Below are positions 1-23,045 of a DNA stretch of 23,045 bases, one piece after another; positions within the stretch are counted from its first letter, which is position 1, and every line of letters starts with the position of its first letter. Source of the stretch: a virus; the IMG/VR virus record IMGVR_UViG_3300025769_011870, positions 1-23,045 of that record. The stretch is one strand, 5' to 3'. The translations under genes and the position numbers were made by a program. The notes below the pieces were generated by a model. That model was given only the letters and a program-made list of their open reading frames with translations, did no database searches and was not told the origin of the DNA.

Positions 1-16
1 AAATTTCAGAAAAGCA

Positions 17-355
17 CTAGATGCCTGAGCCCTGCTTTTCCAGCAAATCAAAAATATCTTCTATTTCTTCTTCGCTCAATGCAAGTTTCTGCATTGTTTC
101 TTTTCCACTATTAACTAGTTCTCTCTCTTGCTTTATTTCTTTCTTGTCTCGGTTTCCTACCTTTTTTGACGCTTTTAGTTTGTCGATGTATTCTAAAACG
201 TTTTCGTCTTGTAGCAAATAACCAGAAACAATGCCACGAAAGAAAGCCGCCTGGGAGATTCCATCGTGCTCCAGGCGGATCTTTAGGTCAGCATATCTTT
301 TGTCGGTGTCGTAAAAAATGATCTTTTTACGAAGTTTGCCGTAGTCTTTACTCAT
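17..355 (-). CDS. Conserved phage protein, possible ribbon-helix-helix type
   Basis: 112 residues starting ATG at 355 (MSKDYGKLRK...). I do not recognise an assigned function. The N-terminal half (residues 8-55) resembles small DNA-binding regulators: a basic strand-like segment, then a helix containing DGISQAAFFRGIVSGYL. The C-terminal half is highly charged and probably helical or coiled-coil, ending in an acidic helix. From memory, similar proteins occur in marine T4-like phages; I could not check this. The start overlaps the end of the upstream zinc-finger-like gene by 8 bp, so the two are co-transcribed. A ribbon-helix-helix regulator is a guess based on the ISQAAFFR pattern. Confidence 0.75.
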   Translation of the reverse strand: MSKDYGKLRKKIIFYDTDKRYADLKIRLEHDGISQAAFFRGIVSGYLLQDENVLEYIDKLKASKKVGNRDKKEIKQERELVNSGKETMQKLALSEEEIEDIFDLLEKQGSGI

Positions 356-626
356 TGTCCTTGTTCTCTAGGTAAGTAGAAAACTCTTGGAGAATGTTCA
401 CGGCCTTGTCCCAACACTCTGGGCAATAAAGGTTTACGACCTGTTCTGCTCGTCGCTCAACCACATGCCAAGACATAACCATTTCTCGGTCCTTCTTGTC
501 AAATGGTTTCAGACAAGTCAGGCACTCGTCGGGCAACTTGCCAAATAGAGTCATCTTCTCCTCTAAATCTGGGTTGCCATCCTTCTTTGCCTGTTTTGCT
601 GCTGCTCTGCGTTGTGCTCGGTTCAT
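348..626 (-). CDS. Small zinc-binding-like conserved phage protein
   Basis: 92 residues. The N-terminus is basic and alanine-rich (MNRAQRRAAAKQAKK). Two cysteine pairs follow, CLTC near residues 35-38 and CPEC near 68-71, separated by about 30 residues, the spacing of a four-cysteine zinc site. The stretch LPDECLTCLKPFDKK looks familiar from marine T4-like phage hypothetical proteins, but no function is known to me. Its ATG overlaps the dUTPase stop in an ATGA junction, so it is translationally coupled to dut. Binding of nucleic acid or of a phage complex is plausible but unproven. Confidence 0.8.
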   Translation of the reverse strand: MNRAQRRAAAKQAKKDGNPDLEEKMTLFGKLPDECLTCLKPFDKKDREMVMSWHVVERRAEQVVNLYCPECWDKAVNILQEFSTYLENKDNE

Positions 627-1078
627 CCTGTGCTTCCTAAGGCTCCGTCGCCTCGGTTGCTGATGGTGATGGGATGCCAGTCATAGAGCGTGTCGTCAGA
701 GGTTTCCAAGAAACGAACTGGAACGACGGGGATAACAACGCCCTGTGCGATCTTCTCTCCTGGTTGAATAAACCTGCCGATGCCGGTGACGTTGTGAAGG
801 TTTACAAAAACCTCTCCGTCATAGCCAGAGTCGACAACACAAGCACCGACCATCCAGCCCTTCTTAGCAGAGTTTCCACTTCGGTTCATGATCTGCATCA
901 TGTAGCCGTGTGGGATGCCAAACTTTAGACCAGTAGAAAGAATAACGCTCTTTCCTGCCTCGATCCAAAGAGCTTGCCCGTCTGCTGGGTTGAAACAGAG
1001 GTCTAGCCCTGCGTCAGAGGGATTTGCCCGGTAGGGTCGGTGTTCGCAATGTGGAAGGCAAAAATACTCTAAAATCAC
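623..1078 (-). CDS. dut: dUTP pyrophosphatase (dUTPase)
   Basis: Hydrolyses dUTP to dUMP and pyrophosphate, keeping uracil out of phage DNA and supplying dUMP to the flavin-dependent thymidylate synthase encoded at 13.8-14.5 kb. The 151 residues match the trimeric dUTPase length and carry all five motifs in order: SDAGLDL (21-27), NRSGNSAKKG (65-74), GACVVDSGYDGEV (78-90, with the catalytic Asp), IQPGEKIAQGVVIPV (104-118) and the glycine-rich C-terminal arm NRGDGALGSTG (141-151). Translation starts at GTG, and GTGA overlaps the stop of the upstream gene by 4 bp. The glycine-rich arm is complete, so the enzyme is probably active. Confidence 0.97.
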   Translation of the reverse strand: MILEYFCLPHCEHRPYRANPSDAGLDLCFNPADGQALWIEAGKSVILSTGLKFGIPHGYMMQIMNRSGNSAKKGWMVGACVVDSGYDGEVFVNLHNVTGIGRFIQPGEKIAQGVVIPVVPVRFLETSDDTLYDWHPITISNRGDGALGSTG

Positions 1079-1347
1079 TTAGTGCCTCCGCGAATAGAGT
1101 CATAGACCTTGATGAACTGCTCAATGTCGACCTCGGACTTCATCATTCGGTAAGCCTTGACGGTCATTGAGATCTCCTCGGCTGTAAGCCAGCCTTCTTC
1201 CTTGAACTCCTTTCGCAACTCGCGCTTCTGCTCCTTGTAAGGCTCCATGGCCTCCTCAATGGTGTTCAGAGCACGGATGTACTCAATCATCTTCTCGGTC
1301 TTTTCGTCACGAACTTGCTCAACAATAGCGGTATCACTTCCAAACAT
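1075..1347 (-). CDS. Small charged helical protein of unknown function
   Basis: 90 residues from ATG at 1347, immediately after the thioredoxin stop (TAAATG), with the ribosome-binding site GGAGGAGAG inside the end of the thioredoxin gene. The protein is almost entirely helical in character, with a Lys/Glu/Arg-rich central segment (EPYKEQKRELRKEF) followed by GWLTAEEISMTVKAYRMMK. I do not recognise a family. The two-helix pattern faintly recalls GapR/DUF2312-type small DNA-binding proteins, but that comparison rests on general appearance only. It ends in a GTGA overlap with dut. Confidence 0.75.
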   Translation of the reverse strand: MFGSDTAIVEQVRDEKTEKMIEYIRALNTIEEAMEPYKEQKRELRKEFKEEGWLTAEEISMTVKAYRMMKSEVDIEQFIKVYDSIRGGTK

Positions 1348-1617
1348 TTACTCTCCTCCTGTCATCTGAATTAGGTGTTCTACTGGCATAATGCCAAACT
1401 TGCGGTTCTTCTCAACGCCGTTGTCCAAGTAGACAAAGCACGGCACTGACCTTACACCATATTCTAGTGCAATGTCCCGGTGGTTGTCAACATTAATCTT
1501 TACCAATTCTACATCGCTTCTCGTCTTAAACTCTTCCAAAACTGGATTCATGCGCTTACATGGCATGCACCAGTCAGCGTAGAAATCAATCAAAACTTGT
1601 CCTTGCACGGGAATCAT
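1348..1617 (-). CDS. Thioredoxin, short phage type
   Basis: Thiol-disulfide oxidoreductase. The active site WCMPC lies at residues 16-20 (Cys17/Cys20) and the cis-proline loop SVPC has Pro59, both classic thioredoxin features. At 89 residues it lacks the first strand and helix of the usual ~105-residue fold, as in other phage thioredoxins. Its likely job is to re-reduce the ribonucleotide reductase encoded at 16.6-18.5 kb, whose C-terminal Cys pair needs such a donor; this is inference from gene content. The start follows the uvsE stop by 2 bp, with AGGAGG from the uvsE 3' end acting as a strong ribosome-binding site. Members with WCMPC instead of WCGPC are common in phages. Confidence 0.93.
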   Translation of the reverse strand: MIPVQGQVLIDFYADWCMPCKRMNPVLEEFKTRSDVELVKINVDNHRDIALEYGVRSVPCFVYLDNGVEKNRKFGIMPVEHLIQMTGGE

Positions 1618-1618
1618 C

Positions 1619-2536
1619 TTACCTCCTCATTAGTTCGCGTAGTTTGAAGACCCCAATCTCCTTGTGCTTGCATTCGCACATCACATCTACATCCAAACCA
1701 AAGGTTTCAACTGGCTCCCAATAGGAGTCAGAGTGGGCCTGTGGCTTGATCTTTGGGTTTTTGTGCTCCACCGCTCGGCTTTGCGAGTAGTGGATAACTG
1801 GCTTTACATTACCCCATGTCGTAAAAGCAAGGTTCATCGCATCTTCTTGCGACAGATCACCTGTGCAAAATAGATGGTGGTGAACATCGTGGACAATGGG
1901 GATGCCGATGCGTTTGAAGACCAGTTCATAAAGGTCTTTTGTGGAAAACATGCTTGCCTTGTCGTCATTTTCAACGGTAAGGCGGGTTTTCACAGCATCG
2001 GACAGGCGCTCAAAGTTGCGACAGAAAGTGTCTGCTGCCTTCTCCTTATTTCCGTAGGTTGCGCCAACATGAATGTTGATCTTCGCAAATGGTGTGCGAG
2101 GCAGACCAAGAAGGTCAAAAACCTCACCATGATGCTCCAGATCCTTGATTGTGTTTAGAACAACCTGCTCGTTTGGCGAACACAGCTTGTTGAACGGACC
2201 AGGGTGCGATGTAATGCGCATCCCGTGGATCTTGGCAAGTTGACCAGCAAACGCAAGCTTCTGCTTGATCCTATGGTAGTCTGGTAGTTCTTCAAGGCTG
2301 TACTCGGACGCCCACGGAAAGAGGTTGGAGGAAAGACGAAAAAAGGAAAAACCGTTCTTCACATTCCACTTCAAGATCTTTGGTAGATCCTGGCAGTTTT
2401 GTAGTGAAATCTCGGAAGCATAAGGTAGACCCTTCTGATCGAAAGTTCTACGGATCATGCTCCGGTTTGTTGTGATTCGCTTGGCCTTCGGTTGCTCCGA
2501 CAGCCCAAGGTTGATGCACGCATAGCCTAGATTCAT
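1619..2536 (-). CDS. uvsE: UV damage endonuclease (UvsE/UVDE family)
   Basis: Makes a nick 5' of UV photoproducts to start excision repair. 305 residues, the usual length for a bacterial UvsE. Family features include the N-terminal LGYACINLGL strand, the RLSSNLFPWASEY segment with its Tyr, GMRITSHPGPF (metal His), NIHVGATYGNK, LTVENDD (metal Glu), VHDVHHHLF (Asp/His ligands) and THYSQSR-like VIHYSQSR near the end. I chose ATG at 2536 because GGGGGA lies just upstream and the strong promoter at 2559-2587 would place the mRNA start only about 15-20 nt before it; a TTG further upstream overlaps that leader. The gene runs directly into thioredoxin. The enzyme suits a phage exposed to sunlight. 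Confidence 0.95.
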   Translation of the reverse strand: MNLGYACINLGLSEQPKAKRITTNRSMIRRTFDQKGLPYASEISLQNCQDLPKILKWNVKNGFSFFRLSSNLFPWASEYSLEELPDYHRIKQKLAFAGQLAKIHGMRITSHPGPFNKLCSPNEQVVLNTIKDLEHHGEVFDLLGLPRTPFAKINIHVGATYGNKEKAADTFCRNFERLSDAVKTRLTVENDDKASMFSTKDLYELVFKRIGIPIVHDVHHHLFCTGDLSQEDAMNLAFTTWGNVKPVIHYSQSRAVEHKNPKIKPQAHSDSYWEPVETFGLDVDVMCECKHKEIGVFKLRELMRR

Positions 2537-2542
2537 TCTTTC

Positions 2543-2589
2543 CCCCAATGACTCTTATAGTATAGCACCGCTGACTGGGTTAGTCAAGC
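2543..2589 (-). repeat. Direct repeat, copy 1 (promoter duplication)
   Basis: Matches 4191-4237 at 44 of 47 positions. The differences are at 2549, 2550 and 2574. The two copies flank the SF2-type ATPase gene. Positions 2549 and 2574 are partners in the inverted repeat and change together (T-A here, C-G in copy 2). Confidence 0.9.
2544..2587 (-). promoter_or_regulatory. Promoter of uvsE with -10-centred inverted repeat
   Basis: TTGACT (2582-2587) and TATACT (2559-2564) are separated by 17 bp. An imperfect inverted repeat (2544-2551 with 2572-2579) is centred exactly on the -10 box, and its downstream arm contains part of the uvsE ribosome-binding site. It is the first of two near-identical copies of this promoter; the other is at 4191-4237. 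Confidence 0.85.
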
Positions 2590-2600
2590 CACATTATCGG

Positions 2601-4163
2601 TTAAGCAGTCTTCTTGAAAAGACTCTCATTTGAAAAGATGGTTTTATTATCCATAATCACCTCTTCTGGCTGAGGAATCCTCTCAAAAATCACATAACGA
2701 CCAGCATACTTTTCTGGTTTTGCACAGGCCAAGTCTTTATCATGCTCAGAAACACCGCTCTCTCCGTTATAATGGATAGCAATATGTTTCCAATCTCTTC
2801 TTGTTCCAGTTATGCCATGTAGGGAAAACTCATGAGTTTTCGAACACTTATCCCCTCCTTCCTCAATCCAACACTTTGCAGCCAATCCAACATTGGAAGT
2901 TGTGCGGCCTGTGCTATAAACATAAACACCGCCATTGTTTTTTGCATGTTGATAGTTCTTATCCTGTTGAGATTTTGCTATTCCAACATAACGATACTTA
3001 AAGTTTTTGACACTTTTCTTTTTCATAAGGCTTCCATGTGTTTGTCCGCGATGCTTTTCAGCAATTTGTTTTACCGGCATGCCATTCTTGAAATCATTGT
3101 GCATTTCAGTCCACAAGTTTAGTGAGTCCAAGTCCATTAGGATAGGAAAATCAAAAGGCGGCTTGTAGCCAGTTGGGCGAGCGGCGGATTGAATAGACGA
3201 ACGGTCATTCTTATCAAAAGGCGCGTCATGCCAAATCCAAATATTATCATTACACTTTTTATCAAGTGTTGCGCCGGCGCTGTAAGACTTATCAATCAAA
3301 GCAACAGTTGGCTCATTTGTTGGTGTCTTCAAATCCTCTGCAAAATCAGCGATGTTATTGTCATGACAGTTATAAGATCTAACTTTAATGCCAAAGGACT
3401 CAATCTTTTTGGTCAGTTTAGTTCTGCTTCTCCCGGTGTAGCGAAGAACATAATAGTCACCATCAAAAGACTCTTTGTACTTGTTGAGCTTTTCATCAAA
3501 CTTCTCTGTTTCTTTGGTTGGGTCAAAAGCTTCCTCAACAAGTCCGCGATTATAGTGGTCAGCCAGGGAATAATAACCATCTTCCTCGGGCAAGTAACAG
3601 ACCAAGGGTTTAATGCTTTTACTATTAATCCCGTCAAGAACAACCGCTGGCGTAGCAGTAACAAGAAGTAGATGGAGCCTGTCATCTCCACTAAAATTAA
3701 TACGATCAAGTGCTTTATAAAAGTTACTTAATTCGTCAGCGGTGGCAAAATCTGCTTCATCACGGATAAGCTGAATCTTTTCGGCGCCGGCTTTGAGGGC
3801 GTTCTCGATTTCTGAAATAACCCTAGAAGTCTGGGCCTTACTATTAATATTTGAGTCGTTCAGGTGGAACGCTGTTCGCCCAAGCCACTGGCCACAATCC
3901 AAAGAGCCGGTGCCAAAAGCGCCATTTTTACGAAAGTTTTTAATTCTATCGGTTTGCTGGTTTCTCAAATACGTTGATGAAAGGCCGCAATCAAAAAGGA
4001 AAGTGTTTTTTGGACTCTGTTGGATCCACTGATGACAAACTTCATTACACAGATCAGTCTTACCGTTTTGAGGCGCTGAATAAATAAGAACACAGCGGTT
4101 GTTTTGAAGAAGCGTTATAACTTCCTTTGCTTTATCAATACTTTTCTGATATGGCATATGCAT
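2601..4163 (-). CDS. SF2-type helicase/ATPase-like protein
   Basis: 520 residues from ATG at 4163, preceded by AAAGGAG. Helicase-like motifs appear in order: Walker A SAPQNGKT (29-36), DEAD box RDEAD (134-138), motif III-like VTATP (168-172), motif V-like YSAGATL (294-300) and motif VI-like QSAARPTG (325-332). Walker A has an unusual APQN in place of the common glycine pattern. Residues 350-520 match nothing I recognise and may bind nucleic acid. The pattern faintly recalls Z1-type or phage recombination helicases; the exact family is uncertain. The gene looks more A/T-rich than dnaE beside it and sits between two copies of one promoter, so it may be a recently inserted cassette (moron). Confidence 0.75.
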   Translation of the reverse strand: MHMPYQKSIDKAKEVITLLQNNRCVLIYSAPQNGKTDLCNEVCHQWIQQSPKNTFLFDCGLSSTYLRNQQTDRIKNFRKNGAFGTGSLDCGQWLGRTAFHLNDSNINSKAQTSRVISEIENALKAGAEKIQLIRDEADFATADELSNFYKALDRINFSGDDRLHLLLVTATPAVVLDGINSKSIKPLVCYLPEEDGYYSLADHYNRGLVEEAFDPTKETEKFDEKLNKYKESFDGDYYVLRYTGRSRTKLTKKIESFGIKVRSYNCHDNNIADFAEDLKTPTNEPTVALIDKSYSAGATLDKKCNDNIWIWHDAPFDKNDRSSIQSAARPTGYKPPFDFPILMDLDSLNLWTEMHNDFKNGMPVKQIAEKHRGQTHGSLMKKKSVKNFKYRYVGIAKSQQDKNYQHAKNNGGVYVYSTGRTTSNVGLAAKCWIEEGGDKCSKTHEFSLHGITGTRRDWKHIAIHYNGESGVSEHDKDLACAKPEKYAGRYVIFERIPQPEEVIMDNKTIFSNESLFKKTA

Positions 4164-4190
4164 TTTTAACTCCTTTAATTGAATGTGGAT

Positions 4191-4237
4191 CCCCAACCAC
4201 TCTTATAGTATAGCACCGCTGGCTGGGTTAGTCAAGC
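4191..4237 (-). repeat. Direct repeat, copy 2 (promoter duplication)
   Basis: Second copy of the 47-bp element at 2543-2589. It includes the last codons and stop of dnaE (CTTGACTAA), so the -35 box is built into the dnaE 3' end. Confidence 0.9.
4192..4235 (-). promoter_or_regulatory. Promoter of the SF2 ATPase cassette
   Basis: TTGACT (4230-4235), 17-bp spacer, TATACT (4207-4212). The inverted repeat 4192-4199/4220-4227 is centred on the -10 box; 7 of 8 pairs are Watson-Crick and the eighth would be a G-U pair in read-through RNA. Here the downstream arm does not reach the ribosome-binding site, which lies about 20 bases further on. Confidence 0.85.
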
Positions 4238-7200
4238 AGTTTCCACGTCTTGAACGCTCTTCCGCGAGTTGAGAAGCCCCAATCTTCATTATAGTTGGGT
4301 CGGATCATGTAGAGCTTGTTTGTAGAAATGGTGTCGCCCATTTGCAAATCAACGCCCCAACAACGGATCCTGATGTTAGCGGAGTTAGAGTCCGTGGCTT
4401 CAACAATAAGGTAGTCCTTGCCGTTCTTTGTCTTCTTTGGCACAACCTTGCGAGGAATAAGCCAGGTGACTTGGAGGTCTGGGTCGTACTCGGAAATGGG
4501 AGGAATGCCCATCGCAGTCAACTTGTCCATCGTTTCAGGCTTGACAACCCGGTTCAGCGGGAACTGGCCGGTGAGGTCAATAAGAGACTGGATCTTCTCT
4601 TCCTCGGTGAAGTCGCCTTCGGGGCGGTAAAGATCGATGTTCTCGGCAAGGTTCTTCAACTTTCGTGGACGGTCAACAGCGACAGCAGACCAGAAATGCT
4701 TGAGCCCTGTAAAGCGAGTGTCAACCAGTTCGTGCATCGCACCAGAGCGACAAAGCACATCCAGAGCCTTCTTGTTCAACTTGGAATAACGCATCTTTTC
4801 GTTGAACAGGAAGTCCTCGACCTGTTGGAACGGGCGGCCAATGAAGATCTGGTCAATAGCCGCGTCCCCAAGACCCTTGACGGAAGTTAGAGGCTGAATA
4901 AGCGTCTTGCCATCGGCAGAGATCTCCCAAACACGACCAGAAGTGTTGACATTCAGCGGAGCGATCTTGAAACCGAACTGCTTGGCAGTTGAAATAGCCT
5001 TTTCCTTGCGGGTTTCCGGCTCCTTGTCCAAGAAAGCTGCCATCCACTCTGCGGGGTAGTAGGTGAAAAGCCAAGCACACTGGTAAGAAATGATCGAATA
5101 GCAAACGGCGTGAGACTTGTTGAAGCCATAGCCAGAGAAGTATTCGAAGGTTTCCCAAAGACGCTGGGCGGTAGTCTGCTTTAGACCCTTCTCCAAGCAA
5201 CCAGCAACGAACTTTCCGTGAAGAGCAGCCTTGACCTTGGCTTCCTTGCCAGTGCCCTTCTTTGTAAGAACCTTGCGAAGCATGTTGCCTTCGTCAAGAG
5301 TCAAGTCCTTGCCCAACTTGTGGGCGAGCATGGCGATTTGCTCTTGGAAAATAAGGAAGCCGTTGGTTTCCTCGGTCACTTGGCGATGATCGTCGTTGAT
5401 GTACTTGACCATTCCAGGCTTGCGACGGGTCTTCACAAAGTCCTTGTCGACGTTGGCCGACAGAGGACCAGGGCGGAAGATCGAGGTAATAGCGGAAATG
5501 TCAATAATGTTGTTTGGCTTGACCCGCTTGCAGAGCGCCTGTGCGCCGCCCTCTGTGAACTGGAATGTGCCAGCCCACTTGCCCTTGTGGAAAACGTTCT
5601 TGTAAACCTTCTGATCGTCAAGATCCATCACATCAGGGTGAAGGTGCTTGTTGTAATAATCGAGAATGTCCGAGAACTCGGGGTTTTCGATTCCGTGATG
5701 GCGACGAAGGATGTGAGAGATCGCACCTTCGATCATTCGCAAGGTAGAAAGGCCAAGAAGGTCAAACTTGATGAAACCCATGGGTTCAAGGTGACGAACG
5801 TTCTGGCCCTCCGACCAAGGCGTCTGGCGAACATCCTTGGAAGAGATCAGAGGCATGTGATAGTCAAGGTCTTCCGCGATCACAACGCCGCCAGCATGAC
5901 GGGAGCAAGAGCGCACCTGGCCATAGAGAGCATCGACGTGCGTGGCCACATCAGGGTACTTTCGGAGGAAAGCCTGGAGCGTGGTGGAGTATTGCTTGAC
6001 CTCCTCGAAAGTTGGGGTGTAAACACCGGCCTTGATGCCGTGAGCCTTCTTGGCAGCACGGGTCGCCTCGGTCATCATCTTTCCAGTTACGGAGTTGACC
6101 TCGGTGAAGGGAATGCCATAAAGCTTGGAAATGTCCTTGATAAGAGACTTCAACTGAAGCGTGTTCCAGTTGGAGATCGGGGCGACAACATCAGACCCCC
6201 ACTTCTCAATAAGACGATCCTTCAGAACCATAGGATCCGACACATCATAGTCAATGTCAGGGTAGTCCGTGGCATCCTTCCGCAAGAATCTCTCAAACTG
6301 AAGTCCATACTTGATGGGGTTGACCTGCGTAATGTCCAGGGAGTAAGCGACAAGCGAACCAGCAGCCGAACCACGACCAGGGCCGGCAAGCATGATCTCC
6401 TTCGTAATGTTGTCGATCTCGTTCATCGTCAAGAAATACTTGGAGAAACCACGGTCAGCGATGACCCCAAGCTCGTATTCGAGGCGGTCGGTGTATTCCT
6501 TGTCGTTGTGGAGGTTCTTTGCCCGCAACCCCTCAAAGCAGAACTTGCGAAGGGCAGAGTCAGCAGTTTCACCCACCGGAATAACAAAGTCAGGCAAACG
6601 AACTGTGTTGTCAGGGAGGAAGTTCTCGATGCGCTCGTGGGCAATAGTGTAGGTGTTCAGCAGGGACTGACGCACCACGTCGTCGTCATAGGAGACACCT
6701 GCCTTCTCGGAATAGCGAAGGTAGTCCTCCCACATTTGGTTGCCGTTCTTTGGGTAAAGCTCATAGCCGATCTCGTCAACATCGGTGGGAAGTTCACCAT
6801 CGTCAGCCCAAGACGGGCGGCCCTTGCCAAGCCAGCCAAGACGCTTGTAAAGTTCACGGTCCTTCCAAGCAGTAGGGTTGGGATAATGCGAATCCGCAGT
6901 AGAAATGAGAGGAATGTTGAACTCCTCGTGCATCTGGATCACATAGCGGTTTAGATCGTGCTGCTCGGGCACAGCGTTCCACTGAAGCTCACCATGCCAA
7001 CGGTCGCCAAGGATGGAAATAAAACGCTTTGTGAGGCTCCTCATAGCATCCAGGACGGCTTCTTCGCCCTGCTCCCGGTGCTCCCAGTAGCAGCCAGCAT
7101 AAACGCCCCCAAGGCAAGCAGAGGCCGCGATGATGCCCTCGCCATACTTTTCCAAAAGATCGAAATCGATGCGAGGATAACGATAAAAGTTTTCAGGCTG

Positions 7201-7665
7201 ATAGGACTCAGAAACCAGCTTGAAAAGGTTGTTCAGGCCCTTCTGATTTTGGGCAAGAAGAACAAGGTGCCGACGACGGTTTAGGACGTTCTTTGTAGCC
7301 TTCTTCGAGGCATCTTCGTCCTCAACGGTAGCACCAGAGGTTTCGTCTTGCTTTGCAGCGCGGGCAGCCTTCTTGTCCTGCATGATGCGCTCATAGTCCT
7401 CACGCCATTCCGTAATGGACGGCACAAAGTAAGCCTCACAGCCAAAGATCGGCTTGAAGTTCTTGCCTGCTGCTTGCATCTTCTTGGCATGAAGAACCTG
7501 CCAGGAAAGACCGTTCATGTTGCCATGGTCGGTCAGAGCCAGGGCATCCATGCCGTTTTCAAAGGCAAAGTCCATGTGTTCTTGTGGATAGCCAAAGCCA
7601 TCAAAGATCGAGCCTGCAACGCTGTGTGCGTGCAAACCAACAAAAGGAATGTTCTCACTCATCAT
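4228..7665 (-). CDS. dnaE: DNA polymerase III alpha subunit (DnaE type)
   Basis: Probable replicative polymerase; no family A or B polymerase is visible here. 1145 residues from ATG at 7665 (ATG at 7662 is equally possible); the junction ATGATGAGTGA overlaps the upstream stop. The N-terminal PHP domain keeps all the metal-site residues known from active DnaE PHP exonucleases: His12, His14, Asp22, His47, Glu77, His133, Cys184, Asp258, His260. A charged insert of about 45 residues precedes His133. The palm has GPGRGSAAGSL (428-438), PDIDYD (469-474, catalytic Asp472/Asp474) and KFDLLGL with the third Asp (roughly residue 640). YGFNKSHAVCYS follows, and a C-terminal OB-like segment lies near TWLIPRK. 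No separate DnaQ-like exonuclease is present, so proofreading by PHP is plausible. Confidence 0.96.
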   Translation of the reverse strand: MMSENIPFVGLHAHSVAGSIFDGFGYPQEHMDFAFENGMDALALTDHGNMNGLSWQVLHAKKMQAAGKNFKPIFGCEAYFVPSITEWREDYERIMQDKKAARAAKQDETSGATVEDEDASKKATKNVLNRRRHLVLLAQNQKGLNNLFKLVSESYQPENFYRYPRIDFDLLEKYGEGIIAASACLGGVYAGCYWEHREQGEEAVLDAMRSLTKRFISILGDRWHGELQWNAVPEQHDLNRYVIQMHEEFNIPLISTADSHYPNPTAWKDRELYKRLGWLGKGRPSWADDGELPTDVDEIGYELYPKNGNQMWEDYLRYSEKAGVSYDDDVVRQSLLNTYTIAHERIENFLPDNTVRLPDFVIPVGETADSALRKFCFEGLRAKNLHNDKEYTDRLEYELGVIADRGFSKYFLTMNEIDNITKEIMLAGPGRGSAAGSLVAYSLDITQVNPIKYGLQFERFLRKDATDYPDIDYDVSDPMVLKDRLIEKWGSDVVAPISNWNTLQLKSLIKDISKLYGIPFTEVNSVTGKMMTEATRAAKKAHGIKAGVYTPTFEEVKQYSTTLQAFLRKYPDVATHVDALYGQVRSCSRHAGGVVIAEDLDYHMPLISSKDVRQTPWSEGQNVRHLEPMGFIKFDLLGLSTLRMIEGAISHILRRHHGIENPEFSDILDYYNKHLHPDVMDLDDQKVYKNVFHKGKWAGTFQFTEGGAQALCKRVKPNNIIDISAITSIFRPGPLSANVDKDFVKTRRKPGMVKYINDDHRQVTEETNGFLIFQEQIAMLAHKLGKDLTLDEGNMLRKVLTKKGTGKEAKVKAALHGKFVAGCLEKGLKQTTAQRLWETFEYFSGYGFNKSHAVCYSIISYQCAWLFTYYPAEWMAAFLDKEPETRKEKAISTAKQFGFKIAPLNVNTSGRVWEISADGKTLIQPLTSVKGLGDAAIDQIFIGRPFQQVEDFLFNEKMRYSKLNKKALDVLCRSGAMHELVDTRFTGLKHFWSAVAVDRPRKLKNLAENIDLYRPEGDFTEEEKIQSLIDLTGQFPLNRVVKPETMDKLTAMGIPPISEYDPDLQVTWLIPRKVVPKKTKNGKDYLIVEATDSNSANIRIRCWGVDLQMGDTISTNKLYMIRPNYNEDWGFSTRGRAFKTWKLLD

Positions 7666-8503
7666 CAACCCCCACTGGATTCCATTCTCTATAAGATAAC
7701 ACGAGTTGCCCTGGATGCCAAACCTGTTTACGTTCTTCTGACGCAAGGTAGACACAATAGCGATCCCAACTGTCGATGGGGTGCCACCAGTTCAACTCCA
7801 ACTCTTCGTCTCCTTCTATTATAGTCTCTCCGAACGTGTTGTCAAGCCCAAAGTTCTCCTCGTAGTAACTTTCTTCGTTTGCCAGTTCGTCCCCCAATAG
7901 TAGGCTATGTTCTACTTCCTTGAAAATTTTCTCAACTTCTACTAAATGGCTATTGTTGAAGGTAAAACCAAGAAGGTCGTTGGTTAGGAAGGATCTGCCG
8001 TTGTGGGTTAGGACAAAGTTATGATCTTTTGCTATTGCGAGCCGATGATCGCGCAATTGGAGCGGATCATAGACGGAATAGGGAAAAGACACATAATAGC
8101 GGATCGGTGCCATCCATTTGCTAATGTCAGAAGCGATGGAATGTGCCTTTTTCGCGCCCCAAAGGATGTTCCAAGGAAGGCAGCCCATTTTGTTCCAATG
8201 TTTGGTTGCCGTTGGGACATAAAAAATGGGAACAGGTCGTCTTTGTTCGCTTGGGAAGCGGTTTCTGCGGCGTAGATAAACCGGGTCTTGGATGAAGTCG
8301 CCCATTCTGTGGCGTAGAAGGGGCGTTGTGTCGTCATTTGCGACGATCCAAATGGTTTTGCAACCTGCAACGGCTGCTTCTAAGACGGCCCGTTCAATCG
8401 CGTGGTAGTTGGGTGCGATTGGCATAAGGCTGTCGTGCCACTCCATGTTAAAACCAAGGTTTTTTGTGGCAACCGGGACTATTCCTGCGAGGTGTGTTTT
8501 CAT
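7655..8503 (-). CDS. Unassigned protein, nucleotidyltransferase-like N-terminus
   Basis: 282 residues. The first ~60 resemble the opening of sugar-nucleotidyltransferase folds: GIVPVA near the start, LMPIAPN, then HAIERAVLEAAVAGC followed by KTIWIVANDD, matching the helix-strand pattern after a nucleotide-binding loop. The Gly-rich GxGTR signature loop is absent, so catalysis is doubtful. The rest (FYVPTATKHW, PYSVYDPLQLRDHR, an acidic region 200-240, and Trp-rich NWWHPIDSWDRY) matches nothing I know. The start overlaps the upstream gene (ATGA) and the end overlaps dnaE by 11 bp, so the three are translated together. The dnaE promoter lies inside its 3' third. Confidence 0.7.
   Translation of the reverse strand: MKTHLAGIVPVATKNLGFNMEWHDSLMPIAPNYHAIERAVLEAAVAGCKTIWIVANDDTTPLLRHRMGDFIQDPVYLRRRNRFPSEQRRPVPIFYVPTATKHWNKMGCLPWNILWGAKKAHSIASDISKWMAPIRYYVSFPYSVYDPLQLRDHRLAIAKDHNFVLTHNGRSFLTNDLLGFTFNNSHLVEVEKIFKEVEHSLLLGDELANEESYYEENFGLDNTFGETIIEGDEELELNWWHPIDSWDRYCVYLASEERKQVWHPGQLVLSYREWNPVGVDDE
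7818..7845 (-). promoter_or_regulatory. Internal promoter for dnaE
   Basis: Perfect consensus boxes TTGACA (7840-7845) and TATAAT (7818-7823) with a 16-bp spacer, located inside the preceding gene about 150 bp upstream of the dnaE start. No inverted repeat is centred on this -10 box. It would let dnaE be made independently of the upstream gene pair. Confidence 0.75.
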
Positions 8504-9363
8504 AGGGCGTCTGTGATCTTTCCTAAATAGCCTGTGGGTTTCTTCGTAGAGGTTAAAAGCTCGTGGAGTTCTTCATAGTGGAACTCAAAGCGTGGGTCGA
8601 TTTCGTAATAACGGCGAATTTGGGGATGAACCTCTCTTTCGGCGGGTTCGAGGATGATGGAAAGATATTTTTGCTTTCCTCCTCGTTTCTTGTCAATGCC
8701 GTTTTTGCTGCCTTTGATGCCTGCCTTTTTCATCATTTCTTCGACGACAAATTTGACCATTGTGTCGGAATATTCGAAGTCTCCAAGTTGGGCGTCGGTG
8801 AGATGGGAGATGGCAACGAGGTCTTTGAAGGTTTTATTGTCGGAGCGGTCTGTTGGGTAGAAAAAAATTTGGCTCGCGAAATCGCCTTCGCCTTTGAGGG
8901 TTTTCACGTCGTGGACGGAGCAACGACGGACATTTACCCAATCGACAACCCGGTTCTTTTCCTTTATTTCGCCCGAAATGTCGGGCAGGCCGGCGATGCC
9001 TTCGTCGTCAAAAATGTGTAGTTTCGTAAATGTGCCTTTTATGAGCCGCTGGTTCTTTGTGACTATTCTAAGGTTGTTTTCCTCGACCCTTATGCTTCCT
9101 GCGAGGTCTGAAAGTGGCACCAACCCTGCGAGTCCAAGCAAGAGCATTAGCCTTTGCCAAACGAACCTTTCGTCGTAAGCCTGGAACGGCTCCAAGCCCA
9201 TAAAAGAGAGGTCATAGTCCTCGCTGATCTCGTTGAACCTAAACGGCTCGTTTGATGAGGCGAATAGGACTGGTAATCGCCTCATAAACGCAAAGAGCAA
9301 GGCTGCCGTGGAAGATCCCAAGACAACCTCGCCCCACTCATAGATGTGTCTGTCAAGCCTCAT
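8500..9363 (-). CDS. Unassigned protein, dinucleotide-binding-like N-terminus
   Basis: 287 residues. The opening WGEVVLGSSTAALLFAFM is hydrophobic strand, glycine/small-residue turn, hydrophobic helix. This resembles a Rossmann beta-alpha start of FAD/NAD-binding proteins but lacks the full GxGxxG. LPVLFASSNEPFRF follows as the next strand. Later parts include DVKTLKGEGDFASQIFFYP, a Lys/Gly-rich patch (GSKNGIDKKRGGK) and an acidic C-terminus. I do not recognise a family, though proteins with this opening look familiar from marine phages. It overlaps its neighbours by ATGA at both ends (CPBP protease gene upstream, nucleotidyltransferase-like gene downstream), suggesting a joint function with the latter. 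Confidence 0.7.
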   Translation of the reverse strand: MRLDRHIYEWGEVVLGSSTAALLFAFMRRLPVLFASSNEPFRFNEISEDYDLSFMGLEPFQAYDERFVWQRLMLLLGLAGLVPLSDLAGSIRVEENNLRIVTKNQRLIKGTFTKLHIFDDEGIAGLPDISGEIKEKNRVVDWVNVRRCSVHDVKTLKGEGDFASQIFFYPTDRSDNKTFKDLVAISHLTDAQLGDFEYSDTMVKFVVEEMMKKAGIKGSKNGIDKKRGGKQKYLSIILEPAEREVHPQIRRYYEIDPRFEFHYEELHELLTSTKKPTGYLGKITDAL

Positions 9364-9782
9364 AGAAGAGTTAGCAGGATCCCTGTGGTGTTATGGGCAA
9401 TGTGCGCTGCCATTGGATATTTGATGCTGCCAGTCGTCAGCCTTAGCCAGCCCAAAAAGAAAGAAATGGGCATAAGTGCTAAAATGATCTCATAGTCCAT
9501 ATGACAAACCGCGAACAGAATAGATGTTATGATCATAACTTGTTCTTGGTTGAACACTCTGCTAAAAATCCGCCACAAAAAGCTTCGGAAAGCCCACTCT
9601 TCCAAGAGGGGAGACAGAATCACAAGACTAAAAACAATAAAGTACAAACTCACGCCAAAAACGTCCTCTGACAGCTTCTGGAGTTCTATGGCGGACTCGG
9701 GCGCTTCTGTCAGAGCAGAGTAAATGGTAGAAACCAATAGATTTATTAGCATACCACCTGCTATTGGCGTGAGGTACTTCAC
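9360..9782 (-). CDS. CPBP-family intramembrane metalloprotease
   Basis: 140-residue integral membrane protein of the CAAX protease/bacteriocin-processing (ABI/CPBP) superfamily, shorter than the usual 200-280 residues. The three signatures are present: EEWAFR (Glu61, Glu62, Arg66), FAVCH (Phe90, His94) and HIAHN (His127, Asn131). Four hydrophobic segments run approximately 7-24, 43-60, 82-99 and 102-117, with a final one at 123-140. Family members cleave or modify membrane proteins and prenylated peptides, and some protect against bacteriocins. Its substrate here is unknown; the position next to the lysis-type genes suggests action on the host envelope. The start is GTG, overlapping the small basic gene upstream by 4 bp. 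Confidence 0.85.
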   Translation of the reverse strand: MKYLTPIAGGMLINLLVSTIYSALTEAPESAIELQKLSEDVFGVSLYFIVFSLVILSPLLEEWAFRSFLWRIFSRVFNQEQVMIITSILFAVCHMDYEIILALMPISFFLGWLRLTTGSIKYPMAAHIAHNTTGILLTLL

Positions 9783-9928
9783 TTTCCTTGCCCTCTATAC
9801 TTCTTCTTATAACCCTTTGGAACAATGCCGTTGGAGTTCAAACTCTTACGCCTAGTTCCACGTCCATTTCCAATGCTCGTCTTCTTCATTCTGCGACCCC
9901 TTGGAGCCCAGCTATTCTTCACACTCAT
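9779..9928 (-). CDS. Small basic phage protein ending in KKKYRGQGK
   Basis: 49 residues from ATG at 9928, just inside the glutaredoxin 3' end (17-bp overlap). About one third of residues are Lys or Arg, with no acidic residue visible. The core GNGRGTRRKSLNSNG and the C-terminus YKKKYRGQGK resemble small basic proteins I recall from T4-like marine phages, whose role is unknown. It may bind nucleic acid or ribosomes. The open reading frame is supported by an upstream GGAGGTGAG, close coupling to both neighbours and an exact GTGA junction with the CPBP gene. Confidence 0.8.
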   Translation of the reverse strand: MSVKNSWAPRGRRMKKTSIGNGRGTRRKSLNSNGIVPKGYKKKYRGQGK

Positions 9929-10157
9929 CACTCACCTCCGAGAAATAAACTTTTAGATCTGAACAACCGCCGATGAACTCTCCATCACAAAAAATTTGTG
10001 GGAGGGTTTCGCATCCGGTGGCTTCGGTAAGAGCCTCTTTTGCCTCTTCATCGTTCGTCACGTTAAACACACGAAAGTCGCAACCTTGTCTTACAAGGAT
10101 GCTGACTGCCTCAACACAAAAGTTGCAATAACTTGCCGTATATACATCATATGTCAT
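9912..10157 (-). CDS. Glutaredoxin
   Basis: 81-residue thiol oxidoreductase. The start MTYDVYTASYCNFC places the CxxC active site at Cys11/Cys14; the family also shows the cis-Pro TLPQIF (51-56) and the glutathione-binding GGCSDL (63-68), where GGxxDL is typical. Length is normal for glutaredoxin. I chose ATG at 10157 because it overlaps the transglycosylase stop (TAATG) and has GGAGGAG upstream; a longer in-frame reading is only the preceding gene in another frame. It probably reduces the phage ribonucleotide reductase or other proteins, alongside thioredoxin. Its place among lysis-type genes is not explained. Confidence 0.92.
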   Translation of the reverse strand: MTYDVYTASYCNFCVEAVSILVRQGCDFRVFNVTNDEEAKEALTEATGCETLPQIFCDGEFIGGCSDLKVYFSEVSDECEE

Positions 10158-10621
10158 TATTCGTTCTCCTCCTCTGTTTTTAGCTTCTTCCTCATAGAAG
10201 AAAGTGCCTTGTCGTATTCCAGCTTGGAAGCATAAACCTTTCTGGCATAGTTGTAAGACCACTGTGGAGGGTTGTAGCCTCCGTTGTAGAAAGCCAAAGC
10301 CCTAACAGGGTCTTGCTGAACTTCTAGGCTATTAAGAAAGTCGATTCCAACCTTGAGGTTCTGAATAGGGTTGTAGAGATCTCTTGCTTCTAGGCGCTGC
10401 ATGCGATGCCAGTGCCATCTTGGAATTACTTGCATAAGACCTCGATCATCTGACTCACCAAGAGCATTTGGGTCACAACGACTCTCGTGGTGCACAACGC
10501 TCAAAATAAGTGTCTTTTCAACACCGTTGCTTTCTGAGATCATCTCAATGTTTTCGGCCAACTCTGGTGTTCCAAAGGTGGTGCCGCAAACTGCTGCTAC
10601 AAGATTAACCCACTTCATCAT
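10157..10621 (-). CDS. Lytic transglycosylase (SLT domain), exported
   Basis: 154 residues. A hydrophobic N-terminus (MMKWVNLVAAVCGTTFGT) looks like a signal peptide or anchor, though its basic end is weak. The SLT domain follows: ILSVVHHESRCDP with catalytic Glu46, then the GLMQVIP motif (61-67), LYNPIQNLKVGIDFLN, and ALAFYNGGYNP, which corresponds to the AYNAG motif. It cleaves peptidoglycan between MurNAc and GlcNAc. The C-terminus is a Lys/Glu-rich tail. The start overlaps the matrixin stop region by 17 bp and it follows the PAS/two-TM and matrixin genes, so it is the likely endolysin or a cell-wall entry enzyme. Two adjacent ATGs (10621, 10618) are both possible. Confidence 0.92.
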   Translation of the reverse strand: MMKWVNLVAAVCGTTFGTPELAENIEMISESNGVEKTLILSVVHHESRCDPNALGESDDRGLMQVIPRWHWHRMQRLEARDLYNPIQNLKVGIDFLNSLEVQQDPVRALAFYNGGYNPPQWSYNYARKVYASKLEYDKALSSMRKKLKTEEENE

Positions 10622-11270
10622 TTACTCTCCTCGTTCGAAATGCTAAAATGGCTGCCCACCAAAAAGGAAAGTTTCCTACATGCTGACAACCTGAATCTTT
10701 GACTTCATCAGCAGTAGTTCTATTGTAAATAGTTGTTACTGCCTCGATATCGTCATTATGAATAGTGCGGATCTCGCCAGGCTTTATTCTGTCGTGCATA
10801 ACCGCCTCTCTAACCTCGCTATGGCCAAGGCCAAGGGCATGACCGACTTCGTGGCGAACAGTTGAAAGAAGATCGACGCTCAATGGATCATCGCCCCAGC
10901 CGTTAGGTGGATCGGCTTGAAGCAGAAGATCAAACTCCGCAATCACGCCTTCCGAGTTGACCCAGACACGAGTTACTGCGAGGGTTGTGGATGGGTGCTC
11001 CCACTCTGTAAGAAACCCAACCTCGCTGATTCCATTTTGTTCGTCTCTTGCCTCGTCTGTTGGGCGGCCTCCATAAAAGCGAACCAGACTATCGCTGGCT
11101 TCTTCCCACTCTTCAAAGCCTTCGTGGATAATGTCAATAGCCTCTGGGAATGGTGCTGATCCAACATCCATCCGGTAATCAATGGCCGTTTCAGCCCACC
11201 TGATAGGGACGCCCTCAGGGGTTTCCTGTTGCGTCCAAGCAAGCGCGGCGGTTGCCATAAGTGTTAGCAT
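10605..11270 (-). CDS. Matrixin-like secreted zinc metalloprotease
   Basis: 221-residue metzincin protease. A short hydrophobic start (MLTLMATAALAWT) suggests a signal peptide. The zinc motif HEVGHALGLGH places His140, Glu141, His144 and His150; Met158 in REAVMH fits the Met-turn. Upstream, EWEEASDSLVRF and the Asp/Gly stretch PPNGWGDDP match matrixin structure. The C-terminus is Cys195, a short hydrophobic stretch FPFWWAAILAF (201-211), then Arg/Arg: a tail resembling MYXO-CTERM or PEP-CTERM-like sorting signals of Myxococcota surface proteases, here without clear family proof. No propeptide Cys switch is visible. It has its own promoter. It might cut the host envelope or cell-surface proteins during lysis. 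Confidence 0.9.
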   Translation of the reverse strand: MLTLMATAALAWTQQETPEGVPIRWAETAIDYRMDVGSAPFPEAIDIIHEGFEEWEEASDSLVRFYGGRPTDEARDEQNGISEVGFLTEWEHPSTTLAVTRVWVNSEGVIAEFDLLLQADPPNGWGDDPLSVDLLSTVRHEVGHALGLGHSEVREAVMHDRIKPGEIRTIHNDDIEAVTTIYNRTTADEVKDSGCQHVGNFPFWWAAILAFRTRRVNDEVG

Positions 11271-11278
11271 CCTTCCCT

Positions 11279-11319
11279 CTCCTCATAAATAACATAGCAC
11301 GAGGAGCAGAGGAAGTCAA
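11279..11319 (-). promoter_or_regulatory. Promoter of the matrixin gene with RBS-covering repeat
   Basis: TTGACT (11314-11319), 17-bp spacer, TATGTT (11291-11296). The 6-bp inverted repeat 11279-11284/11301-11306 has a 16-bp gap and is centred 1 bp from the middle of the -10 box. Its downstream arm, GAGGAG in the mRNA, is the ribosome-binding site 8 bases before the ATG. Confidence 0.8.
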
Positions 11320-11320
11320 G

Positions 11321-12046
11321 CTAATCTTGGACTCTATTTCTGGAGTCGAACACAGAGGCCATCGCAGATCCCAAAATGCCTGTTAGGACCAAAAGAACTC
11401 GTTCGATCATCGCAAGACCATCGGGGTCGGTTGTGCCTGTGGCCCACTGAGCGACGATCAGCATTCCAAGCATCATTATGAGTCCAACAGTTCCAGCAAA
11501 GATCTGCCTCAAAAGGGTTATTTGACCTGAAAGGCGTTTTTGTCTCAATAGGCCGTCTTCTGCTAAAAGCTTGGCTTCGTTTGCCTCTGATTTGGCTATT
11601 TCTGCTTTTTTGAGGGCTTCTTGTAGTTCTTTTTCTCTTTCTACCTCTGGGCCTCTGTCTTTGAAGAAAGCAACGAAATAACGCTCTTCTGTGTTTCTGA
11701 CATCACAAACATTTGCTGACAGAGGAGCAAGCGTTCCATCGGCTCTAACACCTTCTAACTTTCTCCAAGCACCCATAATGGTGCTTGGTCTAACCTTGCC
11801 ACCGTTGGCTTTTTCAACATATGTGGAAACATTTGATCTGTGGTTTTGAGCTATTTTTGGTGGCATCAAAGAGCGCACATCCAGCCCGATCATCGCCTTT
11901 TGACTTGGGTAGCCAAAAAGAGCGACGGCAGGGCCATTAGCATAGAGTATTTCTATGTTGCCGCTGCCGTCTGTTGGGACTGAGCCAATAACCATTGCTA
12001 TTTGTGCTCTTTCACCGATGTATTCTATCGTTTCTATGACTTTCAT
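11321..12046 (-). CDS. PAS domain fused to coiled coil and two TM segments
   Basis: 241 residues. A PAS domain (about 15-130) shows ILYANGPAVALFGYPSQ, a LMPPKIAQNH loop, RADGTLAPLSANV and YFVAFFKDR, the usual PAS strand order. The region corresponding to the FixL heme His (RPSTIMG) has no His, so a heme sensor of that type is unlikely. Residues 134-170 are a Glu/Lys/Ala coiled coil. Two transmembrane helices (182-202 and 212-233) with a short loop containing TTDPDG end the protein, and a charged tail follows. There is no kinase, cyclase or DNA-binding output, so the membrane pair is the output: possibly a holin whose opening is controlled by the PAS domain. The gene lies immediately before protease and transglycosylase genes. 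The start was chosen at ATG 12046. Confidence 0.8.
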   Translation of the reverse strand: MKVIETIEYIGERAQIAMVIGSVPTDGSGNIEILYANGPAVALFGYPSQKAMIGLDVRSLMPPKIAQNHRSNVSTYVEKANGGKVRPSTIMGAWRKLEGVRADGTLAPLSANVCDVRNTEERYFVAFFKDRGPEVEREKELQEALKKAEIAKSEANEAKLLAEDGLLRQKRLSGQITLLRQIFAGTVGLIMMLGMLIVAQWATGTTDPDGLAMIERVLLVLTGILGSAMASVFDSRNRVQD

Positions 12047-12083
12047 CAACAATAAGTAGTTTGTTGATTACGCTTCCTCCTCC
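12047..12083 (-). promoter_or_regulatory. RBS separated from the PAS gene start by a hairpin
   Basis: The only good ribosome-binding site (GGAGGAGG, within 12073-12083) lies far from ATG 12046. Between them CAACAA (12066-12061) and TTGTTG (12052-12047) form a perfect 6-bp hairpin with an 8-base loop that ends right at the ATG. Folding it would shorten the effective spacing to about 9 bases. Confidence 0.55.
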
Positions 12084-12301
12084 CAAAAAACGCCATCCTC
12101 TTCTACAAGAACCTTGGCTTCAAACCTCTCAATAAGAAGATCCCAAAACTCTTTTCCAACAACTGCACACTCTTGTCCAAAGTAGTTTTTTAGCCACTGA
12201 TGGCGTTCCCAACTATTCGGCATCGGAACAAAGATGGAACTGATCTCTGTGTTTCCGTAGGCGTTGATGTTTGTTCTTCTAATGAACTGGCATCTTTTCA
12301 T
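12068..12301 (-). CDS. Small protein of unknown function
   Basis: 77 residues from ATG at 12301, with the shared GGAGAGCGAAGA leader in front. The sequence begins MKRCQFIRRTNIN and continues with NSWERHQWLKNYFG and FWDLLIERFEAKV; the C-terminus is acidic. I see no known domain. The gene starts only 12 bases after the U-tract of an intrinsic terminator, so its expression depends on read-through of that terminator or on an unseen promoter. Its last codons carry the strong AGGAGG that probably serves the PAS/TM gene. This makes it the first gene of the lysis-like group. Confidence 0.7.
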   Translation of the reverse strand: MKRCQFIRRTNINAYGNTEISSIFVPMPNSWERHQWLKNYFGQECAVVGKEFWDLLIERFEAKVLVEEDGVFWEEEA

Positions 12302-12313
12302 TCTTCGCTCTCC
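12298..12313 (-). repeat. Repeated gene-junction leader, copy 1 of 8
   Basis: GGAGAGCGAAGAATGA in the mRNA, supplying ribosome-binding site and start codon for the 77-residue gene. The identical 16-mer recurs at 13069-13084, 13233-13248, 13496-13511 and 13770-13785. Variants lie at 13672-13687, 14503-14518 and 14766-14781. At copies 2 to 5 its last bases also encode Glu-Ser-Glu-Glu-stop of the upstream gene. Confidence 0.9.
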
Positions 12314-12345
12314 AAAAAAAGGTGTTAGGCAACCACCCACCTAAC
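12314..12345 (-). terminator. Intrinsic terminator at the end of the structured RNA
   Basis: Hairpin GTTAGG (12345-12340)/CCTAAC (12329-12324) with a 10-base loop, followed after ACC by seven T residues (12320-12314). The T-run is followed almost at once by the ribosome-binding site of the 77-residue gene, so it could also act as an attenuator. Confidence 0.8.
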
Positions 12346-12554
12346 TGACTGTTTCCAGTCCCACCCGCAGATTAGCAATCATGGAGTTTATCCCTCTCCT
12401 GCTTGATCCTTACAATCGGGGTAACTTCATTATGGAATAGAGTGGTGGGGTTTAAACCCACAGGTGTTCAAGTATTCCTTTGTTAGACTCTTATTCCTTG
12501 AACCGGGTCGTTTATCGTCTCAGTAGAACCCTGCGTAATACCGCCTCACTCTAT
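12314..12554 (-). ncRNA. Structured RNA or attenuator leader with tRNA-like end domain
   Basis: About 240 nt without a convincing reading frame, running from a strong promoter to an intrinsic terminator. From the predicted start (12554) eight bases, ATAGAGTG, pair perfectly with CACTCTAT (12444-12437). Directly abutting is a 5-bp hairpin GTGGG-TTTAAAC-CCCAC (12461-12445) with a 7-base T-loop-like sequence, and after the stem come T and CCA (12436-12433). In between are three possible hairpins, including GTTCAAG/CTTGAAC around a 24-base loop. After position 12433 there is a long imperfect hairpin, then GACTG-GAAA-CAGTC (12360-12347), a perfect GNRA-type stem, and the terminator. I cannot match it to a known RNA. 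It lacks a cloverleaf and an anticodon arm of normal size. Confidence 0.65.
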
Positions 12555-12875
12555 GTTCATAGTATACCACCCACCAATCCGTCCGTCAAGTCTTGAAAGT
12601 AGATTTACAGAGGTGTGAGTGCCATCTGGATCGGGCGAAATCTCTTGCAACTTATCATCAAGCATTTTGATTTCTTCTGCCGCTCTGCGACAAAGAGACT
12701 CAAGACGAAGAACCTCAAGAAAATAAACTTGTTCATCCAAGCGTCCGTATTTGATGAGCATACGCTTCATAACAGCAGTTGCAGTAGATTCAGGAAAATA
12801 CTTTTTTGCGTTTTGGATAACTTCATCGTCAGACATTTGAGCGATTTCCTTTGCAATTTGATCTTCCATGCTCAT
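12546..12875 (-). CDS. Small helical protein of unknown function
   Basis: 109 residues starting MSMEDQIAKEIAQMSDDEVI. It is mostly helical, with probable coiled coil across YFLEVLRLESLCRRAAEEIKMLDDKL (about 50-80). I recognise no family. ATG at 12875 overlaps the upstream stop in ATGA. The 3' end doubles as the promoter of the structured RNA: the last codons (GGWYTMNIE) contain the -10 box TATACT. This dual use may constrain the C-terminal sequence. Confidence 0.72.
   Translation of the reverse strand: MSMEDQIAKEIAQMSDDEVIQNAKKYFPESTATAVMKRMLIKYGRLDEQVYFLEVLRLESLCRRAAEEIKMLDDKLQEISPDPDGTHTSVNLLSRLDGRIGGWYTMNIE
12561..12589 (-). promoter_or_regulatory. Strong promoter of the structured RNA
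   Basis: TTGACG (12584-12589), 17-bp spacer, TATACT (12561-12566). It lies inside the 3' end of the upstream 109-residue gene, and the predicted transcription start coincides with the first base of the closing stem of the RNA. Confidence 0.85.
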
Positions 12876-13072
12876 TTCATAACCTTCACATAGCCAGTAG
12901 GCTCTTGTGTCGTTTCACCGTGGAACCACCAGATAGTCAGGCGGTCTTGAAAATAATCATTGTGGCGATAGAAGTCTTTTTCAATGTCTATTAAAAGACC
13001 AATATCATGCTTTTTCTTTTTGAAGTTTTCGTCCCACTGACTTTTTGGTCTTACAAGATCACCGACTTTCAT
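12872..13072 (-). CDS. Small phage protein, MKVGDLV...PTGYVKVM type
   Basis: 66 residues, beginning MKVGDLVRPKSQWD and ending PTGYVKVMK. The layout (GDLV at the start, GLLIDI, RLTIWWFHG, GYVKV at the end) is a short all-beta pattern, like small SH3/KOW-type barrels often seen in phage genomes. Function is unknown. It starts with the repeated GGAGAGCGAAGAATG leader and its ATG overlaps the upstream TGA. A binding role towards host RNA polymerase or ribosomes would fit a KOW-like fold but is speculation. Confidence 0.75.
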   Translation of the reverse strand: MKVGDLVRPKSQWDENFKKKKHDIGLLIDIEKDFYRHNDYFQDRLTIWWFHGETTQEPTGYVKVMK

Positions 13073-13236
13073 TCTTCGCTCTCCATGGAATCAAGATATA
13101 GAAACAACTCTTCTTCAAGTTGAAACATAGCAGCCCTAAAATGCAGAGCCCTCTCAAAAGAGCGGTCAGACTTCTTGGCTTCTCTGAATGCTTCTCTGAG
13201 TTTCATGATTAAAAGAGTCAGGTCAGGTGATTTCAT
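13069..13236 (-). CDS. Tiny helical protein ending ESEE
   Basis: 55 residues (MKSPDLTLLIMKLREAF...). Predicted to be almost entirely one amphipathic helix, with Lys/Arg/Glu repeats and a hydrophobic stripe; no domain is recognised. Support for coding comes from the ATGA overlaps at both ends and from the same start leader used by neighbouring genes. Its last codons, Glu-Ser-Glu-Glu-stop, are themselves the leader of the next gene. Confidence 0.65.
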   Translation of the reverse strand: MKSPDLTLLIMKLREAFREAKKSDRSFERALHFRAAMFQLEEELFLYLDSMESEE

Positions 13237-13499
13237 TCTTCGCTCTCCACAACATAGAACTCGCTATTACAGCAGTGCTCTCTCATCTCAACTTCGTCGC
13301 CTTCTTTATAGCCTTTGCTGTGCCAATAGGTGTCGCAACCCTCATTTGGGCCAATAACATAAATTCCTCGGTAGATTGCTGACCCGTGTGAAATGCCGTC
13401 CTCATCAAATAGAGTTCCAACTGGAAACATTTCTTCTTCGTAGAATGCTTCGGTTCCTTCCTTGAACCAAGTGTCGGGTTTAACAAAGTATCTTTTCAT
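13233..13499 (-). CDS. Small acidic protein of unknown function
   Basis: 88 residues from ATG at 13499 (MKRYFVKPDTWFKEGTEAF). It contains several aromatic/glycine beta-like segments (EEMFPVGTLFDEDG, SAIYRGIYVIGPNEG) and a CC pair in REHCCNSEFYVV; it ends ESEE. I recognise no family. The pattern GTLFDEDG...RGIYVIG suggests a small beta-barrel. The longer upstream in-frame reading is only the previous gene in another frame, since the shared ribosome-binding leader sits exactly before this ATG. Confidence 0.7.
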   Translation of the reverse strand: MKRYFVKPDTWFKEGTEAFYEEEMFPVGTLFDEDGISHGSAIYRGIYVIGPNEGCDTYWHSKGYKEGDEVEMREHCCNSEFYVVESEE

Positions 13500-13675
13500 T
13501 CTTCGCTCTCCACCTTCATCCACTCTATAACAACTTCCTTCAAGGCTTCCCAAGGATATCTGACCTCGTTGCCCTCTGTGTCGGTGAAGAGGACGTGCTT
13601 TACGACACTTGTTGTCCCATCATCTTCTACCTTGACACAGGAGCCAACCATTTCCATAGATGCTTTATAGGTCAT
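13496..13675 (-). CDS. Tiny protein of unknown function ending VESEE
   Basis: 59 residues (MTYKASMEMVGSCVKVEDDG...). Beta-rich first part with SVVKHVLFTDTEGNEVRY, then a short helix PWEALKEVVIEWM and the ESEE end. No known domain is recognised. It starts after a GGAAAGCGAAGA variant of the shared leader and overlaps both neighbours by 4 bp (ATGA). The ordered strands suggest a genuine folded protein rather than a chance frame. Confidence 0.7.
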   Translation of the reverse strand: MTYKASMEMVGSCVKVEDDGTTSVVKHVLFTDTEGNEVRYPWEALKEVVIEWMKVESEE

Positions 13676-13773
13676 TCTTCGCTTTCCTCTTCTGCTTTAT
13701 TTCGGCACCCAAACGAGCAAAAGATTTCAAAAGCAAATGGAATATTTCTACCGCAAACGATACATTTACTCAT
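13672..13773 (-). CDS. Zinc-ribbon micro-protein
   Basis: 33 residues (MSKCIVCGRNIPFAFEIFCS...). Two cysteine pairs, Cys4/Cys7 and Cys19/Cys23, with small spacing, as in the tiny zinc-ribbon proteins often found in phages (CxxCG...FCSxxC). It ends EESEE. The start overlaps the end of thyX by 8 bp, with the shared GGAGAGCGAAGA leader lying inside the thyX coding sequence. Coding is supported by the cysteine pattern, the leader and coupling on both sides. Possible roles: adaptor to a nucleic-acid enzyme or a protein partner; unproven. Confidence 0.75.
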   Translation of the reverse strand: MSKCIVCGRNIPFAFEIFCSFGCRNKAEEESEE

Positions 13774-14506
13774 TCTTCGCTCTCCGATAAGCACCTACGG
13801 CAACAGGCCATAGTTCTTCTGCAATCTCCAAGCAAGCCTCGGCGACCTTTTGAATTTCCCATTGTGCCCCTTCGTGTGTGCGAAGGTCAACGAACTTCAA
13901 GAGGTTGTTTAGGTTGACTGTGCCGTAATACTCGGTGTACATGTTTTGAGGTAGAACTCCTCTTGCTTGTTCCCGGCAAATGCCGGCATCAATAAGGTTG
14001 TTGTAGAGCCCAACACTTCGGTAATGGTGAGCGCGAACGAGCTTTGTAGCAAAGTCCCGCTCCGAAACCATGTAAAGCCCGTCTTCTGTGATCTGCTGCG
14101 TGTCTGGGAACATGTAGACAACAGGATCAATAAGGTCATCGGCGTTGCTGGCCTGACGGTTTGACTCGTGCTGTGTGCGATACTTTTCTGGCTCGTAGAA
14201 CTGAATATTCACATCAGTGTATCGACGGCTAATTTCGTTATAACTCCAAGTCCGATGCCTATGATGCTGGCTGCGGACAAATAGAGGAACAACAAAACGG
14301 AAAGTAGCAATATTATGCTCAAACGTAGACGTGTGCCTATGATTGACCAGATAGTTGATAAGTCGTTCGTCTTTTTCATCCAACTCCTCCTTGTGCTTCC
14401 CAAAGGAAACTCGGGCACTATTGACGATCGTAAGGTCTGACCCCATGTGATCGACAAGTTCAACTCGCCCGATTCCATCATTATAAATATCAATAGACTT
14501 CTTCAT
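13766..14506 (-). CDS. thyX: Flavin-dependent thymidylate synthase ThyX
   Basis: Makes dTMP from dUMP using FAD, NADPH and methylene-tetrahydrofolate. 246 residues, typical length. The ThyX signature RHRTWSYNEIS (Arg83, His84, Arg85, then Ser93 after seven residues) is intact, with further conserved NSARVSFGK, LVNHRHTSTFEH near residue 60 and LPQNMYTEYYGTVNLNNLLKF towards the end. It is fed with dUMP by dUTPase and, probably, by the deaminase at 20.9 kb. It overlaps the 88-residue gene upstream (ATGA) and the zinc-ribbon gene downstream. No ThyA is seen, so thymidylate synthesis here is folate-sparing. Confidence 0.97.
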   Translation of the reverse strand: MKKSIDIYNDGIGRVELVDHMGSDLTIVNSARVSFGKHKEELDEKDERLINYLVNHRHTSTFEHNIATFRFVVPLFVRSQHHRHRTWSYNEISRRYTDVNIQFYEPEKYRTQHESNRQASNADDLIDPVVYMFPDTQQITEDGLYMVSERDFATKLVRAHHYRSVGLYNNLIDAGICREQARGVLPQNMYTEYYGTVNLNNLLKFVDLRTHEGAQWEIQKVAEACLEIAEELWPVAVGAYRRAKNE

Positions 14507-14769
14507 TCTTCACCCCCAAATGGAAAATGTAATACATTGTTTGGCAACTCTTCTTCAATTTCTTCTTCGTCTCTATCTTTTCCTGAAACAGCATTGAACT
14601 TTTCAACAATGCCTTCCAGCACTCCGATCATGTACTCTGCGTGCTCTGGGCTCCACCCGCTGGGCAGGTTGTCGTTTGCGAGCCAAGAATTCCAACTATT
14701 CAGTGTTAGTTCAATAGAGCCGTAAATGACTTCCATTTCAATTTTGCTGAAATGTGTTGGTTCGCTCAT
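14503..14769 (-). CDS. Small acidic protein of unknown function
   Basis: 88 residues, MSEPTHFSKIEMEVIYGSI... Mostly helical with an acidic C-terminal stretch (KDRDEEEIEEELPNN) and ends FPFGGEE. No family is recognised. The N-terminal part (residues 10-60) looks like a folded helical domain with several Trp (LTLNSWNSWLAND). A GGAAAACGAAGA leader precedes its start, and its last codons provide the GGGGGTGAAGA leader for thyX. Acidic tails like this are frequent in phage proteins that bind host enzymes or mimic DNA, but no evidence favours either. Confidence 0.7.
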   Translation of the reverse strand: MSEPTHFSKIEMEVIYGSIELTLNSWNSWLANDNLPSGWSPEHAEYMIGVLEGIVEKFNAVSGKDRDEEEIEEELPNNVLHFPFGGEE

Positions 14770-14945
14770 TCTTCGTTTTCCCTTTTTTCAAAGTGTGTGT
14801 CTGGGCTTCCTGTGTACCAAACCTTCTTAAAATCATTCATCTCAATGAGAATGTCAATAAGGTCTTCAAGAACATCGTTGACTTCTTCTAGGCTCTCAGG
14901 GCTTTCGGCGTTAACAAGGCGGAAAAGGGTCTTGCGAATGTTCAT
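14766..14945 (-). CDS. Tiny acidic helical protein
   Basis: 59 residues from ATG at 14945 (MNIRKTLFRLVNAESPESLEEV...). Residues 15-45 are a Leu/Ile/Glu/Asp-rich helix (LEEVNDVLEDLIDILIEMND); the C-terminus is GSPDTHFEKRENEE. I take ATG 14945 rather than an upstream ATG because it overlaps the upstream stop (ATGA) and follows GCGAGGG. Function unknown. A MazG-like helical fragment is possible, but the sequence is too short to judge. Confidence 0.65.
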   Translation of the reverse strand: MNIRKTLFRLVNAESPESLEEVNDVLEDLIDILIEMNDFKKVWYTGSPDTHFEKRENEE

Positions 14946-15196
14946 TGTGGCCCTCGCAGAAGCCAAAAACATATCGCAATCGGTACAAGCCCAATGATCC
15001 AAGATATTCCACAGCACCCAGAAGTCAGGAGAACAATCATCCCAACGACATCATCATTGCCCGGTGCAACTTCAGCTATGGAACCCGCCGTCCAACCAAA
15101 CCACAAAGAGACGATCAGGGCAGCCCAAAGAAAAGCCGTTGTGATCTGTGCCCACCAAACAAGGTTGTTCCAACTGTACCATCCTTCAAATTTCAT
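14942..15196 (-). CDS. Small two-TM membrane protein
   Basis: 84 residues. Trp-rich N-terminus (MKFEGWYSWNNLVWWAQ), TM1 about 17-40, a polar loop with EVAPGNDD, and TM2 about 50-78 with a Gly/Cys-rich start (SGCCGISWIIG). It ends LLRGPQ. No family is recognised. It may be a membrane-modifying or superinfection-type phage protein. Its ATG lies within the last 11 bases of the DUF3310 gene and uses AGGAGG from that gene, so translation is coupled. Confidence 0.75.
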   Translation of the reverse strand: MKFEGWYSWNNLVWWAQITTAFLWAALIVSLWFGWTAGSIAEVAPGNDDVVGMIVLLTSGCCGISWIIGLVPIAICFWLLRGPQ

Positions 15197-15422
15197 TCTG
15201 CCTCCTCAAATAGTCGATCTGAAACTGGATGTAGCGTGCTGCCTTCTCAAGATCTTCAATGGCGCTGTCGCTCTTCTTTCCTGCTCGGAGGACATACTTG
15301 ATGACATTTCCAAGAGAAAAGTTTAGGTCATAAGCCTCGATGATCTTGATGGCTTCGTAAGGGTTGTCTTCGCCACCGTAGTAGTCTGGGTGGTTGACGG
15401 CGCCAGGGCCTCTAACGGTCAT
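15186..15422 (-). CDS. DUF3310 family protein
   Basis: 78 residues, close to the DUF3310 domain length. Family pattern: NHPDYYGGEDNPYEAIKI near residues 10-27, then NFSLGNVIKYVLRAGKK (34-50) and LEKAARYIQFQID (58-70). This small helical protein is frequent in phages and is often labelled nucleotide kinase, but the biochemical role is not firmly established. It sits between the GroES-like gene and the two-TM gene, overlapping both (ATGA and ATGAAATTTGA). A link to dNTP metabolism would fit the surrounding genes. Confidence 0.92.
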   Translation of the reverse strand: MTVRGPGAVNHPDYYGGEDNPYEAIKIIEAYDLNFSLGNVIKYVLRAGKKSDSAIEDLEKAARYIQFQIDYLRRQNEI

Positions 15423-15691
15423 CCTGCCCTCACAACCGCCATAATGTGGTTTCGCTCAACAAGGTGAAACTTATTGCCAGAAAGTTCGATCTCACGGACA
15501 ATGTGCGTTGGAAGCACGACAACATCACCATAGGCATATTCACCATTTGGATCATTGACGACTGAAACAGCCTTGTAAGGTTTCTCTGCTGGTCGGTAGT
15601 CCTCTGGTAGTTCGATCATGTAAGGCGACTCTTCGCTCTTGTCAAAAGACATTTCAACCTGAACCCAGGGTGTCTTCGGCTCCAAAATCAT
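15419..15691 (-). CDS. GroES-like co-chaperonin
   Basis: 90 residues. The C-terminal half GDVVVLPTHIVREIEL followed by GNKFHLVERNHIMAVV aligns by eye with the GroES pattern (GDxVLFxxYxGxEVxxDGxEYxLVREDDILAVI). The N-terminal part, WVQVEMSFDKSEESPYMIELPED, would correspond to the first strand, mobile loop and LPD. The GroES mobile loop GGIVL motif is replaced by SPYMIEL. Phage GroES analogues (T4 gp31 type) redirect GroEL towards capsid protein folding. Identification is by pattern only. The start overlaps the upstream stop (TAATG). Confidence 0.6.
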   Translation of the reverse strand: MILEPKTPWVQVEMSFDKSEESPYMIELPEDYRPAEKPYKAVSVVNDPNGEYAYGDVVVLPTHIVREIELSGNKFHLVERNHIMAVVRAG

Positions 15692-15909
15692 TAGTTTCCT
15701 CCATACTTTTTGATTAGTTTTTCATTTGTTCTGTAAGCCGGCTCGTCCATAAAAGCAGTAGAAAGACGACCGCATTTCTTGCAACGAAAGCGAACTGCCA
15801 CATGTTGAAGCGTTGCCTCAACGTGGCTGGTTGGCACATAATAATGTTCTCCACCCTCGGGGCACTTATGCTTCTGCTCCCAACGGGGGAGAAGGTGGTT
15901 AAACTTCAT
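15691..15909 (-). CDS. Small zinc-binding-like protein
   Basis: 72 residues (MKFNHLLPRWEQKHKCPEGG...). Cysteines at 16, 43, 46, with a nearby His-rich stretch, suggest a zinc site (FRCKKCGRLSTAF). It is first in the transcription unit containing the GroES-like, DUF3310 and ThyX genes and has its own promoter with an extensive inverted repeat whose downstream arm holds the ribosome-binding site. Function unknown. Early placement could mean a regulator, but this is speculation. Confidence 0.72.
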   Translation of the reverse strand: MKFNHLLPRWEQKHKCPEGGEHYYVPTSHVEATLQHVAVRFRCKKCGRLSTAFMDEPAYRTNEKLIKKYGGN

Positions 15910-15910
15910 T

Positions 15911-15956
15911 CCTCACCTCACTCTTTTAATGTAGTCCAAGTGAGGTGAGGAGTCAA
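15911..15956 (-). promoter_or_regulatory. Promoter with 12-bp inverted repeat covering the RBS
   Basis: TTGACT (15951-15956), 17-bp spacer, TACATT (15928-15933). The perfect 12-bp inverted repeat 15911-15922/15939-15950 is centred exactly on the -10 box with a 16-bp gap. Its downstream arm includes the GAGG ribosome-binding site immediately before the AATG start of the 72-residue gene. Confidence 0.88.
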
Positions 15957-15959
15957 GTG

Positions 15960-16523
15960 TTATTTATGGTTATTTTCTGCGACCTTTTTGCACATTTCTA
16001 TGAAGTAGTCTTCTGGGAACTTGTTCTTCATAAGGTTTATGTCTTTATGAACGAACTGTAAGTTTTCTTTTGTGTAGCCCTTCTTGCTGTCGATCCTGTC
16101 TGGGGACCAAGTGTTCTCGTCAAGTTTCACACCGGAAAGGGCGCAAACAAAACCGTTCTTTTCTAAAACCTCGTTCATTGTCTGAATGTTTATGTCAAAC
16201 GGAATCTTCCTGTCCTCTGCTTGGCGCTGTGTTCTGCGAAACCTTCGGCCCGAAACAAGACCGTGGCCCTTCCAACTTGGGTTGCCAGAACCGTGACTAT
16301 GCTTCATAGAACACTCATAACAACGAGTAGAAGTCCCATTTGTCAAGTTATTACAAATAACTTGGTTTTCCGCACCACATTCACACTTCACTGAATAGTA
16401 GTAATAAAAGTTTTTCTTTCCCTTTTTCAGCCGCACTGGCTCCGAATCCAGCAGTTCCCATGAACCGAACTTATGCCCCTTTGGGAATAAGTTGTTAAAC
16501 CTTGACTGTCCTCTTCTTGGCAT
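15960..16523 (-). CDS. HNH family endonuclease
   Basis: 187 residues from ATG at 16523 (MPRRGQSRFNNLF...), preceded by AAGGAGG. The N-terminus (15-75) resembles AP2/zinc-ribbon DNA-binding parts: GSWELLDSEPV, then CECGAENQVI and TRCYEC, two Cys pairs. The HNH part at 130-180 shows ALSGVKLDENTWSPDRIDS and KGYTKENLQFVHKDINLMK, the pattern of phage homing-type HNH nucleases. It lies 80 bp after the ribonucleotide reductase gene, a common neighbour of such enzymes. Whether it interrupts or targets an RNR allele in related phages cannot be seen here. Its ribosome-binding site is paired in a long-range inverted repeat. Confidence 0.92.
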   Translation of the reverse strand: MPRRGQSRFNNLFPKGHKFGSWELLDSEPVRLKKGKKNFYYYYSVKCECGAENQVICNNLTNGTSTRCYECSMKHSHGSGNPSWKGHGLVSGRRFRRTQRQAEDRKIPFDINIQTMNEVLEKNGFVCALSGVKLDENTWSPDRIDSKKGYTKENLQFVHKDINLMKNKFPEDYFIEMCKKVAENNHK

Positions 16524-16528
16524 AGCAA

Positions 16529-16583
16529 AGCCTCCTTCCAGTAATAAATAGTTCTCTAAAACCCTTATCACCAAAAGGAGGCT
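16529..16583 (-). promoter_or_regulatory. RBS-hiding inverted repeat before the HNH gene
   Basis: AGCCTCCTT (16583-16575) and AAGGAGGCT (16537-16529), perfect over 9 bp, flank a 37-base loop. The second arm is the ribosome-binding site, ending 5 bases before the ATG, so the mRNA hairpin would block translation. I see no clear promoter in the loop. Confidence 0.75.
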
Positions 16584-16603
16584 GTCTTTTGTGTGGCCGC
16601 CGT

Positions 16604-18460
16604 TTAGGTAATGTCGCAGGATCCGCCGGCGCATGCTAATTCGCCTTGTAGATCCGTGTTGTCTTCAACCTCAATGACATTGGTAAGATCGACATTAACA
16701 AGGGACTTCATTAGTCTATTGTAGGTCTCCTCATCGCAGTCCTCGTAGGGGGCTTGGACATAACTGCCGCCATCCCAGGGCAAAACTGAAAGTCCATTAT
16801 AGCACTCACGGTTTTCCCACATCCACTCACCAACTGGCTCCCACTCTTCTTCGCGGATCGTAACGGTGGCAGAAACATTGTGCGTGTTCTGGCCCTTCCT
16901 GTGGCCTCCCTGAACCCACTCACCGCTCACACGCCTAACACGTTCCAACATCTCCAAGGCGCTCTCAGAGCGAGTGATAGAGCCCTTAGGAGCCATTTGC
17001 GGAACACTGATGACGGCGGTGTCGTGTGGGCGGAAATACTCGTCCTCAACCAACTCTGGGTGGAACTCGGAAAGGTAGCCATAAATAGATTCATTCTTGC
17101 CAACACGGATGCGACGAATGTAATAGTCGTTGTGCCAAGCGTGAATGCCGGAGGATGTTCCAAGAGTTAGGGAGGTTGTTCCTGCTGGCTTGACGCAAGT
17201 GCAGCGTGCGGCAGGGTTGATGCCGAGAAGTTCAGCAACACGAGCATTTTCATCCTTTACAACCTTGGAAGCGGCCTTCATGTCAAGATCGAGGACAGCA
17301 CCAGAAGCAATGCCGGTCATGGAAACGCCAATAAGAGCGTCCTTTTCAGTGTTTCGCTGCCAAACTGGACGAAGGTAGTGGAAATCCGTGTAGGATGCTT
17401 GTAGAGTGCCAAGGAAAGCGGCAGCACGAACACGGGCTTCATAGTCTTCCTGGGAATCAACATTAGAAACATTGACCTCGGTTAGATTGCAGAACTGGTA
17501 GGGGCGAAGGGCGATCTCACAGCAAGGGTTAGTTCCCCAGTCCTTATCATAAGTGAAATAGAAGCCAGGCTCGCCAGCACCAGAAGCCTTAACACGAGCC
17601 CAGAGGTCAAGGAAGAACTCCTTTTTGACCTTGTGTCGCATAAGAACGACGGAGTTATTGGCTCGGCCTCGCTGTGGGTTCTCCTCCCACCAAGCACCAG
17701 CCTTTGCAGCGATCATTTCGTCATCGTCGGCTGAAAAGAGGCAAATAAGGGCAGCACGACGAATGCCACCAGCCAAAACGGCGTCAGCAATGTGGCAAAC
17801 AATGTCGTGGACCTCAATAGGGCTCAACTTGTCGCCGTTCTGCTTGGTGTCAAGGATGCCTTCGATCTTGACAAGGCACTCACGGAGGGGCTGCGGGCCA
17901 GGAGCCTTTCCGCCAGATGTTACCAAAGCGCTTCCCTTCGGTCTAATGTCCGAGAAATCGAAACGGATCTTGGATGTGCCGTTGAAATAAGAAAGAATAA
18001 GCATCTTTACAGCATCAGCCCAGCCCTCGATGGAGTCGCCAATAAGGTAGCGTCGGGTTCTCTTGCTGCTTGGACGGTTGATCTCGGGCAACTTCTCTAC
18101 ATGGTGCCTCTGAACGGAATAGCCGACACCTGTGCCTCCGAGAAGAAGGAACATCGCCTCACAAAAGGCGCGAACATCGTCGATCGGCATGTAGGCGCAG
18201 TTGAAAACGCGGTTTGGAGCAACCTCAATGGGCTTTCCGCCAAACTGCATAGAGCGCATGGAAGGTAGAACCTTCTTGTCATAGACAAACTCATAAGCTG
18301 CGCTTATTTCTTCTTTAAGCGCAGGATATTTCTTTACATGCATTGCCTTGTTTCGATCTACGATCTCCTTAAAGGTTTCGCGTCGATATAGTTCTGGCAC
18401 ATACTTGGCATACTTCATGTGCACGGTGATGTCTGAAAGTATTTCTGTTGATAGATCCAT
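16604..18460 (-). CDS. nrdJ: Adenosylcobalamin-dependent ribonucleotide reductase (monomeric class II)
   Basis: Reduces ribonucleotides to deoxyribonucleotides with adenosylcobalamin. 618 residues, shorter than the ~740-residue Lactobacillus RTPR but with the same residue set: Cys88 (first redox Cys) in VFNCAYMP, then NPCCEIAL with Asn311, Cys313 (thiyl radical), Glu315, and Cys324 in FCNLTEVN (second redox Cys, 11 after Cys313 as in RTPR). The C-terminal tail CAGGSC (Cys610/Cys615) is the swinging reductant pair. The CVKPAGTTSL motif is present. The substrate is probably NTPs. Thioredoxin and glutaredoxin in this window can regenerate it. It starts 4 bp after the helicase gene region, so it follows DNA replication genes in one unit. 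Confidence 0.93.
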   Translation of the reverse strand: MDLSTEILSDITVHMKYAKYVPELYRRETFKEIVDRNKAMHVKKYPALKEEISAAYEFVYDKKVLPSMRSMQFGGKPIEVAPNRVFNCAYMPIDDVRAFCEAMFLLLGGTGVGYSVQRHHVEKLPEINRPSSKRTRRYLIGDSIEGWADAVKMLILSYFNGTSKIRFDFSDIRPKGSALVTSGGKAPGPQPLRECLVKIEGILDTKQNGDKLSPIEVHDIVCHIADAVLAGGIRRAALICLFSADDDEMIAAKAGAWWEENPQRGRANNSVVLMRHKVKKEFFLDLWARVKASGAGEPGFYFTYDKDWGTNPCCEIALRPYQFCNLTEVNVSNVDSQEDYEARVRAAAFLGTLQASYTDFHYLRPVWQRNTEKDALIGVSMTGIASGAVLDLDMKAASKVVKDENARVAELLGINPAARCTCVKPAGTTSLTLGTSSGIHAWHNDYYIRRIRVGKNESIYGYLSEFHPELVEDEYFRPHDTAVISVPQMAPKGSITRSESALEMLERVRRVSGEWVQGGHRKGQNTHNVSATVTIREEEWEPVGEWMWENRECYNGLSVLPWDGGSYVQAPYEDCDEETYNRLMKSLVNVDLTNVIEVEDNTDLQGELACAGGSCDIT

Positions 18461-18463
18461 AGT

Positions 18464-19897
18464 TTATTTTGCTCCTTCTTTTTGTTCCTTCTGCTCTTTC
18501 CTAAACTTCTTATACTTTTCTTTCAGAATCTCACTTTGGTCCTTGACAGAGATAGTGGATGCTTCTTCGTCCGTTGGCTTGATAACTTCAATACTTACAT
18601 TTGATGTGTGCATTTTAACAGGGAATACGAGTCCATCAGGTCCGTTCCTGTTCTTGGCAACAAAAAACCTTCCTGTATTGTTTTGCTTATCTTCTACTGT
18701 TCTCGAAAGTGAGAAAATGAAGTCAGACACAAAGCATTTGTTGAATGCCTCGGAAATGGATTCCATTGTGATAACTTCTGCATTGAGTCCTGACCTATTC
18801 GTTTGAGAGGCAGTCCAGAAAGAGCAATTGAACTCTTTGGCCAGACCACGCAACTCTTCATAAATAGATTCGAGTTCATGTCTTTTCTCTCTTCCAGAAG
18901 AAACTGGACGCAAAAGATCTGCATAGTCAACAATAACCATATCAGGATCTATGTCCTTCATCTTCAACTTTTCAAGGTGAGTTCGCAGAGTCCGCGTAGA
19001 TGCTGACTTTGTGGGGTATTCCTTTACGAGAAGTACACCCTCAAGATCCTGAACTTTCTCATAGATCTCCTCCTTGAAAGTATGCATTTGAGAAAGGGGG
19101 ATCTTGGTAAGACAAGAGTCATAACGACCAGCCACGACAGTATCAGCAAGTTCAAGTGTGTAATGAACTACTGTCTTGCCGTGCTTGATCGCCTGGGCTC
19201 CCAAGTGAACGAGAACCATTGACTTTCCGGCACCTGTGGGGGCAATAACAACGCCAAGTTCTGCCTTACCAAGACCACCCTTACAAATTTCATCAATCTC
19301 CTTCCACCCTGTTGTAATCGGGTTTCGGGCCTTGATCTCAAAGCGCTTCTCAAAGTCTTTTACATAATCGTAGCCATGATCAGAATAGTCGCCCAACTTG
19401 ATTGCATCGTTGATGATCTTGGAGATCTCGTCAAACGAAGAGCGTTCAAGTAGTTTGACTGACTTGATCATTGCTTCCTTCAACTTTTGCTTTCGGCAAA
19501 AGTCAAGTGCTGTCTTCTTTACATACTCGGAACCGCTAACGACGGAATCGTGAATGCGAGCAAAGTAGTTTCTCAACTGCTGCTGGGTTGCTGCGTTCTC
19601 GTCCTCGATCTCGGCACGAATAATAGAAATCATGATCTTATAAGTCGGGTGAACATTATACTTCTCCCGGTACTCAAAGATCTTACGAATAAAGACACGG
19701 AGGTAGTGAAGTTCCAAAAAGTTAATATCTAGAACTTCCATGATCTGGTCGGCAAAAGGACGATCCAGCAAGATCATCTGGCATAGAGTTTCTTGAAAAT
19801 CCTTGCCAAATTTGCTGAAACTCGGCTTCTGCTTCTTCTCCAAATCACTGTCCCCCGTCTTTTGAATGTAGCCCACCTTGGGTCGCCTGTCAAGCAC
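18464..19897 (-). CDS. DnaB-like replicative helicase
   Basis: RecA-fold helicase of the DnaB/T4 gp41 type, which unwinds the fork for DnaE. 477 residues. The N-terminal helical part (25-170) is followed by Walker A APTGAGKS (219-226), Walker B VIVDYADLL (321-329) and FWTASQTNRSG (motif H3-like), then a Lys/Glu-rich tail (KEKYKKFRKEQKEQKEGAK). The annotated start is GTG at 19897, which overlaps the exonuclease stop (GTGCTTGA). A promoter-like pair overlaps this start (19865-19893), so a TTG at about residue 19, after GGGGGA, is an alternative start. Identification by motifs; no separate primase is visible here. Confidence 0.88.
   Translation of the reverse strand: MLDRRPKVGYIQKTGDSDLEKKQKPSFSKFGKDFQETLCQMILLDRPFADQIMEVLDINFLELHYLRVFIRKIFEYREKYNVHPTYKIMISIIRAEIEDENAATQQQLRNYFARIHDSVVSGSEYVKKTALDFCRKQKLKEAMIKSVKLLERSSFDEISKIINDAIKLGDYSDHGYDYVKDFEKRFEIKARNPITTGWKEIDEICKGGLGKAELGVVIAPTGAGKSMVLVHLGAQAIKHGKTVVHYTLELADTVVAGRYDSCLTKIPLSQMHTFKEEIYEKVQDLEGVLLVKEYPTKSASTRTLRTHLEKLKMKDIDPDMVIVDYADLLRPVSSGREKRHELESIYEELRGLAKEFNCSFWTASQTNRSGLNAEVITMESISEAFNKCFVSDFIFSLSRTVEDKQNNTGRFFVAKNRNGPDGLVFPVKMHTSNVSIEVIKPTDEEASTISVKDQSEILKEKYKKFRKEQKEQKEGAK
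19865..19893 (-). promoter_or_regulatory. Possible promoter overlapping the helicase start
   Basis: TTGACA (19888-19893), 17-bp spacer, TACATT (19865-19870). It lies inside the first codons of the helicase reading frame, so if used the mRNA would need a later start such as TTG (residue 19). No inverted repeat is centred on the -10 box. Confidence 0.5.
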
Positions 19898-20858
19898 TTT
19901 GCTTACTCTTCTCGATCATGCCACGGAACATCGTGAACAGTTCCGTCCAATTGTAAGAGCCAAAGCCATGACTGACCGATGCCTTCTTGAGACCTGTTGC
20001 ATTTAGTTCAAGCAAGAAGTTTTCAAGAGCATGGTTGATCTTATGACGACCCTGCACCGAAATGCTGGGTGGTGTCAAGTTCATGACCTTGTAATTAGTC
20101 TCCACTGTGTCCCAGCCTTCGACAACATTGGAATAAAACTTGACCTTTTCGTTAGTGTCTTCGCAGAACCGCCTTACATCGGAAAGCGTGTGCATCTTGT
20201 CTTCGCAAAGAAACGCGAGGCGCTTGGAAATGGTCTTTAGACCTGCGCCCTGGATGCCGACGAGGTTGTCGGACTTGTCGCCGGCAATAGCACGAGCGAT
20301 GACAAAATTCTCTGGGGAGATGCCATACTCGTCAATGACCGTCTTCTTTGTCCAAGCCTTCTTTTGAATAGGTCGGTAAAGGACAGTCTCGTTGTCCAAG
20401 AGTTGCAGGAAGTCCTTATCGGAGGACACAATAACCTTTTGCCAACCCTTGTAGCGAGGAGACTGGACGACAGCAGCAATAATGTCGTCTGCCTCGACCT
20501 TATCAAGCACAAGCTGGATGATCGGCATTTCGTTTAGCATTTCCATAAGGATCTGCTGCTGCCAGATCATATTTTCCTTCTGGGACTGCTCTGACATACC
20601 TTCGATCTCGTAGTTCTTACGGAGAGGCTTGCGGCCCTGCTTGTACTCCTTGACGGTCTGACGACGCTTTTGTGAGCCACCAGCACCATCCCAAGCAATA
20701 ATAACTTGGTCTGGATTTGCTTCTCGCATGATCTTCTTCATGGAGTTTAGAAAACCAACGGCACCACCAACAGGGTTGCCATTAGTAGAGATCATCCCAT
20801 TTACAATGTAGTTTCGGATGAACATATTCAGTGCATCAATTACCACGACTCGATTCAT
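19890..20858 (-). CDS. 5'-3' exonuclease (FEN/RNase H type)
   Basis: 322 residues of the 5'-nuclease family (T4 RNase H/T5 FEN type), removing RNA primers and flaps. Metal-binding acidic residues are in place: Asp8 (VVVIDALN), Asp57 (IIAWDGAGG), Glu122/Asp124/Asp125 (VEADD), Asp147/Asp149 (SSDKDF), and Asp194/Asp197 in GDKSDN, which is followed by the helix-hairpin-helix GIQGAGLKTI. Residues 64-82 form the Arg/Lys-rich helical arch. ATG at 20858 follows GGGGGC, with its own TTGACG/TATAAA promoter just upstream. It works with DnaE, the helicase and UvsX at the fork. No DNA ligase lies in this window. Confidence 0.94.
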   Translation of the reverse strand: MNRVVVIDALNMFIRNYIVNGMISTNGNPVGGAVGFLNSMKKIMREANPDQVIIAWDGAGGSQKRRQTVKEYKQGRKPLRKNYEIEGMSEQSQKENMIWQQQILMEMLNEMPIIQLVLDKVEADDIIAAVVQSPRYKGWQKVIVSSDKDFLQLLDNETVLYRPIQKKAWTKKTVIDEYGISPENFVIARAIAGDKSDNLVGIQGAGLKTISKRLAFLCEDKMHTLSDVRRFCEDTNEKVKFYSNVVEGWDTVETNYKVMNLTPPSISVQGRHKINHALENFLLELNATGLKKASVSHGFGSYNWTELFTMFRGMIEKSKQSA

Positions 20859-20876
20859 TTTGCCCCCAAAGTCTGT

Positions 20877-21272
20877 TTATAGTTTATAACACTCGATCGT
20901 CTGGTCGTCAATGGAGTAGAACACCCTCTTGACACCAACATGACGAAGAACCTCTTCACACATGGGACAAGGCTTGGAAAGAAGAAGAGAACCCTGCTTG
21001 CTGATCCTGACAACATAAATGTCTGACCCTCGGGTTTTGTCTCTCGCAACGCCAAGAATGGCACCAAGTTCAGCGTGGTGGGTTGCGTGTCCGCAACCAT
21101 GAGCCCGAAAGCGTTGTGCCCACCTCTGAACCTTGTTTTGGTTTGCCGACCAGTTTAGGACGCTTCCGCCCTTTACCAAAATGGCTCCGTGCCTGTGTAG
21201 CGAATAGGTAGAACCCTCCGCAAGACGACGAGCCAGGTCAACATAGCGCCTATGGCGTCCCTTGATCTTCAT
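20877..21272 (-). CDS. Cytidine/dCMP deaminase-like zinc protein
   Basis: 131 residues from ATG at 21272 (MKIKGRHRRYVDLARRL). The zinc site HAE (His66-Ala67-Glu68) and PCPMC (Cys102, Cys105) is complete. The fold and size match deoxycytidylate-type deaminases, so dCMP to dUMP is the best guess, which would feed ThyX. A tRNA adenosine deaminase or another deaminase cannot be excluded from motifs alone. Earlier in-frame ATGs exist but lie inside the promoter region; a transcript from this promoter would begin about 20-25 bases before 21272 and contain a GGGG ribosome-binding site. Confidence 0.88.
   Translation of the reverse strand: MKIKGRHRRYVDLARRLAEGSTYSLHRHGAILVKGGSVLNWSANQNKVQRWAQRFRAHGCGHATHHAELGAILGVARDKTRGSDIYVVRISKQGSLLLSKPCPMCEEVLRHVGVKRVFYSIDDQTIECYKL
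20883..20911 (-). promoter_or_regulatory. Promoter of the 5' exonuclease gene
   Basis: TTGACG (20906-20911), 17-bp spacer, TATAAA (20883-20888), inside the 3' end of the deaminase gene and about 25 bp upstream of the exonuclease ATG. No inverted repeat is centred on the -10 box. Confidence 0.75.
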
Positions 21273-21279
21273 ACAAGAA

Positions 21280-21323
21280 TGCCCCAACACTCTTATAGTA
21301 GCGTGTTGGGGCATCAAAGTCAA
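21280..21323 (-). promoter_or_regulatory. Promoter with 11-bp inverted repeat covering the deaminase RBS
   Basis: TTGACT (21318-21323), 17-bp spacer, TACTAT (21295-21300). The perfect inverted repeat 21280-21290/21303-21313 has a 12-bp gap and is centred 1 bp from the middle of the -10 box. The downstream arm, GTGTTGGGGCA in the mRNA, holds the only ribosome-binding-like sequence before ATG 21272. Confidence 0.88.
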
Positions 21324-21336
21324 GCGGAATGTTTTA

Positions 21337-22455
21337 TCATTCTTCGCCGTCTATATCGTAAAACTCCTTGGCGTCGACTGCCTTGTTGTCAAAGCGGAGA
21401 ATGACTTCTTCTTCCATAAGCTTGAAAACTCTTTCTCGGAATGTGTCGTTCTGCAACTTTTCCAACCAGTTAGCGGACTGGAACTTTTCTGTTTTTCCAT
21501 CTTCGTAATGCAAAGTCCACCAAGCGCCTGCATTCGTGAGGTGCTTGGAGCTTTTAATAGCTTCAAGCCACGACTCTTCGTCTTGGATTTTAACATCATC
21601 CCCAGCCCAAAGGATCTTGAATGTGCATTCTCGACCATCTGAACCGAAACGGGACTTCTTAATCTTTGCCTTTACCTCTGTGCCAACCCGGAAACCCTTG
21701 TCATCATAAATGTAGCTTGACTTGCCCTTACGAGCAGTTAGCCAGATGCGAAGAGAATAGGCATAAATGGCTGCCTTGCCGCCTGGGGTGAAATATGGCT
21801 CCAACCTTGCTTCCGCAATGTTTGAGGTAATGTTCGTCTTCAACTGGTTTAGAATAAGAAGCGTGGACTGCGAATTCGCAATAGGAACGGTTAGCTTTGC
21901 GAAACCCTTTGACAAGATGCGTGGCTTGACAGCCATGCTTGAAAGCGGGTTAAAGTCGCCTTCAATGTCGGTGGTAGAAGGCGTCATAGCAAGGGAGTCC
22001 CAAATAAACAGCATTCGGTTCTCGTTTCCTGCTAGGAGTTCTTCAATAGTTTCCAAAACAAACTCAACTGACGATGCTTGAATGTAAAGTAGATCATCTA
22101 CATTACAGCCGGCGTTTGTCAGAAAGTCAGGGTCAATAGCTGACTCTGAATCAAAATAGACGACATCAATGCCCATCTTCTGGGCGTTGCCTGCGATCTG
22201 GGCAGCCATGTAAGACTTACCAGAGGCAGAAAGACCAGCGATCTCCGAGATCTTTCCTACTGGAATGCCGGCGTACTTTCCACGACAAATGATGGAGTTT
22301 AGCCAGCGGGAACCAGTTGGGATCCACTCGGTAACCTCTGTCGGGTTTGTCCCTGACAGATCGTGGGCAACTGTTGCACCTGCCTTCTTGTTGACAAGCT
22401 TTCGCATCTCAGCGATGGAAAGCTTTCCTGCCTTTGCCTTTGTTCTCTTAGGCAT
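21337..22455 (-). CDS. RecA/UvsX-like recombinase
   Basis: 372-residue strand-exchange protein. Walker A GLSASGKS (74-81), Walker B MLFIWDSLA (148-156), LLILNQLKTN (motif near loop 2) and FTPGGKA (around 240) are all present. The region before Walker A, TGSRWLNSIICRGKYAG, has the Trp/Asn pattern of T4 UvsX-type proteins rather than of cellular RecA. The C-terminal part after about 300 is longer and acidic (MEEEV...DIDGEE). It acts in recombination-dependent replication and repair with the helicase and exonuclease. It begins 5 bp after the acidic membrane protein stop. The ribosome-binding site before ATG is weak. Confidence 0.95.
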   Translation of the reverse strand: MPKRTKAKAGKLSIAEMRKLVNKKAGATVAHDLSGTNPTEVTEWIPTGSRWLNSIICRGKYAGIPVGKISEIAGLSASGKSYMAAQIAGNAQKMGIDVVYFDSESAIDPDFLTNAGCNVDDLLYIQASSVEFVLETIEELLAGNENRMLFIWDSLAMTPSTTDIEGDFNPLSSMAVKPRILSKGFAKLTVPIANSQSTLLILNQLKTNITSNIAEARLEPYFTPGGKAAIYAYSLRIWLTARKGKSSYIYDDKGFRVGTEVKAKIKKSRFGSDGRECTFKILWAGDDVKIQDEESWLEAIKSSKHLTNAGAWWTLHYEDGKTEKFQSANWLEKLQNDTFRERVFKLMEEEVILRFDNKAVDAKEFYDIDGEE

Positions 22456-22460
22456 TTATT

Positions 22461-22727
22461 TCAGTGCTCGTGGTTGTCGGTCATAATGTTGTTGGCCTCG
22501 TCAAAAACGGGCTCGGTCTCTTCGACCTCAACATCCTCAACAACCTCCGGCTCAGCTTCCTCGGCTGGCTCGGCGACGACCTCGATGGTCTCAATGTTGC
22601 TTGTTCGATCTTCGTCGGTTGGCTCGGTGTTAATAAACATCATGCTTGTGACACCAGCAAAGACGGCAAAAACCGCAACCGCTACGAAGGCAACGTTCTT
22701 GTTGCTAAAATTATTCTCGTTTGTCAT
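22461..22727 (-). CDS. Single-TM acidic protein of unknown function
   Basis: 88 residues. N-terminal polar MTNENNFSNKN, one transmembrane helix about 12-32 (VAFVAVAVFAVFAGVTSMMFI), then a Glu/Val/Pro/Thr-rich acidic domain of some 55 residues ending NHEH. The strong AAAGGAGGAAC ribosome-binding site is just upstream, after a terminator. No family is recognised. The disordered acidic tail would lie outside the inner membrane if the N-terminus is cytoplasmic. Possible roles are superinfection exclusion or masking of the cell surface; these are guesses. Confidence 0.75.
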   Translation of the reverse strand: MTNENNFSNKNVAFVAVAVFAVFAGVTSMMFINTEPTDEDRTSNIETIEVVAEPAEEAEPEVVEDVEVEETEPVFDEANNIMTDNHEH

Positions 22728-22740
22728 AAGTTCCTCCTTT

Positions 22741-22777
22741 AAAAAATGCGGGGCATCTGTAACCCATGCCCCCCTGC
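22741..22777 (-). terminator. Intrinsic terminator after the lipoprotein gene
   Basis: Stem GGGGCAT (22772-22766)/ATGCCCC (22756-22750) with a 9-base loop, followed by GCA and six T residues (22746-22741). It ends the lipoprotein transcript just before the strong ribosome-binding site of the next gene. Confidence 0.8.
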
Positions 22778-22791
22778 GGTTGGTTCAGGAC

Positions 22792-23025
22792 TCAGGTGCC
22801 TGTCGAAACGCCAGTGTCCGCGCTGCCAGTGTCACCTGTCTCACCAGTGGAACCCGTGGGAACCGTGGTGGGGGGAGTTGTTGGAGGAGTCGTAGTCCCC
22901 GTTGGCTCCGTGGTGGTTGTCTCTGAACCGGTGTCGCCACTGTCCTCCTTGTCTGACCCGCAGCCAAGAAGTAGTAGTGCTCCCATCACGGAAACACATA
23001 AGCGACCAAATAGATTACTGAACAT
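22792..23025 (-). CDS. Small Thr/Pro-rich lipoprotein with DTG repeats
   Basis: 77 residues. Signal peptide followed by the lipobox LLGC at residues 19-22 (SVMGALLLLGC), then a spacer rich in Asp, Thr, Gly, Pro and Ser with repeated DTG and GSTGETGDTG units. After processing only a ~55-residue disordered chain would remain, tethered to the membrane. The composition resembles surface lipoproteins of Myxococcota and related predatory/deltaproteobacterial groups, where DTG-rich linkers are common. In phages, small lipoproteins often block superinfection. The start at 23025 follows AAAGGAGAAAAC. There is no evidence for an enzymatic role. Confidence 0.78.
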   Translation of the reverse strand: MFSNLFGRLCVSVMGALLLLGCGSDKEDSGDTGSETTTTEPTGTTTPPTTPPTTVPTGSTGETGDTGSADTGVSTGT

Positions 23026-23045
23026 GAATAGTTTTCTCCTTTATG

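Follow-up and report, generated by a model that had tools for sequence, protein, structure and literature searches.

A phage protein joining a FixL-type PAS domain to a membrane hairpin: a candidate heme-dependent factor in lysis

In this study, we analysed a whole virus record (the window, 23,045 bases), which is a linear IMG/VR contig and probably a genome fragment. It encodes a protein in which a PAS domain of the FixL/DosP type runs through one continuous predicted helix into a hairpin of two transmembrane (TM) helices, hereafter the PAS-hairpin protein (Table 1). The alignments and structure comparisons indicate that the PAS domain likely binds heme, and control of lysis by this protein is plausible. 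We tentatively believed that a heme-PAS sensor of O2, another gas or redox state drives a holin- or antiholin-like hairpin in the lysis machinery, a reading to which we give somewhat less than an even chance.

Architecture and the heme-type PAS domain

The ATG start was favoured because the gene coordinates fit it and most homologues start at the equivalent Met; the TTG two codons upstream would give a protein of 243 aa. In the PAS-hairpin protein, the NCBIfam model sensory_box TIGR00229 exceeded its cut-off (29.1 vs 22.9 bits), and Pfam PAS was marginally under its own (22.3 vs 22.6). Two hydrophobic TM segments were found at about residues 181-199 and 211-229. The AlphaFold prediction (12 family members, mean pLDDT 81.5) placed the PAS fold at residues 1-131, a helix at 132-203 and TM2 at 208-233, and the helix 132-203, which holds both the coiled-coil part and TM1, was unbroken. 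No kinase, cyclase, EAL, DNA-binding or other output domain was found in the 241 aa by Pfam, NCBIfam or AlphaFold. These results agreed with the initial annotation, which had described a PAS domain wired directly to two C-terminal TM helices, a coiled coil, and no kinase or DNA-binding output. The hairpin is flanked by basic residues, and an N-in, C-in topology is suggested by these charges only, because positive charges precede TM1 (RQKR) and follow TM2 (DSRNR). Small residues in TM2 are spaced in a way that suits helix packing (Gly223, Ser227 and Ser231; Gly226 and Ala230).

Table 1. Coordinates of the PAS-hairpin gene, its parts and its downstream neighbours in the window
Feature	Position	Strand	Remarks
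PAS + helix + two-TM-hairpin protein	11321..12046	-	ATG 12046, 241 aa; alternative TTG start 12052
FixL/DosP-type PAS domain	11651..12046	-	residues 1-132; phmmer, profile and structure matches
His69 codon (His71 from TTG start)	11840..11842	-	aligns with heme-ligating His200 of BjFixL
Arg95 codon (Arg97 from TTG start)	11762..11764	-	aligns with O2-binding Arg220 of BjFixL
Single continuous predicted helix	11438..11653	-	residues 132-203; coiled-coil part, then TM1 (about 181-203)
TM2 + cytoplasmic tip	11339..11410	-	MIERVLLVLTGILGSAMASVFDSR, residues 213-236; 88% mean pairwise identity
Matrixin (M10) metalloprotease	10605..11270	-	Pfam M10, 50 bits; signal-peptide-like N terminus; next downstream
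SLT lytic transglycosylase	10157..10621	-	63 bits; candidate muralytic enzyme of the neighbourhood

The initial annotation had held that the FixL-type heme histidine is absent, which proved wrong. The phmmer match of the PAS domain to FixL (E 1.8e-7) pairs MPPKIAQNH with FixL MPEPDRSRH without a gap, which sets His69 on BjFixL His200, and pairs TIMGAWR with FixL HIIGIGR, which sets Arg95 on BjFixL Arg220. In FixL, His194/His200 is the heme ligand, and Arg214/Arg220 interacts with heme-bound O2 (PMC10765370). Both residues were kept in 11 of the 12 aligned family members, down to about 50% identity. The sole member lacking both is the divergent L037, in which the stretch containing the His is gone and Gln replaces the Arg; it retains the helix and hairpin. 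The proximal Arg206 of FixL is not conserved in the PAS-hairpin protein.

When the family profile was compared with the PDB, FixL (1e-11), DosP (1.8e-7) and the heme-binding FG214 (6.8e-7) were matched, and non-heme PAS or LOV proteins appeared only at E > 0.05. In the structure comparison by VIA-align, the rows of which are filled by the PAS domain and thus concern the PAS fold and not that of the hairpin, the FixL heme domain (1d06) came top with Z 17.2, ranks 1-24 were heme-PAS chains except 3mfx (SO_1695), and the subsequent rows had Z <= 13.1. A flavin/LOV-type PAS was considered and rejected, as LOV proteins fell below heme-PAS in both the sequence and the structure rankings. The BFVD matches were phage and giant-virus PAS proteins, none recognisably of the PAS-hairpin type. 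The fold, the F-alpha His and the distal Arg of the FixL/DosP heme-PAS cluster 3 (PMC10468136) are all present. Studies have shown that about 60% of FixL-cluster PAS domains keep the heme His and about 40% have lost it (PMC10468136), so the presence of the His alone is not rare. The alignment and conservation of His and Arg, the sequence matches to FixL, DosP and FG214, and the heme-PAS structure ranks together make heme binding likely. The initial annotation had proposed a small ligand or redox state as the input; because the heme histidine is present, the likely input is more specific, namely heme (O2, gas or redox).

The PAS domain may instead bind no heme and belong to an ordinary membrane protein, in which it would mediate dimerisation, act as a scaffold or bind another ligand. 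This agrees with the loss of His from about 40% of the FixL cluster (PMC10468136), with the missing proximal Arg of FixL, and with L037, which has neither His nor Arg and yet keeps the helix and hairpin. We consider it unlikely, however, since His and Arg persist in 11 of the 12 members to about 50% identity and are lost jointly, and heme-PAS structures form the top group in the structure comparison.

The family, the PAS-less hairpin and the neighbouring genes

Homologues were found in no fewer than 12 further virus records, and the contigs with PAS-bearing relatives range from 6 to 376 kb; the family alignment comprises 12 members, and partial members are additional to it. The mean pairwise identity was highest in TM2 (88%), followed by the hairpin (74%), PAS (54%) and the coil (39%), so that TM2 with its tip is the most conserved part of the protein and the coiled-coil part the least. 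Synonymous sites were saturated and non-synonymous change was low (pS 0.83 and pN 0.036 for the hairpin, window vs the closest relative, L002). Because synonymous sites are saturated while amino-acid changes are few, the codon comparison indicates that purifying selection maintains the sensor and the hairpin alike. Its recurrence among these virus records and this selection pattern make the architecture more than a product of chance. In isolated phages no relatives of the PAS-hairpin protein were found, only one chance-level match, and the peptide patterns used recovered none in bacterial or archaeal genomes. Matches in plasmids were rejected as relatives, because those listed cover the PAS domain only.

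PAS-less proteins of 131-137 aa, in which the same hairpin is joined to a helix, were found in L015, L022-L030 and L044. The window protein and the 131-aa PAS-less protein of L015 shared 40% identity over 100 aa (pairwise E 2e-11). AlphaFold gave the PAS-less protein a single helix leading into TM1 and then TM2, with lower confidence. The tree built from helix and hairpin had the PAS-bearing proteins on one side and the PAS-less proteins on the other side of a single, very long branch, and therefore the direction of PAS gain or loss cannot be read from it.

In about ten small phages, wherever the upstream region is present, the PAS-less hairpin gene is the final gene of a compact cassette. The order is an endolysin with CHAP and PG_binding domains (identified by Pfam and PHROG), a 2-TM protein of about 82 aa, a protein of about 106 aa with one TM segment and a coiled coil, and then the hairpin. 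In those phages, the true holin may be this second and smaller 2-TM protein, which directly follows the endolysin. No homologue of it was found in the PAS-bearing records, most of which are fragments. Holins are known to diverge fast. Because the PAS-less versions are encoded in endolysin cassettes, a role of the hairpin in lysis is plausible, and this gene position of the homologues is the best evidence for it.

The neighbours of the PAS-bearing members are less uniform. In the window, the initial annotation had correctly read the gene as preceding a matrixin and a lytic transglycosylase, the latter two genes downstream. A promoter-like site with an extended -10 lies between the PAS-hairpin gene and the matrixin; because it separates them, we did not claim that the PAS, matrixin, SLT and glutaredoxin genes form one operon. 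In L037, an endolysin with VanY and PG_binding domains (PG_binding under the cut-off) lies immediately upstream of the PAS-hairpin gene; no Peptidase_M15_4 was found in the records, and the L037 enzyme matches VanY instead. In L038, an SLT transglycosylase is 2.6 kb upstream. In L008-L010, a CHAP protein is about 8 kb away, and in the 275-kb and 376-kb contigs over 100 kb separate the gene from an Amidase_2 endolysin, with no TM protein predicted within about 2 kb of that endolysin. Most PAS-bearing records had no muralytic gene within 3 kb. Some lineages thus show real linkage to lysis genes and others show none, and with three close cases in about nine lineages the linkage count alone does not exclude chance. 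As for gene order in other phages, the vicinity of lysis genes noted in the window recurs in L037 and L038 and fails in most PAS-bearing records.

Several further arrangements were observed. In L002, a matrixin is located about 1.1 kb from the PAS-hairpin gene; this lipoprotein-like protein (4586-5263, -) lies beside ThyX and the PAS-hairpin gene, and the metalloprotease and the PAS-hairpin gene stay close in both the window and L002. In L003, a GDSL/SGNH hydrolase with a C-terminal hydrophobic segment (801-1538, +) directly follows the PAS-hairpin gene and could act on envelope lipids or glycans. By eye, L013 (1-5291) shows an incomplete hairpin gene directly followed by a small-terminase-like gene, a 51-aa TM protein, the large terminase and the portal. 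Lambdoid phages keep their lysis genes at the equivalent place, before the terminase genes.

Proposed mechanism and alternative explanations

From these features we infer that the PAS-hairpin protein would be a one-component, membrane-bound phage sensor. Its cytoplasmic PAS domain would hold heme, with His69 as ligand and Arg95 on the distal side, and would respond to O2, another gas or redox state, and the C-terminal two-helix membrane hairpin would be the output. With no break in the helix between the PAS core and the membrane, any change at the heme site would be passed on to the TM hairpin alone, and the signal could act only via TM1 moving or re-pairing against TM2. The hairpin (putatively N-in and C-in, with a small-residue-rich TM2) would oligomerise in the inner membrane in a holin-, pinholin- or antiholin-like manner and so might affect the timing of lysis. 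Most likely, the protein acts in lysis, as an effector or a regulator, and its activity depends on the state of the heme. Judged from the sequence, the hairpin may be a pore, a pore restraint or an actor on some other membrane partner. The narrower version, in which the heme-PAS directly gates a membrane-pore hairpin, the oxygen or respiration state triggers or holds lysis, and the plain hairpin is the sensor-free version, seems rather doubtful to us.

The initial annotation had proposed a holin tuned by PAS, for which the two neighbouring genes were the sole ground. The PAS-less hairpin in endolysin cassettes and the L037 gene beside VanY give independent, though indirect, support for a link of this kind; on the other side, the gene is unlinked to lysis genes in the large phages, and comparison with holin families gave no match beyond chance in Pfam, PHROG or NCBIfam, either for the window protein or for its PAS-less relatives. 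Holins are usually far less conserved than TM2 of the PAS-hairpin protein, and this strong conservation may reflect a conserved partner instead of a lipid pore. It is therefore conceivable that the hairpin is not itself the pore and instead pairs, as an antiholin or lysis-inhibition factor, with a small holin of its own kind of phage; the heme-PAS would then delay or release the inhibition, in a role like that of T4 RI. The very high conservation of TM2 fits a protein-protein interface, environmental control of lysis via an antiholin has been described (PMC11413866), and the PAS-less homologues neighbour another 2-TM protein directly after the endolysin. For the PAS-less cassette phages, this last finding also speaks in part against the holin idea of the initial annotation, which had named a separate true holin next to an endolysin as contrary to it. 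In contrast, the cassette 2-TM protein has no homologue in the PAS-bearing records (mostly fragments), and only one other small membrane protein of holin size was noted in the window (14942-15196), away from the SLT gene; we regard this pairing as rather unlikely.

Equally, a membrane-anchored sensor might rewire the physiology or the signalling of the host, perhaps through partners such as host PAS kinases or respiratory proteins, and the lytic neighbours would then be coincidental. The position of the gene away from lysis genes in large phages fits this, as do the promoter-like site that divides the PAS gene from the matrixin and SLT genes in the window and the glutaredoxin and thioredoxin-like genes of the window, which suggest general redox traffic. 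Against this, about ten small phages have the same hairpin in an endolysin cassette that is conserved, and the PAS-hairpin gene of L037 stands directly behind the VanY endolysin, so we think that host rewiring is an unlikely explanation.

Returning to a heme-dependent lysis factor, we compared the protein with known systems. FixL, the heme-PAS O2 sensor kinase of Bradyrhizobium and Sinorhizobium, shares the PAS subfamily, the proximal His, the distal Arg and a signalling helix after the sensor; unlike FixL, the phage protein has no histidine kinase, its signalling helix continues into the C-terminal TM hairpin, and Arg206 is not kept. The E. coli phosphodiesterase DosP (EcDOS) and the one-component regulator FG214, whose heme coordination is bis-His or His-Met (PMC13060918), also have a near heme-PAS and an output in the same protein, but their output is EAL or HTH, whereas that of the phage protein is membrane helices. 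Class II holins such as phage 21 S, which are N-in and C-in (PMC9636201), resemble the hairpin in their two closely spaced TM helices, probably cytoplasmic ends and small-residue-rich TM2, and the endolysin cassettes of the PAS-less relatives add to this likeness. In contrast to these holins, the phage protein has 241 aa with a sensor domain, has no holin-family match, and its hairpin is strongly conserved between distant phages. The T4 holin T and antiholin RI are alike in that a membrane protein couples lysis time to an environmental signal (a candidate property here), but RI is a separate periplasmic protein responding to superinfection, whereas here a candidate cytoplasmic heme-type PAS is in the same chain. 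In Eag/hERG-type K+ channels, an N-terminal PAS (eag) domain acts directly on membrane helices; this is an analogy only, as the pore is unrelated and there is no firm heme cofactor.

It is known that phages adapt lysis in response to superinfection, and in the literature searched we found no lysis-type membrane protein with a gas or redox sensor of its own. If our reading is true, lysis would be linked to oxygen and energy state, which vary sharply in biofilms and sediments; in the narrower version, the phage would have a one-protein, environment-sensing lysis timer. The protein would also be a natural PAS with a membrane-helix output, useful for engineered controllable lysis.

Other features of the window

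The best NCBIfam model for the matrixin was the myxosortase-dependent metalloprotease MXAN_2677/2678 (below cut-off), and its C terminus has a Cys / hydrophobic / Arg tail (GCQHVGNFPFWWAAILAFRTRR). A CPBP/CAAX protease (9360-9782, -), which lies three to four genes past it, resembles MrtJ and the myxosortase core (below cut-off). Together they may form a C-terminal sorting pair carried by the phage, or they may have been acquired from a Myxococcota-like host.

At 12317-12556 (-), about 215 nt without an ORF lie between a good promoter-like site (12589-12561, 10/12) and a terminator-like stem with a T run (12345-12324). This is a possible phage non-coding RNA; it had no Rfam match, folded no better than shuffles, and had no similar DNA in isolated phages. 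The small membrane protein at 14942-15196 (-), 84 aa long, contains two or three hydrophobic segments and matched no family; it could be a holin of the window phage. At the contig end, a short Thr/Gly/Pro-rich lipoprotein-like ORF (22792-23025, -) is of a style that we take to be that of Myxococcota and related hosts.

What the first reader, a model, noticed from the sequence alone, without database searches (positions are those of the whole stretch)
12314..12554. Promoter-to-terminator structured RNA with a tRNA-like closing domain, possibly an attenuator
A consensus promoter places transcription start on the first base of an 8-bp stem (12554-12547 with 12444-12437) that abuts a 5-bp hairpin with a 7-base loop and is followed by T-CCA. 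This acceptor/T-arm geometry (8+5 bp) recalls tRNA-Sec or the tmRNA tRNA-like domain, but the interior has large loops and no normal anticodon arm. A GNRA-type hairpin and an intrinsic terminator follow, just before a gene start. The loop sequence CTAAC (12486-12482) can pair with GTTAG of the terminator, so an antiterminator switch controlling the lysis-like genes is possible.
Basis: partly seen in the sequence, partly recalled or inferred. Interest (0 to 1): 0.75.

Follow-up and report, generated by a model that had tools for sequence, protein, structure and literature searches.

The report
Phage RNA folded like transfer RNA
Large uncultivated phages carry a short, undescribed RNA gene whose conserved fold resembles a leucine transfer RNA that cannot decode; it probably acts as a free-standing RNA during infection, perhaps by imitating tRNA, although what it binds is unknown.

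Summary
The promoter, helices and terminator described are real and belong to a conserved family. I found the RNA in 26 further IMG/VR contigs; the whole ~240-nt unit is 70-99% identical while most flanking genes differ. The 5' domain (window 12554-12437) is a four-arm cloverleaf supported by compensatory changes (9 pairs changed on both sides, 98% of cells paired). It also has a probable loop-loop pairing between the anticodon-like and variable-like arms. A covariance model trained on the family independently finds a distant copy inside a phage tRNA cluster (E=3e-15). Outside the family its best matches are tRNA-Leu(UAA) genes. So the tRNA-like reading is right, but as a class II, tRNA-Leu-like fold. 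The 8-bp acceptor and the CCA are not family features: the eighth pair forms in 11 of 18 rows, and CCA occurs only in the window's closest relatives. The CTAAC/GTTAG antitermination switch is not conserved. Rfam, ARAGORN, phage, plasmid and genome collections gave no described match. Most likely it is a promoter-driven non-coding RNA acting in trans as a tRNA mimic. The fold and family are well supported; the function is inferred. A cis role at the head of small-gene operons is the main rival.

The parts
12561..12589 (-). sigma-70 promoter TTGACG-17-TATACT; in this phage the -35 lies in the 3' codons of the upstream gene
   Evidence: relatives L165, L086, L264, L336 have unrelated or diverged upstream DNA but TTGACA-17-TATACT/TATAAT/TATATT at the same distance
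12437..12554 (-). Domain I: tRNA-like cloverleaf RNA (118 nt)
   Evidence: alignment A3 of 19 distinct sequences, covariation; model R2 finds L293
12547..12554 (-). P1 5' strand (acceptor-like; columns 1-8, of which 2-8 pair across the family)
   Evidence: pairs 2:117 and 3:116 change on both sides
12437..12444 (-). P1 3' strand; 12437 corresponds to position 73 (always U)
12533..12544 (-). P2, D-arm-like 3-bp hairpin GCG-GUAUUA-CGC, invariant even in L293; lacks the D-loop GG of tRNA
12505..12531 (-). P3, anticodon-arm-like 5-bp stem with 17-nt loop; 10-nt insert 12524-12515 relative to tRNA-Leu
   Evidence: in L293 the stem is conserved through changed bases (read by eye)
12517..12520 (-). 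kissing-loop strand AGAC in the P3 loop (pairs with 12488-12485)
   Evidence: C-G 10, U-G 8, U-A 1 at the last pair
12485..12488 (-). kissing-loop strand GUCU in the P4 loop
12466..12503 (-). P4, variable-arm-like 7-bp stem with 24-nt loop
   Evidence: 4 of 7 pairs with compensatory change
12445..12461 (-). P5, T-arm-like 5-bp stem, 7-nt loop; a full T-loop UUCAAAU in L336 and L303
   Evidence: 2 pairs with compensatory change; alignment
12433..12436 (-). UCCA after P1, not conserved in the family
12317..12430 (-). Domain II: separable 3' element (P6, P7, P8)
   Evidence: occurs with its own promoter-like sequence and without adjoining domain I in L312 and L305
12363..12422 (-). P6 hairpin (long form); short UUGUA-loop form in other members
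12347..12360 (-). P7 GAAA hairpin; helix kept through compensatory changes in L336 and L299, tetraloop not kept
12314..12345 (-). P8 intrinsic-terminator-like hairpin and T run, directly before the next gene's ribosome-binding site
   Evidence: L299 keeps the hairpin with different bases
12068..12301 (-). downstream 77-aa gene (no Pfam or PHROG match); replaced by other genes in relatives
12546..12875 (-). upstream 109-aa gene whose stop lies inside P1; fused to the RNA at TATACTATGA (12566-12557)
   Evidence: comparison with L165, where two genes lie between this gene and the RNA

Best explanation
The feature is a small non-coding RNA gene carried by a group of large, uncultivated tailed phages. 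It has its own sigma-70 promoter whose start falls at the first helix, a 118-nt tRNA-like cloverleaf (domain I), and usually a second hairpin domain ending in a weak terminator (domain II). Shown: domain I is conserved in sequence and fold across phages with different neighbouring genes; it has class II tRNA topology closest to tRNA-Leu(UAA), with a shortened D loop lacking GG, a 10-nt insert in the anticodon loop, an enlarged variable loop, and no conserved CCA. Probable: the insert and the variable loop pair with each other, so the anticodon region is not free to decode. Inferred: it is a decoding-dead tRNA derivative that accumulates in the infected cell and acts in trans by occupying a tRNA-binding factor (a synthetase, a tRNA nuclease of a defence system, or a modification enzyme), while partial read-through of the terminator lets the same promoter feed the small-gene operon behind it.
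For: Family of 26 contigs besides the window, by pattern scans, nhmmer/blastn and model R2. Nine pairs with change on both sides, 98.0% cells paired vs 92.3% shuffled and 34-43% for slid partners, covariation 0.227 vs 0.120. L293, not used for training, found at E=2.8e-15, 4 nt after a tRNA-Gln and upstream of a tmRNA. Best non-family hits of R2 are all tRNA-Leu(UAA): 31.2, 24.9, 23.5 and 23.1 bits; then mostly Pro, Arg, Met, another Leu. Rfam's tRNA model is the best of 4227 families on member L303 (23.1 bits, E 0.0086, below its cut-off of 29). With insert and P4 loop removed, W and L303 match tRNA-Leu best of 45 tRNAs, above 100 of 100 shuffles. Promoters with P1 4-12 nt behind the -10 in 15 of 20 upstream regions, several unrelated in sequence. 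Independence from neighbours: different genes on both sides; domain I stands alone with a T run in L293, L305 copy 1 and L312, and domain II stands alone behind its own promoter-like sequence.
Against: No transcript data. No partner protein or target is conserved beside it. A sequence-only model (R3) finds L293 but no tRNA, so descent from tRNA-Leu rests mainly on structure; for a third member (L332) the tRNA-Leu match does not exceed shuffles. The tRNA elbow (GG in the D loop, UUC in the T loop) is missing in most members, which may prevent binding by factors that read it. In most members the RNA stands directly before an operon, which also fits a cis role. P2 and most of P3 never vary within the alignment, so covariation says nothing for them there.
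Confidence: 0.42

Rival explanations
1. Cis-acting operon leader: domain I modifies RNA polymerase or the nascent transcript, as the HK022 put RNA does, so that the terminator hairpin and later terminators in the early small-gene operon are read through; or it sets the read-through level by attenuation.
For: In most members the RNA lies between a promoter and the first genes of a small-gene operon, with a terminator-like hairpin directly before the ribosome-binding site and no room for a promoter in between. The terminator is weak in many members (ACC between stem and a 3-5 T run). HK022 put RNAs are ~70-nt cis elements behind early promoters that suppress terminators (PMC9378689).
Against: In L293 the RNA lies in a tRNA cluster with its own T run. 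In L312 and L305 copy 1 domain I ends in a T run, other genes follow, and the operon keeps only domain II behind its own promoter-like sequence, so domain I is not needed in cis there. The put fold (two stem-loops) is different. The specific CTAAC/GTTAG switch is not conserved.
Confidence: 0.28
2. tRNA-like processing signal: RNase P and 3' tRNA nucleases recognise the cloverleaf and cut it out, defining the 5' end of the operon mRNA behind it.
For: Class II tRNA topology, location inside tRNA clusters in L293 and L331.
Against: In most members transcription already starts at or a few nt before P1, so a 5' cut would remove little; no conserved CCA; elbow motifs are missing; no operon follows closely in L293.
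Confidence: 0.12
3. A true tRNA or tRNA pseudogene: either it decodes after removal of the insert, or it is a decaying tRNA without function.
For: In W, L086 and one L305 copy removing the 10-nt insert leaves a 7-nt loop CUUAAAC with a UAA anticodon.
Against: The corresponding triplet varies among close relatives (UAA, UAC, UAU); no CCA, no D-loop GG; compensatory changes and 94-100% pairing in every helix show ongoing selection on the fold; ARAGORN does not call it.
Confidence: 0.06
4. Base-pairing small RNA whose invariant segment GGUAUUACGCAGRGUUCWACUG pairs with a host or phage RNA.
For: This segment is far more conserved than the helices, including in L293.
Against: No complementarity to E. 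coli 16S, 23S or 5S rRNA beyond shuffles; the segment is largely inside P2 and P3; host unknown, so mRNA targets were not searched.
Confidence: 0.12

Closest known systems
tRNA-Leu(UAA), class II tRNA (Rfam RF00005)
   Same: order and lengths of arms: 7-bp acceptor, 2-nt link, 3-bp D stem, 1-nt link, 5-bp anticodon stem, long variable arm, 5-bp T stem with 7-nt loop stacked directly on the acceptor; model R2 aligns the two end to end
   Different: no D-loop GG, 10-nt insert in the anticodon loop, 24-nt variable-arm loop, U at position 73, CCA not conserved, triplet at 34-36 varies
tmRNA tRNA-like domain / tRNA-Sec
   Same: acceptor directly stacked on a T-like arm
   Different: no tag reading frame or pseudoknots of tmRNA; family acceptor is 7 bp, not 8; Rfam tmRNA, found elsewhere on L293, is a separate gene there
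HK022 put RNA
   Same: structured RNA near the start of phage early transcripts, before terminators
   Different: ~70 nt with two stem-loops (PMC9378689); here a ~118-nt cloverleaf that can also stand alone
GOLLD, ROOL and OLE ornate RNAs
   Same: structured bacterial or phage-associated non-coding RNAs of uncertain function (PMC12286853, abstract only)
   Different: described as large RNAs; no Rfam match to any family at the curated cut-off here

Membership tests
tRNA (RF00005) | score at or above Rfam's gathering score, or an ARAGORN call | tested here: not met
   window: no match; best member L303 23.1 bits, cut-off 29
tRNA (RF00005) | cloverleaf with stacked T arm and acceptor | tested here: met
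tRNA (RF00005) | 7-nt anticodon loop with a constant anticodon | tested here: not met
   17-nt loop; triplet varies UAA/UAC/UAU
tRNA (RF00005) | 3' CCA, encoded or added | tested here: inconclusive
   encoded CCA only in W, L165, L086 and contigs of the window's own phage; addition after processing not testable
tRNA (RF00005) | D-loop GG and T-loop UUC that form the elbow | tested here: not met
   GG absent in all; UUC only in L336 and L303
tmRNA (RF00023) | tag reading frame and Rfam/ARAGORN match | tested here: not met
   the L293 tmRNA is a different gene
Riboswitch/attenuator of one gene | constant association with one downstream gene or pathway | tested here: not met
   downstream genes differ among members
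Riboswitch/attenuator of one gene | conserved alternative pairing with the terminator (the CTAAC/GTTAG proposal) | tested here: not met
   broken in 8 of 15
put-type antiterminator RNA | suppression of downstream terminators in cis | not testable with these tools
   needs in vitro transcription
Any described Rfam family | match at gathering score | tested here: not met
   window and 8 member loci

The most novel reading that the evidence does not exclude
A new class of viral tRNA mimic: a tRNA-Leu-like RNA whose anticodon loop has been lengthened and locked to its own variable arm, made from its own promoter by large phages to titrate a tRNA-directed host factor such as a defence nuclease or leucyl-tRNA synthetase.
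Probability: 0.3. Interest if true: 0.85.

Novelty: new variant of a known kind. Interest (0 to 1): 0.62.

Why it matters
It adds an undescribed, covariation-supported RNA family to large phages and gives a concrete, testable case of a tRNA-like scaffold reshaped into something that cannot decode. If it works in trans it would show phages countering or steering the translation machinery or tRNA-based defence with an RNA alone; if it works in cis it would be a new kind of operon leader.

Tried and rejected
tRNA-Sec/tmRNA reading: no Rfam or ARAGORN match, 7-bp acceptor, CCA not kept. CTAAC/GTTAG switch: broken in 8 of 15 members. GIR1, snoRNA and lncRNA matches: chance level. Similarity of the invariant core to the 16S rRNA 530 loop (15 of 17 bases): reached by 1/60 and 4/60 shuffles, so not distinguishable from chance after several comparisons. 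Complementarity to E. coli rRNAs: not above shuffles. Protein-coding: the upstream reading frame stops inside P1 and gene boundaries differ in relatives while the RNA stays. Host or reference phage: no copies in phages, plasmids or genome contigs with the queries used. The L293 kissing pair (UUGU/ACAA) is suggestive by eye, but 4-nt complementarity between two such loops is expected by chance. Sequence-only model R3 does not find tRNAs. The genome-contig scans used two exact or near-exact patterns only, so distant copies in bacterial genomes could have been missed.

Full report
What was checked. The window is a 23,045-base virus record with UvsX-like recombinase, DnaE-type polymerase, DnaB-like helicase and 5'-3' exonuclease genes. 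Thermodynamics alone is not convincing (z -0.31 and -1.63), and Rfam and ARAGORN give nothing for the window.

A family exists. Pattern scans of viral contigs brought in relatives, and nhmmer/blastn found homologues of the whole ~240-nt unit at 98-99%, 95-96%, 85-90% and down to 70% identity. Counting distinct contigs, 26 besides the window hold domain I, among them contigs of 232,533 and 280,913 bases, the latter with two copies. The sequence is conserved from the -10 or the first helix to the terminator, while the flanking genes differ. Searches of 50,697 phage records and 72,556 plasmids and pattern scans of 84,980 bacterial and archaeal genomes found no copy, so the host is unknown.

Domain I, 12554-12437. 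Nineteen distinct sequences align over 118 columns with one 1-nt gap and two missing end bases. RNAalifold, without guidance, predicts the same structure as the window's own fold minus the end pair. Counting pairs, with the loop-loop pairing added by me: 98.0% of cells are standard pairs (shuffled 92.3%, slid partners 34-43%), nine pairs have changes on both sides (shuffled mean 6.3), 42 cells have such changes (shuffled 14.3), and the covariation score is 0.227 (shuffled 0.120; slid at most 0.069). P1, P4 and P5 carry most of this. P2 is invariant and P3 nearly so, and therefore untested within the alignment. In the distant member L293 the P3, P4, P5 and P1 stems are kept with partly or wholly different bases (read from the sequence). 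The model R2 was built without L293 and finds it at 56.2 bits, E=2.8e-15. The 4-bp pairing between the P3 loop (12520-12517) and the P4 loop (12488-12485) is kept in all 19 sequences, with C-G, U-G and U-A at one position. I call it probable.

It is tRNA-like, of class II. Across about 100 viral records searched with R2, the best matches outside the family are tRNA-Leu(UAA) genes: 31.2 bits (E 2.3e-8), 24.9 bits (E 1.5e-5) and 23.1 bits (E 8e-5), plus 23.5 bits in L052; weaker ones are mostly tRNA-Pro, -Arg, -Met and another -Leu. The alignment is end to end: 7-bp acceptor, two linking bases, 3-bp D stem, one linking base, 5-bp anticodon stem, long variable arm, T stem stacked on the acceptor. 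The differences are systematic. Four D-loop bases including GG are missing; ten bases are inserted after the CU of the anticodon loop; the variable-arm loop is 24 nt; position 73 is always U. The triplet that follows the insert varies (UAA in the window, UAC or UAU elsewhere). Rfam's own tRNA model, below its cut-off, is the best of 4227 families on member L303, which keeps a full T loop UUCAAAU. With insert and P4 loop removed, the window and L303 sequences match tRNA-Leu best among 45 tRNAs and better than 100 shuffles, but L332 does not exceed shuffles, and the sequence-only model does not find tRNAs. Structural kinship is therefore well supported; common descent is likely, not proven.

The eighth P1 pair is formed in 11 of 18 rows. 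CCA is present only in the window, contigs of the same phage, L086 and L165; other members read UGUA, UGCA, UUUU or UUC-A. The proposed CTAAC/GTTAG switch fails in 8 of 15 members, with GTTAG unchanged.

Promoter and mobility. In the 20 upstream regions examined, 15 have a sigma-70-like promoter with P1 starting 4-12 nt behind the -10. Several are unrelated in sequence, and one of the weaker ones is a 9-of-12 match. The window itself shows how the unit moves: in L165 the homologue of the upstream gene reads ...GGTATACTATGACTGAG and the RNA, two genes later, reads ...GCTATACTGTGAACATAG; in the window the two are joined at TATACTATGA, which leaves out the two genes and turns the end of the upstream gene into the promoter. 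Two members without a promoter of their own (L331, L293) lie in tRNA clusters, L331 behind a 5' tRNA half.

Domain II, 12430-12314. It consists of P6, P7 and P8. P7 is rebuilt with other bases in L336 and L299, and P8 in L299, so the helices matter. It is separable: in L312 and L305 copy 1 domain I ends in its own T run, unrelated genes follow, and domain II appears some 460-630 nt later behind a promoter-like sequence, TTGTAA-18-TATAAT in L312 (by eye). Domain II thus looks like a leader of the small-gene operons, and domain I like an independent RNA often placed in front of it.

Mechanism. Shown: fold, conservation, promoter placement, independence from particular neighbours. Inferred: a free RNA that cannot decode and imitates a tRNA to engage a tRNA-binding factor, with read-through feeding the operon behind. 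The main rival is a cis function on the transcript, of the kind known from HK022 put (PMC9378689), because in most members the RNA heads an operon and no promoter fits between the terminator and the ribosome-binding site. The stand-alone copies argue against that rival but do not exclude it.

Literature. Six searches of the open library for tRNA-like, structured or decoy RNAs of phages and put-type leaders and one on RNase P and tRNA-like leaders showed no description of this RNA in titles or abstracts; most subscription papers are not held.

Noticed in passing
IMG/VR contigs of L086, L085/L166, L323, L327, L328, L316, L299, L264, L305, L311, L332: The RNA lies unusually often within about 1 kb of a contig end, and several contigs break inside it or at its terminator, as if identical copies in different contexts break the assembly; this fits a mobile or multi-copy element.
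   Followed up: partly
window 12566-12557 and L165 6160-6200: Microhomology junction TATACTATGA fused the RNA to the 3' end of the upstream gene, whose codons now supply the -35 region: a natural promoter swap.
   Followed up: yes
L293 513-1339: A phage tRNA cluster holds tRNA-Gln, the divergent RNA about 4 nt later, and a phage-encoded tmRNA with tag ANDDIEMFEDVAFAA.
   Followed up: partly
L331 4225-4170 (-): The RNA is preceded by the 5' half of a tRNA gene (GCGCCCGTAGCTCAGCTGGATAGAGCAACGGC), suggesting recombination into a tRNA gene.
   Followed up: no
L312 and L305, ORFs behind domain I: Proteins beginning MKITKRQLR..IIREA follow domain I in both split loci; the shared N-terminal motif is unexplained here.
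   Followed up: no
window 12872-13072 and homologues in L165, L264, L305, L318: A repeated family of small proteins beginning MKVGDLV fills the variable small-gene operons, often in tandem; the window copy has no Pfam or PHROG match.
   Followed up: no
window 12544-12528: The invariant core GCGGUAUUACGCAGGGU matches 15 of 17 bases of the 16S rRNA 530 loop (GCGGUAAUACGGAGGGU); reached by 1/60 to 4/60 shuffles, so possibly chance.
   Followed up: yes
window 9360-12052: Downstream genes include a protein with a borderline PAS match, a matrixin-type metalloprotease, an SLT transglycosylase and a CAAX protease-like protein: an unusual set for a phage.
   Followed up: partly
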